A stretch of DNA of 64,000 nt, from positions 186,001 through 250,000 of the forward strand of contig NZ_JYKA01000001.1 in assembly GCF_001676875.1 (NCBI RefSeq), given 5' to 3'. Made by a program: the position numbers and the translations under genes. This document shows, in pieces, positions 1 to 64,000 of the stretch. The stretch is from Chromobacterium subtsugae (GTDB taxonomy: Bacteria; Pseudomonadota; Gammaproteobacteria; Burkholderiales; Chromobacteriaceae). The notes under the pieces are model-generated. The model was not told where the DNA came from and made no database searches. It saw only the letters and a program-made list of their open reading frames with translations. Every line of letters begins with the position of its first letter. The stretch's first letter is position 1.

Positions 1-362
1 ACCCAGAATTCGTTGCGGTACAGCGTCCGGTACAGCAGCTGATTGGACAGGTCCTCGATTTCCAGCAGGATTTCCATGCCGGTCTTGCCGGCGGCCGGCG
101 CGATCGAGCGGATCACGCCGTAATCCTCCAGGCTGGCCAGCAACTGGCGGATGCTGTCCGCCGACTGGCGCGGCAGCGCGCCCTGCACTTCCGCCTGGCT
201 GCAGCCCCGCCCCAGCCGCGCCACCAGTTCCGCCACTTCCGCCGCGCTGGCCTGGCCGGCGGACAGCTCCAATTCTTCGTCGCCGGCAGTCTTCACCACC
301 AGCGGCGACTGCGAAATCACTTCGCCGTTCAGGCAATAACGCGCTTCCGGTTGGTGGATCAC
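1..362 (-). CDS. RRE/PqqD-like N-terminal domain protein, partial (3' end outside window)
   Basis: An open frame runs from a GTG at 362-360 to the window edge with 120 codons visible and no stop. A GGAGGG ribosome site sits 8 nt before the GTG. No ATG fits between the upstream in-frame stop (459-461) and this codon. Residues 30-85 have the pattern of a small winged-helix PqqD-type recognition domain, with AELVARLGRG and SIRQLLASLEDYGVIRS separated by a short linker. After residue 95, the stretch MEILLEIEDLSNQLLYRTLYRNEFW-like segment (given here only in outline: LLYRTLYRNEFW at the end) resembles the start of heme-oxygenase-like diiron enzymes. The domain call is from pattern memory; the enzyme part is outside the window. 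A small peptide ORF lies 97 bp upstream on the same strand, suggesting a peptide-modifying role, which is inference. Confidence 0.6.
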   Translation of the reverse strand, partial: MIHQPEARYCLNGEVISQSPLVVKTAGDEELELSAGQASAAEVAELVARLGRGCSQAEVQGALPRQSADSIRQLLASLEDYGVIRSIAPAAGKTGMEILLEIEDLSNQLLYRTLYRNEFW

Positions 363-458
363 GTCGCTTCCCTCCCAGGACAGCCGGCCGCCGGCCAATC
401 CGGCGGCGCGGCAGTCCGGCAGACCGAGGGCCGCATCGCGACACCCCGGCCGGCCGGC

Positions 459-539
459 TTACAGGTGAACCGGCACCAGGACCGGACGCGGATTGCGGGG
501 TTTGACCACCACCACCGCCTCTTGCATGCTGGTTTGCAT
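459..539 (-). CDS. 26-residue peptide ORF, candidate RiPP precursor
   Basis: An ATG at 539-537 is preceded by AAGGAG with about 6 nt spacing, one of the better ribosome sites in the window. The ORF encodes 26 residues starting MQTSMQEAVVVV and ending KPRNPRPVLVPVHL, then TAA. The C-terminal half is rich in Pro, Arg, Val and His and has no Cys, Ser or Thr, so lanthipeptide or thiazole chemistry is unlikely. The next gene on the strand starts with a PqqD-like recognition domain, the usual partner of a modified-peptide precursor. The stop is in the same frame as that gene, 96 bp before its GTG, so this could also be a leader peptide or a 5' remnant of the larger gene. The function is not recognised. 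Confidence 0.5.
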   Translation of the reverse strand: MQTSMQEAVVVVKPRNPRPVLVPVHL

Positions 540-569
540 TTGGCTCTCCTTTGCTTGCGGAAAAGAAAC

Positions 570-588
570 AGCGCCTGGCTCAGGCGCT
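570..588. other. Stable hairpin upstream of the small peptide ORF
   Basis: AGCGCCTG and CAGGCGCT pair around a 3-nt loop, with A-rich sequence on the left and TTTCTT on the right. The layout is terminator-like on the + strand. On the minus strand it lies about 20 nt before the ribosome site of the 26-codon ORF, where it could act as an attenuator. No further support is visible. Confidence 0.4.
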
Positions 589-751
589 TTCTTATCTTAT
601 GCCTGACAGTCCGCCTCAGAAATATCAAATACCTGTCATAAATAACTGTTTTTAAACAGATTTAACCTACCGCGCCAGCCAAAACCTGCCGGCAGCAGGC
701 CGCGCGCGTCTCTCCCCCCTGCCTGCCAGCGCGCCGCTCATCCGCATCGAC

Positions 752-779
752 TTGACATCGATGCCTCCCCGGCTATAAC
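752..779 (+). promoter_or_regulatory. Sigma70-type promoter for the 920 gene
   Basis: TTGACA (752-757, perfect -35) and TATAAC (774-779) are separated by 16 bp. The next gene on this strand starts at 920, giving a leader of about 130 nt. The flanking region is AT-rich compared with the genes. Confidence 0.55.
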
Positions 780-919
780 CACCACATGAATATATTCCAA
801 ACAAGTATCAATTCTAAGTAATAACACCTATATAGCATTACCCGGCCCAACTTCCGGCCCGCCGGCTTGCATATCAAGGGAGACCACCCCGCCTCGGCAA
901 TCCACCAGGGAGATTCGAC

Positions 920-1759
920 ATGAACCTGTTCCAACGCGCAGCCGCGCCGCTAGCCATCAGCCGCAACAACCTCGGCCCCTTGGCCGAACTGGCCGGCAAC
1001 TGGGTAGGCCACGGCTACAACATGATCGCGGTGCCCGACCACCAAAACCACAAGCCTTTTCGCCTGATCGTCAACGCCACCAAGGAAACGCTGGCCTTCA
1101 CCCCGATAGGCGGCCCGGTGCCGAATCGCGGCTCGCTGCAAAACGACATCGACATCTTCGGCCTCACCTATCTGCAACAGGTCAACGACGCCGCCACCGA
1201 CGAAGGCATTCACATCGAACCCGGCATCTGGCTGCATGTGCCCGCCACCAGCGACCCGAAAAAACCCGCCACCATCGTGCGCCAATCCACCATCCCGCAT
1301 GGCGATTCGCTACTGGCAGGGGGAGAAAGCTCCTGTGAAAAGCGCGCTCCCCACATCGCGCCGGCCAGCACCGAACCCCATCGGGTGGATGGCAAGCCGT
1401 TGCCATTCGGCTATACCGATCCCTACCAGAACGGCAAGTTTCCTCCCGGCTTCGACATGAAAAACCCCAACCAGGCGCTGGTGGACGTGCTGCAATACCA
1501 GCAGCAGCAGCTGGAGTTGAAGGTGGTCGAAACCATCAACCTGAAGGTCAGCACCAACGATGCCGGCGGCATCACCAACATTCCCTTCATCGTCAAGAAT
1601 GCCAACGCCACCCACATGGACGCCATTTTCTGGATTGAAACCGTCCAGCGCCCCGACGGCTCGCAGTTCATGCAGTTGCAGTACACGCAGACCGTGCTGC
1701 TGGTATTCGAGGAAATCGTCTGGCCGCACGTCTCGGTCGCCACGCTGCTCAAGCGCTAG
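920..1759 (+). CDS. Lipocalin/heme-binding-like conserved protein
   Basis: The protein has 279 residues. ATG is preceded by AGGGAGA at a good distance. The N-terminal motif LGPLAELAGNWVGHGYN resembles the opening strand of nitrobindin/FABP-like beta-barrels (LGPLA.LLGTW.G.G). The C-terminal third (THMDAIFWIETVQ and QFMQLQYTQTVLLVFE) looks like alternating beta strands closing a barrel. There is no signal peptide or transmembrane segment, so it is probably cytoplasmic. Similar proteins are often called heme-binding, but no heme ligand can be assigned here. It has its own promoter and converges on vioE, so a role in violacein synthesis is not implied by position. Confidence 0.5.
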   Translation: MNLFQRAAAPLAISRNNLGPLAELAGNWVGHGYNMIAVPDHQNHKPFRLIVNATKETLAFTPIGGPVPNRGSLQNDIDIFGLTYLQQVNDAATDEGIHIEPGIWLHVPATSDPKKPATIVRQSTIPHGDSLLAGGESSCEKRAPHIAPASTEPHRVDGKPLPFGYTDPYQNGKFPPGFDMKNPNQALVDVLQYQQQQLELKVVETINLKVSTNDAGGITNIPFIVKNANATHMDAIFWIETVQRPDGSQFMQLQYTQTVLLVFEEIVWPHVSVATLLKR

Positions 1760-1789
1760 GCCTCCCCGTCTCGCCATACGGCGCGGCAT

Positions 1790-1823
1790 AAAAAAGGGAT
1801 GGCGCCCTTTGGCGCCATCCCTT
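1790..1823 (-). terminator. Intrinsic terminator of the vio operon
   Basis: AAGGGATGGCGCC (1794-1806) pairs perfectly with GGCGCCATCCCTT (1811-1823) around a 4-nt loop. On the minus strand the stem is followed by six T residues. It sits 21 bp after the vioE stop. The mirror-image stem could also weakly stop the convergent 920 gene. Confidence 0.85.
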
Positions 1824-1844
1824 GCGCCAAAAGGCGCTCAGTCC

Positions 1845-2435
1845 TCATGCATCGCTGGCCGAAAAAATCTCGCCAGGTATCATCGCGGTGCTCAGATTGG
1901 GAAAGTCCCGCACCGACGCATGCTGCCTGTCGTCGCCGGTGACCATGCGCAGCAGCAGATTGGTGCCGGCCTGGAAATACAGCGTGGACGGTCCCTTGCC
2001 CGCTCTTTGATACGTCCAGGCATCGGCCTCCTGTCCCAGCACGGTGTGCCGTCCGGCATAGCGCGCGTCATGCGCAGCCAGCACGTCGCGCGGCAGGAAC
2101 AGCTGCCGGAACGGGCCGGTTTCGTCGTCCAGCGGGATGTCGCACAGCGCGGTGCCGTACGCCATCGCCTCGCGGCCGTAGGCCACTTTCTGCTTGCGGG
2201 TGCGTCCGCTGGCGGCATTGCCGGTTTCCGACATCCACAGCCGATAGCCGGTATCCTCCTCCGACCACGGGTTGAACAGGCCATCGATGCGGCAGATGTT
2301 GCGGCCGTAGTCGAACCAGCAATAGCCCGAGCTGAGCTGGTCGTCCTGCAGCATCGGCGACCAATAGGAAACGTAGGCGCTGCTCCACTGCTGCGGCAGC
2401 AGCGGCGGCGCGGACTGCGGGATGGGCTGGTTCAT
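1845..2435 (-). CDS. vioE: Violacein biosynthesis protein VioE
   Basis: VioE rearranges the unstable VioB product (indole-3-pyruvate imine dimer) to prodeoxyviolacein by a 1,2-indole shift, without cofactor. The protein is 196 residues, against 191 recalled for C. violaceum; the first eight or so residues are divergent. The core is clear: WSSAYVSYWSPML, GYCWFDY, IDGLFNPW and RLWMSETGNAASGR. Tyr21, Ser23, Phe54, Asn55 and Glu70 correspond to the known active-site Tyr17, Ser19, Phe50, Asn51 and Glu66, and the Arg of LLLRMVTGD is also present. The ATG at 2435 is chosen because GAGG, overlapping the vioD stop, lies 8 nt before it; a longer frame upstream is out-of-frame vioD sequence. Last gene of the operon, 10 bp after vioD. 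Confidence 0.97.
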   Translation of the reverse strand: MNQPIPQSAPPLLPQQWSSAYVSYWSPMLQDDQLSSGYCWFDYGRNICRIDGLFNPWSEEDTGYRLWMSETGNAASGRTRKQKVAYGREAMAYGTALCDIPLDDETGPFRQLFLPRDVLAAHDARYAGRHTVLGQEADAWTYQRAGKGPSTLYFQAGTNLLLRMVTGDDRQHASVRDFPNLSTAMIPGEIFSASDA

Positions 2436-2445
2436 GACGGAGTCC

Positions 2446-3570
2446 TCAGCGATCGAGCGCATAGCCCAGATTGCGCGCCAGGGCCTCCGGCAGCGGCGGC
2501 AGCGCCTTGCGGCGGGCATCGAAGCTCTGCATGAACTCGGCATTGCTCAGATGCATGCGGTCGTCCACCGTCTCGAACCAGTCGCGGCTGCTGTTGGCAT
2601 GCTCGCTGAACAGCTTGACCAACGGCATCGCGCGCGCGTCGAAGCTGGCCAGCGCCGCCGGCACGCTGGCCTCGGCGCACAGCGCCTTCACCAGCAGCTG
2701 CGCCGCCACCACCGCCATGGTGGTGCCGTGGCCGATGGAGAAGTGGCCGGACTGCAGCGCGTCGCCGATCAACACCAGCTTGCCGTCGTAGGACTTGTCG
2801 TGGCTCAGCGTCATGAAGTTGCGCCAGCCTAGGCCAGGCTGCGCCACCAGGCCGTGGCCGCCCAGCTCGGCGCGGAACACGCCCGCCACATACTCCGCCG
2901 ACGCCTCGTCCGACATCTCCCCCAGGCGCGCGCGCTCGAAGGTTTCCTCGCTGCACTCCACCACGAAAGTGCTCATCCGGCTGGAGTACTTGTAGGCGTG
3001 GGCGATGAAAATATCCTTGCCGTGGGTGCGGAACACCAGGTTCATCTGGTCGAACAACTGGCTGGTGCCGAACCAGATGTATTTGTTGCCGCCGTACTCC
3101 AGCTTGGGCGCCAGCGCCTCGGTGAAGTGCGAAGTCTTGTGGTTGACGCCGTTGGCCGCCACGATCAGGTCGTAGTCGTCCAGCGGCAGTTGCTCGCGCG
3201 CCAGCAGCGGCGACTCGTAATGGATGGCGATGCCCAGCGACTGGCAGCGCTCGCGCAGCGCCTGCACCAGGCCGCGCCGCTCCACGCCGCACAGCAGCAC
3301 GCCGGTGCTCATCAGATTGGGCTCGTTATGGTGGATCAGCTTGAAATCCTCCAGGAACTGCGGGTCCAGCCGCTCCGGATGTTCCAGATAGGACAGCGGA
3401 TTAGCCGGATGCTGGCCGGGCCGGCCAGGCAGCACCACGCCCCAGCCCGCCACTTCCTCGGGGTCGTTCTTTTCCGCGATGCTGATCTGCCAATCGGGCT
3501 TCGCCAGCTTCATTTGGCTGGCGAACACCAGGCCTGCCGGACCCGCGCCGATAACCAGGATTTTTTTCAT
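2446..3570 (-). CDS. vioD: Tryptophan/protodeoxyviolaceinate hydroxylase VioD
   Basis: VioD is an FAD- and NADPH-dependent monooxygenase that hydroxylates the 5-position of one indole of protodeoxyviolaceinic acid, giving the 5-OH of violacein. The 374-residue length matches the family. The FAD-binding fold opens with KKILVIGAGPAGLVFA (residues 3-18). GWGVVLPGRPG follows around residue 43, and the second FAD motif LIGDALQSGHFSIGHGTT lies near residue 270. The start overlaps the last bases of vioC (ATGA), indicating translational coupling. The gene looks intact, so the strain should make violacein rather than only deoxyviolacein. Confidence 0.97.
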   Translation of the reverse strand: MKKILVIGAGPAGLVFASQMKLAKPDWQISIAEKNDPEEVAGWGVVLPGRPGQHPANPLSYLEHPERLDPQFLEDFKLIHHNEPNLMSTGVLLCGVERRGLVQALRERCQSLGIAIHYESPLLAREQLPLDDYDLIVAANGVNHKTSHFTEALAPKLEYGGNKYIWFGTSQLFDQMNLVFRTHGKDIFIAHAYKYSSRMSTFVVECSEETFERARLGEMSDEASAEYVAGVFRAELGGHGLVAQPGLGWRNFMTLSHDKSYDGKLVLIGDALQSGHFSIGHGTTMAVVAAQLLVKALCAEASVPAALASFDARAMPLVKLFSEHANSSRDWFETVDDRMHLSNAEFMQSFDARRKALPPLPEALARNLGYALDR

Positions 3571-4859
3571 CAGTTGACCCTCCCCAATTTGTACCAGACG
3601 TTCTGCTTCTTCTGGATGGTTTGCAATTTGTCGTACGGCTCGGAAGTGAAATACAGCTTCTGCGCCATGTCCGGCGGATACAGCTCGGGAAACTTGCCGT
3701 GCATGTAGCGGGTGTAGCGGGCGCGCAGGAAAAAGATGGGGTTGGAGCAGCTGAGCACGTCGTAGTTGGCGCGCGCCATGTCCTGCATCGCGTCGGCCTG
3801 CACCTTGCGCTGCGCGGTGAATTCGGCGAAGGCCAGCTCCTGATCATGGCAGTGCTGGTCCAGCAGCGTGACGAAGCTGTGCGCGTCCTCCAGCGCCATG
3901 TTCATGCCCTGGCCCAGGAACGGCGCGGTGGCGTGCGCGGCGTCGCCCAGCAGCAGCACATTGCCCTTGTAGTGGAAGGTGCTGGAGCGGACATTGATCA
4001 AGTCGTTGCTGGGCTTTACCAGGAATTGTTCCAGCATCTCCTCCCGCACCGCGTCGGACAGGCTGCCGAAATAGCGCTGGAAAAACGCCTTCATCGCCTG
4101 GCGGTCCTGGGTGGCCAGGCTGGGCGTGCCCTCATACGGCAGGCAGACGGCGATGCTGACGCTGCCGTCGGGGATGGTGGCCGCGCGGCCGGCGAACAGG
4201 CCGCCGGAATCCATGCCGAAGAAGTACAGCAGGTCCTTGCGGTAGCCCAGCGCCTCGGCGTCGGGCAGCACCAGCGTCTTGTAGCCGTGGCGGAAGAAGG
4301 TTTGCTGGAATTCGAAACGGCGCATGCCGCTTTGCATCGCCTGGCGCACCGCCGAATGCGCGCCGTCGGCGCCGATGACCATATCGCCTTGCAGGCGCTG
4401 CAGCTGGCCGTCCTTGCTCTGGATCAGCACCGACTTGCCTTCCAGATCGACATCCAGGCATTTGTGCTCGAAGTGGTAGCGGACGCCGTTCCGGTTGGCG
4501 TGGCGGTTCAGCAGGCGCTGAAAAGCGGCCCTGTTCAGGGATAGCGGCGACAAGCCTTCCAGCGGCTGCAGCTCGCGGATGCGGAACTTGCCACCCACCG
4601 AAAACGCCATGCCGACGATGGGTTCGCCGCACTGGTCCAGTTCCGCGCGCGGAATGCCTGCCGCCAGCACCGCCTTGATGCCGCGCACCGTCATGCTGAC
4701 GCCGATGGCGCGCGAGCTGACCGCGTCGACGTAGGACGACAGATCCTGCAGCGGATCGCCCCGCTTCTCGACCACATGGACCTCGTAGCCCCGTCTTGCC
4801 AGGTAAATGGCAGTCAGGCCGCCCGCGAGCCCCCCTCCGACAATAATCGCTTTCTGCAT
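3570..4859 (-). CDS. vioC: Violacein synthase / monooxygenase VioC
   Basis: VioC is a flavin monooxygenase that oxidises the second indole at C2, forming the oxindole ring of violacein or deoxyviolacein. It is 429 residues, the same as recalled for C. violaceum. Visible motifs are the N-terminal dinucleotide fold KAIIVGGGLAGGLTAIYLA, the DG motif GADGAHSAVR near residue 165, and GDAAHATAPFLGQGMN near residue 300. The frame extends nine codons upstream, but the ATG at 4859 starts 1 bp after the vioB stop and directly precedes the FAD motif, so it is preferred. Confidence 0.97.
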   Translation of the reverse strand: MQKAIIVGGGLAGGLTAIYLARRGYEVHVVEKRGDPLQDLSSYVDAVSSRAIGVSMTVRGIKAVLAAGIPRAELDQCGEPIVGMAFSVGGKFRIRELQPLEGLSPLSLNRAAFQRLLNRHANRNGVRYHFEHKCLDVDLEGKSVLIQSKDGQLQRLQGDMVIGADGAHSAVRQAMQSGMRRFEFQQTFFRHGYKTLVLPDAEALGYRKDLLYFFGMDSGGLFAGRAATIPDGSVSIAVCLPYEGTPSLATQDRQAMKAFFQRYFGSLSDAVREEMLEQFLVKPSNDLINVRSSTFHYKGNVLLLGDAAHATAPFLGQGMNMALEDAHSFVTLLDQHCHDQELAFAEFTAQRKVQADAMQDMARANYDVLSCSNPIFFLRARYTRYMHGKFPELYPPDMAQKLYFTSEPYDKLQTIQKKQNVWYKLGRVN

Positions 4860-4860
4860 T

Positions 4861-7857
4861 TCAGGCCTCTCTTGTAAGCTTTCCACAAGCCAAATCCATC
4901 AGTTGCCGGCAGTAGAACGCCAGCAACTCCTTCGGCGCGTCCGCCACCCAGCCCGGCTCCAGGCCGGCCGCCTCATCCGCCAGCGCTTGGCAGCGCTTGG
5001 CCAGCATCTGGCATCCCAAGCTGTAATCGTCGAATACCTTGCAGTCGGCCGCCGCCGGCACCGGCGGCGCGGCGTTCCGCCCCGGCACGCCGGACGGCAG
5101 GTTCATCAGCGCGGTGGACAGCGGCCGCAGCAGGCCGGTCATCAGGTCTATCGCCGCGTTCATCAGCCGCGAGCGCCTGAGGCTGCCCGCCGGCTGCGCC
5201 GCGAAATGCTGCGCCATCATCGCGAACATCAATTCATAGCCGCCCTGGTACAGGCGCATCAGCGCGCGGGCCTGCGGCTCGGTCACCAGATTGCAGCCCT
5301 CGCGCGGCGCCAGCACCGCGTTCTTCAACGCCGGCAGCGCCGGCTCGAACGGCGCCGGCTGCGCCATCAGCCTGCCGGCCAGGCTGCGCAGGCGCTGGAA
5401 ATGCGAATGTTCGAAGTGCGGCGAATCCAGCGCGCCGCCCTCGCCCTGTTCGGTGACGAAGCGGATGCCGAACAGCGCGCTGTCGCGGTCGAAGACTTCC
5501 AGCTGGTAGCCGGGAAACGCGCGGTTGGTCAGCTCATTGAGGAACAGATGGTGCTCGCCGCCGCGCTTGCCCGCCGCGCCGTCGAACAGGTCGGGCAATT
5601 CCTCGAAAGCCTGGCGGATGGACGCGTAGAAGGCGGCGATGGACTTGGCCGGCGAAGGAATGAACGCGGGCCATTCCAGCTTGATGAAGCGGGCCAGCAC
5701 GTATTCGGAAAACGGCTCGAAGGAAAACTCGGTGTCGAGGCCGAACGCGCGCCGCGCCTCGTCCCCCACCCGCGCCGCGCCGGGGTGGAAGGGCTCGCCC
5801 AGCGCCATCAGCAGGTTGTTGACCACCAGGTAGTGGATCATCTCCTCGTGGGCTATCTCCAGGATCGCGCCGCGCAGGCCGCCGTCGCGCCGCCTGTCGC
5901 CGCCGCCGCAGGCCAGCTCCAGTTGCTCCTGGCTCCACGCGCCTGATTGCGCCAATTGCTCGCCCTGCGCGTAATTCGGAATGGAATAGGCGGCGTAGAC
6001 GTACTGCAGCATGATGGACAGCTCGAGATCCACCGCCGTCTTCAGCGCTTCCACCAGCTGGGCGCGGTTCTCGATCCGCGCCGGCGCGCCGCCATCGGGC
6101 GCGGCGGACGGCGCCGCGCGCTCGACATTGGCCAGGTATTTCAGAAACAGTCCGGCCTTGGGCCGCGACAGCTCGCGGGTGCTGGGCATGTAGTAGCTTT
6201 TGTCGCGGTTTTGCGGATCGCACATCTGCCACATCAGCCGGGCGTAGGTCTCGCACTTGCAGCGGTCGGCCAGGCTGAACACCTTGTCCGACATGAAGGG
6301 ATAGACCAGCTCGTAATAACTCATCACGTGCCGGTACAGGAAGGCGTAATCGACCTGCTCCGCCGGCACCTCGGCCAGCTGCCAGTCGTCCGGCAGGATG
6401 CGCAGGTTGACGCGCTGGACGCCGCCGTCCAGCTCGATGCGCGCGACGCCCGGCTTCAGGCCGGTAATCAGCCATTCCGCGTCGCCGTCGCGTTGCCGCA
6501 CCTCCACCGCCGCCTGGCCGTCGCCGACCACCTTGAACGGGATGGCCGGGCGCGGCCGGCGCTCGCCGCGGTAATAGCTTCTCACCGTGACGCGTTCGGG
6601 AAAGCTCAGGCCGCGCGCCGCGTCGGGCGCCTCCAGGTACAGGTTGTTGGCGTCGGTCTGCGACACCCAGTCCACCTCGTCCCAGCGCGCCAATTCGCTC
6701 GACAGCGACAGCGAGCCCTGCGGCGGATTGAGCAGCGGCACGTCGACGATGCCGTGATTACGCCAATAATCCAGGCAGGCCTGCTGCGGAATCCGCGCGA
6801 CCAGGGCGCCGCCGCGATCCTTCAGCAGCAGGTCGCCCAGCGCCAGCTTGGGGCCGAGCGCGTGCGTCAGCCGGCCCGGCTCGTCGATGCGCGGCGCGCG
6901 TGTAGTGAACGGCAGCGCCGCGCACAAATTCAGCGACACCCGGTCATCGCGGATCTGCAGCGTCAGCGGCCCCAGGCCCGCGCCTGCGGGCTGCAGCAGC
7001 CGGCCGGCCGGATAGCTGGCCAGCTCGTCGCGCCGCCATACGCCCACCGTGCCGACCATGTCGTAGAACACCGGCGTGTCCGGCTGCCGCGGCGTGGACA
7101 TGTTGAACAAGGTGTACTGGACAGTCAGTCCCAGCGCGTCGTCGTCTTCCAGCGCCCGCTGCAGCGCCTGCAGCGTCGCCGAGCCGTCATCGCCCAGATT
7201 GAACAGGAAATACGGATCGCTCTTGGGCAAGGAAAACTGGAACACCCGCACCCGGCCGAAATCGTCGTCCAGAAAGTGGCCTGAACGCTCGCAGACATGC
7301 CCGCCGCCCACCCAGCGCGCGCCGTGGGCCTGGTCGATGTCGGCGGTGAACAGGCTGGGCGCGTGGGCGGCGGCGCCGGGCGGGGAAATGACGAACTGCC
7401 CGGCGTAGATCTGCACCGCATCCGGCCGGGTGGGATCATTGTCCACCCAGCGCGCGCGGTTGAACGAGGTGCGCAGGTATTCGTTGTAATGTCCCCACAA
7501 GGCCAGCTTCGCACCGATCAGGCTGTCGTCGGCCTCGGCCGCGCCGGCCCTCGGCTCCACCGCGGTCACCACCGCGCCTTCCCAGGAGAAATGGTTGTTG
7601 CCGTTGGCGTTGTGGCCCAGCGCCAAGCTGAAGACGCCGTCGTCGGCAGGCTTGCCCTCGCTGTCGAAATGCGGACCCAGTTGCCGCAGATACTGGTGGA
7701 ACTCGGCCGGCGGGCGCGCCAGGTCCACCGGCTGGCCGCCGGCCGACACCGTATTGCTGGCCATGTCGATATGGCCGTGCGGATCGCGGTTGGCGGTGGG
7801 CGCGTTGACGCGGGCGCAACCTCGGAAATGAAAACGCGGAAAGTCGAGAATGCTCAT
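4861..7857 (-). CDS. vioB: Iminophenylpyruvate-type dimer synthase VioB
   Basis: VioB is a large heme enzyme that couples two indole-3-pyruvate imine molecules made by VioA. At 998 residues it has the same length as the C. violaceum protein. The N-terminus MSILDFPRFHFRGCARVNAP is typical. The C-terminal half (about residues 590-900) holds the ferritin-like domain of iminophenylpyruvate dimer synthases, visible as VDLELSIMLQYVYAAYSIP and ILEIAHEEMIHYLVVNNLLM, with the expected Glu and His residues. It lies 49 bp after vioA and 1 bp before vioC. No frameshift or gap is seen over the full 3 kb. Confidence 0.97.
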   Translation of the reverse strand: MSILDFPRFHFRGCARVNAPTANRDPHGHIDMASNTVSAGGQPVDLARPPAEFHQYLRQLGPHFDSEGKPADDGVFSLALGHNANGNNHFSWEGAVVTAVEPRAGAAEADDSLIGAKLALWGHYNEYLRTSFNRARWVDNDPTRPDAVQIYAGQFVISPPGAAAHAPSLFTADIDQAHGARWVGGGHVCERSGHFLDDDFGRVRVFQFSLPKSDPYFLFNLGDDGSATLQALQRALEDDDALGLTVQYTLFNMSTPRQPDTPVFYDMVGTVGVWRRDELASYPAGRLLQPAGAGLGPLTLQIRDDRVSLNLCAALPFTTRAPRIDEPGRLTHALGPKLALGDLLLKDRGGALVARIPQQACLDYWRNHGIVDVPLLNPPQGSLSLSSELARWDEVDWVSQTDANNLYLEAPDAARGLSFPERVTVRSYYRGERRPRPAIPFKVVGDGQAAVEVRQRDGDAEWLITGLKPGVARIELDGGVQRVNLRILPDDWQLAEVPAEQVDYAFLYRHVMSYYELVYPFMSDKVFSLADRCKCETYARLMWQMCDPQNRDKSYYMPSTRELSRPKAGLFLKYLANVERAAPSAAPDGGAPARIENRAQLVEALKTAVDLELSIMLQYVYAAYSIPNYAQGEQLAQSGAWSQEQLELACGGGDRRRDGGLRGAILEIAHEEMIHYLVVNNLLMALGEPFHPGAARVGDEARRAFGLDTEFSFEPFSEYVLARFIKLEWPAFIPSPAKSIAAFYASIRQAFEELPDLFDGAAGKRGGEHHLFLNELTNRAFPGYQLEVFDRDSALFGIRFVTEQGEGGALDSPHFEHSHFQRLRSLAGRLMAQPAPFEPALPALKNAVLAPREGCNLVTEPQARALMRLYQGGYELMFAMMAQHFAAQPAGSLRRSRLMNAAIDLMTGLLRPLSTALMNLPSGVPGRNAAPPVPAAADCKVFDDYSLGCQMLAKRCQALADEAAGLEPGWVADAPKELLAFYCRQLMDLACGKLTREA

Positions 7858-7906
7858 AGGGCTCCAGAAGGAATGGACTGCGACGGCGCGGCGCGAAGCC
7901 GCGGGC

Positions 7907-9166
7907 TCATCCGGCCATGCGCTGCAGCAGCAGCGCGCTGGCCGCCCTGGCGCTGAGCAGTCCGCCCTCCATCCAGCCGCAATGCTCGGTGTAGGCGTCG
8001 GAACAGGCGATGATGCCGCTGTCGCGGTTCAGCAAGGCCGGCGGGCGGTCCGCCGCCGCCGCGTCCTGGCAAAACTCGACGCCGTGCGCCCAGTACTTGT
8101 GGACATGCTGGCTTGGCTGCGGAATGCTGGCCGCCCCGATGCCCAGCGCCGCGGCCAGATGGACGCGCACCTGTTCCAGATAGCCGTCCTCGCCGTCGGC
8201 GACGCAGGCGCGCCAGTAAGCCGCCATTTCGCTGTCGGTATAGAAGAACACGTACTTGTCGCCCTTGAAGTAGACCTTGCGCAGCGGGTTGTCGACGATC
8301 AGCACCTGATCTTCCAGCTTGTAGTCGCGCCACCACGGCTCGTCATAAGACAGAAAACCCTTGAACAGCGGCAGCGAGCCATAACGGGAATGGCCCCAGG
8401 CCGCCGGGAAGTCCAGGTTGAGCCCGGCCATCGCCGACGGCGGAATGGCCAGGATCAGGTGCCGGGCGTGATGCGTCAGCTGCCAGCCGTCATCCCCCAC
8501 CAGCGCCAGTCGATAGCCATCCTGGTCGCGCTCCACCGACGCCAGGCGAAAGCCCAGGCTGAACTTGGCGCCGCCCGCCTTGACCTTGTCCTTCATCCGC
8601 GCGATCAGGCCGTCGAAGCCATCCACGGCGGAAAACCACTGGTTGGCGTCGTTCTCGGTGAAGCTCTGGATTTCCGGATGCTTGCCGACGATGTCATAGG
8701 CCATCTCGGCGGAGATATTGGGCAGGAACAGCGCGTCGTAGCCCATGGACTTGATCATGCCGATCGCGCTGTCCGTGCCCTGGTAGCGGCTGACGAAATT
8801 GAGGAAGGATTCCTTGCCATGCTCCTTCAGCCGCGGCGACAGCTCGCGCATCGCGCTTTTCAGCGTTTGCTGGACGCGGTTCTTGAATTTCAGCTGGGTG
8901 AAGGGATAGCGTTCGCTGCGCTGGCTGTAGCTTTGCATCACGCTCTGGAACTGCGGGTGCAGTTGCGGCGAGTAGCGGCCGGCCCCCAGCTCTATCGCGG
9001 CCTTGCCGTCCAGGTTTTTCGAGCGGATGCGTCCCCCCGCCTCCGTCTGCATGTCGAAAATCCGCAGCGACAGGCCGCGGCAGGCGGGCGATTCCAGCAA
9101 ATACGTCGCGCAGCTCAAGCCGCTGATTCCGGCGCCGACGATGCAAATATCCGAAGAGTGCTTCAT
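7907..9166 (-). CDS. vioA: Flavin-dependent L-tryptophan oxidase VioA
   Basis: VioA oxidises L-tryptophan to indole-3-pyruvate imine with FAD and oxygen, the first step to violacein. It is 419 residues. The FAD motif [17 protein letters not shown] starts at residue 8, and ELGAGRYSP carries Arg64, the residue that binds the substrate carboxylate in the C. violaceum enzyme. The C-terminal FAD contact region is around [10 protein letters not shown] longer frame runs to 9331, but the ATG at 9166 has AAGGAA 8 nt upstream and sits just before the FAD fold, so it is the start. It is first in the operon, downstream of a long structured leader and a LuxR-type box. Confidence 0.97.
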
Positions 9167-9196
9167 CACGAAATTCCTTGGTTCATTCAATCGACA

Positions 9197-9223
9197 CCCG
9201 CCGGCGGCGCGGCCGCCGACGGG
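9197..9223 (-). other. vioA leader hairpin proximal to the start
   Basis: CCCGCCGGCGGC and GCCGCCGACGGG pair over 12 positions with one mismatch and a 3-nt loop. It ends about 30 nt before the vioA ATG on the mRNA. There is no T tract, so it is not a plain terminator; it could affect mRNA stability or translation. Confidence 0.55.
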
Positions 9224-9307
9224 TCCAAATCTGAAGGGGAATGGCTCAGCTCTTGCTCTTTGTCTTGCAGAATCGGGAACCGCGCGCCGCTGTGGCTGCC
9301 GTTTCCC

Positions 9308-9329
9308 GGCGGGCGGCAAGCCGCCCGCC
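9308..9329 (-). other. vioA leader hairpin distal to the start
   Basis: GGCGGGCGGC (9308-9317) and GCCGCCCGCC (9320-9329) form a perfect 10-bp GC stem with only an AA spacer. If transcription starts near 9405, it lies about 75 nt into the vio mRNA. It stands out against the AT-rich sequence directly upstream of it in the leader. No U tract follows. Confidence 0.55.
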
Positions 9330-9411
9330 ATCAGTCATTTTGAATTTTTAATACTAATTAAAAATGCTTTTGGAATTTAAACAACACTAGTCAAGTTGCA
9401 TCCAATTCACA

Positions 9412-9457
9412 AGAATATTGTCGGACAGTTCAGCACTACCTGTTCCTAGTGACAGGC
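9412..9457 (-). promoter_or_regulatory. Predicted vioA promoter with LuxR-type (CviR) box
   Basis: The 20-bp element at 9438-9457 is a lux-box-like inverted repeat with half-sites CCTG and CAGG separated by 10 bp. Reading toward vioA, a -10-like TATTCT lies at 9417-9412, leaving 20 bp between box and -10; this is the geometry of a class II LuxR promoter with the box centred near -42. Transcription would start near 9405. CviR control of vioA is established in C. violaceum; this exact site is inferred. The box overlaps the stop codon of the upstream sphingomyelinase gene. The chitinase at 50466 has the same arrangement. Confidence 0.6.
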
Positions 9458-11028
9458 TTTCCATTTGAGAAATGCAACACCTCCGGCCGAGCGGCCAACC
9501 CCTGGCCGGCGTAAACCAGTTGCGCGCGCCAGTCCAGATATTGTCGCGTCGCGCCGATCCGCACTCGGAAGCGCTCGCCGTCGCCGACGGACGGCTGCCA
9601 TAGATACAGCTGGTCGGCATGGCTGCCGCCGCTCCAGGCGGTCAGGTAGTAGTCGGCCGCGCGCGCCCAGTCCTTGAACGACACCACGTCGCCATCCTGC
9701 AAGCAGCCGTCGGCCCGGCTCTGATTGACCAGGCGCAACTCAGCGGACCGGCTGAGCGGACCCTGGGCGGTGTAATAGGCGTACTGGTTGCCGCCCGCTC
9801 CGCCCCACCAGGTCCAGAACCAGCCGGGCTGATCGGCGCGCTCCAGCCGCACGTATTCGCCGGAGCGCACGCAGCCGTTGTCGCGCATCGAGAAATTATT
9901 GGACAGGTTGAACTGTGCCTGCGGCCCCGCCTCGGCCGCGCCGGCTTTCAGCCAGCCGTCGTTGCTGCCGGCGCTTTGCACATAACGGCCGCTGGCCAGG
10001 TTTTGCAGGCTGACCTGGCGATAGCCGCCGGCCGGCGCGGTCAGCGAGCGGGTCGGCGTCGACGCGTCGGCCCAGGCGAAGGCCTGCACCGGGTAGTGGT
10101 CGCTGTAATCGGCGTAGGCGTAGGTTTGCTTCGCCACCGCCGACTGCGCCGTCCACTGCGGCGACGGCGCGTCCAGCGCCAGGTTGTGCCACATCCCCGG
10201 CTGGCGGTGGCCTTTGAGCAGCAGGATGTAGTCGATGTATTCCGGCGCGTCGCCGCTGCGCGCGCCGTAGCGCTCCAGCGCGATGCCGTTGCCGCGGGTG
10301 TCGAAACTATCCGGCATGCCGGCGTAGCGCGGCTCGCTGGCTTGCAGAATGTCGAGCATCGCCTGGTATTCGGCGCTTTTATGGCGATCGGTGTTCATGT
10401 CGCCGGCGATGATCACCGGCTCGTCGGCCGGCAGGCGGCGCGCCTGGACCCAGGCCGCCATTTCGCGCAGCTGGCCCTGGCGCACCGCGATGTCGGCATG
10501 ATGGGCGCAGCCGCTGTCTTCCGACTGCAGATGAGTGCCCAGCACGTGGTAGAACCGGCCGCCGACATTGATCTTGGCGTAGGCGAAGCCTTTCAATGCC
10601 TGCCCGTCCCAGCTGCAGCCCGGCGTCTGGAACAGATACTGCCGCTTCTCGACGATGGGCCAGCGGCTGGCGATGGCCACGCCGCCGTCCTCCGGTTTCA
10701 GCGCGTTCCAGCCCTCGGTGCCGTCCCAGCCCAGTTGCGCGCGGCCTATCACCGGCGTCTGATAGGGAAACCGCGGCCGTAGCAGCGCCAGCAGCTTCTC
10801 CGAGGCGGCATTGTCCTGCAGCTCCTGGAACACCAGCACATCCTGGCCTTGCAGGATGGGCGCGGCCGCCATCAGCTCGACGCGCCGCAGCTGGCCGTAA
10901 TTGGGATACAAGGCCTGCGGCAGCAGCATCGCGTTCCAAGTGGTGAGTTTGAGATCGTCGGGATAGGCGGCATGAGCAGCCGCGGACAGGGCCAGAGCCC
11001 CGCATGACAGGAAACGCCAGGCTTTCAT
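9436..11028 (-). CDS. Secreted sphingomyelinase C-like phosphodiesterase
   Basis: The predicted 530-residue protein starts MKAWRFLSCGALALSAAAHA, a signal peptide cut after AHA. The next 300 residues form a DNase-I-like phosphodiesterase domain: LTTWNAMLLPQ, the metal-binding Glu of VFQELQDNA, GTHLQSEDSGC with the catalytic His, AGDMNTDR, and the terminal YSDHYPVQAF. This set and order match neutral sphingomyelinases/phospholipase C toxins such as beta-toxin. The C-terminal 200 residues are Trp- and Gly-rich (WFWTWWGGAGG) and may be a membrane or carbohydrate-binding module. GAGGA precedes the ATG at 11028; the upstream frame extension is ignored. It lies upstream of vioA on the same strand but probably in its own transcript. 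A haemolytic or virulence role is inference. Confidence 0.85.
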   Translation of the reverse strand: MKAWRFLSCGALALSAAAHAAYPDDLKLTTWNAMLLPQALYPNYGQLRRVELMAAAPILQGQDVLVFQELQDNAASEKLLALLRPRFPYQTPVIGRAQLGWDGTEGWNALKPEDGGVAIASRWPIVEKRQYLFQTPGCSWDGQALKGFAYAKINVGGRFYHVLGTHLQSEDSGCAHHADIAVRQGQLREMAAWVQARRLPADEPVIIAGDMNTDRHKSAEYQAMLDILQASEPRYAGMPDSFDTRGNGIALERYGARSGDAPEYIDYILLLKGHRQPGMWHNLALDAPSPQWTAQSAVAKQTYAYADYSDHYPVQAFAWADASTPTRSLTAPAGGYRQVSLQNLASGRYVQSAGSNDGWLKAGAAEAGPQAQFNLSNNFSMRDNGCVRSGEYVRLERADQPGWFWTWWGGAGGNQYAYYTAQGPLSRSAELRLVNQSRADGCLQDGDVVSFKDWARAADYYLTAWSGGSHADQLYLWQPSVGDGERFRVRIGATRQYLDWRAQLVYAGQGLAARPEVLHFSNGKPVTRNR

Positions 11029-11088
11029 TTGACATCCTCGCAAGTGGTGGGAAAAGCGGATCAGTCTGGATAGCGCGGTTTTCAATAC

Positions 11089-11117
11089 GGTTAATTTTTT
11101 AAAAATTAATACGTCAA
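11089..11117 (-). promoter_or_regulatory. Possible promoter of the sphingomyelinase gene
   Basis: On the minus strand TTGACG (11117-11112) is followed by a very AT-rich run ending in TTAACC at 17 bp spacing. The start codon is about 60 nt further on. The -35 is good and the -10 weak. Confidence 0.35.
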
Positions 11118-11254
11118 AAGCATATTTGCGGAATTGGCCTGGAAATCCGGCCAGGCCATCCCGCCTGGCCATGCGAATCCGGCCGGCGGCGCGCCATACG
11201 CTGAGCCATCCACCCTGTCGTTTCGGCCGCTTGCGCGTGGGAAAGGAGCAAACC

Positions 11255-11479
11255 ATGCATGCCGCGATGGTTCTGCAGGGCGGCATGGCGCTATAGGCCG
11301 CCTGTCTGGCGGCCGGCGCGCTGGGCTTCATCCCGCTATGGCTGATCGCCTCCGGGATCGATATGTGGCTGGGCGCCAGCCGCGCCGGCGACTCGGCGCG
11401 CGAGGAGCTGCCGATCTTCCTGCCGGCGTTCGGCGTGCCGGCGGCCGTCGCCGCCGCGCTGTCGCGGAAACTCCGTTGA
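11255..11479 (+). pseudogene. Small membrane protein gene interrupted by an in-frame amber codon
   Basis: AAGGAG lies 6 nt before an ATG that reads MHAAMVLQGGMAL and then TAG (11294-11296). The same frame continues for 60 codons as a hydrophobic segment (CLAAGALGFIPLWLIASGIDMWLG), an acidic loop (SAREE), a second hydrophobic stretch (LPIFLPAFGVPAAVAAAL) and the basic end SRKLR, then TGA. Codon use after the TAG is that of the host genes. The simplest reading is a 74-residue two-helix inner-membrane protein broken by a nonsense change or a base-call error. A shorter product from a downstream start is possible, but no ATG occurs before the first helix. Confidence 0.6.
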
Positions 11480-11495
11480 CGGCCGGAAACCAAAA

Positions 11496-11524
11496 CAGCC
11501 CCTGGCCATGACGGACAGGGGCTG
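11496..11524 (-). terminator. Terminator of the b561-YceI operon
   Basis: CAGCCCCTG and CAGGGGCTG form a 9-bp stem with an 11-nt loop, followed on the minus strand by TTTTGG. It lies 35 bp after the yceI stop at 11560. Confidence 0.65.
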
Positions 11525-11559
11525 CTTGCGCCAACGGGCCGCGCGGGCCGGAGCCAGGC

Positions 11560-12138
11560 TTATTCGTGGATGGCTTCCACCGCGATGTCGATGGTGACAT
11601 CGTCGCCGACATAGGGCGCGTACTTGCCGGCATTGAATTCGGTGCGCTTGATCTTGACGCTGGCGTTGGCGCCGATGGCGTCCTTCTTCAGCATCGGATG
11701 CTCTTTGTTGGTGAAGCTGGACAGCGCCAGCGTCACCGGCTTGGTCACGCCCTTGATGGTCAGGTTGCCTTCCACCGCGCTCGGCTTGTCGCCGTCGAAC
11801 AGCACCTTGGTCGACTTGAAGGTGGCGGTCGGGAATTTGGCGGTATCGAAGAAATCGGCGCCCTGGATGTGGCCGTTGAACACCGGGTAGCCGGTGTCCA
11901 CCGACTTCATGTCGATGGTGACGTCAACCGAACCGGTCTTGGCTTCCTTGTCCAGCACGATCTTGCCGCTGGTCTTGTCGAACCGGCTCAACTGGGTGGA
12001 AAAGCCCAGGTGGCTGTAGGAGAAGCGCGGGAAGGTGTGGGTGCCGTCGATGACATAGGTTTCCGGAGCGGCCAGGGCGGCGCTGCTGAAGCCGGCGACG
12101 GCGACGGCGGCCAGGGTGAGGCGGGTCAGTTTGTTCAT
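11560..12138 (-). CDS. YceI family periplasmic lipocalin-like protein (first)
   Basis: The 192-residue protein has a signal peptide (NKLTRLTLAAVAVAGFSSAALA, cut near residue 23), followed by the YceI fold: YVIDGTHTFPRFSYSHLGFS, VTIDMKSVDTGYPVFNGHI, and FKSTKV...GNLTIKGVTKPVTL. YceI proteins are eight-stranded barrels that hold a polyisoprenoid chain in the periplasm. It is 30 bp after a second yceI copy and last in an operon with cytochrome b561, a common grouping that suggests quinone or isoprenoid handling. The exact physiological role is not known. Confidence 0.9.
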   Translation of the reverse strand: MNKLTRLTLAAVAVAGFSSAALAAPETYVIDGTHTFPRFSYSHLGFSTQLSRFDKTSGKIVLDKEAKTGSVDVTIDMKSVDTGYPVFNGHIQGADFFDTAKFPTATFKSTKVLFDGDKPSAVEGNLTIKGVTKPVTLALSSFTNKEHPMLKKDAIGANASVKIKRTEFNAGKYAPYVGDDVTIDIAVEAIHE

Positions 12139-12168
12139 TGCAGGTTTCCTTGTGGGGTGGAACGGCGT

Positions 12169-12732
12169 TTACTTGGCGCGGGCCAGCAGATGGAACTTGA
12201 TCTGGATTTCATTGGCGACGGTGCCGAAATCCTTCCAGTCGCCCTCGCCAATGGCGAAATCGGCGCGCTTGATGGCGAAGGCGCCGTCGAAGGCGGCGGC
12301 ATTGCCTTGCGGCGTCATGACGGCGGTGGTGCTGACAGCCTGGGTCTTGCCCTTGATCGTCAGCTTGCCGTCCACCTGGAAGCGGTTGCCGCCCAAGGGC
12401 TTGATGGCGCTGGAAACGAAACGGGCAGTCGGGAATTGCTTGGTGTTGAACCAGTCCTTGTCGGCCACCTGGTCGTTGGCCTCGGCGGAGCCGGTGTCGA
12501 TGCTGGCGATGTCGACATTGAACGCCGCCTTGGCCGCGGCCGGCTTGGCCGGGTCGAAATTCAGCTGCGCGGAAAATTTCTTGAAATGCCCCTGCATGCC
12601 GACGCCCATCTGCTTGTAGCCGAAGGCGATATTGCTCTTGTCCTGCTGGATGGAGGTGAATTCCACGGCATGGGCCGCCAGCGGCGCCGACAAGGCGGCG
12701 GCCAGCAGCAGCGCGGTACGGTTGATCTGCAT
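12169..12732 (-). CDS. YceI family periplasmic protein (second)
   Basis: This 187-residue protein starts with the signal peptide MQINRTALLLAAALSAPLAAHA. The barrel shows VEFTSIQQDKSNIAFGYKQMGVGMQGHFKKF, including the H-type strand pattern of the family, then ARFVSSAIKPLGGNRFQVDGKLTIKGKTQ (family motif GxLTIKGxT). It differs strongly from the neighbouring copy, so the pair is not a recent duplication. It lies between cytochrome b561 (23 bp upstream) and the other yceI. The ends are clear, and the start has a G-rich ribosome site in the short spacer. Confidence 0.88.
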   Translation of the reverse strand: MQINRTALLLAAALSAPLAAHAVEFTSIQQDKSNIAFGYKQMGVGMQGHFKKFSAQLNFDPAKPAAAKAAFNVDIASIDTGSAEANDQVADKDWFNTKQFPTARFVSSAIKPLGGNRFQVDGKLTIKGKTQAVSTTAVMTPQGNAAAFDGAFAIKRADFAIGEGDWKDFGTVANEIQIKFHLLARAK

Positions 12733-12755
12733 GTTTGCTTTCTCCGGGTAAGGAT

Positions 12756-13298
12756 TCAGGGTTTGACGCGCCAGGGCAGCATGCGCGTCAGCACGTCGTC
12801 CCTATCGATCAGATGATGTTTGAGCGCGGCGGCGACATGGCCGGCCACCACCGCGGCCAACAGGTAGTTCAGCACGGTATGCAGTCCAGCCAGCGAATCG
12901 CCCAGCGCCTTGTCCGGCGCGATCAGGTCCGGCAGCGGCAGCACGCCGAAGTAGACGGTCTGCACGCCCTTGGCCGAGCTCATCAGCCAGCCGGACAGCG
13001 GAATGGCGATCATCAGCAGGTACAGCATCGCGTGGCCGGCGTGGGCCATCGCCCGCACCGCGCCGCCCATGGCGGCCGGCAATGCCGGCGGGCGATGGGC
13101 GAAGCGCCAGGCCAGCCGCAGCCACACCAGCAGGAACAGCGTGACGCCGGACCATTTATGCCAGGAATAGATTTTCAGCTTGAACGGCGAAAACGGCAGT
13201 CCATGCATGTAGAAGCCGACGCTGAACAGACAGACCAGGCCGATGGCCATCAGCCAGTGCAGGAAGATGGCGGGAGAGGTGTAACGCGCTTGTGACAT
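12756..13298 (-). CDS. Cytochrome b561
   Basis: This is a four-helix di-heme b-type cytochrome of the inner membrane that passes electrons between quinol and acceptors. It is 180 residues from the ATG at 13298, which has GAGG 7 nt upstream; the frame continues further up without support. The His ligands of the family are visible as ILFLHWLMAIGLVCL-type AIFLHWLM in helix 1, KIYSWHKWSGV, AGHAMLYLLMIAIPLSGW in helix 3, and GLHTVLNYLL in helix 4. It heads the operon with two YceI proteins. Confidence 0.9.
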   Translation of the reverse strand: MSQARYTSPAIFLHWLMAIGLVCLFSVGFYMHGLPFSPFKLKIYSWHKWSGVTLFLLVWLRLAWRFAHRPPALPAAMGGAVRAMAHAGHAMLYLLMIAIPLSGWLMSSAKGVQTVYFGVLPLPDLIAPDKALGDSLAGLHTVLNYLLAAVVAGHVAAALKHHLIDRDDVLTRMLPWRVKP

Positions 13299-13583
13299 GA
13301 ACGGCCTCGTGACGAATTCTGCGAATGCCCGGCGCAACGGCCACCGGATGACAGCCACTGTAAGCGGTTTTCATTGCGTGAAATAGTCCGCTTGAACGAA
13401 TTGATTATTTCCGATTGATAAACAATGGCCGGAAAAAATTTCTGCCTGGCCAATAAAACATGGCCAAAACAATGCCAAATAAATATCACCAGCGAAGCAT
13501 AAAACAAATTGACCATATAACCGCCACGCCGGTTCCATCCGCTGCTAAGCTGGGCGCAACAGTGACTTTCGCCTCGCCCCGCC

Positions 13584-13784
13584 ATGCCTCAAGACGCCAG
13601 CAAGCCGCGCAACGCGCCGCTGTGCCTGGGTTGCCAGCACTACTTCATCACTTACCGGCCGGGCTTCCCCTACGGTTGCCGGGCGATGGGCTTCGCCAGC
13701 AAGCGCGCGCCCTGCGTGGACGTGCAGGAAGCGTCCGGCCAGCCCTGCATCCGCTTTCAGCCCAAGGCCGGCAAGCCTGGCTGA
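13584..13784 (+). CDS. Small conserved Cys-rich protein
   Basis: The 66-residue product has five Cys residues, in CLGCQHYF, YGCRAMG, APCVDV and QPCIRF. The pattern CxxC, then single Cys residues after Gly/Pro turns, is that of a short zinc-ribbon-like protein family conserved in betaproteobacteria; no function is known to me. There is no clear ribosome site before the ATG. Its last 28 bp overlap the 3' end of the convergent methyltransferase gene. Confidence 0.55.
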   Translation: MPQDASKPRNAPLCLGCQHYFITYRPGFPYGCRAMGFASKRAPCVDVQEASGQPCIRFQPKAGKPG

Positions 13785-14512
13785 GCATGGCCAAGCCGCA
13801 TGATGATCTCGCGGCTGTCCGCGCGCCACTCGCCGCCTTGCCAGTCGCCTGCCACCCCGATGACGCGCAAGCCGGCCGCCTCGAGTTCGGCCGTCAGGGT
13901 CGGGGCATCACAAAACCGCAATTCGGCATCCACGCTCCGCTCCCGCCCCTGATCCAGAAAACGATAATGGCTGCGATAAGCCACCAAGCCATCGCGCTCG
14001 GACAGCAGGCGATGGCTCAATTCCACCGCGCCATGACGCAGATGCACCGCCCGGCGCGGCGCCTGCCCTTCCCACTGCAGCCAGGCGAGGGCGTGCGGAT
14101 TGCGGGTCTCGAACGCGAACACGCCGTCCGGCGCCAGATGGCGCTTGACGTTGCGCCATAGCGCGCGCCGATCGTCGACGCTCAGAAAAACCTGAACGGC
14201 GTGGCCGGCGCAGCAGATGAACTCGAAGCGCTCCGCCAGCTGGAAACGCCGCGCATCGGCCTGCAGCCAGCGCACTTTGCGCGCACCGGGACGCGTCCGC
14301 GCCACCGCCAGCATCGCCGCGGCCGGGTCCAGCGCCGTCACCTCGGCGTGGCGCGCCATCGCCGCCGCCAGCAAACCGGTGCCGCACCCCAGATCCAGCA
14401 CCCGGCCGCCGCGCGGCGTCAGACCCAGGTAGTAATCGTTGTCCTCGCCCCAGCCGTTGAGCAGGTCGTACACCTCCGCCAACGCCTGCTCTTCGTACAA
14501 GCCGTTTGTCAT
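13757..14512 (-). CDS. Class I SAM-dependent methyltransferase
   Basis: The 251-residue protein has the SAM-binding motif VLDLGCGTGLLAAAMA (about residues 38-53), the acidic motif II TALDPAAAML and motif III WLQADARRF. The rest of the fold (FECICCAGHAVQVFL-like segment, then beta-sheet-rich C-terminus) is typical of small-molecule methyltransferases. The substrate cannot be read from the sequence. The gene stands alone, tail-to-tail with the Cys-rich protein. Confidence 0.8.
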   Translation of the reverse strand: MTNGLYEEQALAEVYDLLNGWGEDNDYYLGLTPRGGRVLDLGCGTGLLAAAMARHAEVTALDPAAAMLAVARTRPGARKVRWLQADARRFQLAERFEFICCAGHAVQVFLSVDDRRALWRNVKRHLAPDGVFAFETRNPHALAWLQWEGQAPRRAVHLRHGAVELSHRLLSERDGLVAYRSHYRFLDQGRERSVDAELRFCDAPTLTAELEAAGLRVIGVAGDWQGGEWRADSREIIMRLGHAQPGLPALG

Positions 14513-14785
14513 TGCCGTCCCGCCTTCCTCGCCAGCCGCCTATGATGGCGTCACGCCGCGCGGCTGTCATGCCGGCGGAATCCCGGCCGAGCACGCCGCC
14601 ATGCCCGGCCTCAGATTTCGAGTAAAAATTCCAATGCATCATGTTGATTTCAATACAGTTTCAAGTTCAATCATCGGCATGACAAATTCGCCACATCAGA
14701 AAATACGATTAGATTCCCCCGTCTGTTGTCTCGTATGTTTTCTGCAGCGCCCCGCCAGGCGCCACACCTACAAAAGGAGGATGTC

Positions 14786-15094
14786 ATGAATGAGGAGACA
14801 CTGAAGAAGATTCAGTCCAATCCCAAATACCTGGAACTGGTCCACAAGAAGACCAGCCTGGGCTGGACCCTGGCCATCGTCATGCTGGCCATCTATTACG
14901 GCTACATTCTGATCCTGGCCTTCGACCCCGCTTTGCTGGGCAGGCCGCTGTACGCAGGCGCCACCATGACGGTGGGCATCCCGGTGGGCGTTTGCATCAT
15001 CCTGTCCGCCTTCGTCCTGACCGGCGTCTACGTGCGCCGCGCCAACCGCGAGTTCGACCCGCTGACCCGGCAGATCGTCGAGGAGTCCAGATAA
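14786..15094 (+). CDS. DUF485 inner-membrane protein of the acetate uptake operon
   Basis: The 102-residue protein has two transmembrane helices ([20 protein letters not shown] and [20 protein letters not shown]) and the family start [20 protein letters not shown] lies 5 nt before the ATG at 14786. Its stop overlaps the actP start by one base (TAATG). DUF485 proteins (YjcH in E. coli) are always next to ActP; they are thought to support the acetate symporter. Confidence 0.9.
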
Positions 15095-16773
15095 TGCAGC
15101 CACGCAAACTAACCCTGGCAGCCGGCGCGGCCATGCTGGCGCCGGCCCTGAGCTGGGCGGCCGGCGCGATAGAAGGCGACGTCAAGCAGCAAGCCACCAA
15201 CTGGCACGCCATCATCATGTTTTTCGTGTTCGTCGCCTTCACGCTGGGCGTCACCTACTGGGCGGCGCGCCGCACCAAGTCCGCCAGCGACTTCTACGCC
15301 GCCGGCGGCGGCATCACCGGCTTCCAGAACGGCCTGGCGATCGCCGGCGACTACATGTCCGCCGCGTCCTTCCTGGGCATTTCGGCGCTGGTGTTCGACA
15401 AGGGCTACGACGGCCTGATCTACTCGATGGGCTTCCTGGTGGGCTGGCCCATCATCCTGTTCCTGGTGGCCGAGCGGCTGCGCAACCTCGGCAAGTACAC
15501 CTTCGCCGACGTGGCGTCGTACCGGCTGCGGCAAGGGCCGGTGCGCAGCTTCGCCGCGCTATCCACGCTGGTGGTGGTGGCGATGTACCTGATCGCACAG
15601 ATGGTGGGCGCCGGCAAGCTGATCCAGCTGTTGTTCGGCATGAGCTACGGCTCGGCGGTGCTGCTGGTGGGCGTGCTGATGGTCTGTTACGTGCTGTTCG
15701 GCGGCATGCTGGCCACCACCTGGGTGCAAATCATCAAGGCGGTGCTGCTGCTGGCGGGCGCCACCTTCATGGCGCTGATGGTGCTGGCCACCGTCGGCTT
15801 CAATCCCGAAGTGCTGTTCGAGAAAGCCGTGGCCGCCCATGGCAAGGGCATCGCCATCATGTCGCCGGGCAAGGCCGACCCGATCGACTCCATCTCGCTG
15901 GGCCTGGCGCTGATGTTCGGCACCGCCGGCCTGCCCCACATCCTGATGCGCTTCTTCACCGTCGCCGACGCCAAGGAAGCCCGCAAGTCGGTGTTCTACG
16001 CCACCGGCTTCATCGGCTACTTCTACATCCTCACCTTCATCATCGGCTTCGGCGCCATCATGCTGGTGCTGAACCAGCCGGGGATGATGGAAACGGTGAT
16101 GAAGGACGGCAAGGAAGTGCACCAGCTGGTGGGCGGCAGCAATATGGCCGCCATCCACCTGGCCGACGCGGTGGGCGGCAACATCTTCCTCGGCTTCATC
16201 TCGGCGGTGGCCTTCGCCACCATCCTGGCGGTGGTGTCCGGCCTGGCCCTTTCCGGCGCCAGCGCGGTGTCGCACGACCTGTACGCCAGCGTGTTCAAGC
16301 ACGGCAAGGCCAACGAGGCCGACGAGATCCGCGTCTCCAAAATCACCACCGTGGTGCTGGGCGTGGTGGCCATCGTGCTGGGCCTGGTATTCGAGAAGCA
16401 GAACATCGCCTTCATGGTGGGCCTCGCCTTCTCCATCGCCGCCTCCGCCAACTTCCCGGTGCTGTTCCTGTCGATGTTCTGGAAAGGGCTGACCACCCGC
16501 GGCGCGGTCATCGGCGGCCTGGTGGGCCTGGTCACCGCCATCGCATTGATCGTGCTGGGGCCCGCGGTATGGGTGGAAGTGCTGAAGCACGAGCATGCCG
16601 TGTTCCCGTATAAGAACCCCGCCATCTTCTCGATGACGCTGGCCTTCGTCGTCACCTGGCTGGTGTCGCTGCTGGACAGCTCGCAGCAAGCCGCCGAAGA
16701 AAAAGCCAAGTTCGACGCCCAGTACGTGCGGGCGATGACCGGCATCGGAGCCAGTGGCGCCAGCAAGCATTAA
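15094..16773 (+). CDS. actP: Cation/acetate symporter ActP
   Basis: This sodium/solute symporter family protein brings acetate and other short acids into the cell. It is 559 residues, with a cleavable N-terminal signal-like segment ending in LSWAAGA, then about 13 membrane helices. Family signatures are [38 protein letters not shown] (shown here in parts: [10 protein letters not shown] and [11 protein letters not shown]), [12 protein letters not shown] and [16 protein letters not shown]. It sits between the DUF485 protein and acetyl-CoA synthetase, giving uptake followed by activation. Confidence 0.93.
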
Positions 16774-16846
16774 ATGTCATCATCATTGACATGCCGCGCG
16801 TCCGATGACGACGCGCGGCGATAACACAAAGACTCTGGAGAAACGC

Positions 16847-18811
16847 ATGTCCACGCTAGATTCCATTCTCAAGGAAACCCGCAGCTTCGCCCCGTCGGAA
16901 GACTTCCGCCGCAAGGCCCAGATCAGCGGCATGGAGGCCTACAACGCGCTGTGCGAACAGGCGGATGATCACTACCTTTCGTTCTGGGGGGATCTGGCGC
17001 GCGAACTGATCACCTGGAAAAAACCGTTCTCCCGAGTGCTGGACGACAGCGCGGCCCCGTTCTTCAAGTGGTTCGACGACGGCGTGCTCAACGTGTCCTA
17101 CAACTGCCTGGACCGCCACCTGGCCACCGACGCCAACAAGATCGCCATCATCTTCGAAGCCGACGACGGCGAAGTCACCCGCGTCACCTACGCCGAATTG
17201 CACCGCCGCGTCTGCCAGTTCGCCAATGGCCTGAAGAGCCTGGGCGTGAAGAAGGGCGACCGCGTGGTGGTGTACATGCCGATGGGCATAGAAGCGGTGG
17301 TGACCATGCAGGCCTGCGCCCGCATCGGCGCCATCCACTCGGTGGTGTTCGGCGGCTTCTCCGCCGGCGCGGTGCGCGACCGCATCCAGGATGCCGGCGC
17401 CAGCGTGGTGGTCACCGCCAACGAAGGCCTGCGCGGCGGCAAGAGCGTGGCGCTGAAGGCCACCGTCGACGAGGCGCTGAAGCTGGAAGGCGCCGAGTCG
17501 GTGAAACACGTGGTGGTGTACCAGCGCACCAATGGCGGCGCCGACTGGACCGACGGCCGCGACGTGTGGTGGCACAAACTGACCGAAGGCCAGAGCGAGG
17601 CCTGCGAGCCGGAATGGATGAACGCCGAAGACCCGCTGTTCATCCTGTATACCTCCGGCTCCACCGGCAAGCCCAAGGGCATCCAGCACAGCAGCGCCGG
17701 CTATCTCTTGGGCGCGATCAACAGCTTCCGCTGGGTATTCGACTACAAGCCCAACGACGTCTTCTGGTGCACCGCCGACGTCGGCTGGATCACCGGCCAC
17801 AGCTATGTCTGCTACGGCCCGCTGGGCAACGGCGCGACCCAGGTGATCTTCGAGGGCGTACCCACCTACCCGGACGCCGGCCGCTTCTGGCGGATGATAG
17901 AAAAGCACAAGGTTTCCATTTTCTACACCGCGCCGACCGCGATCCGCTCGCTGATCAAGCTGGGCGCCGACCTGCCCAAGCAGTTCGACCTGTCGTCGTT
18001 GCGGGTGCTGGGTACCGTCGGCGAGCCTATCAATCCGGAAGCCTGGATCTGGTATTACGAAACCGTCGGCGGCAGCCGCTGCCCCATCGTCGACACTTGG
18101 TGGCAGACCGAAACCGGCTCAGCGATGATCGCGCCGCTGCCGGGCGCGGTGCCGACCAAGCCCGGCTCATGCACGCTGCCGCTGCCCGGCGTGATCGCCG
18201 ACATCGTCGATGAGTCCGGCGCGCAGGTGGAGCCCGGCCGCGGCGGCTTCCTGGTGATCAAGCGCCCCTTCCCCAGCCTGGTGCGCACCATCTGGAACGA
18301 CCCCGCCCGCTTCAAGAAAACCTATTTCCCGGACGAGTTCAACGGCCAGTACTACCTGGCCGGAGACTCCGCCAATCGCGATGAAAACGGCTATTTCTGG
18401 ATCATGGGCCGCATCGACGACGTGCTGAACGTGTCCGGCCACCGCCTGGGCACCATGGAGATCGAATCGGCGCTGGTGTCCAACCCGCTGGTGGCCGAAG
18501 CCGCGGTGGTCGGCAAGCCGCATGACGTCAAGGGCGAAGCGGTGGTGGCCTTCGTGGTGCTGAAGGGCGCGCGGCCGGAGGGCGATGCCGCCAAAGCGGT
18601 GGCCGCCGAACTGAAGAACTGGGTAGCGCATGAGATCGGCAAGATCGCCCAGCCGGACGACATCCGCTTCGGCGAAAACCTGCCCAAGACCCGCTCCGGC
18701 AAGATCATGCGCCGCCTGCTGCGTTCCATCGCCAAGGGAGAGGAAATTACCCAGGACGTGTCGACGCTGGAAAACCCGCAAATCCTGGGCCAGTTGCAGC
18801 AAGCCCTGTGA
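16847..18811 (+). CDS. acs: Acetyl-CoA synthetase
   Basis: This AMP-forming ligase converts acetate, ATP and CoA to acetyl-CoA. It is 654 residues from the ATG at 16847 (GGAGA upstream); a longer frame from 16805 lacks a ribosome site. Motifs are [16 protein letters not shown] (P-loop, about residue 265), [11 protein letters not shown] (acetate pocket with the family Trp), the hinge region [16 protein letters not shown], and [13 protein letters not shown], whose Lys is the regulatory acetylation site of the family. With malate synthase at 36472 this supports growth on acetate. Confidence 0.96.
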
Positions 18812-18825
18812 TTTCCCGCCGCCAG

Positions 18826-18849
18826 CCGGGGCCGCCAGGCCCCGGTTTT
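18826..18849 (+). terminator. Terminator of the acetate operon
   Basis: CCGGGGCC and GGCCCCGG form an 8-bp stem with a 4-nt loop followed by TTTTC. It begins 15 bp after the acs stop. Confidence 0.75.
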
Positions 18850-18977
18850 CTTTTGCCCGCGGCATGCCGCCGCTTGTCGCTATTATCCGCAACCAGACTG
18901 TGCGAAACTCGAACGGCATCAATTTGCGGCGCCCGCGCGGCCCGCATGGCGAATATGACCACCCGAGAGTTACCATA

Positions 18978-19955
18978 ATGAAAACAACACCGGCCACCCC
19001 GCCGCTGGCGAAACTTCCCCTGATGAACGCCTGCCTCGCCGCCGCCTGCCTGCTGGCCGCCGCGCACGCCCGCGCCGACGAAGGCGGCATGAGCTACTGG
19101 CAACCCGGGCAGATCGGCACCTTCGCCGCCGTGCAGAACGACCCCGGACTGTCATGGTCGTTCAGCGCCTACCACGCCGAGGCCGACACCTCGAAAACCC
19201 GCAAAAGCCTGCGCGGCCGCACCACCAGCACGCTGCTGAGCACCCCGAGCGACCTGCTGTTCGTCTCCCCCACCTACACCTTCGCCACCCCGGTCGCCGG
19301 CGCGCAGGCGGCGGTATCGCTGACCGGGCTCTACGGCCGCACCGAGGTGTACACCGAGGCCGACACCACCACCGCCCGCGGCAAGCCCCGCAGCCAAAGC
19401 AGCGACGACGCCCGCGACGGCTTCGGCGACCTCTACCCGATGGCGACGCTGAAGTGGAATCGCGGCAACCACAACTACCTGGCTTATGCCGCGCTGGGCG
19501 TGCCCGTCGGCACCTACAACGTCGACCGGGATGCCAACCTGGGCAGCAACCACTGGTCGTACGACGCCGGCGGCGGCTACACCTATCTGAACACCCAAAC
19601 CGGCACCGAGTTTTCCGCCGTGCTGGGACTGACCCTCAACCAGACCAATCCCGACACCCAGTACCGCAACGGCAACGACGCCCACCTCGACGTCTCGCTG
19701 TCGCAGTTCCTGAACGAAGACTTCCATATCGGGCTGGTCGGCTACGCCTACCACCAGCTAAGCAACGACACCGCCCCCGGCATAGGCAGGAAAGACCTGA
19801 AATCCCGCGTCGCCGGCCTGGGCCCGCAGCTGGGCTACTTCTTCCCGGTGGGCAAGAAAAAGTGGTACGCCAATCTGAAGGCCTACGACGAGTTCGACGC
19901 CAAGAACCGCACCGCCGGCTGGAACGCCTGGCTGACGCTGTTCGTGCCGATCTGA
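18978..19955 (+). CDS. SphA-like outer-membrane transporter family protein
   Basis: The 325-residue precursor has a signal peptide ending in AHARADEG (cut near residue 34). The mature part consists of alternating strands with Tyr/Trp girdles (LSWSFSAYHAEA, YPMATLKWNRGNHNYLAYAALGVPVG, DAGGGYTYLNTQTGTEFSAVLGLTLN), ending in WLTLFVPI. This is the shape of the SphA/MetA phenol-degradation outer-membrane barrel family, whose members sit in hydrocarbon uptake loci. No catabolic genes are adjacent, so the substrate is open. Placed after the acs terminator, it is probably its own unit. Confidence 0.7.
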   Translation: MKTTPATPPLAKLPLMNACLAAACLLAAAHARADEGGMSYWQPGQIGTFAAVQNDPGLSWSFSAYHAEADTSKTRKSLRGRTTSTLLSTPSDLLFVSPTYTFATPVAGAQAAVSLTGLYGRTEVYTEADTTTARGKPRSQSSDDARDGFGDLYPMATLKWNRGNHNYLAYAALGVPVGTYNVDRDANLGSNHWSYDAGGGYTYLNTQTGTEFSAVLGLTLNQTNPDTQYRNGNDAHLDVSLSQFLNEDFHIGLVGYAYHQLSNDTAPGIGRKDLKSRVAGLGPQLGYFFPVGKKKWYANLKAYDEFDAKNRTAGWNAWLTLFVPI

Positions 19956-19983
19956 CCCGCCCCCGGATCGGACGCCCGCGCCA

Positions 19984-20544
19984 TCACGCCGCGCCCGGCG
20001 ACACGCGTCCCACGCGGTAATGTTCGCGCCCCGGCGCCTGTGCGGCGGGCGCTTCGCGCAGCAGCGCGATGCGGGTGAGCGTCCACGCCGCGGGATCGAA
20101 AGCGCTGGCCGCCGCCAGCGCGCCGCCATCCAGCAACTGCGTCCGTCCCCAGCCATCCTCCGCCGCGCGCCGGGCGGCCAAATCCTCGCCCTCGGCCAAA
20201 GCCAGCCGCTCTATCACCGCGTGGCGCGCCGCCGCCGCATTGTCCTGCCACCCGCCGAACCATGCCACCGCGCTTTGCACCACCGGCCGGCCGAACGATG
20301 CGCACAGCGCGGCGAAGCCCGGGCCGGACAGGAAGTCGCGCATGCCTTCCGTCGTTCGCCACAGATAGAACGGCGCATAGGCGTTCGCCGCTGCCCCGTC
20401 CTCTCCCGCGCGGCAATACAGATAAGCCTTGAGGCCCAGCCCCGGCAGGCCGTCGGTCAAGTGGCCGCGCTCGGCGATGCGGCGCTCGATGATCTCCATC
20501 GGATAATCGGCCGGCAGCGCGATCCGGTAGCGCATCGCCATCAT
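19984..20544 (-). CDS. DUF4865 family protein
   Basis: This 186-residue protein starts MRYRIALPADYPM and contains GLKAYLYCRAG and NAYAPFYLWRTTEGMRDFL, the recognisable DUF4865 core, probably an alpha-beta barrel like antibiotic monooxygenase folds. The function is unknown. The start overlaps the tautomerase stop by 4 bp, so the two are translated together. Members of this family typically occur with tautomerases and an LysR regulator, as here. Confidence 0.75.
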   Translation of the reverse strand: MMAMRYRIALPADYPMEIIERRIAERGHLTDGLPGLGLKAYLYCRAGEDGAAANAYAPFYLWRTTEGMRDFLSGPGFAALCASFGRPVVQSAVAWFGGWQDNAAAARHAVIERLALAEGEDLAARRAAEDGWGRTQLLDGGALAAASAFDPAAWTLTRIALLREAPAAQAPGREHYRVGRVSPGAA

Positions 20545-20945
20545 GGCCGCAACTCCTCGGCGCTCAGCGTCGAGGCCTGGCGGCCATGGCTGAACGACCA
20601 GTTATCCATCTCGCCGTCGATCAGCACCACCATCAGGTCGGCGGGCGCCAGGCCAGGCGACACGCTCAAGCGCTCAGCCATGCTGGCGTAGAGCGCCGCC
20701 TTGGCTTCTTTGGTCCGCGGTCGCCCCAGATGCAGCGTCACCAGCACGAAATCGTCGGAGCGCGGGCCGCCGCCGTAATCCGGATCGATGATCGTCTCTT
20801 CGGCCTCGTGCTGATGGATCAGCTGGAAACGGTCCTTGGGCGGCACGGCGATGCATTCCACCATCGCTTGATGGATGCCGTCGGCCAGCGCGCGCAGATA
20901 CTGCGGCGGCTTGCCTTTGCGCAGGGAAATGCGGGCATAGGGCAT
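20541..20945 (-). CDS. Tautomerase family protein
   Basis: The 134-residue protein starts MPYARISLRKGKP. Mature tautomerases use Pro as N-terminal base after Met removal, and Pro2 is present. FQLIHQHEAEETIIDPDYGG and LVTLHLGRPRTKEAKAALYASMAERL fit the longer (about 130 aa) tautomerase subfamily. AAGGAG lies upstream of the ATG. It is the middle gene of a three-gene operon; the natural substrate is unknown. Confidence 0.8.
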   Translation of the reverse strand: MPYARISLRKGKPPQYLRALADGIHQAMVECIAVPPKDRFQLIHQHEAEETIIDPDYGGGPRSDDFVLVTLHLGRPRTKEAKAALYASMAERLSVSPGLAPADLMVVLIDGEMDNWSFSHGRQASTLSAEELRP

Positions 20946-20955
20946 GGTGTTCTCC

Positions 20956-21270
20956 TTATTTGGTTTGCGAGGTCAAAACCGCGTCCAGTTGCTCAAGCGC
21001 GGCGGTGGCGGATGGCCAGCCTGCGTAAAAGGCCAGATGGGTCAGCAATTCGCCCATCGACTCGCCGCTCAGGCCGTTCTCCAAACCGCGGCGCAAGTGA
21101 AAGTCCAGCGCATGCGGCCGGGCCTGGCCGATCAGGGCGGCAATGGTGGCCAGGCTGCGTTCGCGCGGGCTCAAGCTCGGCCGCCGCCAGACATCGTCGA
21201 ACAACACTTGGCTGGTCAACTCCGCCAGCTTTGGGGCCAGCCTGGGCATGGCATCTGCGTGGGTAAACAT
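20956..21270 (-). CDS. Carboxymuconolactone decarboxylase-like protein
   Basis: The 104-residue protein fits the small CMD/AhpD-like helical family: LAELTSQVLFDDVWRRPSLSPRERSLATIAALIGQ and HLRRGLENGLSGESMGELLTHLAFYAGWPSA. The family signature His (LTHLAFYAGWP) is present but there is no CxxC pair, so it is not a peroxidase of the AhpD type. Start at 21270 has AAGGAG 6 nt upstream; an 11-codon longer frame is unsupported. First gene of the operon with the tautomerase and DUF4865, divergent from a LysR regulator. Confidence 0.8.
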   Translation of the reverse strand: MFTHADAMPRLAPKLAELTSQVLFDDVWRRPSLSPRERSLATIAALIGQARPHALDFHLRRGLENGLSGESMGELLTHLAFYAGWPSATAALEQLDAVLTSQTK

Positions 21271-21375
21271 TTCTGACTCCTTGGGTTGGGATGGCCATTG
21301 CACTGTAAACCCGTCACATCATCCTTAAAATCAGATATATTTTTACAGATAGTTCCAAATTTCAGGATGGTTATC

Positions 21376-22272
21376 ATGAGACGAACTTTATTGGATCTGG
21401 ACGTGCTGGCCAGCCTGGCCAGCGGCGTGGAGCTGGGCAGCTTCGCCCGCGCGGCCGACAGGCTGGGCCGTTCCACCTCAGCCGTCAGCGCCCAGATGAA
21501 AAAGCTGGAGGAGCAGGCCGGCGTGGCCATTCTGCGCAAGAGCGGCCGCGGCCTGGAGCTGACGCCAGCCGGCGAGGTACTGCTGTCCTACGCCCGCCGG
21601 CTGCTGGAGCTGAACGACGAGGCGGTGGAGGCGACGCGCGGCGCCTCATTGGCCGGCTGCGTGCGCCTGGGCCTCGCCGAGGATTTCGGCGAAGGCGTGC
21701 TGCCGCTGGCGCTGGGACGTTTCGCCCGCGCCTGCCCCGAGGTGCGGGTGGAAATGCGGGTGGCCCGCAGCCAGGAATTGCAACAATCGGTGATGGCCGG
21801 GGAGCTGGATCTGGCGCTGGCCTGGGATTCCGGCCCGCGCGCGCCGCACAGCGCGGCTATCGGCCGCTACCCCGTGCACTGGATAGGCTCGGCCAGCGGT
21901 CCGCTTCCTCCCGATCCGCTGCCGCTGGCGCTGTTTGACCCGCCCTGCGTCATCCGCGCCCAGGCCTGCGGCGCGCTGGACCGCGCCGGCCGCCCCTGGC
22001 GCATGGCCGCTAGCGGCAGCAGCCTGGCAGGGCTATGGTCGGCGGTGCGCGCCGGGCTGGGCATCAGCGCCCGCACCGCCGTTCAACTGCCGCCCGGCCT
22101 GCGGATTCTGGACCCGGCCCAGCACCGCCTGCCGCCGCTGCCCGCCATCGACCTGCTGCTGTGCCGCGCCGAAGCCCGGCCCGCCGCGCCGGCGCAGCGG
22201 CTGCACGACATCCTGCTGGCGCAATTGACCGTTCCGGGTGTTGAAGCGGAAGCGCTTAACATCGATAATTAA
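21376..22272 (+). CDS. LysR-type regulator of the tautomerase operon
   Basis: The 298-residue protein has an N-terminal winged helix (LASLASGVELGSFARAADRLGRSTSAVSAQMKKLE, in outline) and a C-terminal effector domain. It is divergent from the carboxymuconolactone/tautomerase/DUF4865 operon with 105 bp between starts, the standard arrangement for a LysR and its target. The ATG at 21376 is chosen over one three codons upstream because of the AGGA spacing. The inducer is unknown. The C-terminus is Pro/Ala/Arg-rich (CRAEARPAAPAQRL). Confidence 0.85.
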   Translation: MRRTLLDLDVLASLASGVELGSFARAADRLGRSTSAVSAQMKKLEEQAGVAILRKSGRGLELTPAGEVLLSYARRLLELNDEAVEATRGASLAGCVRLGLAEDFGEGVLPLALGRFARACPEVRVEMRVARSQELQQSVMAGELDLALAWDSGPRAPHSAAIGRYPVHWIGSASGPLPPDPLPLALFDPPCVIRAQACGALDRAGRPWRMAASGSSLAGLWSAVRAGLGISARTAVQLPPGLRILDPAQHRLPPLPAIDLLLCRAEARPAAPAQRLHDILLAQLTVPGVEAEALNIDN

Positions 22273-22297
22273 CGGTTTTTGAAGCGGAATTCCAAGC

Positions 22298-23071
22298 ATG
22301 CCCGTGATCAGCCTCGTCGAACGGATCGACGCCCTCCTGCCCCAGACCCAGTGCGGTCAGTGCGGCCATGCCGGCTGCCGTCCGTACGCCGAGGCGCTGG
22401 CGACGGGCCAAGACCCGCTCAACCGCTGCCCGCCGGGCGGCGAGGACGGCATCCAGGCGCTGGCGGCATTGCTGGGCAAGCCGGCCATTCCTTTCGACCC
22501 TGCTGGCCCGCAGCCGAAGCCGCGCGCGCTGGCGGTGATCCGCGAAGACAGCTGCATAGGCTGCACGCTGTGCATCCAGGCCTGTCCGGTGGATGCCATC
22601 GTCGGCGCGGCCAAGCAGATGCACACGGTGATCGCCGATGAATGCACCGGTTGCGAGCTGTGCCTGGCGCCCTGTCCGGTGGACTGCATCGACATGATCC
22701 CGGTGGCGGACCCGGCCGACGGCGAGCGCGCGCAAGTGATGGCGCGCGCCGGCCAGGCGCGCCTGCGCTACGAACGGCGCCAGGCCCGCCAGGCGCGCGA
22801 TCAGGCCGACAAAGCCCGCCGCCTGGCCGAGCGCGCCGCCGTGGCGGCCCCGGCCGGCCCCTCCCCCGCGCCGGCCGCCGCTCAGCCCGCCGGCGCAGCC
22901 GCCGACAAGAACGAGCTGATACGCCGCGCGATGGAACGGGCGCAGCAACAGGCGGCCAGCGCGCCGCCGGCGACCGCCGCCAACGACAAGATGGCGCTGA
23001 TCCGCGCCGCCATGGAGCGCGCCGCCGCGATGCGCGCCGCGCAAGACCCCGCCGATAAGGACAAGAAGTGA
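22298..23071 (+). CDS. RnfB-type ferredoxin protein
   Basis: RnfB is the iron-sulfur entry subunit of the Rnf/Rsx electron transfer complex. Here the 257-residue protein has the N-terminal Fe-S domain [18 protein letters not shown], a 2[4Fe-4S] ferredoxin domain ([16 protein letters not shown] and [16 protein letters not shown]), and a long charged Ala-rich tail. The usual N-terminal membrane helix of RnfB is absent. The tail has two copies of a DKxxLIRxAMERA repeat near residues 205 and 230. No other rnf gene is nearby; in many betaproteobacteria this short form precedes nth, as it does here (4-bp overlap). Confidence 0.85.
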
Positions 23072-23700
23072 ACGCCGCCAAACGCAAAGAGATTTTCCAG
23101 CGCCTGCGCGACGCCAATCCGCACCCGGCCACCGAACTGGAATACAGCTCGCCGTTCGAACTGCTGATTTCGGTGCTGCTGTCTGCCCAGGCCACCGATG
23201 TCGGCGTCAACAAGGCGACGCGCCGGCTGTATCCGGTAGCCAACACCCCGGCGGCGATACTGGCGCTGGGCGAAGAAAGCCTGGCCGACTTCATCAAGAC
23301 CATAGGCCTATACAAGACCAAGGCCAAGAACGTGATCGCCACCTGCCGGCTGTTGCTGGAAAAGCATGGCGGCGAGGTGCCGCAAACGCGCGAAGCGCTG
23401 GAGGCGCTGCCCGGCGTCGGCCGCAAAACCGCCAACGTGGTGCTCAACACCGCCTTCGGCCATCCCACCATCGCGGTGGACACCCATATCTTCCGCGTCG
23501 CCAACCGCACCCGGCTGGCGCCGGGCAAGGATGTGCGCGAGGTGGAGGACAAGCTGGAAAAGTTCGTGCCCGCCGAATTCAAGGTGGACGCCCACCATTG
23601 GCTGATCCTGCACGGCCGCTATGTCTGCAAGGCGCGCAAGCCGGAATGCGAACGCTGCATCATCGCCGACCTCTGCGAATATCCGGCAAAACCGTTATGA
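23068..23700 (+). CDS. nth: Endonuclease III
   Basis: Endonuclease III is a bifunctional DNA glycosylase/AP lyase for oxidised pyrimidines. It is 210 residues, the usual length. The helix-hairpin-helix [14 protein letters not shown] carries the catalytic Lys, and [13 protein letters not shown] the catalytic Asp. The C-terminal cluster C-x6-C-x2-C-x5-C binds [4Fe-4S]. The start is GTG overlapping the rnfB stop (GTGA), so it depends on coupled translation. Confidence 0.95.
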
Positions 23701-23807
23701 TAAAAATGGAGCGGAAACTCAAGGCCGATGACAACAAACGCATTGAAAATGCGCCGCCCCGCCCCCATTTATCGTTGAGAATCAGCTTGCTACCAAAAGG
23801 ATTGCCC

Positions 23808-25289
23808 GTGACAACGAGTCTTCGCATCATGGCCGGCGCCCTGCTCGCGGCGTCGTTACTGTCCGGCTGCGACAGGATCGAGCAGTTAGTCAAAGGCAAC
23901 AGCCAGCCAGCCCCCGTCGCCATTCCCGCGCAACAGGACGGCCGCGTGGCCATGCTGCTGCCCGACTTCACCCAGCTGGTCAGCCGCGACGGCCCGGCGG
24001 TGGTCAATATCCAGACCACCCGCGAGAACGCCGCGCCGCAACAAAGCAGCAATATGCCGTTCCCGGTGCCGGAAGACGACCCGCTGTACGACTTCTTCCG
24101 CCGCTTCATGCCCAATCAGCCGCAACAGCCGGACCAGAGTCCGGAGGAAAGCATTTCCTACGGTTCGGGCTTCATCATCAGCAGCGACGGCTACGTGCTG
24201 ACCAACGCCCACGTGGTGGCCGACGGCGGCCAGATCCGCGTGATGCTCACCGACAAGCGCGAGCTGCGCGCCAAACTGGTGGGCCTGGACAAGCGCAGCG
24301 ACGTGGCGCTGTTGAAAGTGGAGGCCGCCGACCTGCCGGTGGCCAAAATCGGCAACCCGGCCGATTTGAAAGTCGGCGAATGGGTGGCCGCCATCGGCGC
24401 GCCGTTCGGCTTCGACAACACCGTCACCGCCGGCATCGTCTCGGCCAAGGGCCGCAGCCTGCCGGACGAAACCCTGGTGCCCTTCATCCAGACCGACGTG
24501 GCGATCAACCCGGGCAACTCTGGCGGCCCACTGTTCAACCTGCGCGGCGAAGTGGTCGGCATCAATTCGCAGATCTACAGCCGCTCCGGCGGCTTCATGG
24601 GCATTTCCTTCGCCATTCCGATCGACCTGGCGATGCAGGTGGTGGACCAGCTGAAAACCAAGGGCAAGGTCAGCCGCGGCCAGCTGGGCATCAACATCCA
24701 GGAAGTGACGCAGGAGCTGGCGCAATCGTTCGGCCTGCAGCGGCCGTCCGGCGCGCTGGTGGTGCGAGTGGATCCGAAAGGCCCGGCGGCCAGGGCCGGC
24801 CTGCAGCCCGGCGACATCATCCTCAAGCTCAACACCCAGGCGATAGACAGCTCCAAAGACCTGCCGATGCTGGTGGGCGCGCTGGGCCCCGGCACCCGGA
24901 TCAAGCTGGTGATCTGGCGCAAGGGCTTCGAAAAGACGCTGGAAGCCACACTGGTGGAACAAGCGCCTGACGCCGGCAGCCCGGCCAAGCCGGCCAACGA
25001 CACCGTGCCGCAAGGCTACCAGTTCGGCAAACTGGGCCTGACGTTGTCCGAGCTGACCCAGGAGCAGCGCGCCGACCTCGGCATCCGCGGCGGCCTCTTG
25101 ATCCAAAAGGCGCAGGGCCCGGCGGCGCGTTCCGGCCTGCAGCCCGGCGACATCATCATGGGCCTGAACCAGAACGACATCACCAGCATCAACGCCTTCG
25201 AAAAAGCGCTGTCCAGCGCCGGCGGCCATGCCGCGCTGCTGGTCAAGCGCGGCGAATCGGTGCTGTTCATCGCGCTGCGCACCGACTGA
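23808..25289 (+). CDS. DegP/HtrA-like periplasmic serine protease (lipoprotein)
   Basis: The 493-residue protein is a Do-type protease/chaperone of envelope quality control. GTG at 23808 has AAGGA 7 nt upstream, and the N-terminus then forms a signal with the lipobox LLSGC; a longer upstream frame has no such signal. The trypsin-like domain has His in TNAHVV, Asp in KRSDVALL and Ser in NPGNSGGPL. Two PDZ domains follow, around residues 290-380 and 400-490 (GPAARAGLQPGDIIL and GPAARSGLQPGDIIM). If the lipobox is used it is anchored rather than free in the periplasm, unusual but known for this subfamily. Confidence 0.9.
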   Translation: MTTSLRIMAGALLAASLLSGCDRIEQLVKGNSQPAPVAIPAQQDGRVAMLLPDFTQLVSRDGPAVVNIQTTRENAAPQQSSNMPFPVPEDDPLYDFFRRFMPNQPQQPDQSPEESISYGSGFIISSDGYVLTNAHVVADGGQIRVMLTDKRELRAKLVGLDKRSDVALLKVEAADLPVAKIGNPADLKVGEWVAAIGAPFGFDNTVTAGIVSAKGRSLPDETLVPFIQTDVAINPGNSGGPLFNLRGEVVGINSQIYSRSGGFMGISFAIPIDLAMQVVDQLKTKGKVSRGQLGINIQEVTQELAQSFGLQRPSGALVVRVDPKGPAARAGLQPGDIILKLNTQAIDSSKDLPMLVGALGPGTRIKLVIWRKGFEKTLEATLVEQAPDAGSPAKPANDTVPQGYQFGKLGLTLSELTQEQRADLGIRGGLLIQKAQGPAARSGLQPGDIIMGLNQNDITSINAFEKALSSAGGHAALLVKRGESVLFIALRTD

Positions 25290-25310
25290 GCCGGCATAGC
25301 GCCAAACCAA

Positions 25311-25345
25311 ACGCCGCCCCTCCCACCCGGAGGGGCGGCGTTTTT
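25311..25345 (+). terminator. Terminator after the protease gene
   Basis: ACGCCGCCCCTCC and GGAGGGGCGGCGT form a perfect 13-bp stem around 5 nt, followed by TTTTT. It starts 21 bp after the stop. Confidence 0.9.
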
Positions 25346-25442
25346 CATGCCGGCCGCGCCTCAGCCAACACGATGGCATGCGGCCAGGAAAAAGTGAGCC
25401 ATACTGCAGCGAGACATCCCCAGCCGCGAACAGGAGCCACGC

Positions 25443-25970
25443 ATGTCCGACAGCAACCGCGCCACCTGGAATTTCCTCGCCGACACTTACTGGTACGTGA
25501 CCCAGCCCGACCTGCCGGCCTTGCGCTTCGATCCCGGCGACAATGCGCTGAGCTGGCAGTCGGACCAGACGGTCTGGCACATCTCCGGCTATCGGAACGG
25601 CTATTTCTGGGGCGTATGCTCGGCGCTGCTGACCGACCCCGGCGCAGAAGGCGGCACGCCGCAGCTGCGCAGCCTGGTCGGCACCGTCACCGCCGACGGC
25701 GCGCTCCAGATCAGCTTCGTCCGCGACGGCGCGCTGCGCGATTCGGTGATCACCGGCTTTGGCCGCCTGCTGCAATGGGACGGCGAATGGGCATGCCAGA
25801 TGCAGATGACCGCCGCGGCTAGCGGCGGCCAGACGCTGCATTGGGCCAATATGCGGCAAACCCGCCCGGGCGACCCCAGCTGGGACCAGTTGCCCGGCAC
25901 CGACTACTCCGTGCCCGACATGCTGGAGGGCGCCAGCTACCCGCAGTTTTCAACCGACCAAGCAACATGA
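25443..25970 (+). CDS. Hypothetical Trp-rich cytoplasmic protein
   Basis: The 175-residue product has a good ribosome site (AGGAG, 6 nt). It has no signal peptide or membrane helix and is rich in Trp and aromatic residues: WNFLADTYWYVTQPDLPALRF, TVWHISGYRNGYFWGVC, WDGEWACQMQM and LHWANMRQTRPGD. The alternating pattern suggests a beta barrel of the lipocalin or allene-oxide-cyclase size. I do not recognise a named family. It is monocistronic, between two terminators. Confidence 0.65.
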   Translation: MSDSNRATWNFLADTYWYVTQPDLPALRFDPGDNALSWQSDQTVWHISGYRNGYFWGVCSALLTDPGAEGGTPQLRSLVGTVTADGALQISFVRDGALRDSVITGFGRLLQWDGEWACQMQMTAAASGGQTLHWANMRQTRPGDPSWDQLPGTDYSVPDMLEGASYPQFSTDQAT

Positions 25971-26115
25971 CAAAAACATTTACATAAAACCATACTCAAT
26001 CACAAAGCATGGATGTATATAATTTCCGGACGCGCAGGCAAGCCGCATGGCGGCCCGCGCGCCGCGGCTGCCGCCCAGGCAGCGCCCGACAAAACCCACC
26101 GGAATGCTAGCTGAC

Positions 26116-26628
26116 ATGACCGCCATCGCCCTGCCCCCTTCCCTGTTGCCCGCGCTGGGCATCGCCGCGCTGGTGATCTGGCGCCTGTACTCGCGGATAC
26201 GCCGCATGGTGGGCCGGCAACGGCTGTCACCCATTCGCCCCTGGCTGACCGTGATCGTCTTCCCGCTCCTCCTCGCCGGCCTCGCCCAAATGTCACATGC
26301 GCATCCCGACAAGCTGCTGATGCTGCTGGCCGGCGCCGTCATCGGCGCGCTGCTGGGCCGCTACGGCATCCGGCTGACCCAGTTCGAAACCACCGAACAG
26401 GGCCGCTTCTACACGCCCAGCCTGCACTTGGGCATCGCGCTGTCGCTGCTGTTCATCGGCCGCATCGGCTACCGCCTGGTTTCGCTCTACCTGTCCGGCG
26501 GCTCGCTGTCCGCGCCGCCGGCCGGCTTCATCGGCCATCCTCTCACCTTGCTGATCTTCGCCATCCTGGCCGGCTACTATGTGTCCTACGCCATCGGCCT
26601 GCTGCGCTGGGCGCGCTCGACCGCCTGA
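26116..26628 (+). CDS. Multi-pass inner-membrane protein, CcdC/DUF1453-like
   Basis: The 170-residue product has about five hydrophobic helices: SLLPALGIAALVIW, WLTVIVFPLLLAGL, LLMLLAGAVIGALLG, LGIALSLLFIGRIGYRLV and LLIFAILAGYYVSYAIGLL. A conserved-looking loop RYGIRLTQFETTEQGRFYT lies after helix 3, a pattern I associate with CcdC/DUF1453 proteins. An ATG four codons upstream (26104) is also possible; GGAA precedes the chosen one. The function is unknown. Confidence 0.6.
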   Translation: MTAIALPPSLLPALGIAALVIWRLYSRIRRMVGRQRLSPIRPWLTVIVFPLLLAGLAQMSHAHPDKLLMLLAGAVIGALLGRYGIRLTQFETTEQGRFYTPSLHLGIALSLLFIGRIGYRLVSLYLSGGSLSAPPAGFIGHPLTLLIFAILAGYYVSYAIGLLRWARSTA

Positions 26629-26648
26629 ACCGCCTCTCGCAAAGAAAC

Positions 26649-26684
26649 AAAAAAGGCGAAACCGATGACGGTTTCGCCTTTTTT
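26649..26684. terminator. Bidirectional terminator
   Basis: AAAAAAGGCGAAACC and GGTTTCGCCTTTTTT pair over 15 positions around GATGAC. It separates the convergent membrane protein (stop 26628) and permease (stop 26714) genes, with T tracts in both directions. Confidence 0.9.
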
Positions 26685-26713
26685 CGTCATCCGGCCGTGG
26701 ACCGGAATGCGCG

Positions 26714-28111
26714 TCACGCCGGATTGTGCAGCAGCGAATTCCGCCGCGAGTAGCCGAAGTACACCACCAAGCCGATCACCAGCCAAGCGGCGAAGCAGGT
26801 CCAGGTCAGCAGCGACAGCTGGGTCATCAGGAAGCCGCAGCACAGGATGGCCAGCGCCGGAATGGTGGGCACCGCCGGGCAGACGAACTTGCGCGGCAGG
26901 TTCGGTTCGCGCTTGCGCAGCACGATCACCGACAGCGCGATCAGCGAGAAGGCCGCCAGCGTGCCGATGTTGACCAGCTCGGCCAGCGTGTGCAGCGGCA
27001 CGAAGCCGGCCAGCAGCGCGATGATGGTGCCGATCAGCCAGGTGGCCTTGTACGGCGTGCCGTATTTCGGATTCACATCGGAGAAGATCTTCGGCAGCAG
27101 GCCGTCGCGGCTCATCGCGAACAGGATGCGGGTCTGGCCGTAGGTCATCACCAGAATCACAGTCATCATGCCCAGGATCGCGCCCAGGTCGACAAAGCCG
27201 GCGAACCAGTCCAGCTTGGCCACCTGCAGCGCCAGCGACACCGGATGGTCGACGCCGGCGAACTGCATGTAGGGCACGATGCCGGTCATGATGGCGGCCA
27301 CCACCACGTACAGGATGGAGCACACCGCCAGCGACCAGATCACGCCGCGCGGGATGTCCTTGGCCGGGTTCTTCACTTCTTCCGCCGCGCAGGTGACCGC
27401 GTCGAAGCCGATGAAGCTGAAGAAGACGATGGCGGCGCCGTGGAACACGCCGGAGAAGCCGAACGGCAGCGCCGGCTGCCAGTTGACCGGCTTGACGTGC
27501 CAGACGCCGATGGCGATGAACAGCAGCACCACGGCCACCTTGATCAGCACCACGATATTGTTGACGCGCTTGGACTCCTTGATGCCGAAGGCCAACAGCC
27601 CGGTGATGATCATCGCGATGCAGAAGGCCGGCAGATTGAACAGGGTTTCCTTGCCCGGCACCGAGCCGGCGGCGGCGGTGAGCGCCTGCGGCAGCGTGAC
27701 GCCGAAACCGGACAGCAGGCTCTGGAAGTAGCCGGACCAGCCGACCGACACCGCCGACGAGGCCAGCAGGTATTCCAGCAACAGGTCCCAGCCTATGATC
27801 CAGGCGATCAGCTCGCCCAGGGTGGCGTAAGCGTAGGTGTAGGTGGAGCCGGAAATCGGCAGCATGGAGGCGAATTCGGCGTAGCACATCGCCGCGAAGC
27901 CGCAGGCGAAGGCGCTGATGACGAAGGAAAGCACCAGGCCGGGGCCGGCGATGGTGGCGCCGGTGCCGGTGAGCACGAAAATCCCGGTGCCGATGATGGC
28001 GCCGATGCCCAGCATGGTAAGGTCGAACGCGGAGAGCTCTTTTCGCAGCCCGCGCGAAGTCTGAGCGGTTTCCAGCATTCCCTGGACGCTCTTCTTGCGC
28101 ATCAAACTCAT
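26714..28111 (-). CDS. APC-family amino acid permease
   Basis: The 465-residue protein has 12 predicted helices. The first helix carries the broken-helix substrate motif GIGAIIGTGIFVLTGTGA. The neighbouring LGELIAWIIGWDLLLEY and FFSFIGFDAVTCAAEEVKNPAKDIPRG place it in the cationic amino acid transporter (CAT/YfnA-like) branch rather than among exchangers. The ribosome site at 28111 is weak; the downstream ATG at 28102 is an alternative. It is monocistronic. The substrate is not determinable from sequence. Confidence 0.85.
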   Translation of the reverse strand: MSLMRKKSVQGMLETAQTSRGLRKELSAFDLTMLGIGAIIGTGIFVLTGTGATIAGPGLVLSFVISAFACGFAAMCYAEFASMLPISGSTYTYAYATLGELIAWIIGWDLLLEYLLASSAVSVGWSGYFQSLLSGFGVTLPQALTAAAGSVPGKETLFNLPAFCIAMIITGLLAFGIKESKRVNNIVVLIKVAVVLLFIAIGVWHVKPVNWQPALPFGFSGVFHGAAIVFFSFIGFDAVTCAAEEVKNPAKDIPRGVIWSLAVCSILYVVVAAIMTGIVPYMQFAGVDHPVSLALQVAKLDWFAGFVDLGAILGMMTVILVMTYGQTRILFAMSRDGLLPKIFSDVNPKYGTPYKATWLIGTIIALLAGFVPLHTLAELVNIGTLAAFSLIALSVIVLRKREPNLPRKFVCPAVPTIPALAILCCGFLMTQLSLLTWTCFAAWLVIGLVVYFGYSRRNSLLHNPA

Positions 28112-28381
28112 TGTCTACATATCCCGTATGTCGCCGATACCGGCCCGCCCGCCGCTGCGCTTGGCCGCGGCTGGCTGAAACGACGAGACGCCCGCTGTCC
28201 AGGCGGGCGCCTCATGCTCGGATTCGGCTGTTGTGATCTGATTTGTCCCTGCGCCGCCGCCCTGTCGTTTGCAGGCCGTGTCAGCGAAGGTTTCCGATAG
28301 TACAGCAGGACGCCATGGCGACAATACGGGAAATCCGCAATGGCTTACAACCTAAAATTCATTAGTCATAACAAGAACTTC
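28112..28381. other. Intergenic region upstream of the permease
   Basis: No coding ORF is supported. Directly before the permease start is the inverted repeat ACATA-TCCCG-TATGT (28115-28129). Further on, GCCCGC and GCGGGC (about 28188-28210) form a GC hairpin within the probable permease leader. These are possible operator or leader elements; nothing identifies a known riboswitch. Confidence 0.35.
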
Positions 28382-28831
28382 TTACGGCATCGGCATCCGC
28401 TCCAGCAGCCGGCGCGCCGCCTGTTCCAACTGTTGCCGCCGGTTTTCTCCCTCTCCCAGCCGCTCCCGTCCCTGCCATAACACCGCGCCGTCGGCGTTCT
28501 TCACCGTCAGCGCCAAGGCCGGCCAACTCTCCAGCCGATACGGCGGCTGCCCCCAGTAGCCGTCGTAGCGCCAGTCCACCGGCCGCTCCACCCATTGCCG
28601 CTCCACCTCCTCGGTGAAGCACAGCCGCCAGAGCGGCGGCGCGCCGATTTCCAGGCCGCGCAAGGACAGACGCGTCGCCAGCCAGTCCTGCCAGCCGCCG
28701 GCGGCATCGGCGGCCGGCAAACATTCCAGCTGCACGCGCGGCGCCGATGCCGCGGCGGCGCCATCCTCCGCCCTGCTCCAGCCCGACAGCAACGACAAGG
28801 CCGCCAAGCCGCCCATCCATACGCCTTTCAT
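28382..28831 (-). CDS. Secreted protein, DUF4136-like
   Basis: The ATG at 28831 has AAGGAG 6 nt upstream; five extra codons in the frame are not needed. The 149-residue product starts MKGVWMGGLAALSLLSGWSRA, a signal peptide. The mature part has WLATRLSLRGLEIG, RYDGYWGQPPYRLESWPALALTV and AVLWQGRERLGEGENRRQQLEQAARRLLERMP, which follows the layout of DUF4136 envelope proteins (terminal helix ending in a phenylalanine/proline-like motif). The family call is tentative and the function unknown. Confidence 0.6.
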   Translation of the reverse strand: MKGVWMGGLAALSLLSGWSRAEDGAAAASAPRVQLECLPAADAAGGWQDWLATRLSLRGLEIGAPPLWRLCFTEEVERQWVERPVDWRYDGYWGQPPYRLESWPALALTVKNADGAVLWQGRERLGEGENRRQQLEQAARRLLERMPMP

Positions 28832-28942
28832 CGCCTTCTCCTTCACCTGCGCCTATAGCGACAGACCGGCGCCGGACGGCAAAGTGCCGCGGCAAAGACC
28901 GCGACACGGTAAACTTTCTTTACAAAAAAACGCCGCCCCGCG

Positions 28943-30211
28943 CTACCACCACGCCTCTATCTGCACGCCGAAAGTGGTGGCCTGGGTGCGGCCGCCCACC
29001 GCGAAACTGGTCAGATTGGCCTGCGCCGCCGCGTTGTTCCAGTTGTAATGGCTGGCGTACACCCGCAATTCCGGCCGAGTCCAGAAATCGGTATTCGGCG
29101 CAAAGGCCAGCGCCAGCGTCGCCTTGTTCAACCGTTGCAAGGGCTGATTGTCGGTATCGCGGCTGGTCAGGCCGATCTCGGTCAGCAGCTTGACGTTGGC
29201 CGCCACGCCGTAGGACAGCCGGCCGCCCAGGGTGGCGTCGCGGTATTTGGCGGCGTTGTCCGGCGCCACGCTCTGCCAGCCCAGCACCGCCTGGCCGCCG
29301 AAGCGTCCGCGCTGCCAGTCCACCACTTCGGCGATGCGGCTCTGCCGCGCGCCGGCCTGCGCCGCGCCGTTGCTGTCCAGATTGTAGAATTCGCCGGACA
29401 AGGACGCGTGGCCGCTGGAAGCCTGCAGGAACAGCGAATTGTTGACGCCCTGGGCCAGGAAGTCCTTCTGGTTATGCAACAAGCCCAGCGCCGCGCCGGG
29501 CTTGCCGATGGCGAAATCGCCGCCTATCGCCGCGCCGGTCAGCGTCAGCTTGCCGCCCGGGTTAATCTCGATGCCGGTCAGCTGAAAATTGGCGCGGCGC
29601 GCGTTGTTGGGGGTGGCGTTGTTGTTGGCGTAACTGCCGGACGAGGATACCGACAGGTTCAGCTTGGCCTTGCCGACGGCGATGCCGTCCACGCCGGCGC
29701 CGTAGTTGTCGCCGTCCTGCATCAGCCAGTTGTCAAGGATGTGGATGTCCTGGATGCGATGGTAGCGCTGGCCGGCCCACAGCGTCAGATTGGGCGCGAA
29801 TTCCAGCCCGCTGATGTAGCCATAGACCTGCGAGGCGCCGGTCTTGCCGTTGTAGATGGTGGGCATCACGTAAGCGCCCCAGCTGACGCCATTGCCCAGC
29901 GTCCATTTCTTGCCGACGCCGAACTCGATATAGGTGTCGCCCTCGTTGCCCAGGCGGAAGTGCTGCAGATCGCCGCCCAGCTGGTACTGGCCCTTGGGCA
30001 GATTGTCGGCGGAGCTGCCGTAAAAGCCGCTGCGCAGATAGCCATCGAACTGGAAGCCCATATCATCCAGCGCTTTTTTCACTGCGCCGCTCAGCTGCTC
30101 GGCGCTGATCTGCGGCGCCGGCGCGGCGGCGGGCGCATCCTCCGCCCAGGCCGGCAGGCCATGCCCCAGCGGCAGCAGAATGCACAGCCAGCTTATCGTT
30201 TTCGTCCTCAT
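28943..30211 (-). CDS. LamB-type carbohydrate porin
   Basis: The 422-residue precursor has a signal peptide ending in GLPAWA. After a short Ala/Pro linker and helix come the barrel strands of the maltoporin family: FQFDGYLRSGFYGSSADN, QHFRLGNEGDTYIEFGVGKKW, LTLWAGQRYHRIQDIHILDNWLMQDGDNYGAGVDGIAV-type loop (WAGQRYH is the family hallmark), and ending VQIEAWW with the terminal aromatic. It lies 103 bp after treC, so it probably serves trehalose or maltodextrin entry through the outer membrane. Confidence 0.88.
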   Translation of the reverse strand: MRTKTISWLCILLPLGHGLPAWAEDAPAAAPAPQISAEQLSGAVKKALDDMGFQFDGYLRSGFYGSSADNLPKGQYQLGGDLQHFRLGNEGDTYIEFGVGKKWTLGNGVSWGAYVMPTIYNGKTGASQVYGYISGLEFAPNLTLWAGQRYHRIQDIHILDNWLMQDGDNYGAGVDGIAVGKAKLNLSVSSSGSYANNNATPNNARRANFQLTGIEINPGGKLTLTGAAIGGDFAIGKPGAALGLLHNQKDFLAQGVNNSLFLQASSGHASLSGEFYNLDSNGAAQAGARQSRIAEVVDWQRGRFGGQAVLGWQSVAPDNAAKYRDATLGGRLSYGVAANVKLLTEIGLTSRDTDNQPLQRLNKATLALAFAPNTDFWTRPELRVYASHYNWNNAAAQANLTSFAVGGRTQATTFGVQIEAWW

Positions 30212-30314
30212 TCTCGTCTCCTTGTCTTATTAGCGGGTCGCGCGCCGGGCGCGGGCAAAGCTCCGCCCTGCCAGCTTTGCGGCCGGCATGACGGGAAATC
30301 GGAATGCGTAAGGG

Positions 30315-31964
30315 TTACGGCGCGGCTGGCGGCGTCGCCCGGTACAGCAGCGAATGCCAGGGCCTTAGCTGGCCGGTGGCCTGCGGCGGGTAGTTGGACA
30401 GCAGCAGTTCCAGCACCCAGCCCTCCGGCACCGCGTCCGGCGGCGGCTGGTAATGGAGGTTGTCGGCGCCGAAGTGGTTGATCACCAGCAGCATTTCATC
30501 GGCGCAGCGGCGGGTGTAGGCCCACAAGCTGGGGTGGTTCGGCGTCAGGCAGCGGTAGTCGCCGTCGGCGAACACCCGGTACTGCTTGCGCAGCTGGATC
30601 AGCCTGCGATAGTGGTGCAGCGTGGAGTCCTTGTCGCCGATGGCGGCGGCGACGTTGATCTCGGCCGCATCCGCCGCCACGCCCAGCCACGGCTCAGCCG
30701 CGCTGAAGCCGGCATGCGGGCCATCATCCCATTGCATCGGCGTGCGGGCGTTGTCGCGCGAGCGCTGGCGGATCACCGCCATCGCCTCGGCGTCGGCATA
30801 GCCCTCCGCCAACAGCTGGCGATAGGCGTTGAGGCTTTCCACGTCGCGCAGCTGGCCGATATCGGCGAAGCCGGGGTCGGCCATCGCGATTTCCTCGCCC
30901 TGGTAGATGTAGGGCGTGCCCTGCAGGCCGTGCAGCGCGGTGGCCAGCATCTTGGCGGACTCGGTCCGGTAGCGGCGGTCGTCGCCGAAACGGGACAACG
31001 CGCGCGGCTGGTCGTGGTTGCACCAGAACAAGGCGTTCCAGCCGCCGCCGGCGTGCATGCCGCTTTGCCAGTCGGACAGGATGCGCTTGAGCGCGATGAA
31101 ATCCACCTCGCCCGGCCGCCACTTCTCGCCGTCCGGATAATCCACCTTCAGATGGTGGAAGTTGAAGGTCATGCTCAGCTCGCGCCGGTCCGGGCGGCTG
31201 TAGGCGATGCAATGCTCCAGCGAGGTGGACGACATCTCGCCCACCGTCATCAGCTCATGGCCGGCGAACACTTCGCGGTGCATCTGCTGCAAGTACTCAT
31301 GCACGCGCGGACCATCGGTGTAGAAGTGGCGGCCGTCGCTGTCATCCTCGGAGAAGGCCGGGTCCTTGGAGATCAGATTGATCACGTCCAGCCGGAAGCC
31401 GGCCACGCCCTTGTCGCGCCAGAAACGCATCATCTCGAACACCGCCTGGCGCAGCGCCAGGTTGTCCCAGTTCAGATCGGCCTGGGTCTTGTCGAACAGG
31501 TGCAGGTAATACTGGCCGCTGGCTTCGTCCTTCTCCCAGGCATTGCCGCCGAACTTGGACTGCCAGTTGTTGGGCGCGTCGCGCCAGATGTAGAAGTCGC
31601 GGTAGGGGTTGTCCCTGCCCTTGCGCGCCTCCTGGAACCAGGCGTGCTCGGTGGACGTGTGGTTGACCACGATGTCCAGCATCACGCCGATGCCGCGCCG
31701 ACTGGCCTCCGCCAGCAGCAGCTCGAAGTCTTCCATGCTGCCGTAGGCCGGATCGATGCTGTAGTAATCGCTGACGTCGTAGCCGTTGTCATGCTGCGGC
31801 GAGCAGTAGAACGGCGTCAGCCACAGATAGTCCACGCCCAGCCAGGCCAGGTAGTCCAGCCGGTCCGCCACGCCCAGCAGATCGCCGGTGGCTTGGTTGC
31901 GGTGGCTGCTGAAGCTCTTGGGGTAAATCTGGTACACCACCGCCTGTTTCATGTCCTTAGGCAT
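30315..31964 (-). CDS. treC: Trehalose-6-phosphate hydrolase
   Basis: TreC is a GH13 enzyme that splits trehalose 6-phosphate, the product of TreB import, into glucose and glucose 6-phosphate. It is 549 residues. The conserved regions are DIVVNHTS, GFRLDVINLISKD (nucleophile Asp), VGEMSST (acid Glu) and NHDQPRALSRFGDD (transition-state Asp). ATG at 31964 overlaps the treB stop by 8 bp and has GAGG 9 nt before it; ATG at 31952 is possible but has poor spacing. Confidence 0.95.
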   Translation of the reverse strand: MPKDMKQAVVYQIYPKSFSSHRNQATGDLLGVADRLDYLAWLGVDYLWLTPFYCSPQHDNGYDVSDYYSIDPAYGSMEDFELLLAEASRRGIGVMLDIVVNHTSTEHAWFQEARKGRDNPYRDFYIWRDAPNNWQSKFGGNAWEKDEASGQYYLHLFDKTQADLNWDNLALRQAVFEMMRFWRDKGVAGFRLDVINLISKDPAFSEDDSDGRHFYTDGPRVHEYLQQMHREVFAGHELMTVGEMSSTSLEHCIAYSRPDRRELSMTFNFHHLKVDYPDGEKWRPGEVDFIALKRILSDWQSGMHAGGGWNALFWCNHDQPRALSRFGDDRRYRTESAKMLATALHGLQGTPYIYQGEEIAMADPGFADIGQLRDVESLNAYRQLLAEGYADAEAMAVIRQRSRDNARTPMQWDDGPHAGFSAAEPWLGVAADAAEINVAAAIGDKDSTLHHYRRLIQLRKQYRVFADGDYRCLTPNHPSLWAYTRRCADEMLLVINHFGADNLHYQPPPDAVPEGWVLELLLSNYPPQATGQLRPWHSLLYRATPPAAP

Positions 31965-33411
31965 GCTGCGCGGCCTCCTCTTGGGCGGCCGCGGCCAGTT
32001 GGCGGCGCGCCAGCAGCCAGGTCAGGCCGAAGGGCACGATCAGCGCCACCAGCGTGCCCGCCAGGAACAGCGGGATGTACTGCGGAATGATGGAGATGAA
32101 AGCCGGCAGGCCGCCGACGCCGATGGCCGACGCCTTGACGTGGCCCAGGCTGATCAGCACCGCCGCGCAGGCGGAGCCGGCCAGCGCCGCGTAAAAAGGC
32201 AGCTTGTGGCGCAGATTGACGCCGAACATCGCCGGTTCGGTGATGCCGAAGAAGGCCGATACCGCGGAAGTGGACGCCATGTTCTTGTCGTTGGCGTTCC
32301 TGGCCAGCCAGAACATCGCCAGCGCGGCGCTGCCCTGGGCGATGTTGGACAGCGCGATCATCGGCCAGATGAAGGTGCCGCCCTGGCTGGAAATCAACTG
32401 CAGATCCACCGCGATGAACATATGGTGCATGCCGGTCAACACCAGCGGCGCGTACAGCGCGCCGAACAAGGCCGCGCCCAGCCACGGCGCCAGGTTGAAC
32501 ACATAGACCAGCGCGTCGGTGACGGCGATGCCCAGATGGCGGGCCAAGGGGCCGATCACCGCCAGCGCCAGGAAGCCGCTGACCGCGATGGTGACGATGG
32601 GCACCACCAGCAACTGCACCGCGTTGGGCACCCTGGGCCGCAGCCACAGCTCGACGCGGCACATCACCCAGGCGGCGGCCAGGATCGGCAGGATCTGGCC
32701 CTGGTAGCCCACTTTTTCGATACGCAGGCCGAACAGGTCGAAGTACGGCACCGACGCGCCATCCAGCCCGGCCGCCGCCTTGCCGTAGTTCCAGGCGTTG
32801 AGCAGGTCCGGATGCACCAGCAACAGGCCCAGCACGATGCCGAGAATCTCGCTGCCGCCAAAGCGCTTGGCGGCCGACCAGCCCACCAGCGCCGGCAGGA
32901 AGACAAAAGAGGTGTTGGCCATCATATTGATCAGCCCCCACAGCCCCGACAAGCCCGGGTAAGCGTCCAGCAGGCTCTGGTCCGCGATGAACATGCCCTT
33001 GGCGCCCAAGAGATTGTTGGCGCCCATCAACAGGCCGGCGATGACGATGGCCGGCAATATCGGCATGAACACGTCGGAGAACACCTTGACCAGTTGCTGC
33101 AGCCGGTTCTGTTTTTCGTCGCCGCTGGCTTTCACATCGGCGATGGTGGCGCGGGCCACGCCGCCCTGCTTCACCATTTCGGCGTAGACGCGGTCCACGT
33201 CGCCGGCCCCGATGACGATCTGAAACACGCCGGCATTGCTGAAGTGGCCCTTCACCAGCGCCACCTGGCGCAGCGCCTCGCCCTGCACCTTGGACTCGTC
33301 GTGCAAGGCGATGCGCAGCCGGGTGAGGCAGTGCGCCGCCTGGCGGATATTGCCCGCGCCGCCGATGTTTTGCAGTATCTGCGCGGCGATCGCTTGGTAG
33401 TCGTGACTCAT
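31957..33411 (-). CDS. treB: PTS trehalose transporter subunit IIBC
   Basis: TreB imports trehalose across the inner membrane and phosphorylates it. It is 484 residues: an IIB domain (residues 1-85, phosphorylated Cys28 in AAHCLTRLRIAL) and an IIC domain with about ten helices (GLLMGANNLLGAKGMF, GMHHMFIAVDLQL, AFFGITEPAMFGVNLRHKLPF). No IIA domain is fused, so it must use a IIA-glucose protein encoded elsewhere. GGGAGAG precedes the start. It is transcribed from a promoter carrying two TreR-type operators. Confidence 0.95.
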   Translation of the reverse strand: MSHDYQAIAAQILQNIGGAGNIRQAAHCLTRLRIALHDESKVQGEALRQVALVKGHFSNAGVFQIVIGAGDVDRVYAEMVKQGGVARATIADVKASGDEKQNRLQQLVKVFSDVFMPILPAIVIAGLLMGANNLLGAKGMFIADQSLLDAYPGLSGLWGLINMMANTSFVFLPALVGWSAAKRFGGSEILGIVLGLLLVHPDLLNAWNYGKAAAGLDGASVPYFDLFGLRIEKVGYQGQILPILAAAWVMCRVELWLRPRVPNAVQLLVVPIVTIAVSGFLALAVIGPLARHLGIAVTDALVYVFNLAPWLGAALFGALYAPLVLTGMHHMFIAVDLQLISSQGGTFIWPMIALSNIAQGSAALAMFWLARNANDKNMASTSAVSAFFGITEPAMFGVNLRHKLPFYAALAGSACAAVLISLGHVKASAIGVGGLPAFISIIPQYIPLFLAGTLVALIVPFGLTWLLARRQLAAAAQEEAAQHA

Positions 33412-33510
33412 CGTCTCTCCCCTGTCCCTTGTCGCGGCGGTGGATTCGCTCCCGGCACAATGCCGGAAATCCGCCTGTTCGTGGCGATTGTCCGCATGAC
33501 AATCGCGGTC

Positions 33511-33556
33511 AAGTTAACTCGTACATACAAGTTGGTCAACACTCGTACATACGAGT
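33511..33556 (-). promoter_or_regulatory. treB promoter with two TreR-type operators
   Basis: On the minus strand TTGACC (33539-33534) and TAACTT (33516-33511) are separated by exactly 17 bp. The spacer is filled by a near-palindrome with core CGTACATACAAG (33516-33533), and the perfect-armed ACTCGTACATACGAGT (33541-33556) sits directly upstream of the -35. Both share the TGTAYRTACA-like core known for TreR operators. Repression by TreR, relieved by trehalose 6-phosphate, is the expected logic. Confidence 0.75.
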
Positions 33557-33663
33557 TTGCGAAAAGTCAAAACGACTGCCGCCATTTCGCAACAGCGAAA
33601 AGACGAAGGCCCGGGCGGATGACTCCGCGCCGGGCCTGACTCATTCAATCTATTCTGCCATCG

Positions 33664-33841
33664 GCGGTGGATCGCCCCTGCGGGGCATCCACCCTACAAA
33701 ACCGCCTGTCGTAGGGCGGAACCGGCCAAGCCGGGCGTTCCGCCGGGTTGCAACCATCAATGGTAATATCCGGGGTACGTGGTACAGAACCGCCTCCTGT
33801 AGGGCGGAATCCCGGCCAGGCCGGGAGTTCCGCCGGGTCGC
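33664..33841. repeat. Cluster of palindromic dispersed repeats (REP-like)
   Basis: Three elements are visible. The first (about 33666-33693) is a hairpin with arms GGTGGAT and ATCCACC around GCCCC-TGC-GGGGC. The second and third (33701-33751 and 33789-33841) are two versions of one unit: TAGGGCGGAA, a GGCC/GGCC-type palindromic centre, then GTTCCGCCGGGT. Outside them, GGGGTACG-GGTACA-like words recur (33773, 33861). A 94-codon frame through the region is repeat-derived and not a gene. Such units are typical non-coding REP elements. Confidence 0.75.
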
Positions 33842-33877
33842 CGAAATCATGGCAGCGTCTGGGGTACGCGGTGTATG

Positions 33878-33909
33878 AAAAAGCCCGGGGTTAGTGCCTC
33901 GGGCTTTTT
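33878..33909 (-). terminator. Terminator of the AT-rich orphan gene
   Basis: AAAAAGCCCG and CGGGCTTTTT pair over 10 positions around a 12-nt loop, 11 bp after the stop at 33921. It has T tracts both ways. Confidence 0.75.
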
Positions 33910-33920
33910 GCACTTGATTA

Positions 33921-34340
33921 TTATCGATGGTCAAATGACCACTTGAGTATTGGAGCTTTTTGACTTGCGTTGGATTGGTAAAAAGTTAGGCAAAGATTCA
34001 ATGGCCCAGCATTGCTCAACGTTAACCCTCCTAGTGGAGTAATAGTTGCGGTCTGTAAACCACCGGTTTCATTGCATTTTATGAATATTGGATTGCAGAT
34101 GGTAAAATTCAGTTTGTTTGTTTCGATATAATTCTCAATTACGTTGTTCCACATCTCTTTAGTTCCGATCGTCGTATAGTTACGAGGTGGTTTTGTCTTG
34201 CTTAGTGCGGCACGGGCATTTTCTTCATTTATCCTTTCAACTATGTGATGCTCTTGATCACCATCGGGCTGGAGTATTGCTTCGTAAAATCCTGGGGTGA
34301 GTTTTTTACCGACAAAGTGATTGCAATAAATTTGCACCAT
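33921..34340 (-). CDS. AT-rich orphan gene of unknown function
   Basis: The 139-residue product (from the ATG at 34340, with GGAGAA 5 nt upstream) is unlike its surroundings in base use: long AT-rich stretches, AAA/AAT/ATT codons common, against a strongly GC-rich host. It reads MVQIYCNHFVGKKLTPGFYEAIL, then HHIVERINEENARAALS, PRNYTTIGTKEMWNNVI and TLSNAGPLNLCLTFYQSN. There is no signal peptide, membrane helix or known motif. It lies between treR and treB next to repeat elements. Its composition and position suggest horizontal acquisition; the function is not recognised. Confidence 0.65.
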   Translation of the reverse strand: MVQIYCNHFVGKKLTPGFYEAILQPDGDQEHHIVERINEENARAALSKTKPPRNYTTIGTKEMWNNVIENYIETNKLNFTICNPIFIKCNETGGLQTATITPLGGLTLSNAGPLNLCLTFYQSNASQKAPILKWSFDHR

Positions 34341-34688
34341 GATGTTCTCCATTTATTGGCTAGCCACACATGTGGTAGTCCTTAAGCTGGACGTGTGAGT
34401 GAGCGGTTTATGAAAAAGTCACCATGTCCGATGGGCATTATGGAGAAGTTGATGTGTCTCCCGAGTCAATGCAGCGCCTGCAGAAGACTCTTGAGGGGGG
34501 ATTGCATTCCTTTAAGTGGCGTGGCTCAAGACGACATGCACCAAGCGCATAACGCATAACCCGTCACTCCTGCCGACTCTCTAGTCTTCGCCCGCCGAAA
34601 AAAGGAAACAGACCACAATTTCCATCATTTCAGCCAAATGAACTTGAGTGTGGCCAGTTTCCGCACACCGTCACACAGAGGGAAAATG
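34341..34688. other. Low-GC intergenic stretch between orphan gene and treR
   Basis: Composition is mixed and lower in GC than the genes. A 42-codon frame (34424-34552, + strand, starting MSDGHYGEVDV) has a poor ribosome site and no recognisable relative; it may be a gene remnant. The 3' end of treR begins at 34689. I see no clear RNA gene or attachment site. Confidence 0.35.
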
Positions 34689-35393
34689 CTACCGCCTCGC
34701 AATATCCGTGAAATAGAACTTATCCAAGCGATGGCGCGATTCGGTGTATTCAAACAGCCGGCCGTCGTAGAGGTGGGTCAAGTTTTTGACCACGATCACG
34801 TGGTCCATGCCGTTCAGGTCCAGGTAGCGGCGGTCGTCGTCGTTGCAGGGCTGGGCTTCGATGGTGCGCTGCGCGTAGCTGATGGTCAGCCCCAGATCCT
34901 GCTCGATGTAGCGGTAGATGGAGCCGGCGGCGATGTCTTCGGTCAGGCCGGGGATCAACTCAGCGACAAAATGGTTGACGTCCAGGATCACGTTTTCGCC
35001 GTCGATATTGCGCACCCTCTTGATCCTGACGATTTCCTCGCCCTCCGCCAGGCCAGTGGCCTGGACCAGCGCGGCGTCCGCCGGCGCGCGCGCCAGTTCC
35101 GCCACGCGCGATACCACTTTGCGCCCCATGCGCTCGTTCATTTCCTGGAAGCTGACGATGCCGCTGAGCTGGAACTCGATATTGCCCGGCTTGAGCACGA
35201 ACACGCCCTTGCCGTGGATCTTCTGCACGTAGCCGCGTTCCTGCAGCAGGTCCACCGCCTTGCGCACGGTGCCGCGGCTGGCCTCGTAGCTGCGCATCAG
35301 CTCGGATTCGGAGGGAATCTTGTCGCCTTGCGCGAAGCGCTGATTATCGATATCGGCGATGATTTCGGAATAAATTTGATGGTATTTGTTCAT
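34689..35393 (-). CDS. treR: Trehalose operon repressor TreR (GntR family)
   Basis: The 234-residue protein has an N-terminal GntR winged helix (DIDNQRFAQGDKIPSESELMRSYEASRGTVRKAVDLL in outline, residues 15-52) followed by a UTRA effector domain (about residues 85-225, ending ESRHRLDKFYFTDIARR). Length and domain order match Bacillus-type TreR, a repressor released by trehalose 6-phosphate. The ATG at 35393 is chosen; the frame runs far upstream through GC-rich noncoding sequence. It is separated from its likely target treB by repeats and an orphan gene. Confidence 0.88.
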   Translation of the reverse strand: MNKYHQIYSEIIADIDNQRFAQGDKIPSESELMRSYEASRGTVRKAVDLLQERGYVQKIHGKGVFVLKPGNIEFQLSGIVSFQEMNERMGRKVVSRVAELARAPADAALVQATGLAEGEEIVRIKRVRNIDGENVILDVNHFVAELIPGLTEDIAAGSIYRYIEQDLGLTISYAQRTIEAQPCNDDDRRYLDLNGMDHVIVVKNLTHLYDGRLFEYTESRHRLDKFYFTDIARR

Positions 35394-35449
35394 TGTTGTC
35401 TTTGGCCAGCCCGGGGCAGCCCGTACCTTAGCAAGAGGCGGCGGCGCGC

Positions 35450-36346
35450 TCAATCCCAATATCCGGGCGCCGCGTAGGCGGCGCGCAGATGATCGACGAA
35501 GCGGCGCACCCGCGCCGGCAGCAGCCGCCGTTGCTGCACCACCGCGCACACCGGGTAATCGGGCGAGGCGAAATCGTCCAGCACCGTCAGCAGCCGCCCC
35601 TCGGACAGGTCCTCCTTCACCTCCCACAACGAGCGCCAGGCCAGGCCCAGGCCTTGCAGCGCCCAGTCGTGCAGCACCGCGCCGTCATTGCACTCCAGCG
35701 CGCCGGCCACCTTAAGGTTCACCGGCCGGCCATCCACGGCGAAGCTCCAGCCGCGGCTCTGGCTCTCTCCCAGCGACAGGCACTGGTGATGCTGCAGATC
35801 GGCCGGGGCGCGCGGTACGCCATGCTCGGCCAGGTAGGCCGGCGCTGCCACCACCACGCGGCGGTTCTCCGCCAGCCGGATCGCCACCAGGCCGGAATCG
35901 GCCAGGTCGGAGATGCGGATCGCGCAGTCGATGCGGTCGCGCTGCAAATCCACCAGCCGATCGGACAGGTCGAGCGTCACTTTCACTTCCGGATGCAGGC
36001 GCTGGAAATCGGCGACATGCGGCGCCACGTGGCGGCGGCCGAAACCGGCCGGCGCCGATAGCCGCAGATGGCCGCGCGCCTTGCCGCTGCCGGATGCCGC
36101 TGCAGCCTCCGCCTCTGTCAGATCGGCCAGTATTCGTTGGCAGTCTTCATAAAACGCTTCGCCCTCCTGCGTCGGCGCCACGCGGCGGGTGCTGCGCGCC
36201 AGCAGGCGCACGCCCAGCCGCTCTTCCAGCGCGTCCAAACGCCGCCCCACCATCGCCGGCACCACGCCCAACTGCCGCGCCGCGGCCGACAGGCTGCCCA
36301 GCCCCACCACCGCGACAAAGGTCTCCAGCTGTTTCAGCTCGCTCAT
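35450..36346 (-). CDS. LysR-type transcriptional regulator
   Basis: The 298-residue protein has an N-terminal helix-turn-helix (LSAAARQLGVVPAMVGRRLDALEERLGVRLL in outline, residues 18-48) and an effector domain with SAPAGFGRRHVAPHVADF, typical of the CrgA/DmlR-like branch. It is divergent from malate synthase (126 bp between starts), so it may control that gene, but LysR proteins of this branch often control oxidoreductases instead. The effector is unknown. Confidence 0.82.
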   Translation of the reverse strand: MSELKQLETFVAVVGLGSLSAAARQLGVVPAMVGRRLDALEERLGVRLLARSTRRVAPTQEGEAFYEDCQRILADLTEAEAAAASGSGKARGHLRLSAPAGFGRRHVAPHVADFQRLHPEVKVTLDLSDRLVDLQRDRIDCAIRISDLADSGLVAIRLAENRRVVVAAPAYLAEHGVPRAPADLQHHQCLSLGESQSRGWSFAVDGRPVNLKVAGALECNDGAVLHDWALQGLGLAWRSLWEVKEDLSEGRLLTVLDDFASPDYPVCAVVQQRRLLPARVRRFVDHLRAAYAAPGYWD

Positions 36347-36471
36347 TCGCTACCTAAAAGTAAAAAATGTTGTGCAATTCATGCCATTTCTTTTTACTTG
36401 GCTGGCGAATAGACTGTCAAACATTGCATTGCAGCATCATCATGTCATCTTCTCTACTCAGGAGCGCGCGC

Positions 36472-38067
36472 ATGGCAGTCAACCTTCCGCAGGGCGTGGA
36501 AATCTTCGCCGACATCACCCCGGCCTACGCCGAAATCCTCACTCCCGAGGCGCTGGCCTTCGTCGCCAAGCTGCATCGCCGCTTCGAGCCGACGCGCCGC
36601 GAGCGCATCGCCGCCCGCGCCGCGCGCCAGGCCGAGCTGGACGCTGGCAAGCTGCCGGACTTCCTGCCAGAAACCGCCGCCGTGCGCGCAAGCAACTGGA
36701 AAATCGCGCCGCTGCCGCAGGACCTGCTGGACCGCCGCGTGGAAATCACCGGCCCGGTGGAGCGCAAGATGATGATCAACGCGCTGAACTCCGGCGCCAA
36801 AAGCTTCATGGCCGACTTCGAGGACTCCAACTGCCCGAGCTGGGACAACCAGATCGCCGGCCAGATCAACGTCCGCGACGCCTACCGCAAAACCATTTCC
36901 TACGCGAGCCCCGAGGGCAAGCAATACAAATTGAACGACACCATCGCCACTCTGCTGCTGCGCCCGCGCGGCTGGCATTTGATGGAGAAGCACGTCAAGG
37001 TAGACGGCGAGATCGTGTCCGGCAGCCTGTTCGACTTCGGTCTGTCGTTCTTCCACAACATCCGCCACCTGCGCGAACACGGCAGCGCCACTTATTACTA
37101 CCTGCCGAAGATGGAGAGCCATCTGGAAGCGCGGCTGTGGAACGAGGTGTTCGTGTTCGCCCAGAACGAATTGAACATCCCGCAAGGCACCATCAAGGCG
37201 ACGGTGCTGATCGAGACCATCCTCGCCGCCTTCGAAATGGATGAAATCCTGTACGAATTGCGCGAGCATTCCGCCGGCCTCAACGCCGGCCGCTGGGACT
37301 ACATTTTCAGCTGCATCAAGAAATTCAGGCAGAACCGCGACTTCTGCCTGGCCAACCGCGCGCAAATCACCATGACGGTGCCCTTCATGCGCGCCTACGC
37401 GCTGCTGCTGCTGAAAACCTGCCACCAGCGCCACGCGCCGGCCATCGGCGGCATGGCGGCGCTGATCCCGATCAAGAACGACGCCGCCGCCAACGAAAAG
37501 GCGCTGGCCGGCGTCAAGGCCGACAAGGACCGCGACGCCACCGACGGCTACGATGGCGGCTGGGTGGCCCACCCGGGCTTGGTGCCTATCGCCGACGCCG
37601 CCTTCAGCGCGGTGCTGGGCGACGCGCCCAACCAGATCGCCAAGCAGCGCCCGGACGTGGCCGTAACCGCCGCCGACCTGTTGAATTTCCAGCCGGAAAC
37701 GCCGATCACCGAAGCCGGCCTCGCCATGAACATCAATGTCGGCATCCAATACCTGGGCGCCTGGATTTCCGGCAACGGCTGCGTGCCGATCCACAATCTG
37801 ATGGAAGACGCCGCCACCGCTGAAATCTCGCGCTCGCAGATCTGGCAGTGGCTGCGCAGCCCCAAAGGCGTGCTGGACGATGGCCGCAAGGTGACGCTGG
37901 AGCTGTTCCGCGAACTGCAGGCGCGCGAAGTGGCCAAGCTGAAGGACGAGTACGGCAGCCGCTGGAGCAAACAATACGAGGACGCCGCCAGGATGTTCGA
38001 CCTGCTGACCACCTCCGACGACTTCGTCGAATTCCTCACCCTGCCCGGCTACGAATACATAGATTGA
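36472..38067 (+). CDS. aceB: Malate synthase A
   Basis: Malate synthase joins glyoxylate and acetyl-CoA to malate, the second step of the glyoxylate bypass. The 531-residue length matches isoform A. Motifs are [29 protein letters not shown] with catalytic Arg, [18 protein letters not shown] and [13 protein letters not shown]-type [11 protein letters not shown], and the acid region [25 protein letters not shown] lies 7 nt before the ATG at 36472. Isocitrate lyase is not in the window. Together with acs it supports growth on acetate. Confidence 0.95.
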
Positions 38068-38090
38068 GCCGCCGCAACAGCGGCAGTCCG

Positions 38091-38111
38091 AACGGCCCCT
38101 CGCGGGCCGTT
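38091..38111 (+). terminator. Weak terminator after malate synthase
   Basis: AACGGCCC and GGGCCGTT form an 8-bp stem with a 5-nt loop; the T tract is short (TTTC). Confidence 0.5.
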
Positions 38112-38215
38112 TCGCATTAGCGGCCGGTCATTTTCACGCCGGCCGCATGGAACCCGCTCTTGCCAAGCCGATCGAAGCGGAGTCTACTTCCCGCACACCT
38201 CGCCAAGGAGCCAGA

Positions 38216-38905
38216 ATGAAAAAGTCCCGCCTCAAACCCATGCTGATGTGCTGCCTGCTGGCCGCCGCCCTTCCCGCCGCCGCCGAAGGCATCCAGCTGA
38301 ACCTGTCGGCCAGCGCCCAGCGCGACATCGCCAACGACCAGATCAGCGCCACCCTGTATGTGCAACAAAGCAACAGCCAGGCCGCGGTACTGGCCGATAG
38401 GCTGAACAAGGCCACCGCCAACGGCCTGGCCATCGGCCGCGGCTACAAGGACGTGCAACTGTCCAGCGGCAGCTACAGCACCTGGCCCAGCTACGACAAG
38501 AACGGCAAGATCACCGGCTGGCAAGGCCGCTCCGAGATCCAGCTGAAGAGCAAGGACTTTGCCCAGGCCGCCGAGCTGATCGCCAAACTGCAACAGACCA
38601 TGCTGCTGGAAGGCGTGCAATTCGGCGTCTCCGACGAAGCACGCCGCAACGCCGAGCAGGGCATGATTCCGGAAGCGATCGCCAACCTGAAAAACCAGGC
38701 CGAAGTGGCGGCGCGCGCGCTGGGCAAAAACGCCGTCAACATCCAGCAACTGGATATCGGCCAGCAAAACCACGGCTTCCGTCCGCCGGTGATGATGATG
38801 AAAGCCGCGGTGGCCGGCGCCGAATCCAACGTCAGCCAGCCCGACCTGCAGCCGGGTCAGACCCAGCTGCAACTGCAGGTCAGCGGCAAGGTGGAACTCA
38901 AGTAA
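38216..38905 (+). CDS. SIMPL (DUF541) domain periplasmic protein
   Basis: The 229-residue precursor starts MKKSRLKPMLMCCLLAAALPAAAEG, a signal peptide. The mature part has the SIMPL pattern: LSASAQRDIANDQISATLYVQ, RGYKDVQLSSGSYSTWPSYD, WQGRSEIQLKSKDF and a terminal LQLQVSGKVELK, as in YggE-like proteins. The C-terminal VNIQQLDIGQQ is also typical. AAGGAG lies 6 nt before the ATG. The role is not established; related proteins reduce oxidative stress. Confidence 0.85.
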   Translation: MKKSRLKPMLMCCLLAAALPAAAEGIQLNLSASAQRDIANDQISATLYVQQSNSQAAVLADRLNKATANGLAIGRGYKDVQLSSGSYSTWPSYDKNGKITGWQGRSEIQLKSKDFAQAAELIAKLQQTMLLEGVQFGVSDEARRNAEQGMIPEAIANLKNQAEVAARALGKNAVNIQQLDIGQQNHGFRPPVMMMKAAVAGAESNVSQPDLQPGQTQLQLQVSGKVELK

Positions 38906-38992
38906 GGCTTTCAGCCCCGGCCGGCTTGCGCTAAAGTAAGCTCTGGCCGGCACTTGCCGGCGCCCCTTCCGACTTCCCCATCGCCCCTGAAC

Positions 38993-39604
38993 ATGAAACT
39001 GATCGCTTCTTTGACCAGCCCTTACGCCCGCAAGGTCCGCATCGTGCTGGCTGAAAAGAAAATCGACTGCCCGCTCGAGGAGGAAACGCCCTGGAGCGCG
39101 GACAGCCGCGTCCCGGAGTACAACCCCCTGGGCAAGGTGCCGGTGCTGGAGCTGGACGACGGCTCCACGCTGTACGACTCGCGGGTGATTGTCGAATACC
39201 TGGACAACAGCTCGCCGGTGTCGCGGCTGCTGCCGCAAGACAATCGCCAGTTGATCGGCACCCGCCGCTGGGAGGCGCTGGCCGACGGCATCATCGACGC
39301 GATGGTGGCCATCGTGCTGGAGCGCCGCCGCCCGCCGGAAAAGCAGATGGAGGAAGTGGTGGAGCGCCAGCGCGGCAAGATCGCCCGCGCGCTGGCGACG
39401 CTGTCGCAGGATCTGGGAGAAAAGCCGTGGTGCACCAGCCACGGCTACAGCCTGGCCGACATCGCCGTCGGCTGCTGCCTGGGTTACCTGGACTTCCGCG
39501 CGCCGGAATTGGACTGGCGCGCCAGCCACCCCAATCTGGACGCGCTGTTGCAAAGGCTGTATGCCCGCCAGTCCTTCATCGACACCGAGCCGCCAGCCGC
39601 CTGA
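38993..39604 (+). CDS. Glutathione S-transferase family protein (YibF-like)
   Basis: The 203-residue protein begins MKLIASLTSPYARKVRIVLAEKKI, with Ser8-Pro-x-Arg as the N-terminal glutathione motif of this branch. YNPLGKVPVLELDDGSTLYDSRVIVEYLD gives the cis-Pro and gamma-Glu contacts. The C-terminal helical domain has GYSLADIAVGCCLGYLDFR, the N-capping box of the fold. It is monocistronic with a terminator after it. The substrate is unknown. Confidence 0.88.
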   Translation: MKLIASLTSPYARKVRIVLAEKKIDCPLEEETPWSADSRVPEYNPLGKVPVLELDDGSTLYDSRVIVEYLDNSSPVSRLLPQDNRQLIGTRRWEALADGIIDAMVAIVLERRRPPEKQMEEVVERQRGKIARALATLSQDLGEKPWCTSHGYSLADIAVGCCLGYLDFRAPELDWRASHPNLDALLQRLYARQSFIDTEPPAA

Positions 39605-39622
39605 AGCGCGCCGCGCAAGCAA

Positions 39623-39648
39623 AAACGCCACCCGTCGAGGTGGCGTTT
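39623..39648. terminator. Shared terminator of convergent genes
   Basis: AAACGCCACC and GGTGGCGTTT pair over 10 positions around CGTCGA. It lies between the GST stop (39604) and the DUF1345 stop (39665). Confidence 0.7.
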
Positions 39649-39664
39649 CGCATGCCGCGGCAGG

Positions 39665-40351
39665 CTAGATCAGTCCGGCGGCGATATTGATCATCAGCGC
39701 CAGCACCGTGGCGTTGAAGAAGAAAGACAGCACGCAATGCGCGGTTCCGGCGCGGCGCTGGCGGCTGTCGGTGAAGCTGACGTCGGCGGTCTGGCCCGAC
39801 GTGCCGATGATGAAGGCGAAATAGAGGAAATCGGCGTAATCCGGCAGCCGGGTGCCGGGAAACTCCAATCCGCCCGAACCGCCGCGGGCATGCTCGGCAT
39901 AGAAGGTTCGCGCGTAATGCAGCGCGAACATCACATGGGTGAACGCCCATGACGACAGCAGCGTCAACACCGCCAGCAGAATGTGCGCACCGCGCAGCCA
40001 GCCCTTCATGTCCTTGACCACCGCCAGCTCCAGCACGATGGCCGCCAGGCTGGCGATCGCCGCCAACACCACCAGCAGCATCACCAGCCACTGCCCCTCG
40101 TCCTCCAGCCGCGCCCAATGGCGGATCTGCTGCTGGCGCGGGCCGAACATCATCCAGGCCACCAGCGCGAGATACAGCCAAGCGCCGGCATTCCAGCCGA
40201 CGATATAGCGGGTGACGTCGTGCATGGCCGCTACATGGGGCAGTGCCAGGATCACTAACGCGCCGAACAGCGCCGACCACACCAGCCGCGGCCTGGCCAG
40301 CAGCATGCGGACGACGATGAAACGGCGGATGACAGGAAACCAGAGGCTCAT
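39665..40351 (-). CDS. DUF1345 inner-membrane protein
   Basis: The 228-residue protein has about six helices (LVWSALFGALVILALPHVA, AWLYLALVAWMMFG, WLVMLLVVLAAIASLAAIVLEL, ILLAVLTLLSSWAFTHVMFALHYA, ... ATVLALMINIAAGLI). The loop GGLEFPGTRLPDYADFLYFAFIIGTSGQTADVSFT (shown in part by PDYADFLYFAFIIG) is the DUF1345 signature. AAGGAG lies unusually far from the start. The function is unknown. Confidence 0.85.
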   Translation of the reverse strand: MSLWFPVIRRFIVVRMLLARPRLVWSALFGALVILALPHVAAMHDVTRYIVGWNAGAWLYLALVAWMMFGPRQQQIRHWARLEDEGQWLVMLLVVLAAIASLAAIVLELAVVKDMKGWLRGAHILLAVLTLLSSWAFTHVMFALHYARTFYAEHARGGSGGLEFPGTRLPDYADFLYFAFIIGTSGQTADVSFTDSRQRRAGTAHCVLSFFFNATVLALMINIAAGLI

Positions 40352-40581
40352 AAAGCTGTTTCACTCCTTGTAATGTGATGGAAGCACCATGGCGCCAGCG
40401 CGCGCCGCCCGGCAATCTTGCAGCATTGCGCCATTCCCGCCAAGCCGGATCGCGCCGCACAGCCTGGCAACGACGATGGCCCGGCATCGTAAAATTCAAT
40501 ATGAATAAATGTGTTTGTTTTTAAATTCATATGTCGCAAAATCAATCGACAAGCGAACAACAAGAATCAGGAAGACAAACC

Positions 40582-41355
40582 ATGGCCAACACCCCGACGG
40601 CGCCCCGCCCGCAAGCGCTGCAAGACCGGGACGCGCAACTGGAAGCCCTGTGCCGCCAAATGGCCTGCCGCGACTTCTGCCTGCTGCCGGCCGCGCTGTC
40701 GCGCGATCTGCTGCTGCTGCAGGACCCGCGCGCGCTGGCCGATTGGGAAGCGTTCCAGGATAGCTGGAACCACCTGCGGCAAGACAAGTTCATGGCCGAC
40801 GGCGGCAGCTACCGCCAACGGCTGCACGCCACCCTCAGCGCCGAGCCCTCGGCGCGGCGCGCGCGGGCGGAAGCCCACCAGCCCCACTACCAAAGCCGGC
40901 AGTACAATCCGCTCAACGGCGGCGTCGCCCGCCACTTCGAGCCGATACGCAACGAAATCCTGCTGGGCGCCACCATGCAATCGGTGCTGGAGCTGGGCTG
41001 CTCGATATTCGGCAAGCTGTCGCCTTACACCCGCTGGCATATCGAAGCGCACCAGTTCCGCATCGAGGCGCGCAACCGCGAGCGCGGCAAGCCCACCCCG
41101 GAAGGCATACACCGCGACGGCGTGCACTTCCTGCTGATGATGATGGTGCGGCGGCGCAACCTGGTGAACGGCGCCACCGAGCTGTACGATCTGGAACACC
41201 AGCCGCTGGCCGAATTCACGCTCAGCGATCCCCTCGACATCGCGCTGGTCAACGACGAGCGCGTGCTGCACGGCGTCACCCCGGTGGCCCAGCTCGACCC
41301 CTCGCGCGAAGGCAGCCGCGACGTGCTGCTGCTGAGCTTCCGCCGCCACAGTTGA
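40582..41355 (+). CDS. 2-oxoglutarate/Fe(II) dioxygenase, amino-acid hydroxylase family
   Basis: The 257-residue protein matches the 2OG-Fe_Oxy_2 family, which includes bacterial isoleucine and related amino acid hydroxylases. HRDGVHFLLMMMVRR supplies the His-x-Asp metal ligands and VLHGVTPV the distal His; SFRRH at the end holds the 2-oxoglutarate Arg. An upstream in-frame start (40531) exists, but AGGAAG precedes the ATG at 40582. The substrate may be a free amino acid; that is inference. It stands alone. Confidence 0.8.
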   Translation: MANTPTAPRPQALQDRDAQLEALCRQMACRDFCLLPAALSRDLLLLQDPRALADWEAFQDSWNHLRQDKFMADGGSYRQRLHATLSAEPSARRARAEAHQPHYQSRQYNPLNGGVARHFEPIRNEILLGATMQSVLELGCSIFGKLSPYTRWHIEAHQFRIEARNRERGKPTPEGIHRDGVHFLLMMMVRRRNLVNGATELYDLEHQPLAEFTLSDPLDIALVNDERVLHGVTPVAQLDPSREGSRDVLLLSFRRHS

Positions 41356-41450
41356 CCCCCTCTGCGCGCCGCCGCCAAAATGGTAATCTTGCTTTCCTAT
41401 GCTGATAGTCACTATGGCAACGACAACAAGCGGGATCGGGGAACAACAGA

Positions 41451-42197
41451 GTGGCCAGACAGATCGCGATGGTTTTGGCGGCGGCTTGCTGCTGGTGCGC
41501 GGCGGCAGTAGCGGCAGCGGACATTCACGCTTACACCGAAGACGTGCCGCCGCTCAACTACCTTGAGAACAACAACGTCCAAGGCTACTCCACCGAGGTG
41601 CTGCGCCTGGTCGCCAAGGAAGCCGGCCTCAAGCTCAGCATCGACGTTCTGCCCTGGCTGCGCGCCTATGCCAAGGTGGAGAGCACGCCGGACACCCTGC
41701 TGTACACCATCGTGCGCACGCCGGAGCGCGAGCAGCACTTCCAGTGGGTGGGGCCAATCGGGCCGCGCCGCATCTACCTGTACCGGCTGGCCGCGCGCGA
41801 CGACATCCGCATCGCCTCGCCGAACGACCTGCTGCGCTACCACAACGGCGCGCTGGCCGGATCGGCCGCCGCCAGCCAGCTCGCCGCGCTGGGCCTGCAA
41901 GCCGGCAGCGCGCTGGACATCGGCCACAGCGACGCCACCAATCTGAAGAAACTGCAGCTGGGACGGCTGGACCTGGTGGCCATGCTGGACTGGGCGATGG
42001 CTTGGCAGCTGCGCCTGCAAGGAAAAACCGAAAAAGCGGTGGCCCCGGTCCTGCTGCTGGACGGCAAGCTGGAGTACTGGTTCGCGCTCAACCGCGCCAC
42101 CCCGCCGGAACGGGTCAAACAGCTGCAGGACGCGCTCAACCGCATCCGCGCCGACGGCCGCCTGCAGGCCATCCGCCGCCGCTACCGCAGCGACTGA
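41451..42197 (+). CDS. Periplasmic amino-acid-type solute-binding protein
   Basis: The 248-residue protein begins at GTG 41451 with a signal peptide (MVLAAACCWCAAAVAAADIHAY). The mature protein has the two-lobe SBP_bac_3 pattern: PPLNYLENNNVQGYSTEVLRLVAKEAGL in lobe 1 and LAGSAAASQLAALGL and LDLVAMLDWAMAWQL in lobe 2. No permease or ATPase lies beside it, so it may be an orphan binding protein or sensor partner. ATG at 41469 is an alternative start. Confidence 0.8.
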   Translation: MARQIAMVLAAACCWCAAAVAAADIHAYTEDVPPLNYLENNNVQGYSTEVLRLVAKEAGLKLSIDVLPWLRAYAKVESTPDTLLYTIVRTPEREQHFQWVGPIGPRRIYLYRLAARDDIRIASPNDLLRYHNGALAGSAAASQLAALGLQAGSALDIGHSDATNLKKLQLGRLDLVAMLDWAMAWQLRLQGKTEKAVAPVLLLDGKLEYWFALNRATPPERVKQLQDALNRIRADGRLQAIRRRYRSD

Positions 42198-42207
42198 CGC
42201 GCCGCCG

Positions 42208-43836
42208 TCAGGCAAGCAGCCGCAGCAGGCCGTACTTCAGCAGCCAGCCGAGCTGGTAATCGACGTGGTCGGCGGCGACCGCCAGGCTGGCCTGCACTTG
42301 GCTGCGCACCGCCGCCACCGTTTGCGGGCCGGCCAGCAGCGTCCGCAGCGTGTGGCTGAGCAGCTCGCCGCTGCTCAGCAAGGCCACCTCGGCATAGGTG
42401 GCAGGCATCGGCAGCTCGCCGCGCAGCACCGCGTGGGCCAAGGCGGTCAACTCCAGCGCCAACCCGCCTTCCAGATGGCGCGTCGGATAATCGCGGAATA
42501 TGTCCCGCATGTCCGGCCGCGGCGTTCCGGTCCACGGTTGCAGCCCCGCGGCGTCGGCCTCGCGCTTGAGTTCGCGCCAGGCGGCGTCATAGCCCTGGAT
42601 CACGGCGCGCCAGGAATATTCCGCCAACGCCACCGCGCGAGCGCGCTCGCCCATCCGGCGGCGCAGCGCGGGATCGGCGGCCAGCTCCAGCAGCCGCCGG
42701 CCAAACGCCTCCATGTCCAGCGCCACGCCTTGCGCGTGCAGCAGCGAGGACAGATTGTCCTCCAGCACCTCCAGCATGTCGCCGGCCACCCGCGGCGGCT
42801 GGGTGGCGAGCGTGGGAATGCGAAAGCCGGTCTCGCCTTCGCGCACCAGATCGCGGTAACCGTCGAAATCGGAAGCCACCACCGGCAAGCCGGCGGCCAT
42901 CGCCTCGATGATGGAAATGCCGAAAGTCTCCTGATAATTGTCCACCGGCGACACGAACACGTCGGCTGCCGCCAGCAGCGCGTGCTTGTCCGCGTCGCTG
43001 ACCGGACCCAGCACCGTGACCGCGCCGTCCAGCCCCAACTCCGCCGCGGCCTGCCGCAGGTTGTCCAGATCGCTGGCCGCGGCGCCGCCGGCCAGCAGCA
43101 GCCGCCAATCGACGCGCGGCGCCTCCAGCCGCAAACGCGCCAACAGGTACAGCAGCGGCACCAGGTCGGCCTTGGTGGCGGGCGACAGGCGGCCGACGTA
43201 GAGCAGATGGAAAGCGCCGGCCTCCAGCCCCAGTTGCTGGCGGCACGCCGCGCGGTCGCGGCGGACGAAGTATTCCTCCTCCACTCCCAGCGGCAGCAGC
43301 CGGCAGGCCGGGCGGTTGCCGGCGCCGGACGACAAGGCATGATCGAGATGGCGCTCCACCACCCCTCGGCCCAGCGTGGAGGTGCAGAACAGCGCGTCGC
43401 CCGGCCGCAGCGGCGCGGCCGTCAGCGCCGCCACCTTGTCGAACATGTCGCCGCCGTTGAGGCTGTGGATGGGCGCGGTCAGCGGCAGCGGATGGCTGGC
43501 ATGGCGCGCGCGCAGGCGCGCCATCTTGGGCAGGTACCAGTACCAGTCGCCGAGGTGGAAAGCGGAAAAGTCGGTGCGGGACAAGGCGTCCGGCACATTG
43601 AGATGATGCGACAACACCACCCGGGACAGCAGCGCGTCGTCGACGCAGGCTTCCAGCCGCCGCTGCACCAGCTTCAGATTGTCCAGCGCCGGGCAAAACA
43701 GGTGGAATTCGTCGAACTCGGCGTAGCGCAGCAAAGCCCGCAGAAAGCCGAAGTTGGCGACCAGCCGCCCCAGCTTGAGATCCGTTTCCGAGCTTTCCAC
43801 AAAAGAATCGATGCTGCCGAAAACCCGCTTGCCCAT
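42208..43836 (-). CDS. Glycosyltransferase family 4-like protein
   Basis: The 542-residue protein has a GT-B fold. The C-terminal half has the donor-site motif YQETFGISIIEAMAAGLPVVASDFDGYRDLVREGETGF (ExxxxxxxE pattern), DVFVSPVDN, and LLYVGRLSPATKADL in the linker. The N-terminal half is unusual, starting GSIDSFVESSETDLKLGRLVANFGFLRALLRY, and a 130-residue C-terminal extension after residue 410 is not part of the standard fold. AGGAGG precedes the ATG. No LPS or capsule genes adjoin it; the acceptor is unknown. Confidence 0.8.
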   Translation of the reverse strand: MGKRVFGSIDSFVESSETDLKLGRLVANFGFLRALLRYAEFDEFHLFCPALDNLKLVQRRLEACVDDALLSRVVLSHHLNVPDALSRTDFSAFHLGDWYWYLPKMARLRARHASHPLPLTAPIHSLNGGDMFDKVAALTAAPLRPGDALFCTSTLGRGVVERHLDHALSSGAGNRPACRLLPLGVEEEYFVRRDRAACRQQLGLEAGAFHLLYVGRLSPATKADLVPLLYLLARLRLEAPRVDWRLLLAGGAAASDLDNLRQAAAELGLDGAVTVLGPVSDADKHALLAAADVFVSPVDNYQETFGISIIEAMAAGLPVVASDFDGYRDLVREGETGFRIPTLATQPPRVAGDMLEVLEDNLSSLLHAQGVALDMEAFGRRLLELAADPALRRRMGERARAVALAEYSWRAVIQGYDAAWRELKREADAAGLQPWTGTPRPDMRDIFRDYPTRHLEGGLALELTALAHAVLRGELPMPATYAEVALLSSGELLSHTLRTLLAGPQTVAAVRSQVQASLAVAADHVDYQLGWLLKYGLLRLLA

Positions 43837-43945
43837 TGCGCCTCCTGGCGATTCAGTCGGCGCCTACCCGCGGGGCGCGCCAGCGCCGGGGGATTCCGGC
43901 GCGGCGCTATTGTGCGCCAGCGCGCCAAACGCTGGCAATGCCGGC

Positions 43946-44227
43946 TTATTCGGCCTCCAGCGCCGCCATCAGCGCCTCCGCGCTGGTATAGGACGCCAAT
44001 GCCGTCCGCAGGCGGTTGAAAGCCTGGGCGGCCTTGTCAGGATGCTTGGCGAACGGCACCAGGCCGTCGTAACTCCAGCCGGCGGCGGCCAGCGCCTGCT
44101 TGCGGAAATTCATGCCGTCGTTGCCGCCGCCGCCGATATTGACCAGCGCCTGCTCGATCAGCGTATGCGGCAAGGGAGTGCGGCTGAGGGTGACGAAATG
44201 GCTGCTGTGGATTTCATCGAAATGCAT
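43946..44227 (-). CDS. Small hypothetical protein
   Basis: The 93-residue product from the ATG at 44227 starts MHFDEIHSSHFVTLSRTPLPHTLIEQALVNIGGGGNDGMNFRKQALAAAGWSYDGLVPF in outline. It is acidic-helical at its end (TSAEALMAALEAE) and has no signal or membrane segment. I recognise no family. A longer frame upstream passes through the hairpin region and is not used. Confidence 0.6.
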   Translation of the reverse strand: MHFDEIHSSHFVTLSRTPLPHTLIEQALVNIGGGGNDGMNFRKQALAAAGWSYDGLVPFAKHPDKAAQAFNRLRTALASYTSAEALMAALEAE

Positions 44228-44299
44228 GGAGGACTTCCCCGTCGTCTGAAATTGTTTTTTAGTTTTAGTAGGAACTTTCCCGACGCGCTGAGGGGAAAT

Positions 44300-44330
44300 G
44301 CGAAACCGGAGCGCAAGGCTCCGGTTTCGC
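44300..44330. terminator. Long hairpin between two small genes
   Basis: GCGAAACCGGAGC and GCTCCGGTTTCGC pair perfectly over 13 bp around a 5-nt loop, 28 bp after the DUF465 stop. It lacks a T tract, so it may be a weak terminator or an mRNA stabiliser. Confidence 0.55.
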
Positions 44331-44357
44331 ACGCAACGGCCTGGCGCCACGGCTCGC

Positions 44358-44573
44358 TCAGGAGGTATGCGCCTTCAGCAACACGTACAACTCATCCTTC
44401 AGCTTCAGTTTTTCCTTTTTCAGGTTTTCGATTTCCAGCGCCGAAGCCTGGATGATGCGCGCCTCCATGTTCTTGATCTGCTGATCCAGCTGGTTGTGCA
44501 AATCGAACAGGCGGCCAAAATGCGGGTCTTCGGTTTTCAGGCGGGAAATCAGATCGCGGTATTCGGGAAACAT
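44358..44573 (-). CDS. YdcH/DUF465 family protein
   Basis: The 71-residue protein is almost entirely helical: MFPEYRDLISRLKTEDPHFGRLFDLHNQLDQQIKNMEA in outline, then LEIENLKKEKLKLKDELYVLL. This is the characteristic DUF465 start (FPEYRDLIS.L...D.HF..L...HN.LD..I) and charged coiled-coil end. AAGGAGG lies 6 nt before the ATG. The function is unknown. Confidence 0.9.
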   Translation of the reverse strand: MFPEYRDLISRLKTEDPHFGRLFDLHNQLDQQIKNMEARIIQASALEIENLKKEKLKLKDELYVLLKAHTS

Positions 44574-44665
44574 CTCAGCCTCCTTGGCGGGTGGGTACAG
44601 CCGGCTTCAGCCGGCCACGACTCATGCTAACGTCAACTCAGCCGCCGCGATTTGATCTGCCGCAG

Positions 44666-45565
44666 TCATTTCTGCGTCGGCGCCGGCAGGTTGAGCAGCA
44701 TGCCGCCGCCTTCGCCGCCGCCCACCACGCTGGGCATCTGGCCGTTCCATTTGTCTATGTAGGCGCGCTGCAGCTTCAGCCTTTCCCAGGCCAGCAGCCT
44801 GTCATCCAGCGACGAGGCCAGCGCGCGGTTGGCGGCCGCCTCGCCCTCGGCGATGGCCACTTTCTTGCGAGCTTCGGCGGTGGCGGCGCGCACTTCGTTC
44901 TCGGTGCGGATGGAGTCCTGAATCGCCTTGGTCTTGGCGTTCACCGCATTGGCCAGCTCCGGCGGCGGCCTGAGCGCGCCCACCAGGCCGAACTGCTGGA
45001 TAGACACGCCTATCGGCATGGTGCGCCGGTTCAGCTCCGCCGCCACCCGGCCGAGAAACTCTTCCTTCTTCACGCCGTTGACGTCGTCGAAGCTGTATTC
45101 CGATCCCAGCGCCACCACGATGTTGCGCGCGGTGTCGCGCAGGTAGCCGTGGGTCCAGTTGGAAATGTCGTCGGCGCGGAAGCGGGTGTAGAACTCCGGC
45201 ACCTTGTCGGCGCGCAGCAGATAGGACACCGCCACGTCTATCGAAACCGGCACCGAATCCTTGGTGTTGAAGCTCAGCTCCTCGTTGGCGGCGCTGCCTT
45301 CGGTGGCCGAGCGGGTCCATACTTCGCGCTGGACGAAGGTGGGATACACCACCACCACGCTCTGGATGGGATTGAAGAACACGAAGCCGGTCACCACGTT
45401 TTCCTTGCTGATACCGCGGTCCACCAGCCGGTTGATCTTGATGCCGGTATAGCCGGGATTGATCACCGTCCAGCTCAGCACCGATTTCTCCAGCACATTC
45501 CCCAAGATGACCAGCGTCAGCAGGCCGCCGGCTATTTTCAACAATAATCGCGTCAATGGTTGCAT
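44666..45565 (-). CDS. SPFH/band 7 membrane-anchored protein (prohibitin-like)
   Basis: The 299-residue protein starts at ATG 45565 (GGGG 7 nt upstream; the TTG two codons earlier is not needed). One N-terminal helix (LLLKIAGGLLTLVILGNVL) is followed by an SPFH domain: VINPGYTGIKINRL, VPVSIDVAVSYLLRADKVPEFY and LGRVAAELNRRTMPIGVSIQQFGLVG. The C-terminal half is a long coiled coil (AKTKAIQDSIRTENEVRAATAEARKKVAIAEGEAAANRAL). SPFH proteins form large membrane cages around proteases or signalling proteins. It is divergent from an hflK-hflC pair. Confidence 0.85.
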   Translation of the reverse strand: MQPLTRLLLKIAGGLLTLVILGNVLEKSVLSWTVINPGYTGIKINRLVDRGISKENVVTGFVFFNPIQSVVVVYPTFVQREVWTRSATEGSAANEELSFNTKDSVPVSIDVAVSYLLRADKVPEFYTRFRADDISNWTHGYLRDTARNIVVALGSEYSFDDVNGVKKEEFLGRVAAELNRRTMPIGVSIQQFGLVGALRPPPELANAVNAKTKAIQDSIRTENEVRAATAEARKKVAIAEGEAAANRALASSLDDRLLAWERLKLQRAYIDKWNGQMPSVVGGGEGGGMLLNLPAPTQK

Positions 45566-45794
45566 CGACAAGCCCCTTCAGGCAGGCAACGCATGTCCGG
45601 CGCCCTTCGCCGGCTGCGGCCCGGCAGCCAGCATACGTCCGCGCCGCGCAAATATGCAATTAAGATAGAAGGCGCCGCCATCATTGCCATTCCCTGCCGC
45701 GGATCATCGACTAAATTGGCAATAGATGTCATCCGTTTGGCATCCACCGCGTTAAACCACACATACACCGTGGTCAAAATATCAAGAGCCCGCC

Positions 45795-46832
45795 ATGCCC
45801 AGCCAGCCTCCACAGCCCAAAAACCATGACTCCTCCATGGACAGCTCCGCCGCCGCCCTGCGCCAGCGCCTGGACCACGCCCTGCAATTGCTGGGCATGC
45901 GCGGCAAGGGCCTGTTGCTGCTCGGCGGCCTGCTGGCGGCCGGCTGGCTCGCCTCCGGCATCTACCGGGTGGAGCCGGACGAACAAGGCGTGGTGCAGCG
46001 CTTCGGCCGCTGGAGCGACACCACCTCGGCCGGCCTGCATTACCACCTGCCCTGGCCGGTGGAAACCATCCAGCTGCCCAAAGTCACCCAGATCAAACAG
46101 CTGAAACTGGCCAATTTGTACGAGGGCTCGCCGCCCGACGCCGCCGACCCGCGCGAGAAACAGATGCTGACCGGCGACGAAAACATCGTCGAGGCCGACT
46201 GCGCGGTGTTCTGGCGCATCAAGGACGCCGGCCGCTTCCTGTTCAGCGCCAAGGAGCCGGAGCAGGCGCTGCGCATCACCGCCGAGGGCGCGCTGCGCGA
46301 AGTGATCTCGCACACCCCCATCCAGGCGTCCATGTCCAACCGCCGCCAGCAGGTGGCCGAAGAAACCCGCGGCCTGATCCAGCAGCGGCTGGACGCGCAG
46401 CAGGCCGGCATCCTGATCACCCAGGTGCAGCTGCAGCGCGTGGACCCGCCGGCGGCGGTGATCGACGCCTTCAACGACGTGCAGCGCGCCCGCGCCGACC
46501 AGGAGCGCGCCCGCAACGAGGCGCAGGCCTACAGCAACGACATACTGCCCAAGGCGCGCGGCGAGGCCGAGCGCATCCGCCAGGAGGCCGAGGCCTACCG
46601 CAGCCAGGTGGTCAACCTGGCCCAGGGCGAGGCCAAGCGCTTCGACTCGGTATACCAGACCTACGCCCAGGCCAAGGACGTCACCGCCTGGCGGCTGTAC
46701 CTGGAAAGCATGGACGACATGCTGAAGAAGGCCAGCAAGGTGGTGATAGACGGCAGCGGCAAGAACGGCAGCGGCGTGCTGCCGCTGCTGCAATTGCAGG
46801 ACAAACCCAAGGCCGGCAAGGAGAACCGCTGA
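45795..46832 (+). CDS. HflK-like SPFH protein
   Basis: HflK with HflC forms a membrane cage around the FtsH protease. The 345-residue protein has one N-terminal helix (KGLLLLGGLLAAGWLASGI), then SPFH (VEPDEQGVVQRFGRWSDTTSAGLHYHLPWPVETI in outline, residues 58-91) and a helical coil rich in Arg/Glu (residues 220-300). The Gly-rich cytoplasmic N-terminus of standard HflK is missing, so this may be a second, specialised copy. Its stop shares one base with the hflC start (TGATG). Confidence 0.85.
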   Translation: MPSQPPQPKNHDSSMDSSAAALRQRLDHALQLLGMRGKGLLLLGGLLAAGWLASGIYRVEPDEQGVVQRFGRWSDTTSAGLHYHLPWPVETIQLPKVTQIKQLKLANLYEGSPPDAADPREKQMLTGDENIVEADCAVFWRIKDAGRFLFSAKEPEQALRITAEGALREVISHTPIQASMSNRRQQVAEETRGLIQQRLDAQQAGILITQVQLQRVDPPAAVIDAFNDVQRARADQERARNEAQAYSNDILPKARGEAERIRQEAEAYRSQVVNLAQGEAKRFDSVYQTYAQAKDVTAWRLYLESMDDMLKKASKVVIDGSGKNGSGVLPLLQLQDKPKAGKENR

Positions 46833-47710
46833 TGGACAAGCAATGGCGCGGAATCGGCTGGGTGGCCGGCATCGCCGCGGTCTGGCTGGCGCTGTCGGCG
46901 CAGTACACGCTGAACGAGGGGCAAAAGGCGCTAGTGGTGCGGCTGGGCGCGCCAGTCAACGTGGACGGCGAGCCGGGGCTGAAATTCAAGCTTCCGCTGA
47001 TCGATAGCGTACAGTACTACGACACCCGGCTGCAGATGCTGGCCCCGCCGCCGGAACAGGTGATCCTGGGCGACGAGAAGCGGCTGGAGGTGGAAACCTA
47101 CACCCGCTACCGCATCGCCGACACGCTGCGCTTCTACCAGGCGCTGCGCACCGAGGAGCAGGCGCGCGCGCAGCTGACCCAACTGGTGAGCACCTCGCTC
47201 AGGCGCGAGCTGGGCAAGGCGCCGCTGTCAGACCTGCTGTCGCCGCGCCGCCTCGCCATCGTCGCGCGCATCCAGCAGGAGGTGACCGAACGCGCCCGCC
47301 CGCTGGGGCTGGACGTGACCGAGGTGCAGCTGCACCGCGCCGATCTGCCGCTGGAAACCAGCCAGGCGATTTACGACCGGATGAAATCGGCCCGCCAGCA
47401 GGAGGCCAAGGAATTGCGCGCCCAAGGCGCGGAATGGGCGCAGCAGATCCAGGCCAAGGCCGACCGCGACCGCACCGTGATCCTGTCCGAAGCGCAGCGG
47501 CAAAGCGCCATCACCCACGGCGAGGCCGACGCCGAGGCTGGCCGCATCTTGGCCCAGGCCTTCAGCAAGGACCCGAAGTTCTACAAGTTCTACCGTTCGC
47601 TGCAAACCTACCGCCAGTCGCTGGCCGACTCGGCGCCGGTGCTGGTGCTGTCGCCCGATTCGGCACTGCTGCGCGACCTGAAAAACGGCCCGGCGGGCGG
47701 CAAGCCATGA
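46832..47710 (+). CDS. HflC-like SPFH protein
   Basis: The 292-residue protein begins with a membrane helix (GWVAGIAAVWLALSAQYTL) followed by the SPFH core TLNEGQKALVVRLGAPV, EPGLKFKLPLIDSVQYYDTRLQ and VETYTRYRIADTLRFYQALR. IYDRMKSARQQEAKELRAQGAEWAQQIQAKADRDRT is the HflC family signature stretch. It is 1 bp into hflK and overlaps the NRAMP-like gene by 4 bp (ATGA), so the three genes are probably translated together. Confidence 0.9.
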   Translation: MDKQWRGIGWVAGIAAVWLALSAQYTLNEGQKALVVRLGAPVNVDGEPGLKFKLPLIDSVQYYDTRLQMLAPPPEQVILGDEKRLEVETYTRYRIADTLRFYQALRTEEQARAQLTQLVSTSLRRELGKAPLSDLLSPRRLAIVARIQQEVTERARPLGLDVTEVQLHRADLPLETSQAIYDRMKSARQQEAKELRAQGAEWAQQIQAKADRDRTVILSEAQRQSAITHGEADAEAGRILAQAFSKDPKFYKFYRSLQTYRQSLADSAPVLVLSPDSALLRDLKNGPAGGKP

Positions 47711-48960
47711 GCGGGGCCGACATGTCGCTGCCACCGTCGACGCTGCGCCGCCTGCGCCACCTGCTGGCCGCGCTTGGCCCCGGCCTGGTGGTGATGCTGG
47801 CCGACACCGAAACCGGCAGCGTGATCGCCGCCGCCCAAAGCGGCGCGCACTGGGGCTACCGGATGCTGCCGCTGCTGCTGTTGCTGATCCCGCTGCTGTA
47901 CATGGTGCAGGAGCTGACGATACGGCTGGCGCTGGGCACCGGCAAAAGCTACGGGGAGCTGGTGCGCCGGCGCTGGGGCCGCCGGGCCGAGCGGGCCTCC
48001 GCCTCGGTGCTGCTGCTCAGCTGCCTGGGGGCGCTGGCCACCCAGCTGAGCGGCCTGGCCGGCGTCGGCCAGCTGTTCGGCATCCCGGTGTGGCAAACCA
48101 TCAGCCTGCTGGGCGCGCTGATTTTCCTCATGGTGTGCACCGGCAGCTACCGCTCGGTGGAGCGCACCGCCATCGCGCTAGGGGTGTTCGAACTGGCCTT
48201 CCTGGCCGAAGCCTGGCTGGCCAAACCCGATCCGGCCCAGATGCTGGCGCAGCTGACCCAACTGCCGCTGGGTAATCACGATTTCCTGCTGCTGGCCGCC
48301 GCCAATATCGGCACCTGCATCATGCCCTGGACCATTTGCTACCAGCAGTCGGCCTTGCTGGACAAGGGCCTGACGCTGGCCGACCTCAGGCCGGCGCGGC
48401 TGGACACCCTGCTGGGCGCCATCCTGTGCCAGGTGATCACCGCCGGCATCCTGATCGCCGCCGCGGTCGCCTTCGGCCATGGCGGCGGCGGCGCCAGCCT
48501 GGACACCATTCCGCAGCTGGCCGGCGGCTTCACCCGCCTGCTGGGCCCGGCCGGCGGCCGGCTGCTGTTCGCGCTGGCACTGTCCGGCGGCGCGCTGGTG
48601 GCTACCATCGTGGTGTGCCTGACCAGCGCCTGGGCGCTGGGCGAATTGGCGGGCAAGCGCGAATCGCTGGCGCGGCGTCCGCTGGAGGCGCCGTGGTTTT
48701 ACGGCAGCTTCGCGCTGATGCTGATCGGCACCGGCGCGCTGGTGTCGTCCGGCGTCAACCTGGTCAAGCTGTCCATCGCCACCTCGGTCGCCAACGCGCT
48801 CTTGCTGCCGGCGATGCTGGCCGGCCTGTACTGGCTGGCCAGCCGCGAGCTGCCGCCCGCGCTCAAGCCCGGACGCGGCTACCGCCTGCTGCTGGCCCTG
48901 TTGTTTTTGTTGATCGGCGGCTTCAGCCTCTACTCCGGCATCGCCGGCAGCCTGGACTGA
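47707..48960 (+). CDS. NRAMP-related membrane transporter with non-standard metal motifs
   Basis: The 417-residue protein has about eleven helices and the LeuT-type NRAMP layout. GPGLVVMLADTETGSVIAAAQSG lies where NRAMP proteins have GPG...DPGN in helix 1, and NIGTCIMPWTICYQQS where they have the MPH motif in helix 6. Thus the metal-binding Asp-Pro-Gly-Asn is replaced by Asp-Thr-Glu-Thr, and the His by Trp. Family assignment is clear but the substrate may not be manganese or iron. It overlaps hflC and precedes a TerC-type protein by 21 bp. Confidence 0.8.
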   Translation: MSGADMSLPPSTLRRLRHLLAALGPGLVVMLADTETGSVIAAAQSGAHWGYRMLPLLLLLIPLLYMVQELTIRLALGTGKSYGELVRRRWGRRAERASASVLLLSCLGALATQLSGLAGVGQLFGIPVWQTISLLGALIFLMVCTGSYRSVERTAIALGVFELAFLAEAWLAKPDPAQMLAQLTQLPLGNHDFLLLAAANIGTCIMPWTICYQQSALLDKGLTLADLRPARLDTLLGAILCQVITAGILIAAAVAFGHGGGGASLDTIPQLAGGFTRLLGPAGGRLLFALALSGGALVATIVVCLTSAWALGELAGKRESLARRPLEAPWFYGSFALMLIGTGALVSSGVNLVKLSIATSVANALLLPAMLAGLYWLASRELPPALKPGRGYRLLLALLFLLIGGFSLYSGIAGSLD

Positions 48961-48981
48961 CGCCCCGCGCCGGATGAATCC

Positions 48982-50067
48982 ATGGAACCCGACAGCCTCG
49001 CCCACGCCTTCGGCCTGACTTTCCAGGTCTCGTTTCTGGACCTGATCCTCAGCGGCGACAACGCGCTGGTGATTGCGCTGGCCTGCCGCGCGCTGCCGCA
49101 GGAGCTGCGCCGCCGCGCAGTGCTGTGGGGCACCGGCTTCGCCATCGCGCTGCGCCTGCTGCTCACCGCGCTCACCGGCGTGCTGCTGATGGTGCCGACG
49201 CTCAAGCTGATCGGCGCCGCCGTCCTGCTGGCGATCGCCATCCAGCTGCTGCTGGGCGACGACAGCGCGGACGACGACGGCGCGCGGCTGGCGGAACAGG
49301 CCGGCCACAGCCGGCAGCTATGGAACGCGGTGACGCTGGTGGTCAGCGCCGACCTGGCGCTGAGCCTGGACAATGTGGTGGCGCTGGCCGCCGCCGCCCA
49401 GGGCAGCCTGCTGTTCCTGCTGTTCGGCCTGCTGCTGAGCGTGCCGCTCTTGATGTACGGCAGCCTGCTGCTGTCGCGGCTGATGGACGACTATCCGCTG
49501 CTGATCCCGGCCGGCGCGGCGGTGCTGGGCTGGCTGGCCGGCAGCCTGGCGGTGAGCGACCCCTTGTGGAACGACTGGGTCGCCGCGCAAGCGCCGGCGC
49601 TGCAGATCGCGGTGCCGCTGCTCGCTACGGTCTTCGTGCTGGTGGAAAGCCGCATCATCCGCGAACAACGGCAGCGCCTGCCCGCGTTGCCGCCGCTGCA
49701 GCTGCTGGCCCCGCTCACCCGCCGCCTGGCCATGCTGGGCGAGGCCGGCATCGCCGGCGAGCCATCGCCCTCTCCCATCGCGCCGCCCGAACCGGCCATA
49801 GCCGCAGCCGCACCGCCCGCCGCCTGCGCCGAAACGCCCGCCGCGGCGGCGCTAGAGGAAAGCGCGGCTGTCCTCCAGCCGCGCCAGCCCGCGGCGATAG
49901 ACGAGGAAGCAGGCGACGACGATGCCAGCCTCAGCCCGCCGCTCAAGGCGCTGGTGCTGGCGGCGGCCGTCATCGGCGCGCTGGCGCTGGCCTGGCTGGC
50001 CTGGCACCTGCTTAGCCAGGGCTTTCTGCCCACGCCCAGCCACCACCCGGCGGCGCCGCGCCATTGA
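48982..50067 (+). CDS. TerC family integral membrane protein
   Basis: The 361-residue protein has a TerC/YjbE core of about seven helices (residues 1-240). The two intramembrane metal motifs are present: FLDLILSGDNALVIALACR and SADLALSLDNVVALAAAAQGS, in which the Asp and Asn residues form the ion path. Some TerC relatives export manganese. A 110-residue Pro/Ala/Glu-rich tail ends in a further hydrophobic helix (ALVLAAAVIGALALAWLAWHLL), which is unusual for the family. It is the last gene of the hflK-hflC-NRAMP-like group. Confidence 0.85.
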   Translation: MEPDSLAHAFGLTFQVSFLDLILSGDNALVIALACRALPQELRRRAVLWGTGFAIALRLLLTALTGVLLMVPTLKLIGAAVLLAIAIQLLLGDDSADDDGARLAEQAGHSRQLWNAVTLVVSADLALSLDNVVALAAAAQGSLLFLLFGLLLSVPLLMYGSLLLSRLMDDYPLLIPAGAAVLGWLAGSLAVSDPLWNDWVAAQAPALQIAVPLLATVFVLVESRIIREQRQRLPALPPLQLLAPLTRRLAMLGEAGIAGEPSPSPIAPPEPAIAAAAPPAACAETPAAAALEESAAVLQPRQPAAIDEEAGDDDASLSPPLKALVLAAAVIGALALAWLAWHLLSQGFLPTPSHHPAAPRH

Positions 50068-50343
50068 CGCGCGCTGGCGGCGCGCCCGGATGGTCTGCAT
50101 CTGGTCTGTTCGATGCGCCGCCAACGCGTGCCTACCCGCTCCCGTCCGCCGCCGCCGCGCGGTAACTTGACGCAAACGCGCCACACTTTTCCAGCGCCAC
50201 TCCCGCATTTTCCACCCCAATTCTGCGTGAATTCGTCCTTGCCGCCAGCGCTTTCGCCGCAATGCAGCATTCTCCGCAAGTCCTTGTCTCCCAATCCCCT
50301 TCTTAAGCAAAGCCGTCAAATCGGCTGTTTCATCCCGCTTTCG

Positions 50344-50389
50344 CCCTGACAAAAAGAACAGGGGCATTTTTAATCCTAACCGCTACATT
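50344..50389 (+). promoter_or_regulatory. Predicted chitinase promoter with LuxR-type box
   Basis: At 50344-50363 CCCTG and CAGGG frame a 10-bp centre, the same CCTG-N10-CAGG design as the box before vioA. A -10-like TACATT lies at 50384-50389, 20 bp after the box, also as at vioA. Transcription would start near 50396, 70 nt before the chitinase GTG. Quorum control of chitinase is established for C. violaceum; this site is inferred. The inverted repeat could instead be a weak terminator of the upstream operon, since T residues follow. Confidence 0.55.
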
Positions 50390-50465
50390 CCATTTGTTAA
50401 TACCACTTAAATACAACTAGCCGTATCTTTCACAGCCTCACCCACACTTAGAACAGGAGGAAAGC

Positions 50466-52850
50466 GTGAGCAAAACCCTGATGTTCCTGAAAGGCGGGTT
50501 GGCCGCCGGCGCGCTGGGCGGCGCCGCCTTGCTGGCCAGCCACGGCGCCGTCACCGGCAGCCCCTTCCAGCCGACGCAAGCGTCGTGGCTGGTCAAGACC
50601 GCCGACGCCACCTGCACCGATCCCGCCTGGAGCGCGGCCACCGTCTACACCGGCGGCCAGCGCGTCAGCTACCAGAACCAGACCTGGCAGGCCAAATGGT
50701 GGACGCAGGGCAACACCCCGGCCGCCGGCGACGCCAGCCCGTGGCAGCTGATCGGCCAGTGCGGCGGCGGCAATCCCAATCCGCCACCCGACCCACCGCT
50801 GGTGCAAGTGCCCGCCCCCACCGGCAACGCGCTGTGCCGCCCCGAAGCGCTGGCGCAGACCCCCAGCGTCGACGTGCCCTACTGCGCGGCCTACAAGCAG
50901 GGCGGCGCGGAACAACTGGCCAACGGCAGCCGCCGCCGCATCATCGGCTACTTCACCAGCTGGCGCACCGGCAAGGACGGCAGCCCGGCCTATCTGGTGA
51001 ACAATATTCCCTGGGGCAAGCTCACCCACATCAACTACGCCTTCGCCCATGTCGACGGCAACAATCAGCTGTCGGTCAACGACAGCGCCGCCGGCAATCC
51101 AGCCACCGACATGACATGGCCGGGCGTGGCCGGCGCCGAGATGGACGCCAGCCTGCCCTACAAAGGCCATTTCAACCTGTTGACCCAGTACAAGCGCAAA
51201 TACCCGGGCGTGAAGACGCTGATCTCGGTGGGCGGCTGGGCCGAAACCGGCGGCTATTTCGACGCCAGCGGCAAGCGCGTGGCCAGCGGCGGCTTCTACA
51301 GCATGACCGTCAACGCCGACGGCACCGTCAACCAGGCCGGCATCAACGCCTTCTCCGACTCTGCCGTCGCCTTCCTGCGCAAGTACGGCTTCGACGGCGT
51401 CGACATCGATTTCGAATACCCGACCTCGATGAGCAACGCCGGCAATCCGCTGGACTGGAGCTTCTCCAACGCCCGCCTCGGCTCGCTGACCAAGGGCTAT
51501 GTGGCGCTGCTGCAAACGCTGCGCGACCGGCTGGACCGCGCCGCCGCCCAGGACGGCCATTACTACCAGATCACCGCCGCGGTACCAGCCTCCGGCTACC
51601 TGCTGCGCGGCATGGAAACCTTCCAGGGCTTGAAGTACCTGGACTTCGTCAACGTGATGTCGTATGACCTGCACGGTGCCTGGAACCGCTTCGTCGGCCC
51701 CAACGCCGCGCTGTACGACGACGGCAAGGACGCCGAACTGACGTTCTGGAACGTCTACGGCACCGCGCAGTACGGCAATATCGGCTACCTCAACACCGAC
51801 TGGGCCTACCATTACTACCGCGGCGGCTTGCCGGCTTCGCGCGTCAACATGGGCGTGCCCTACTACACCCGCGGCTGGAAAAACGTCACCGGCGGCAGCA
51901 ACGGCCTGTGGGGCAGCGCAGTGGGCAGCAACTGCCCGACCGGCCTGACGGAGTGCGGCGACGGCGCGGTGGGCATCGACAACATCTGGCATGATCTGGA
52001 CGACAACGGCAAGGAGATCCCGGGCGGCTCCAATCCGATGTGGCACGCCAAGAACCTGGAAAAAGGCATAGCCGGCAGCTACCTCGCGTCCTACGGCATC
52101 GACACCAGCCAGCCGATCAACCAGCTCACCGGCAGCTACCAGCGCAACTACAACGCCACCCTGACCGCGCCGTGGCTGTGGAACGCCAGCAAGAACGTGT
52201 TCCTGTCCACCGAGGACGAACAGTCCATCGCGCAGAAGGCGGCCTGGATCGACGCCAACAACATCGGGGGCGTGATGTTCTGGGAGCTGGCCGGCGACTA
52301 CGACTGGAACGCGCAGCGCAACGGCGGCCAGGGCGAATACTTCATCGGCAACACCCTGACCAACCTGCTGTACAACACCTTCAGCCAGCCGGCCAAGGTC
52401 AGCGCCCGCCGCGCCGACGCCGCGCCGGCTCCGACTGCGGCCATCGATGTCGGCTTCAGCCTGGGCAACTTCGCGCTGGGCGACAACAACTATCCGATCA
52501 ACCCCAAGCTCACCATCGTCAACCGTTCGCAAACCACGCTGCCCGGCGGCACCGAGTTCCAGTTCGACGTGCCGACCTCGGCCCCGGCCAATATCGCCGA
52601 CCAGTCCGGTTTCGGACTCAAGGTGATCAGCACCGGCCACAGCGGCAGCAATGTCGGCGGCCTGAAGGGCGACTTCAACCGCGTGTCGGTGAAGCTGCCC
52701 AGTTGGCAGAGCCTGGCGGCCGGCCAGAGCGTGACGCTGGACGTGGTGTACTACCTGCCGATCTCCGGCCCCAGCCATTACACGGTGGGCCTGAACGGCA
52801 AAACCTACGCCATCCGCGACGAGGCGCCCTACCTGCCCTACCTGAAATAA
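50466..52850 (+). CDS. Secreted GH18 chitinase with chitin-binding domain
   Basis: The 794-residue enzyme hydrolyses chitin. GTG start at 50466 has AGGAGG 6 nt upstream. After a signal-like start (LKGGLAAGALGGAALLASHG) come a CBM5/12 chitin-binding module (about residues 45-100: CTDPAWSAATVYTGGQRVSYQNQTWQAKWWTQG in outline), a Pro linker, and a GH18 domain (about 155-620). The catalytic motif is DGVDIDFEYP near residue 320, with IGYFTSWR, LISVGGWAE, VMSYDLHGAW and FWELAGDYDW, as in ChiC/ChiA types. The C-terminal 150 residues are a further carbohydrate-binding-type sandwich. Upstream is a LuxR-type box. Confidence 0.95.
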   Translation: MSKTLMFLKGGLAAGALGGAALLASHGAVTGSPFQPTQASWLVKTADATCTDPAWSAATVYTGGQRVSYQNQTWQAKWWTQGNTPAAGDASPWQLIGQCGGGNPNPPPDPPLVQVPAPTGNALCRPEALAQTPSVDVPYCAAYKQGGAEQLANGSRRRIIGYFTSWRTGKDGSPAYLVNNIPWGKLTHINYAFAHVDGNNQLSVNDSAAGNPATDMTWPGVAGAEMDASLPYKGHFNLLTQYKRKYPGVKTLISVGGWAETGGYFDASGKRVASGGFYSMTVNADGTVNQAGINAFSDSAVAFLRKYGFDGVDIDFEYPTSMSNAGNPLDWSFSNARLGSLTKGYVALLQTLRDRLDRAAAQDGHYYQITAAVPASGYLLRGMETFQGLKYLDFVNVMSYDLHGAWNRFVGPNAALYDDGKDAELTFWNVYGTAQYGNIGYLNTDWAYHYYRGGLPASRVNMGVPYYTRGWKNVTGGSNGLWGSAVGSNCPTGLTECGDGAVGIDNIWHDLDDNGKEIPGGSNPMWHAKNLEKGIAGSYLASYGIDTSQPINQLTGSYQRNYNATLTAPWLWNASKNVFLSTEDEQSIAQKAAWIDANNIGGVMFWELAGDYDWNAQRNGGQGEYFIGNTLTNLLYNTFSQPAKVSARRADAAPAPTAAIDVGFSLGNFALGDNNYPINPKLTIVNRSQTTLPGGTEFQFDVPTSAPANIADQSGFGLKVISTGHSGSNVGGLKGDFNRVSVKLPSWQSLAAGQSVTLDVVYYLPISGPSHYTVGLNGKTYAIRDEAPYLPYLK

Positions 52851-52853
52851 GCC

Positions 52854-53069
52854 TCAACCGGCCCGCAGCCGCGGGCCGCCGCGTTTCTCTTGTTCCCTCG
52901 TTCCGGCCGGGCTCTCCCGGCCGCTTTTTTTCTCCGCGGCCGCCGCCTCCTGCGGCCATTGCATCACTTCGCGCAGCTGGGCCAGCGCCCGCAGCGGCGA
53001 GACTCCGAAGCGGGATGGTTGGCGCGACAGATAGTCTTGGTAATAACGGGCGAGATCATCGGCGTTCAT
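52854..53069 (-). CDS. Small hypothetical protein
   Basis: AAGGAG lies 6 nt before an ATG encoding 71 residues, starting MNADDLARYYQDYLSRQPSRFG and followed by PLRALAQLREVMQWPQEAAAAEKK; the end is charged and disordered. The helical N-terminal half is soluble. I recognise no family. It is tail-to-tail with the chitinase (3 bp apart), and no separate terminator is visible. Confidence 0.6.
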   Translation of the reverse strand: MNADDLARYYQDYLSRQPSRFGVSPLRALAQLREVMQWPQEAAAAEKKSGRESPAGTREQEKRGGPRLRAG

Positions 53070-53157
53070 GCTGGACTCCTTGCAGTGGAGCCGCTATTGT
53101 CACGCTGATAACATGAAGAAAAAATTGCTGAACTTAACCAAATAAATTTCCTCTTTT

Positions 53158-54858
53158 ATGCCAACCCCCCGCCTTCTGCAGCAATACCGCCGCCTGCACC
53201 AGCACTTCGGCGGCCAGGACGCCGCCGCCTCGCTGCAACAGCTGGCGGACATCCTGCCCTGCACCCGTCGCCATATGCGCAGCCTGCTGGCGCAAATGCA
53301 GCAGCTGGGCTGGCTGGACTGGCAGTCGCGCGCCGGCCGCGGCCAGCGCTCGCTGCTGCGCTTCGCGCAAAGCCTGGAGCAATTGCGGCAAAACCAAGCG
53401 GCGCAGCTGTTGGAGCAAGGGCGCGTGGAACAGGCCGCGGCGCTGCTGGGCGGCGATCCCCGGCAATTGGCGCCCATTCTGCTGGCCAGGCTGGGCCGGC
53501 GCTGGAGCCAGGACCGCCAGGTGCTGGGCGTGCCCTATTACCGGCCGATGCCCAATCTGTATCCGGGCACGCCGCTGCGGCGCTCCGAACGCCACCTGGT
53601 AAGCCAGATCTTCAACGGCCTGACACGGATAAACGAGGAAAAAGGGGAAGTAGAAGGCGACTTGGCGCATCATTGGCAACAGCATGGCGACGCCGAGTGG
53701 CATTTCCACCTGCGCCCGGCGGTGCGCTGGCACGATGGCCGCGAACTGACGCAGGACGACATCGCCGCCACCTTGCAACGGCTGCGGCGCTGGCCGCTGT
53801 TTTCCCATTTGCGCGGCATCCGCCGCCTGGCGCCGCACAGCCTGGCGCTGGAGCTGGAGCGGCCCGATCGCTGGCTGCCCTGGCTGCTGGCCGACAGCGC
53901 GGCGCTGATCCTGCCGGCCGATCATGACAAGCACCCCGGCTTCGCCTCGCACCCGGTGGGCACCGGCCCCTACCGCGTCGCGGCCAACGACGCGCACCGG
54001 CTGTCGCTGCAGGCCTTCGACGACTACTTCGGCTACCGCGCGCTGCTGGATCAGGTGGATATCTGGATGATGCCCAAGCTGGGCGACGAACTGGAGCCCG
54101 GCGGGCCCGGCCTTTGCGATTTGACGGTGGAAATCAATCCGCAGCCCGTCCGTCCGCAAACCGAGATGTCGCTGGAGGCCGGCGTCTATTTCCTGCTGTG
54201 CGACGGCCGCGCGCCGGCCATGCGCGACAGCCAGGCCCGCCAGTGGCTGGCCCACGTGCTGGCGCCGCTGGCCATCATGCAACAAACCGCGCCAGCGGTC
54301 CGACAATATTGGGTGGCCGCCTCCGGCCTGCTGCCGCGCTGGCATCATGCCAAACCTGCAGCCGCGCCGACCCGGACGCCGTTTTCCCGGCTGCGGCTGG
54401 CTTTTTATGAACAGCACCCGGAATACCAGTTGATCGCCGACGCCATCGCGCGCTGCCTGCGTCCCTTCGGCGTGGAGCTGGAATGCCGAAAATACAGCTA
54501 TGGCGACTGGGAGCAGGGCCGCGGCGAAGCCGAACTATGGCTGGGTTCGGTCAACTTCACCCGCGCCACCGACTACGCCATTCCCGCCTGGCTGCTGGGC
54601 ACCCCGCTGCTGCGCGGCTGCCTGGCGCCCGAACTGCCGCTGGACGGCTGGCTGGACGGCTGGCGCCAAGGAAGCGAAAACGCCCAGGGCCTGGCCGCCG
54701 CGGTGGTGCAAACGCATTGGCTGCTGCCGCTGTTCCACAACTGGCTGAGGCTGAACGGCCCTGGCCAGATAGAAGATTTCCGCCTCAACAGCCTGGGCTG
54801 GTTCGATTTCAAATCCGCCTGGCTGCGCCCCGAAGACATGTCCGCCGCGCCGAAATGA
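53158..54858 (+). CDS. SgrR-type transcriptional regulator
   Basis: The 566-residue protein has an N-terminal SgrR winged helix (LLQQYRRLHQHFGGQDAAASLQQLADILPCTRRHMRSLLAQM in outline, residues 6-48) followed by a cytoplasmic peptide-binding-protein-like domain (SBP_bac_5, about 155-470: RSERHLVSQIFNGLTRI, VRWHDGRELTQDDIAATLQRL, HPVGTGPYRV). SgrR in E. coli senses sugar-phosphate stress and activates sgrS. No sgrS-like RNA is evident in the 88-bp upstream region. The start has a weak ribosome site. Confidence 0.82.
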   Translation: MPTPRLLQQYRRLHQHFGGQDAAASLQQLADILPCTRRHMRSLLAQMQQLGWLDWQSRAGRGQRSLLRFAQSLEQLRQNQAAQLLEQGRVEQAAALLGGDPRQLAPILLARLGRRWSQDRQVLGVPYYRPMPNLYPGTPLRRSERHLVSQIFNGLTRINEEKGEVEGDLAHHWQQHGDAEWHFHLRPAVRWHDGRELTQDDIAATLQRLRRWPLFSHLRGIRRLAPHSLALELERPDRWLPWLLADSAALILPADHDKHPGFASHPVGTGPYRVAANDAHRLSLQAFDDYFGYRALLDQVDIWMMPKLGDELEPGGPGLCDLTVEINPQPVRPQTEMSLEAGVYFLLCDGRAPAMRDSQARQWLAHVLAPLAIMQQTAPAVRQYWVAASGLLPRWHHAKPAAAPTRTPFSRLRLAFYEQHPEYQLIADAIARCLRPFGVELECRKYSYGDWEQGRGEAELWLGSVNFTRATDYAIPAWLLGTPLLRGCLAPELPLDGWLDGWRQGSENAQGLAAAVVQTHWLLPLFHNWLRLNGPGQIEDFRLNSLGWFDFKSAWLRPEDMSAAPK

Positions 54859-54868
54859 GACCGACGGC

Positions 54869-55477
54869 TCAGCGGCCGGGCAACTGGTAAATCCGCAGGC
54901 CGGCCAGCGCCGCCGGGTTGACCGACACCACCGCGCCGGTGCGGTAGTCGACGATCAGCGGATGGCGCGCCGGATCGCACGGCGTCGCCTCCCAGCCGTC
55001 GCGGTCGCCGCCGGCGATATTCACCGAGGTCGGACCCACGCCTTCCGGCTTTTGATCCAGATTGCTCAGTTTGAGCGCATTGGCGAGGTCGCCCGACAGA
55101 AACAGCGGCCGGATGTCCGCCGGCGCATTGCGCACGCACAGGAATGACTGGTAGTAGCGCACCTTGCGATCCTGGATAGGATAAAAATTCTTGTCGTAGA
55201 TCGCCTCGTTCACAACAAAAGCCACGTCGCGAGCCGCGCCGCTGGCCCCGGCGGCATTGACGATGAACTTCTGCCCGGGAGAAACGCAGGCGAGACGCTG
55301 GTCCAGCCAGATATCGTCCATCTCCCGCGCCTGGCACTTCAACTCCCCGCGGTACGGCTGCAGCGGCTCGGCGGCATGCGCGCCGCCATGCGGGAGAATG
55401 GCCAGCGCCAGCCCCGACAATGCCGCCAGCCAAGGCCGGCGCGCGATTCGACTCATTTGCGAATTGTTTGAAACCAT
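54869..55477 (-). CDS. Hypothetical secreted protein
   Basis: The 202-residue precursor has a signal peptide (RPWLAALSGLALAILPHGGAHAAEP). The mature part has four Cys (LKCQARE, RLACVSPG, SFLCVRN, ATPCDPA), with patterns such as FIVNAAGASGAARDVAFVVNEAIYD and a C-terminal DYRTGAVVSVNPAALAGLRIYQLPGR. These may form two disulfides. An alternative ATG lies seven codons in (55456). I recognise no family. It is tail-to-tail with sgrR. Confidence 0.65.
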   Translation of the reverse strand: MVSNNSQMSRIARRPWLAALSGLALAILPHGGAHAAEPLQPYRGELKCQAREMDDIWLDQRLACVSPGQKFIVNAAGASGAARDVAFVVNEAIYDKNFYPIQDRKVRYYQSFLCVRNAPADIRPLFLSGDLANALKLSNLDQKPEGVGPTSVNIAGGDRDGWEATPCDPARHPLIVDYRTGAVVSVNPAALAGLRIYQLPGR

Positions 55478-56020
55478 CTCGTCCGTTTCCTGAAACCCGT
55501 CTCCCCGCTGGCCGCCGCGACGCCATCGCCGCGGCGATTTTGATCACCCGCTATCCTCAAATGCCGCTTTCTAGTTTTCGCTCCGCCATGCCACGCCAAC
55601 GAGCCGGCTGGCGGATGCGCTAGCATAAGCCTGAAAAAACACAATGTCATCAATGGCGCGCTGGTAAAAATATGGCTAAGCCCCGGCTGCGGCGACTTTA
55701 CGCGGCGGCTGCGATCGGCGACTATCGGCCCCGCCCCGACACCAGCACCCGCCGCAAGAGCAAACCCGCACTCTCCGCGCCGCGCCCCTGGCCGCCGCAG
55801 ACGGAAATCGCGCACCCCGCCGCCGGCCGGCCCCGCTGCCCCAGGCGCATTTCACCGCGCCACAGCATGCCTTTGGGATAAACTTGCCGGCGCATGCGAA
55901 AGCAATCGCCAGCGCCATCGCGGCCCGCCAAGTCCATTTCGTATCAATCACTTAGGATTTTCGCGCCGCAAGCCTTTGCCGCCACCCCTGCCGTCCGGGC
56001 TTTTGTTGCGCCGCAAAACC
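55478..56020. other. Intergenic stretch with no supported gene
   Basis: ORFs of 69-91 codons occur on both strands (55672-55881 plus, 55676-55951 minus), but they are dominated by Arg/Gly/Ala shadow codons and have no ribosome sites or family motifs. The region contains the hydrophobic-looking start of 55951 (WTWRAAMALAIAFACAGKF) that could be a decayed signal peptide. Nothing firmer can be said. Confidence 0.4.
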
Positions 56021-56049
56021 TTGCCAACCCCGGCGAAACCCGCTAAATT
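56021..56049 (+). promoter_or_regulatory. tRNA-Gly promoter
   Basis: TTGCCA (56021-56026) and TAAATT (56044-56049) are separated by 17 bp. A GC-rich discriminator (CGGGGGC) follows, as in stringently controlled stable RNA promoters. The tRNA starts 20 bp later. Confidence 0.6.
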
Positions 56050-56069
56050 CGGGGGCTCTAGCGAAGCGC

Positions 56070-56143
56070 GCGGGTGTAGCTCAATGGTAGAGCAGAAGCT
56101 TCCCAAGCTTACGACGAGGGTTCGATTCCCTTCACCCGCTCCA
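56070..56143 (+). tRNA. tRNA-Gly (anticodon CCC)
   Basis: The 74-nt sequence folds as a standard cloverleaf: acceptor GCGGGTG/CACCCGC, D arm GCTC/GAGC, anticodon loop TTCCCAA giving anticodon CCC, T arm GAGGG/CCCTT with TTCGATT, and encoded discriminator plus CCA. The top pair of the anticodon stem is G-A rather than a Watson-Crick pair. It reads GGG glycine codons. Confidence 0.95.
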
Positions 56144-56202
56144 CAGGCTTCCGACTACCCGTCTCCAAATACTCCATGCATAGCCTCTCCGAGCGATCTC
56201 CT

Positions 56203-58353
56203 ATGAAATTGAACTCAGGCCGGCTGTGGCTAAGAATCGCGACTTACGGCTCGCTGGCCGTGGTTTTGCTGCTGGTATTGATCCGCGCATTGATCTACTG
56301 GCAATTCGACGAAGCCGCCGTGCGCGGCGCGCTGACCCACGCCCTGAACGACACAGGCCGCGCCGTCCATATCGATGGCCGCATCACTCCCTCCGTTTTC
56401 CCCTATCCCGGCATAGACATAGAAAAAGTCAGCATCAGCGAACCCGGCAAGCCCGCCGTTTTCGCCCGGGTGGAACTATTGCGCGTGTCGCTGGCCTGGA
56501 TGCCGCTGCTGTTCGGCAACCGCGAAATCAAGGCGGTGGAGCTATACGGCCCCAGCGCCAGCATCACGCGCGGGCTGGACGGCCAACTGAATATTTCCGA
56601 CCTGTTCCAGCGCCGCAGCCCAGGCGCCTACAGCATCAAGCTGGACCAGTTGCGCATCCGCGAAGGCACGCTGCTGCTGTCCGACCAGCCCACCCACACC
56701 GACAAGCGCCTGTCCAGCATCAGCCTGGACGCCGACGATCTGCGCAGCACCGCCAGCGTCAGCGCCGGCGCCATTCTCGACGACGACAAGCGCCCGGTGC
56801 GGCTGGCGCTGAACACGCCGCTGGCCATCCAGGACGACCAGGTCAGCCTGCCGCAGCTGGAGGCGGTGGCGATCAGCAACATCCAGGGCCTGGGCGAGAC
56901 CAAGCTCAGCGTCACCGGCCAGTACAAGCTCAACTTCGCCTCGCTGCAGGCCACCGGCAGCGACGTCACCGTGTCGTTCAGCAGCGACAGGCCCAGCAGC
57001 GAAGTGAAGCTCGCGCTGCCGCAGATCAACGCCAGCCTGCACGAGCTGGCCATGCCCTCCGGCAGCCTGAGCGCCAAGTTGATCTACGCCCGCAGCCAGT
57101 ACCAGCTGCAGGCGCAGTTGGAAAACCTCAAGCTGAGCGAGGGCGGCCTGTACGCCGACAAGCTGGACGGCGAATTCAACTGGCTGGCCGGCAGCACCAA
57201 GGTCAACGTCAAGCTCAACGCGCCGTTCTCGCTGGCCGGCATGAACCAGCTGCTGATGCAGCCATTGAAGCTGACCAGCACCATCGCCACCCCGGCGCTG
57301 CCGCGCGGCAAGCTGGTCACCAGCATGGAAGGCTCGCTGGACGGCGACATCGACGAGCCGCGCTTCAATCTGCGCGTGGCCGGCAAGCTGGACGGCTCCG
57401 ACGTGTCGGCCACCCTCAGCCAATACGGCCTGATCAAACCGCGCCACGAGGCCACGCTGACCATAGGCAAGCTCGACCTCAACCGCTACCTGCCGGAAAG
57501 CCAGGGCGACCCGGTGGCCATCTTCCAGAACACCAACGAGATTCCGCTCGATTGGCTGGATTTCTTCGACCTCAACGGCAAGGTGGCGATAGGCGAGCTG
57601 GCGATGGGCCGCTTCCGCATCAACCACATCAGCAGCAACGTCCGCATCAATCCGCGCGCGCTGGAGCTGGACCAGATGTCGGCCGACATCTACGACGGCC
57701 GCCTGCAGGGCGACGCCTCGCTCAGCCGCCGCGACGTGCCGCGCCTGCAGGTCAAGCAGACGCTGCAGGGGATGAAGATCCGCCCGCTGCTGGTGGACCT
57801 GTTCAATTTCGGCCGGCTGGACGGCAAGGGCAACGGCAAGATAGACATCAGCGCCGACGGCAAATCCTTCGCCGACCTGCGCAACACCCTCAGCGGCGAC
57901 GCCGCCTTCAGCCTGAACAACGGCGCGCTCACCGGCATCGACCTGGTGGCGGCGCTGAAGAACCTGCCGGCGGAGCTGAAGGAATGGAACAGCGCCGCGC
58001 AGAACGACCAGAAGACCACCTTCTCCACGCTGTCGACCAGCTTCAAGCTGGACAAGGGCATCGCCCGCAACCAGGACCTGAAGCTGGCCTCGCAGCTGGT
58101 GAACGTGAACGGCGGTGGCAAGATAGACCTGAAACAGAGCATCGTCGACTACACGATGGACGTGCAGGCCAATCCGCAGGAGTTTGCCCAGCTCAAGGGC
58201 GTCAACGTGCCGCTGAAGATCACCGGCCCGATCAACGCGCCGGTGTACGCGCTGGATTTCAACGCGATGGTGAAGGGCAAGAAGACCGAGGGCGAGAAAA
58301 AGCAGGCGCTGAAGCAGCAACTGCAGAAGCAGATCACCACCATTCTGCCCTGA
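56203..58353 (+). CDS. AsmA family protein
   Basis: The 716-residue protein is anchored by one N-terminal helix (IATYGSLAVVLLLVLIRALIYW) with the rest in the periplasm. The AsmA N-terminal domain (RAVHIDGRITPSVFPYPGIDIEKVSISEP, KAVELYGPSASI) is followed by repeating groove strands and the C-terminal AsmA_2 region (IDISADGKSFADLRNTLSGDAAFSLNNGALTGIDLVAALKNL in outline). Bridge-like AsmA proteins are linked to lipid flow between membranes. ATG at 56203 is preferred over one nine codons upstream. It is followed by a terminator. Confidence 0.88.
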   Translation: MKLNSGRLWLRIATYGSLAVVLLLVLIRALIYWQFDEAAVRGALTHALNDTGRAVHIDGRITPSVFPYPGIDIEKVSISEPGKPAVFARVELLRVSLAWMPLLFGNREIKAVELYGPSASITRGLDGQLNISDLFQRRSPGAYSIKLDQLRIREGTLLLSDQPTHTDKRLSSISLDADDLRSTASVSAGAILDDDKRPVRLALNTPLAIQDDQVSLPQLEAVAISNIQGLGETKLSVTGQYKLNFASLQATGSDVTVSFSSDRPSSEVKLALPQINASLHELAMPSGSLSAKLIYARSQYQLQAQLENLKLSEGGLYADKLDGEFNWLAGSTKVNVKLNAPFSLAGMNQLLMQPLKLTSTIATPALPRGKLVTSMEGSLDGDIDEPRFNLRVAGKLDGSDVSATLSQYGLIKPRHEATLTIGKLDLNRYLPESQGDPVAIFQNTNEIPLDWLDFFDLNGKVAIGELAMGRFRINHISSNVRINPRALELDQMSADIYDGRLQGDASLSRRDVPRLQVKQTLQGMKIRPLLVDLFNFGRLDGKGNGKIDISADGKSFADLRNTLSGDAAFSLNNGALTGIDLVAALKNLPAELKEWNSAAQNDQKTTFSTLSTSFKLDKGIARNQDLKLASQLVNVNGGGKIDLKQSIVDYTMDVQANPQEFAQLKGVNVPLKITGPINAPVYALDFNAMVKGKKTEGEKKQALKQQLQKQITTILP

Positions 58354-58372
58354 GCGCCAGACGGCGCCAAAG

Positions 58373-58398
58373 AAAAGCCCCGGCTTGCCGGGGCTTTT
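58373..58398. terminator. Terminator between AsmA and the antiporter
   Basis: AAAAGCCCCGGC and GCCGGGGCTTTT pair over 12 positions around TT, with T tracts in both directions. It lies between two convergent stops. Confidence 0.88.
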
Positions 58399-60447
58399 TC
58401 ATGCCACGCTCAATCGCCCTGCAGAATCCTCGACTCCGCCAGCGCCAGTTGCTCCGGCGTGCCCAGCAGCACCAGCACATCGTCGGCGCCGATCTCGAAG
58501 CTGGCGTCGAAGTCGGTGCGGCGCACCCGATGGCGGCGGATGGCCTTCACCTCCACTCCCAGCGCCTCCAGCTTCAGCGCGCCCAGCGGATGGCCGATGG
58601 CGGCGGATGGCCTTCACCTCCACTCCCAGCGCCTCCAGCTTCAGCGCGCCCAGCGGATGGCCGATGGCGGCGGCGCCGCCGCACACCTGGATGCTGAGCA
58701 AGCGCGGCACCAGCGCCTCGTCCAGGCTTTCCACCTCGTCGCTGCTGCCGCGGAAAAAGCCGCGGAACAGATCGTAGCGCTCCTCGCGCACCGCGCGGAT
58801 GCGCCGCAGCACGCGGCTGGGCGGCACGCCGGCCTCCATCAGCGCCTGCGAGGCCAGCATCAGGCTGCCCTCCATCACCTCGGCCACCACCTCGTCGGCG
58901 CCGGCCTGGCGCAGCACATCCATCTCGCTGTCGTCTATGGTGCGGACGATCACCGGCAATTCCGGCCTCACCTCTCGCACCGCGTGCAGAATGCGCAGCG
59001 CCGCATGGGTGTCGGCGAAGGTCACCACCACCACCCGCGCCCGCATCAGGCCGGCGGCGATCAGCACCTCTTTCTTGCCGGCGTCGCCAAACACCACCGG
59101 ATCGCCGGCCTCGCCGGCCTCGCGCACCCGCTCCGGATCCATGTCCAGCGCGAACATATTGATGCTCTCCGCCTCCAGCAGCCGCGCCAGCGCCTGGCCG
59201 CTGCGGCCGTAGCCGCAGATCAGCACGTGCTCGCTCTTGCTCATGCTCGCCACCAGCATCTGGTGCAGATCCAGCGACTGCAGCATCCAGTCCTGCTTCA
59301 CCAGCCGCCGGGTGATGCGCTCGCCGTGCATGATCAAGAAAGGCGCGATCAACATGGAGATCAGGATGGCGGCGATGGCCGCCTGGGCCATCGGCGTGGC
59401 CACCAGCTGCAGGTCCATCGCCAGCGCCAGCAGCACGAAACCGAACTCGCCGCCCTGCGCCAGCGCCAGCGCCGAACGCATCGCATCATTGGCGCGGTGG
59501 CCGAACAAGCGGCCCAGGCCGAACACCACCGCCAGCTTCAGCGGCAGCAGCAGCGCCAGCAGCATCAGCACTTCGCCGAAGCGGTTGAACAGCACCGACA
59601 GCTCCAGCCGCATGCCCACGGTGATGAAGAAGAAGCCCAGCAGGATGTCGCGGAACGGCTTGATGTCCTCCTCCACCTGATAGCGGTATTCGGTTTCCGA
59701 GATCAGCATGCCGGCGACGAAGGCGCCCAGCGCCAGGCTGAGGCCGGACAGCTCGGTCAGCCAGGCCACGCCCAGCGTCACCAGCAGCACGTTGATCATG
59801 AACAATTCGCCGGAGCGCTGGCGCGCCACCAGATGGAACCACGGCCGCAGCAGCCGCTGGCCGAAAAACAGCAGCAGCGCCAGCACCAGCGCCACCTTCA
59901 ATGCCGCCTTGCCCAGATCCAGCCACAAGGTCTCGCTATGGCCGGCGAAGGCGGGCAGCAGAATCAGCAAGGGCACCACGGCGATGTCCTGGAACAGCAG
60001 CACCCCTATCGCCAGCTGGCCGTGCGGCTGGTTCAACTCCAGCCGCTCGGTCAATAGCTTGCTGACGATGGCGGTGGACGACATCGCCAGCGCGCCGCCC
60101 AGCGCGAAACCAGTCAGCGGGCTGCCGGTCAGATAGGCGATGGCCGCGGCCACCAGCAGCATGGTCACAGCCACTTGGGCGAAACCGACGCCGAACACCA
60201 GCTGCCGCATCGCCTTCAGCCTGGGCAGCGAAAATTCCAGGCCGATGGTGAACATCATGAACACGATGCCGATCTCGCCCAGAAAGGCGGTTTCCTTGCC
60301 TTGCGGTATCAGGCTGGCCACGCCTGGTCCGGCCAGGAAGCCCACTACCAGGTAACCCAGCATCGGCGGGACTTTCAGGCTGCGGCACAGGGTTACCGCC
60401 AACACTGCGGCCAACAGGACGATAACGATGGGGGCCATGGAATGCAT
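58399..60447 (-). CDS. KefB-type monovalent cation:proton antiporter, C-terminus frameshifted
   Basis: The protein is a CPA2 antiporter: about 13 helices (residues 1-385; LGYLVVGFLAGPGVASLIP, FLGEIGIVFMMFTIGLEFSL, GALAMSSTAIVSKLLTERLEL), a TrkA-N/RCK domain (HVLICGYGRSGQALARLLEAE, about 405-520) and a TrkA-C domain (about 575 on). The last intact stretch is LEALGVEVKAIRRHR. After it a 67-bp duplication shifts the frame and a 64-residue Gly/Arg-rich tail follows to the stop at 58399. Removing the duplication restores 38 residues beginning VRRTDFDASFEIGADDVLVLL and a stop at 58410, giving 656 aa instead of 682. The start at 60447 is the best of two nearby ATGs. Confidence 0.85.
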   Translation of the reverse strand: MHSMAPIVIVLLAAVLAVTLCRSLKVPPMLGYLVVGFLAGPGVASLIPQGKETAFLGEIGIVFMMFTIGLEFSLPRLKAMRQLVFGVGFAQVAVTMLLVAAAIAYLTGSPLTGFALGGALAMSSTAIVSKLLTERLELNQPHGQLAIGVLLFQDIAVVPLLILLPAFAGHSETLWLDLGKAALKVALVLALLLFFGQRLLRPWFHLVARQRSGELFMINVLLVTLGVAWLTELSGLSLALGAFVAGMLISETEYRYQVEEDIKPFRDILLGFFFITVGMRLELSVLFNRFGEVLMLLALLLPLKLAVVFGLGRLFGHRANDAMRSALALAQGGEFGFVLLALAMDLQLVATPMAQAAIAAILISMLIAPFLIMHGERITRRLVKQDWMLQSLDLHQMLVASMSKSEHVLICGYGRSGQALARLLEAESINMFALDMDPERVREAGEAGDPVVFGDAGKKEVLIAAGLMRARVVVVTFADTHAALRILHAVREVRPELPVIVRTIDDSEMDVLRQAGADEVVAEVMEGSLMLASQALMEAGVPPSRVLRRIRAVREERYDLFRGFFRGSSDEVESLDEALVPRLLSIQVCGGAAAIGHPLGALKLEALGVEVKAIRRHRPSAGRAEAGGAGSGGEGHPPPSGAPHRLRRQLRDRRRRCAGAAGHAGATGAGGVEDSAGRLSVA
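58527..58673. repeat. 67-bp tandem duplication in the antiporter gene
   Basis: Positions 58527-58606 and 58594-58673 are identical, giving two copies with period 67 bp. The word CCGATGGCGGCGG occurs three times (58527, 58594, 58661), so the duplication probably arose between 13-bp direct repeats. As 67 is not a multiple of three, it shifts the frame of the antiporter gene. Confidence 0.95.
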
Positions 60448-60557
60448 CGGCGGCTGGGTCTCCCGGGAATGGACATCAGATGGACGGAAAGCGGGGAAAA
60501 TGCGACGGCCAAGCAAAAGTTGCACCAGCTCGCGCGTCAATCGATTATAACCTTTGA

Positions 60558-60563
60558 TATACT
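60558..60563 (+). promoter_or_regulatory. Possible -10 element for kdsD
   Basis: TATACT ends 8 bp before the ATG at 60572, with no ribosome site between. If used, transcription would begin at or next to the start codon. The -35 region is poor. An upstream promoter is equally possible. Confidence 0.35.
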
Positions 60564-60571
60564 TTTGCCTT

Positions 60572-61552
60572 ATGGAAAAAACACACTCCACCAGCCGCCT
60601 GGAGATGGCGCGCGAGGTTCTGCAAACCGAAGCCGCCGCGCTCGTCACCCTGGCCGAACGCCTGAACGGCGATTTCCTGGCCGCGGTCGACGCCATCCTG
60701 GCCTGCCCGGGCCGCGTCATCGTCACCGGCATGGGCAAGTCCGGCCATGTGGGCCGCAAGATCGCCGCCACGCTGGCCAGCACCGGCACGCCGGCCTTCT
60801 TCGTCCATCCGGCCGAGGCCGCGCACGGCGATCTGGGCATGATCACCGGCGACGACATCGTGATCGCGCTGTCGAACTCCGGCGAATCCGGCGAAGTGGT
60901 GTCGCTGCTGCCGGCGCTGAAGCTGAAAGGCAGCCGGCTGATCGCCATCACCGGCCGATCGGAGTCGTCGCTGTCCCAGGCCGCCGACATCCTGCTGCAC
61001 ACCCATGTCGAGCGCGAGGCCTGCCCGCTGAACCTGGCGCCGACCACCAGCACCACGGTACAGATCGCCTTGGGCGACGCGCTGGCCGTCACGCTGATGG
61101 AGGTCCGCGGCTTCAGCCAAAGCGACTTCGCCTTGTCCCACCCCGGCGGCAGCCTGGGCCGGCGCCTGCTGGTGCACGTCGCCGACCTGATGCACAGCGG
61201 CGACGCCCTGCCCCGCGTGGCGCCCGGCACGCTGCTGAAGGACGCGCTGCTGGAAATGTCGCAGAAGCGGCTGGGGATGGTCACCGTCTGCGACGCCGAC
61301 GACACCCTGCGCGGCATCTACACCGACGGCGACCTGCGCCGCACGCTGGAGCGCTCGGCCGACGTCTACAGCCTGAAGATAGACGAGGTGATGGGCCGCT
61401 CGCCGCGCACCATCCAGGCCGGCAAGCTGGCCGCCGAGGCCGGCTTCGTGATGAAGCAGAACCAGATCACCAGCCTGGTGGTGGTGGACGCCGCAGGCAA
61501 GCTCAGCGGGGTGCTGCACATGCACGACCTGCTGCAGGCCGGCGTATTTTGA
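60572..61552 (+). CDS. kdsD: Arabinose-5-phosphate isomerase
   Basis: KdsD converts ribulose 5-phosphate to arabinose 5-phosphate, the first step to Kdo of LPS. It is 326 residues. The SIS domain shows VIVTGMGKSGHVGRKIAATLASTGTPAFFVHPAEAAHGDLGM in outline (residues 50-90) and the SNSGESGEV motif. Two CBS domains follow (about 205-325; MGRSPRTIQAGKLAAEAGFVMKQNQITSLVVVD is part of the second). A longer TTG-start frame is not needed. It is first of a conserved kdsD-kdsC-lptC-lptA-lptB block. Confidence 0.95.
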   Translation: MEKTHSTSRLEMAREVLQTEAAALVTLAERLNGDFLAAVDAILACPGRVIVTGMGKSGHVGRKIAATLASTGTPAFFVHPAEAAHGDLGMITGDDIVIALSNSGESGEVVSLLPALKLKGSRLIAITGRSESSLSQAADILLHTHVEREACPLNLAPTTSTTVQIALGDALAVTLMEVRGFSQSDFALSHPGGSLGRRLLVHVADLMHSGDALPRVAPGTLLKDALLEMSQKRLGMVTVCDADDTLRGIYTDGDLRRTLERSADVYSLKIDEVMGRSPRTIQAGKLAAEAGFVMKQNQITSLVVVDAAGKLSGVLHMHDLLQAGVF

Positions 61553-61598
61553 TTCCGCCGCGCCGCCCGATCCGGCGGCCGGCAGCAAGGACCAAGCA

Positions 61599-62123
61599 AT
61601 GCGAATGATTTCCGAGCAGGCCCGCAAGGTGAAACTGCTGATCATGGATGTGGACGGCGTGATGACCGACGGCCGCATCTACTACAACGCCCAGGGCGAA
61701 GAGAGCAAATCGTTCTACGTGCAGGACGGCCTGGGGCTGCGCCTGCTGCAGAGCACCGGCGTGCAGCTGGCCATCATTTCCGGCCGCGCCGACCGCTGCG
61801 TCGAGCACCGCGCCCGCGCACTGAAGATCGACCACTACTACGGCGGCGTCCACGACAAGGGCGAAGCGCTGGCCGACCTCTTGCAAAAAACCGGCTTTAG
61901 CGCCGACGAGTGCGCGTTCATCGGCGACGATCTGATCGACCTGCCCATCCTCACCCGCGTCGGCCTGGCCGTCGCCGTGCCGGAAGCGCCGCCGCAAGTG
62001 CGCCAGCACTGCCATTACGTGACCGGCAACCCGGGCGGCCACGGCGCGGTGCGCGAACTGGCGGAATTGATCATGCAGGCGCAGGGCAGTTTCGACGCCG
62101 TGGTCGCCAGGTACTTGGCATGA
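61599..62123 (+). CDS. kdsC: 3-deoxy-D-manno-octulosonate 8-phosphate phosphatase
   Basis: KdsC removes phosphate from Kdo 8-phosphate. It is a 174-residue HAD phosphatase without cap domain. Motif I is LLIMDVDGVMTDGRIYY (nucleophile and acid Asp), motif II LAIISGRAD, motif III KGEAL, and motif IV FIGDDLIDLPIL. AAGGA lies upstream of the ATG. It overlaps lptC by 4 bp. Confidence 0.95.
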   Translation: MRMISEQARKVKLLIMDVDGVMTDGRIYYNAQGEESKSFYVQDGLGLRLLQSTGVQLAIISGRADRCVEHRARALKIDHYYGGVHDKGEALADLLQKTGFSADECAFIGDDLIDLPILTRVGLAVAVPEAPPQVRQHCHYVTGNPGGHGAVRELAELIMQAQGSFDAVVARYLA

Positions 62124-62689
62124 TGCGGCTATTGCGCTCCCACCGGCTGTTCCCCGTGCTGCTGATCGGCCTCACCGCCATGCTCACCCTGTGGCTGGAC
62201 CAGATTTCGCGCTGGGACACCCGCCACCGCGAGCTGGACCCGGACAAGCCCGAATACGTGGCGGAAAACCTGGTCGCCACCCATTTCGACCTGCAAGGCA
62301 AGATCGCCGACCGGCTGATCGCCACCCGCATGTGGCAGTATCCGAGCAAACCGGACGCCTATTTCGAAAACCCCGACCTGTACCAATACCAGCAAGGGGC
62401 GCTGCAATACCACGTCTTCGGCGAGTCCGGCCGCTACAACAACAAGAACCAGCAGGCTTTCTTCGACAAGAAAGTCACCCTGATCAAACCCGCAGACAGC
62501 AAGCAGCCCGAAACCCGGCTGGAAAGCAGCGTGATGCTGGTGGACTCCGCCAAGCACATCGCCAGCACCAAGGCGCCGTCGGTGGTCTACCATGGCAAGT
62601 CGGTGGCCCACTCCATCGGCTTCGTCTACCAGCAACCGCTGGGCCTGCTCAACCTGCTGTCCACCACCAAGATCATCTATGCCAAATAA
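62120..62689 (+). CDS. lptC: LPS export protein LptC
   Basis: LptC is the bitopic inner-membrane link that takes LPS from LptB2FG to LptA. The 189-residue protein has one N-terminal helix (LFPVLLIGLTAMLTLWLDQ) and a jellyroll in the periplasm (DKPEYVAENLVATHFDLQGKIADRL, YNNKNQQAFFDKKVTLIKP, LLNLLSTTKIIY). Its start overlaps kdsC (ATGA) and its end overlaps lptA by 8 bp. Confidence 0.92.
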   Translation: MMRLLRSHRLFPVLLIGLTAMLTLWLDQISRWDTRHRELDPDKPEYVAENLVATHFDLQGKIADRLIATRMWQYPSKPDAYFENPDLYQYQQGALQYHVFGESGRYNNKNQQAFFDKKVTLIKPADSKQPETRLESSVMLVDSAKHIASTKAPSVVYHGKSVAHSIGFVYQQPLGLLNLLSTTKIIYAK

Positions 62690-63233
62690 GACCCGCATCC
62701 TGCTGGCCAGCCTGCTGCTGGCGGCTTCCGCCCTGACGCACGCCGAACAGGCCGACAGCACCAAGCCCATGGAAATCACCAGCGACAACGGCTGCACCAT
62801 GGACCAGATCAAAGGCGTATCCACCTGCGAAGGCAATGTGGTGGTGATCCAGGGCACCCTGCGGCTGAACGCCGACAAGGTGGTAGCCACCCAGGACAAG
62901 CAAGGCAACCAGACGCTGCAGGCCACCGGCCGCATCGTCACCTTCCGCCAGAAGATGGACAACAACGGCGGCTGGGTGGAGGGCCAGGCCAGCAAGCTCG
63001 ACTACAGCAGCGCCGGCCACTTGGCCGTGCTCACCGGCAACGCCCGCGTCAAGCGCAACGGCGATCTCGCCATCGGCAACGTGATCAGCTACGACACCCG
63101 CAGCGAAACCTATCAGGTGCAGGGCGGCGGCGCCGGCAATGCCGGCAAGGGCCGCACCACCGTGATCCTGCAGCCCAAGAACGCAGCCTCGCAGCCCGCG
63201 GCGGCCAAGCCGGCCGGAGCCGCCAAACCATGA
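62682..63233 (+). CDS. lptA: LPS transport periplasmic protein LptA
   Basis: LptA bridges the periplasm for LPS. The 183-residue precursor has a signal peptide ([21 protein letters not shown]). The OstA jellyroll follows: [40 protein letters not shown] in outline, [34 protein letters not shown] in outline. Two Cys residues (NGCTMD, STCEGN) lie in the first strands and could form a disulfide. The tail is Pro/Ala/Lys-rich. The ATG at 62682 is inside lptC; upstream frame is lptC shadow. Confidence 0.93.
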
Positions 63234-63964
63234 ACATGAAGCACAGCGTACTCACCATCTCCCGCCTGAAGAAGCGCTTCAAGAAGCGCACTGTGGTCAA
63301 GGATGTGTCCCTGCAGATCGAAAGCGGCGAAGTCGTCGGCCTGCTCGGCCCCAACGGCGCCGGCAAAACCACCAGTTTTTACATGATCGTCGGCCTGGTC
63401 GGCGCCGACGACGGCGACATCAGGCTGGACGACGCTTCCATCACCCGCTACCCGATCCACCAGCGCGCGCAGCTGGGCCTCGGCTATCTGCCGCAGGAAG
63501 CATCGATCTTCCGCCGCATGACGGTGGAGGAAAACATCGCGTCCATCCTGGAGATCTCCGGCCGCAAGGGCAAGGAGCTGGAAAAAGAGCTGGACCTGCT
63601 GCTGGACGATCTCAACATCGCCCACCTGCGCGACAGCAACGCCTTGTCGCTGTCCGGCGGCGAGCGGCGCCGGGTGGAAATCGCCCGCGTGCTGGCCACC
63701 CGCCCGCGCTTCATCCTGCTGGACGAGCCGTTCGCCGGCGTCGATCCGATCGCGGTGATCGACATCCAGAAGATCATCTCCTTCCTGAAGGGCCGCGGCA
63801 TCGGCGTGCTGATCACCGACCACAATGTCCGCGAAACGCTGCGCATCTGCGACCGCGCCTACATCATCAGCGACGGCTCGGTGCTGGCCTCCGGCGAGCC
63901 GGAAGAGCTGGTCAACAACGAAAGAGTGCGCGAGGTCTACCTCGGCGAGCATTTCCACCTGTAA
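63230..63964 (+). CDS. lptB: LPS export ABC transporter ATP-binding protein LptB
   Basis: LptB is the ATPase that drives LPS extraction. The 244-residue protein has Walker [15 protein letters not shown]-loop [21 protein letters not shown], signature [16 protein letters not shown], Walker [17 protein letters not shown] and H-loop [10 protein letters not shown]. It overlaps lptA by 4 bp (ATGA) and is followed 3 bp later by rpoN, the usual arrangement in betaproteobacteria. Confidence 0.97.
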
Positions 63965-63967
63965 GCG

Positions 63968-64000
63968 ATGAAACAGGCCCTTCAGCTCAAGGTATCGCAA
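63968..64000 (+). CDS. rpoN: RNA polymerase sigma-54 factor RpoN, N-terminal fragment
   Basis: An ATG 3 bp after the lptB stop begins the frame MKQALQLKVSQ, cut by the window end. This is the standard RpoN start (Met-Lys-x-x-Leu-Gln-Leu-Lys-x-Ser-Gln, the Gln-rich activator-interacting region I). Position after lptB is the conserved one. Only 11 codons are visible. Confidence 0.85.
   Translation, partial: MKQALQLKVSQ

What the first reader, a model, noticed from the sequence alone, without database searches (positions are those of the whole stretch)
1..590. Possible peptide-modification cluster: 26-residue peptide before an RRE-like enzyme gene
A 26-codon ORF with a very good ribosome site ends in the unusual Pro/Arg/His-rich sequence KPRNPRPVLVPVHL. 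It is followed 97 bp later by a gene whose N-terminus looks like a PqqD-type recognition domain and which then begins a stretch resembling heme-oxygenase-like diiron enzymes. That combination (tiny peptide, recognition domain, oxidative enzyme) is the layout of a RiPP locus, but the peptide has no Cys, Ser or Thr in its second half, so any chemistry would be on Arg, Asn, Pro, Lys or His. A hairpin sits just upstream. I know of no described product for this architecture next to the violacein operon.
Basis: partly seen in the sequence, partly recalled or inferred. Interest (0 to 1): 0.75.

Follow-up and report, generated by a model that had tools for sequence, protein, structure and literature searches.

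The report
Tiny peptide with diiron-oxidase tailoring operon
A 26-residue peptide gene beside the violacein pigment genes opens a small operon of iron-dependent oxidases that probably rebuild the peptide's tail end into an exported natural product, a kind of peptide pathway for which I found no published description.

Summary
The 26-codon ORF (window 459-539, minus strand) is a real gene. It opens an operon that runs out of the window to the left: peptide; three heme-oxygenase-like oxidases A, B, C; a class III aminotransferase (D); an EamA exporter (E); a GNAT acetyltransferase (F). I found A with the peptide in 12 loci: 7 of 19 Chromobacterium genomes, Paraburkholderia, Robbsia, a Legionellales MAG, Tistrella and Rhodococcus. 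In all 12 the peptide ends in -HL (-VHL in 11, -MHL in one). Codon changes between close relatives are mostly synonymous. The N-terminus of A models as a winged domain whose nearest structures are mostly RiPP enzymes, without reaching significance; the rest has a heme-oxygenase-like fold. Best reading: a RiPP-type pathway in which A and B oxidise the C-terminal His-Leu end, C and D elaborate it, an exporter secretes the product and F acetylates it. The enzyme-peptide pairing is well supported by comparison; the chemistry is inferred. A, B and C share an oddity: asparagine where MboA has a metal-binding aspartate. HDOs in RiPP pathways (VarO) and C-terminal transamination (daptides) have precedent; this combination I did not find in print.

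The parts
459..539 (-). precursor-like peptide gene, 26 aa, MQTSMQEAVVVVKPRNPRPVLVPVHL
   Evidence: ORF and ribosome site; orthologue ahead of gene A in 12 of the 12 loci with an A gene that were examined; codon changes
544..551 (-). ribosome-binding site AAGGAGAG of the peptide gene
   Evidence: read directly; AAGGAG(AG) also before the peptide in the six other Chromobacterium loci, G012 with AAGGAG
561..588 (-). hairpin (570-588) followed by GTTTCTTTT: terminator-like element in the 5' leader
   Evidence: 2 of 300 shuffles reach the stem in the window, 8 to 296 of 300 in the 11 relatives
363..458 (-). 96-nt gap between peptide stop and gene A, with a GC-rich hairpin
   Evidence: stem at chance level in the 7 Chromobacterium loci (32 to 153 of 300 shuffles), reached by 0 to 2 of 300 in the 5 other loci
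1..362 (-). gene A, first 120 codons (runs out of the window to G000:C1:185373): RRE-like winged domain (about residues 7-90) fused to a heme-oxygenase-like oxidase

Best explanation
A RiPP-type biosynthetic operon. The 26-residue peptide is a ribosomal substrate. Its middle part (conserved VVVVKP-like stretch) is thought to dock as a beta strand on the winged domain at the N-terminus of the HDO enzymes. The free C-terminal His-Leu is then presented to the iron site. A and B, probably as a complex (they are one fused protein in Tistrella), carry out an O2-dependent oxidation of this C-terminus. C (a third HDO) and the PLP aminotransferase D elaborate it where they are present, most simply by making a carbonyl and converting it to an amine. 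The modified end, alone or as a short peptide, is released by housekeeping peptidases, exported by E (an MFS carrier in Rhodococcus and, by eye, in the Legionellales MAG), and its amine is acetylated by F as a last step or for self-protection. Shown: genes, conservation, co-occurrence, enzyme families, ligand motifs. Inferred: docking, C-terminal reaction site, order of steps, product.
For: Peptide ahead of A in 12 of 12 loci, ending -VHL in 11 and -MHL in 1. Codon changes: 12 syn/4 non between Paraburkholderia and Robbsia, 7/2 own vs G012, with nonsynonymous changes against the six other Chromobacterium only at codons 3-5; own vs Paraburkholderia is 7/9, with the last four residues unchanged. 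Peptide nucleotides are better conserved than the gap in 5 of 5 pairs compared, e.g. 67/84 vs 52/80 and 62/81 vs 31/81. A-B-C-D-E-F order in 6 of 7 Chromobacterium (C. sphagni contig ends in D), Paraburkholderia and Robbsia. A+B in one frame in Tistrella. HDO family: Pfam, Foldseek, MboA as best PDB sequence match (E 0.0041). N-domain bbbb-aaa-b model; TbtB, MadB, TigE, TruD fill 6 of the top 10 PDB rows. Precedents: MboA acts on a peptide's C-terminal residue (PMC13185094); VarO in a RiPP pathway (PMC6511847).
Against: No product or reaction has been seen. The RRE call rests on shallow models: Foldseek best E 0.054, none at 0.001; no PqqD Pfam hit; hhalign of A's N-domain with B's only E 0.016 at 2.9% probability. 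No protease among the six genes. No D match near the Rhodococcus and Tistrella clusters and no C gene in the Rhodococcus one, so the aminotransferase step is not universal. Own vs Paraburkholderia has more nonsynonymous than synonymous changes. Conserved C-termini are also typical of arrest leader peptides (recalled).
Confidence: 0.72

Rival explanations
1. The peptide is a regulatory leader: a translated or ribosome-arresting upstream ORF that controls expression of an HDO/aminotransferase operon whose substrate is a free small molecule.
For: It is the first ORF of the operon; its C-terminus is the conserved part; a terminator-like hairpin precedes it and a hairpin follows it, the latter beyond chance in the 5 loci outside Chromobacterium.
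Against: In Tistrella the peptide precedes a ThDP-enzyme gene and lies 1.9 kb before A, yet keeps -KPVLIAVHL. The A N-domain resembles RRE-bearing enzymes, though weakly. The gap is poorly conserved: 31 of 81 aligned bases identical between own and Paraburkholderia.
Confidence: 0.13
2. Scaffold reading, a sub-case of the best explanation (the odds overlap): the peptide is only a carrier. Its last one or two residues are converted by the HDOs into a small non-standard amino acid or dipeptide that is cut off, exported and N-acetylated for self-protection; the rest is recycled.
For: Only the C-terminal -HL is shared by all 12 loci. E resembles the O-acetylserine/cysteine exporter family (NCBIfam NF008523, 1.6e-52, below its cut-off). 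A GNAT lies in the cluster in 10 of the 12 loci (C. sphagni's contig ends before it; none seen by the Tistrella cluster). A cousin cluster on an Enterobacter plasmid has an M14-family metallopeptidase and a 15-aa ORF ending -ARL.
Against: No peptidase among genes A-F; no product known. Nothing here tells it apart from a longer modified peptide.
Confidence: 0.35
3. The operon is unrelated to the peptide and the ORF is a chance or decaying reading frame.
For: Very short; no NCBIfam hit.
Against: Recurrence ahead of A in 12 of 12 loci and mostly synonymous changes between close relatives.
Confidence: 0.02

Closest known systems
Thiovarsolin pathway with VarO (heme-oxygenase-like enzyme in a TfuA-YcaO RiPP cluster; PMC6511847, passages read)
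   Same: Heme-oxygenase-like enzyme acts in a ribosomal peptide pathway; MFS transporter gene in the cluster; N-acetylated products
   Different: No YcaO/TfuA among the six genes here; several HDOs with their own winged domain; aminotransferase; tiny non-repeating precursor ending -VHL
Mangotoxin MboA/MboB (PMC13185094, first of six parts and passages read)
   Same: Best PDB sequence match of A (E 0.0041); HDO acting on the C-terminal residue of a peptide whose carboxylate binds iron
   Different: Peptide made by ATP-grasp ligases, not ribosomes; no ATP-grasp among the six genes here; MboA has the Asp176 ligand, A/B/C have Asn at the aligned place
Daptides (PMC10036551, passages read)
   Same: RRE-dependent change at the peptide's extreme C-terminus followed by a class III aminotransferase
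   Different: C-terminal Thr, ADH-like decarboxylase, methyltransferase; here C-terminal His-Leu, HDOs, no methyltransferase among the six genes
PQQ biosynthesis PqqC/PqqD (recalled)
   Same: Heme-oxygenase-fold enzyme and an RRE in a ribosomal peptide pathway
   Different: PqqC is cofactorless and acts late on a small molecule (recalled); no PqqD Pfam hit here

Membership tests
RiPP pathway (general) | ribosomally encoded precursor beside its modifying enzymes | tested here: met
   peptide ORF ahead of A in 12 of 12 loci; that it is the substrate is inferred
RiPP pathway (general) | precursor-binding RRE domain (common, not required) | tested here: inconclusive
   winged bbbb-aaa-b model; RiPP enzymes top the Foldseek list but at E 0.05 to 0.5; no PqqD Pfam match
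RiPP pathway (general) | precursor is chemically modified and yields a product | not testable with these tools
   needs co-expression and mass spectrometry
HDO (heme-oxygenase-like dimetal oxidase) | heme-oxygenase-like fold | tested here: met
   PF14518 above cut-off for A (43.3 vs 28.9 bits), just below for B and C (28.1); Foldseek of A to 3dde, TenA, CADD, UndA, BesC
HDO (heme-oxygenase-like dimetal oxidase) | dimetal ligand set, usually 3 His / 3 carboxylates | tested here: inconclusive
   E-x2-H, E and both His of H-x3-N-x4-H kept, but Asn at the aligned place of MboA Asp176 in A, B and C; a mostly conserved Glu 35 residues before E-x2-H might compensate (inferred); metal content not measured
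Daptides | C-terminal Thr, RRE-dependent oxidative decarboxylase, aminotransferase, methyltransferase | tested here: not met
   C-terminal Leu; no ADH or methyltransferase domain among A-F
Mangotoxin mbo type | ATP-grasp ligases plus HDO and MboB redox partner | tested here: not met
   no ATP-grasp domain among A-F
Thiovarsolin type | YcaO and TfuA | tested here: not met
   none among A-F
Anti-phage defence | match to a defence family | tested here: not met
   0 of 6 proteins match PADLOC at E 0.001

The most novel reading that the evidence does not exclude
A new class of ribosomal-peptide pathway in which a pair of RRE-fused HDO enzymes, with an asparagine in place of a metal-binding aspartate, rebuild the C-terminal His-Leu of a disposable carrier peptide (about 17 to 55 residues) into a small amine that is exported as an antimetabolite and neutralised in the producer by its own acetyltransferase; spread across phyla, on plasmids in the three records found there.
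Probability: 0.33. Interest if true: 0.86.

Novelty: new variant of a known kind. Interest (0 to 1): 0.72.

Why it matters
HDO enzymes make unusual groups (alkynes, nitriles, azetidines, alkenes), but the review I looked into cites one paper for ribosomal peptide modification. Here a 26-residue encoded substrate, three HDOs and an aminotransferase come as one compact cassette of about 6.3 kb. If the pairing is right it would give a genetically encoded substrate for HDO chemistry, a test of whether an HDO site with Asn in place of Asp is still diiron, and a searchable signature (an ORF ending -HL before an HDO gene) for more such pathways.

Tried and rejected
Mangotoxin operon: I first suspected, from memory, that the gene order matched mbo; the paper shows ATP-grasp ligases instead, so I dropped it. 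Daptide membership dropped. Defence system: 0 of 6 proteins match PADLOC. Rfam at the 5' leader: one match, far below its gathering score (E 0.54), taken as chance. Wider search: the sampled genomes of the order (399), phylum (398) and class (369) matched only the own genome at the strict cut-offs used (1e-15, 1e-25, 1e-25); the samples overlap and evidently missed the genera where it does occur. The genome-contig scan used patterns from one protein and reaches close relatives only, so 12 loci is a lower bound. No match in phages; in viral contigs 62 stretches matched a pattern and none was confirmed. Peptide as a plasmid query: beyond Robbsia only three E. coli places at E 0.6, 1 and 8, taken as chance; I looked at the best of them and no feature is listed there, in a gene table that is incomplete. 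Five profile searches of solved structures gave HDO-fold neighbours for A, B and C and nothing useful for B's N-domain. The hairpin after the peptide is at chance level in the seven Chromobacterium loci, so I do not use it for them. One search gave two wrong frames (C. alkanivorans A, C. sphagni D) through a script fault; I did not use them.

Full report
Where it is. The window is G000:C1:186001-250000. The finding lies at its left edge, so I fetched the DNA to the left (L003 = G000:C1:172001-190000; window position = L003 position minus 14000). On the minus strand an operon runs leftwards: peptide (L003 14459-14539), A (13373-14362), B (12356-13357), C (10834-12330), D (9600-10859, start chosen by comparison), E (8680-9603), F (8246-8683), with a gap of 96 nt after the peptide and short or overlapping junctions after that. 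On the other side, transcribed away, is a heme_bind_FMP-type gene (NCBIfam 4.6e-89) and beyond it, on the minus strand, a VioE gene (PF18234, 5.9e-98), where the violacein region begins; I did not test the other vio genes.

The enzymes. A, B and C match Haem_oxygenas_2 (PF14518: 4.6e-11, 2e-6, 2.2e-6; B and C just under the curated cut-off). D is a class III aminotransferase (2.2e-65; best NCBIfam model PigE, below its cut-off). E is an EamA transporter, F a GNAT acetyltransferase.

The peptide is real. Scanning upstream of A in relatives gave an orthologous ORF each time: identical in C. sphagni; MQASTQEAVVVVKPRNPRPVLVPVHL in C. alkanivorans, two C. haemolyticum genomes and G013; MQTKVQEAVVVVKPRNPRPVLVPVHL in G012; MSQTTTQQPVILVKPRNTRPVLIPVHL in Paraburkholderia silvatlantica...IVVVKPHAKRPILIPMHL in a Legionellales MAG (start uncertain). 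A tblastn of A against plasmids (4 records matched) added Robbsia andropogonis (MSQATTKQPVIVVKPRNPRPVLIPVHL), Rhodococcus gordoniae (MTITKKKRTIVAVAVHL, or six residues longer) and Tistrella mobilis (...RPATQEKPVLIAVHL). The fourth, an Enterobacter plasmid, is a more distant cousin and is not counted among the 12. The Rhodococcus ORF surfaced in an upstream scan for ribosome sites that did not use the motif; the Tistrella ORF was found with the motif. In a control over the 12 loci (222,740 bp, 2982 ORFs of at least 15 aa, both strands), 15 ORFs end in [AVIM]HL: the 12 peptides and 3 others (the motif was set after seeing the peptides). Codon changes, synonymous/nonsynonymous: own vs C. sphagni 1/0, vs G012 7/2, vs each of C. 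alkanivorans, the two C. haemolyticum and G013 4/2; Paraburkholderia vs Robbsia 12/4; own vs Paraburkholderia, aligned with a one-residue offset, 7/9. Nucleotide identity in the peptide exceeds that in the following gap in 5 of 5 pairs compared.

Distribution. In the genus, 8 of 19 genomes match A at E 0.001 or better; 7 carry the true A gene and the eighth (G017) only distant HDOs, one of them a relic of C beside the FMP gene and near VioE. A-F order is complete in 6 of the 7 (in C. sphagni the contig ends inside D), in Paraburkholderia and in Robbsia. The Legionellales MAG has A, an interrupted-looking B, C, D, F and then a frame that looks like an MFS transporter by eye. Rhodococcus has A, B, MFS, GNAT. 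Tistrella has the peptide, a ThDP-dependent enzyme of acetolactate-synthase type (best model 443 bits, cut-off 587), A and B in one 691-aa frame, and C; no D, E or F matched in the 21 kb fetched. So peptide + A + B is the shared core, and the fusion suggests A and B work together. The cluster is rare: sampled order, phylum and class sets matched only the own genome at strict cut-offs. Three of the 12 loci are on plasmids, but they came from a plasmid-only search.

Structure. The AlphaFold2 model of A (mean pLDDT 67.8, pTM 0.53, eight-row alignment, stretches of the catalytic domain under 50) shows an N-terminal four-strand, three-helix, one-strand domain and an all-helical domain. Foldseek finds heme-oxygenase-fold proteins (3dde E 3.3e-5, TenA, CADD, UndA, BesC; PqqC and PolF just above 0.001); 19 of 556 matches reach E 0.001. 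The N-domain alone (residues 1-92, pLDDT 78.5, pTM 0.59) gives no match at E 0.001, but six of the top ten rows are TbtB (two), MadB (two), TigE and TruD, RiPP enzymes known (recalled) to carry RREs. Against this stand the lack of a PqqD Pfam hit and weak hhalign scores between the N-domains of A and B (E 0.016, probability 2.9%) and of B and C (E 0.0086, probability 4.7%). I call it RRE-like, not proven.

Active site. MboA binds two irons with Glu86, His89, Glu143, His172, Asp176, His181 (PMC13185094, passages). The profile match of A to MboA (E 0.0041) lines up E-x2-H-D, a Glu and H-x3-[N/D]-x4-H, giving E178, H181, E234, H263, N267, H272 in A. Asn stands at the place of MboA Asp176 in 6 of 6 A, 6 of 6 B and 5 of 5 intact C examined (the further Chromobacterium rows agree). 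The three HDOs of the second C. sphagni cluster keep Asp; of two Enterobacter HDOs one has Asp and one Asn. The relic C of G017 has lost the E-x2-H of that site and the H-x3-N-x4-H motif. The HDO review describes 3His/3carboxylate and 3His/4carboxylate sets and a mononuclear case; 'Asn' and 'asparagine' do not occur in its text. A mostly conserved Glu 35 residues before E-x2-H could serve as a further ligand (inference).

How it probably works. In the five substrate-bound structures named in the review (AetD, UndA, HrmI, PolF, MboA) the substrate ligates iron (PMC13108848, passages); in MboA it does so with the C-terminal carboxylate of its peptide. An invariant, free C-terminal Leu fits that. 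The RRE-like domain would hold the VVVVKP strand while the last residues reach the iron. An aminotransferase after oxidases suggests a carbonyl intermediate, as in daptides, where an RRE-dependent oxidative decarboxylation is followed by transamination (PMC10036551, passages). Exporter and GNAT suggest a small secreted amine. These steps are inference.

RNA features. A hairpin with a T-run lies just before the peptide's ribosome site in the window (2 of 300 mononucleotide shuffles reach its stem; in the 11 relatives 8 to 296 of 300). A hairpin follows the peptide stop, reached by 0 to 2 of 300 shuffles in the five loci outside Chromobacterium but by 32 to 153 of 300 in the seven Chromobacterium loci. 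A post-precursor hairpin would fit a higher yield of precursor than of enzymes (recalled from other RiPP operons); it also fits a regulatory leader.

Literature. Eight full-text searches of open-licence papers found VarO, MboA and daptides as the nearest cases and no description of this cluster; several listings were capped (20 of 580, 20 of 2,970, 15 of 677 and 20 of 39 papers seen), and I judged most papers from the listing only. RRE-Finder and a 2025 RRE paper contain none of the HDO terms asked for. Subscription papers are mostly not in that library, so absence from print is not shown.

Verdict.

Noticed in passing
L038:4717-10797 (G016:C83, the C. sphagni-like genome with the A cluster elsewhere): A second multi-HDO cluster: 61-aa ORF ending SALSVVGVIVK, two HDOs, a class III aminotransferase (36% to D over 220 residues), and by eye an aldehyde dehydrogenase and a third HDO. 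Possibly a cousin pathway with another precursor.
   Followed up: partly
L047:1050-9494 (Enterobacter chuandaensis plasmid): A 15-aa ORF MKVTRRVIPVMNARL directly before an HDO gene with the same Asn motif, near an M14-family metallopeptidase, an aminotransferase, a second HDO and an MFS gene.
   Followed up: partly
L039:9314-10780 (G017:C18): Lone C homologue (63% identical) beside the FMP gene near VioE, with metal motifs lost and no A or B match: looks like a relic of the operon at the violacein site.
   Followed up: partly
L045:8154-9911 (Tistrella mobilis pTM3): ThDP-dependent, acetolactate-synthase-like gene between the peptide and the fused A-B gene; could be biosynthetic or a resistant target copy. 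An M20-type amidohydrolase-like frame lies on the other side of the peptide (by eye).
   Followed up: partly
window 920-1759: Divergent heme-binding FMP-type protein gene between this operon and VioE; beside A also in C. sphagni, at only 48% identity.
   Followed up: no
L044:6078-7475 (Robbsia andropogonis plasmid): Gene divergent from the cluster whose best NCBIfam model is the MocR-like regulator PdxR (below its cut-off), a candidate regulator.
   Followed up: no
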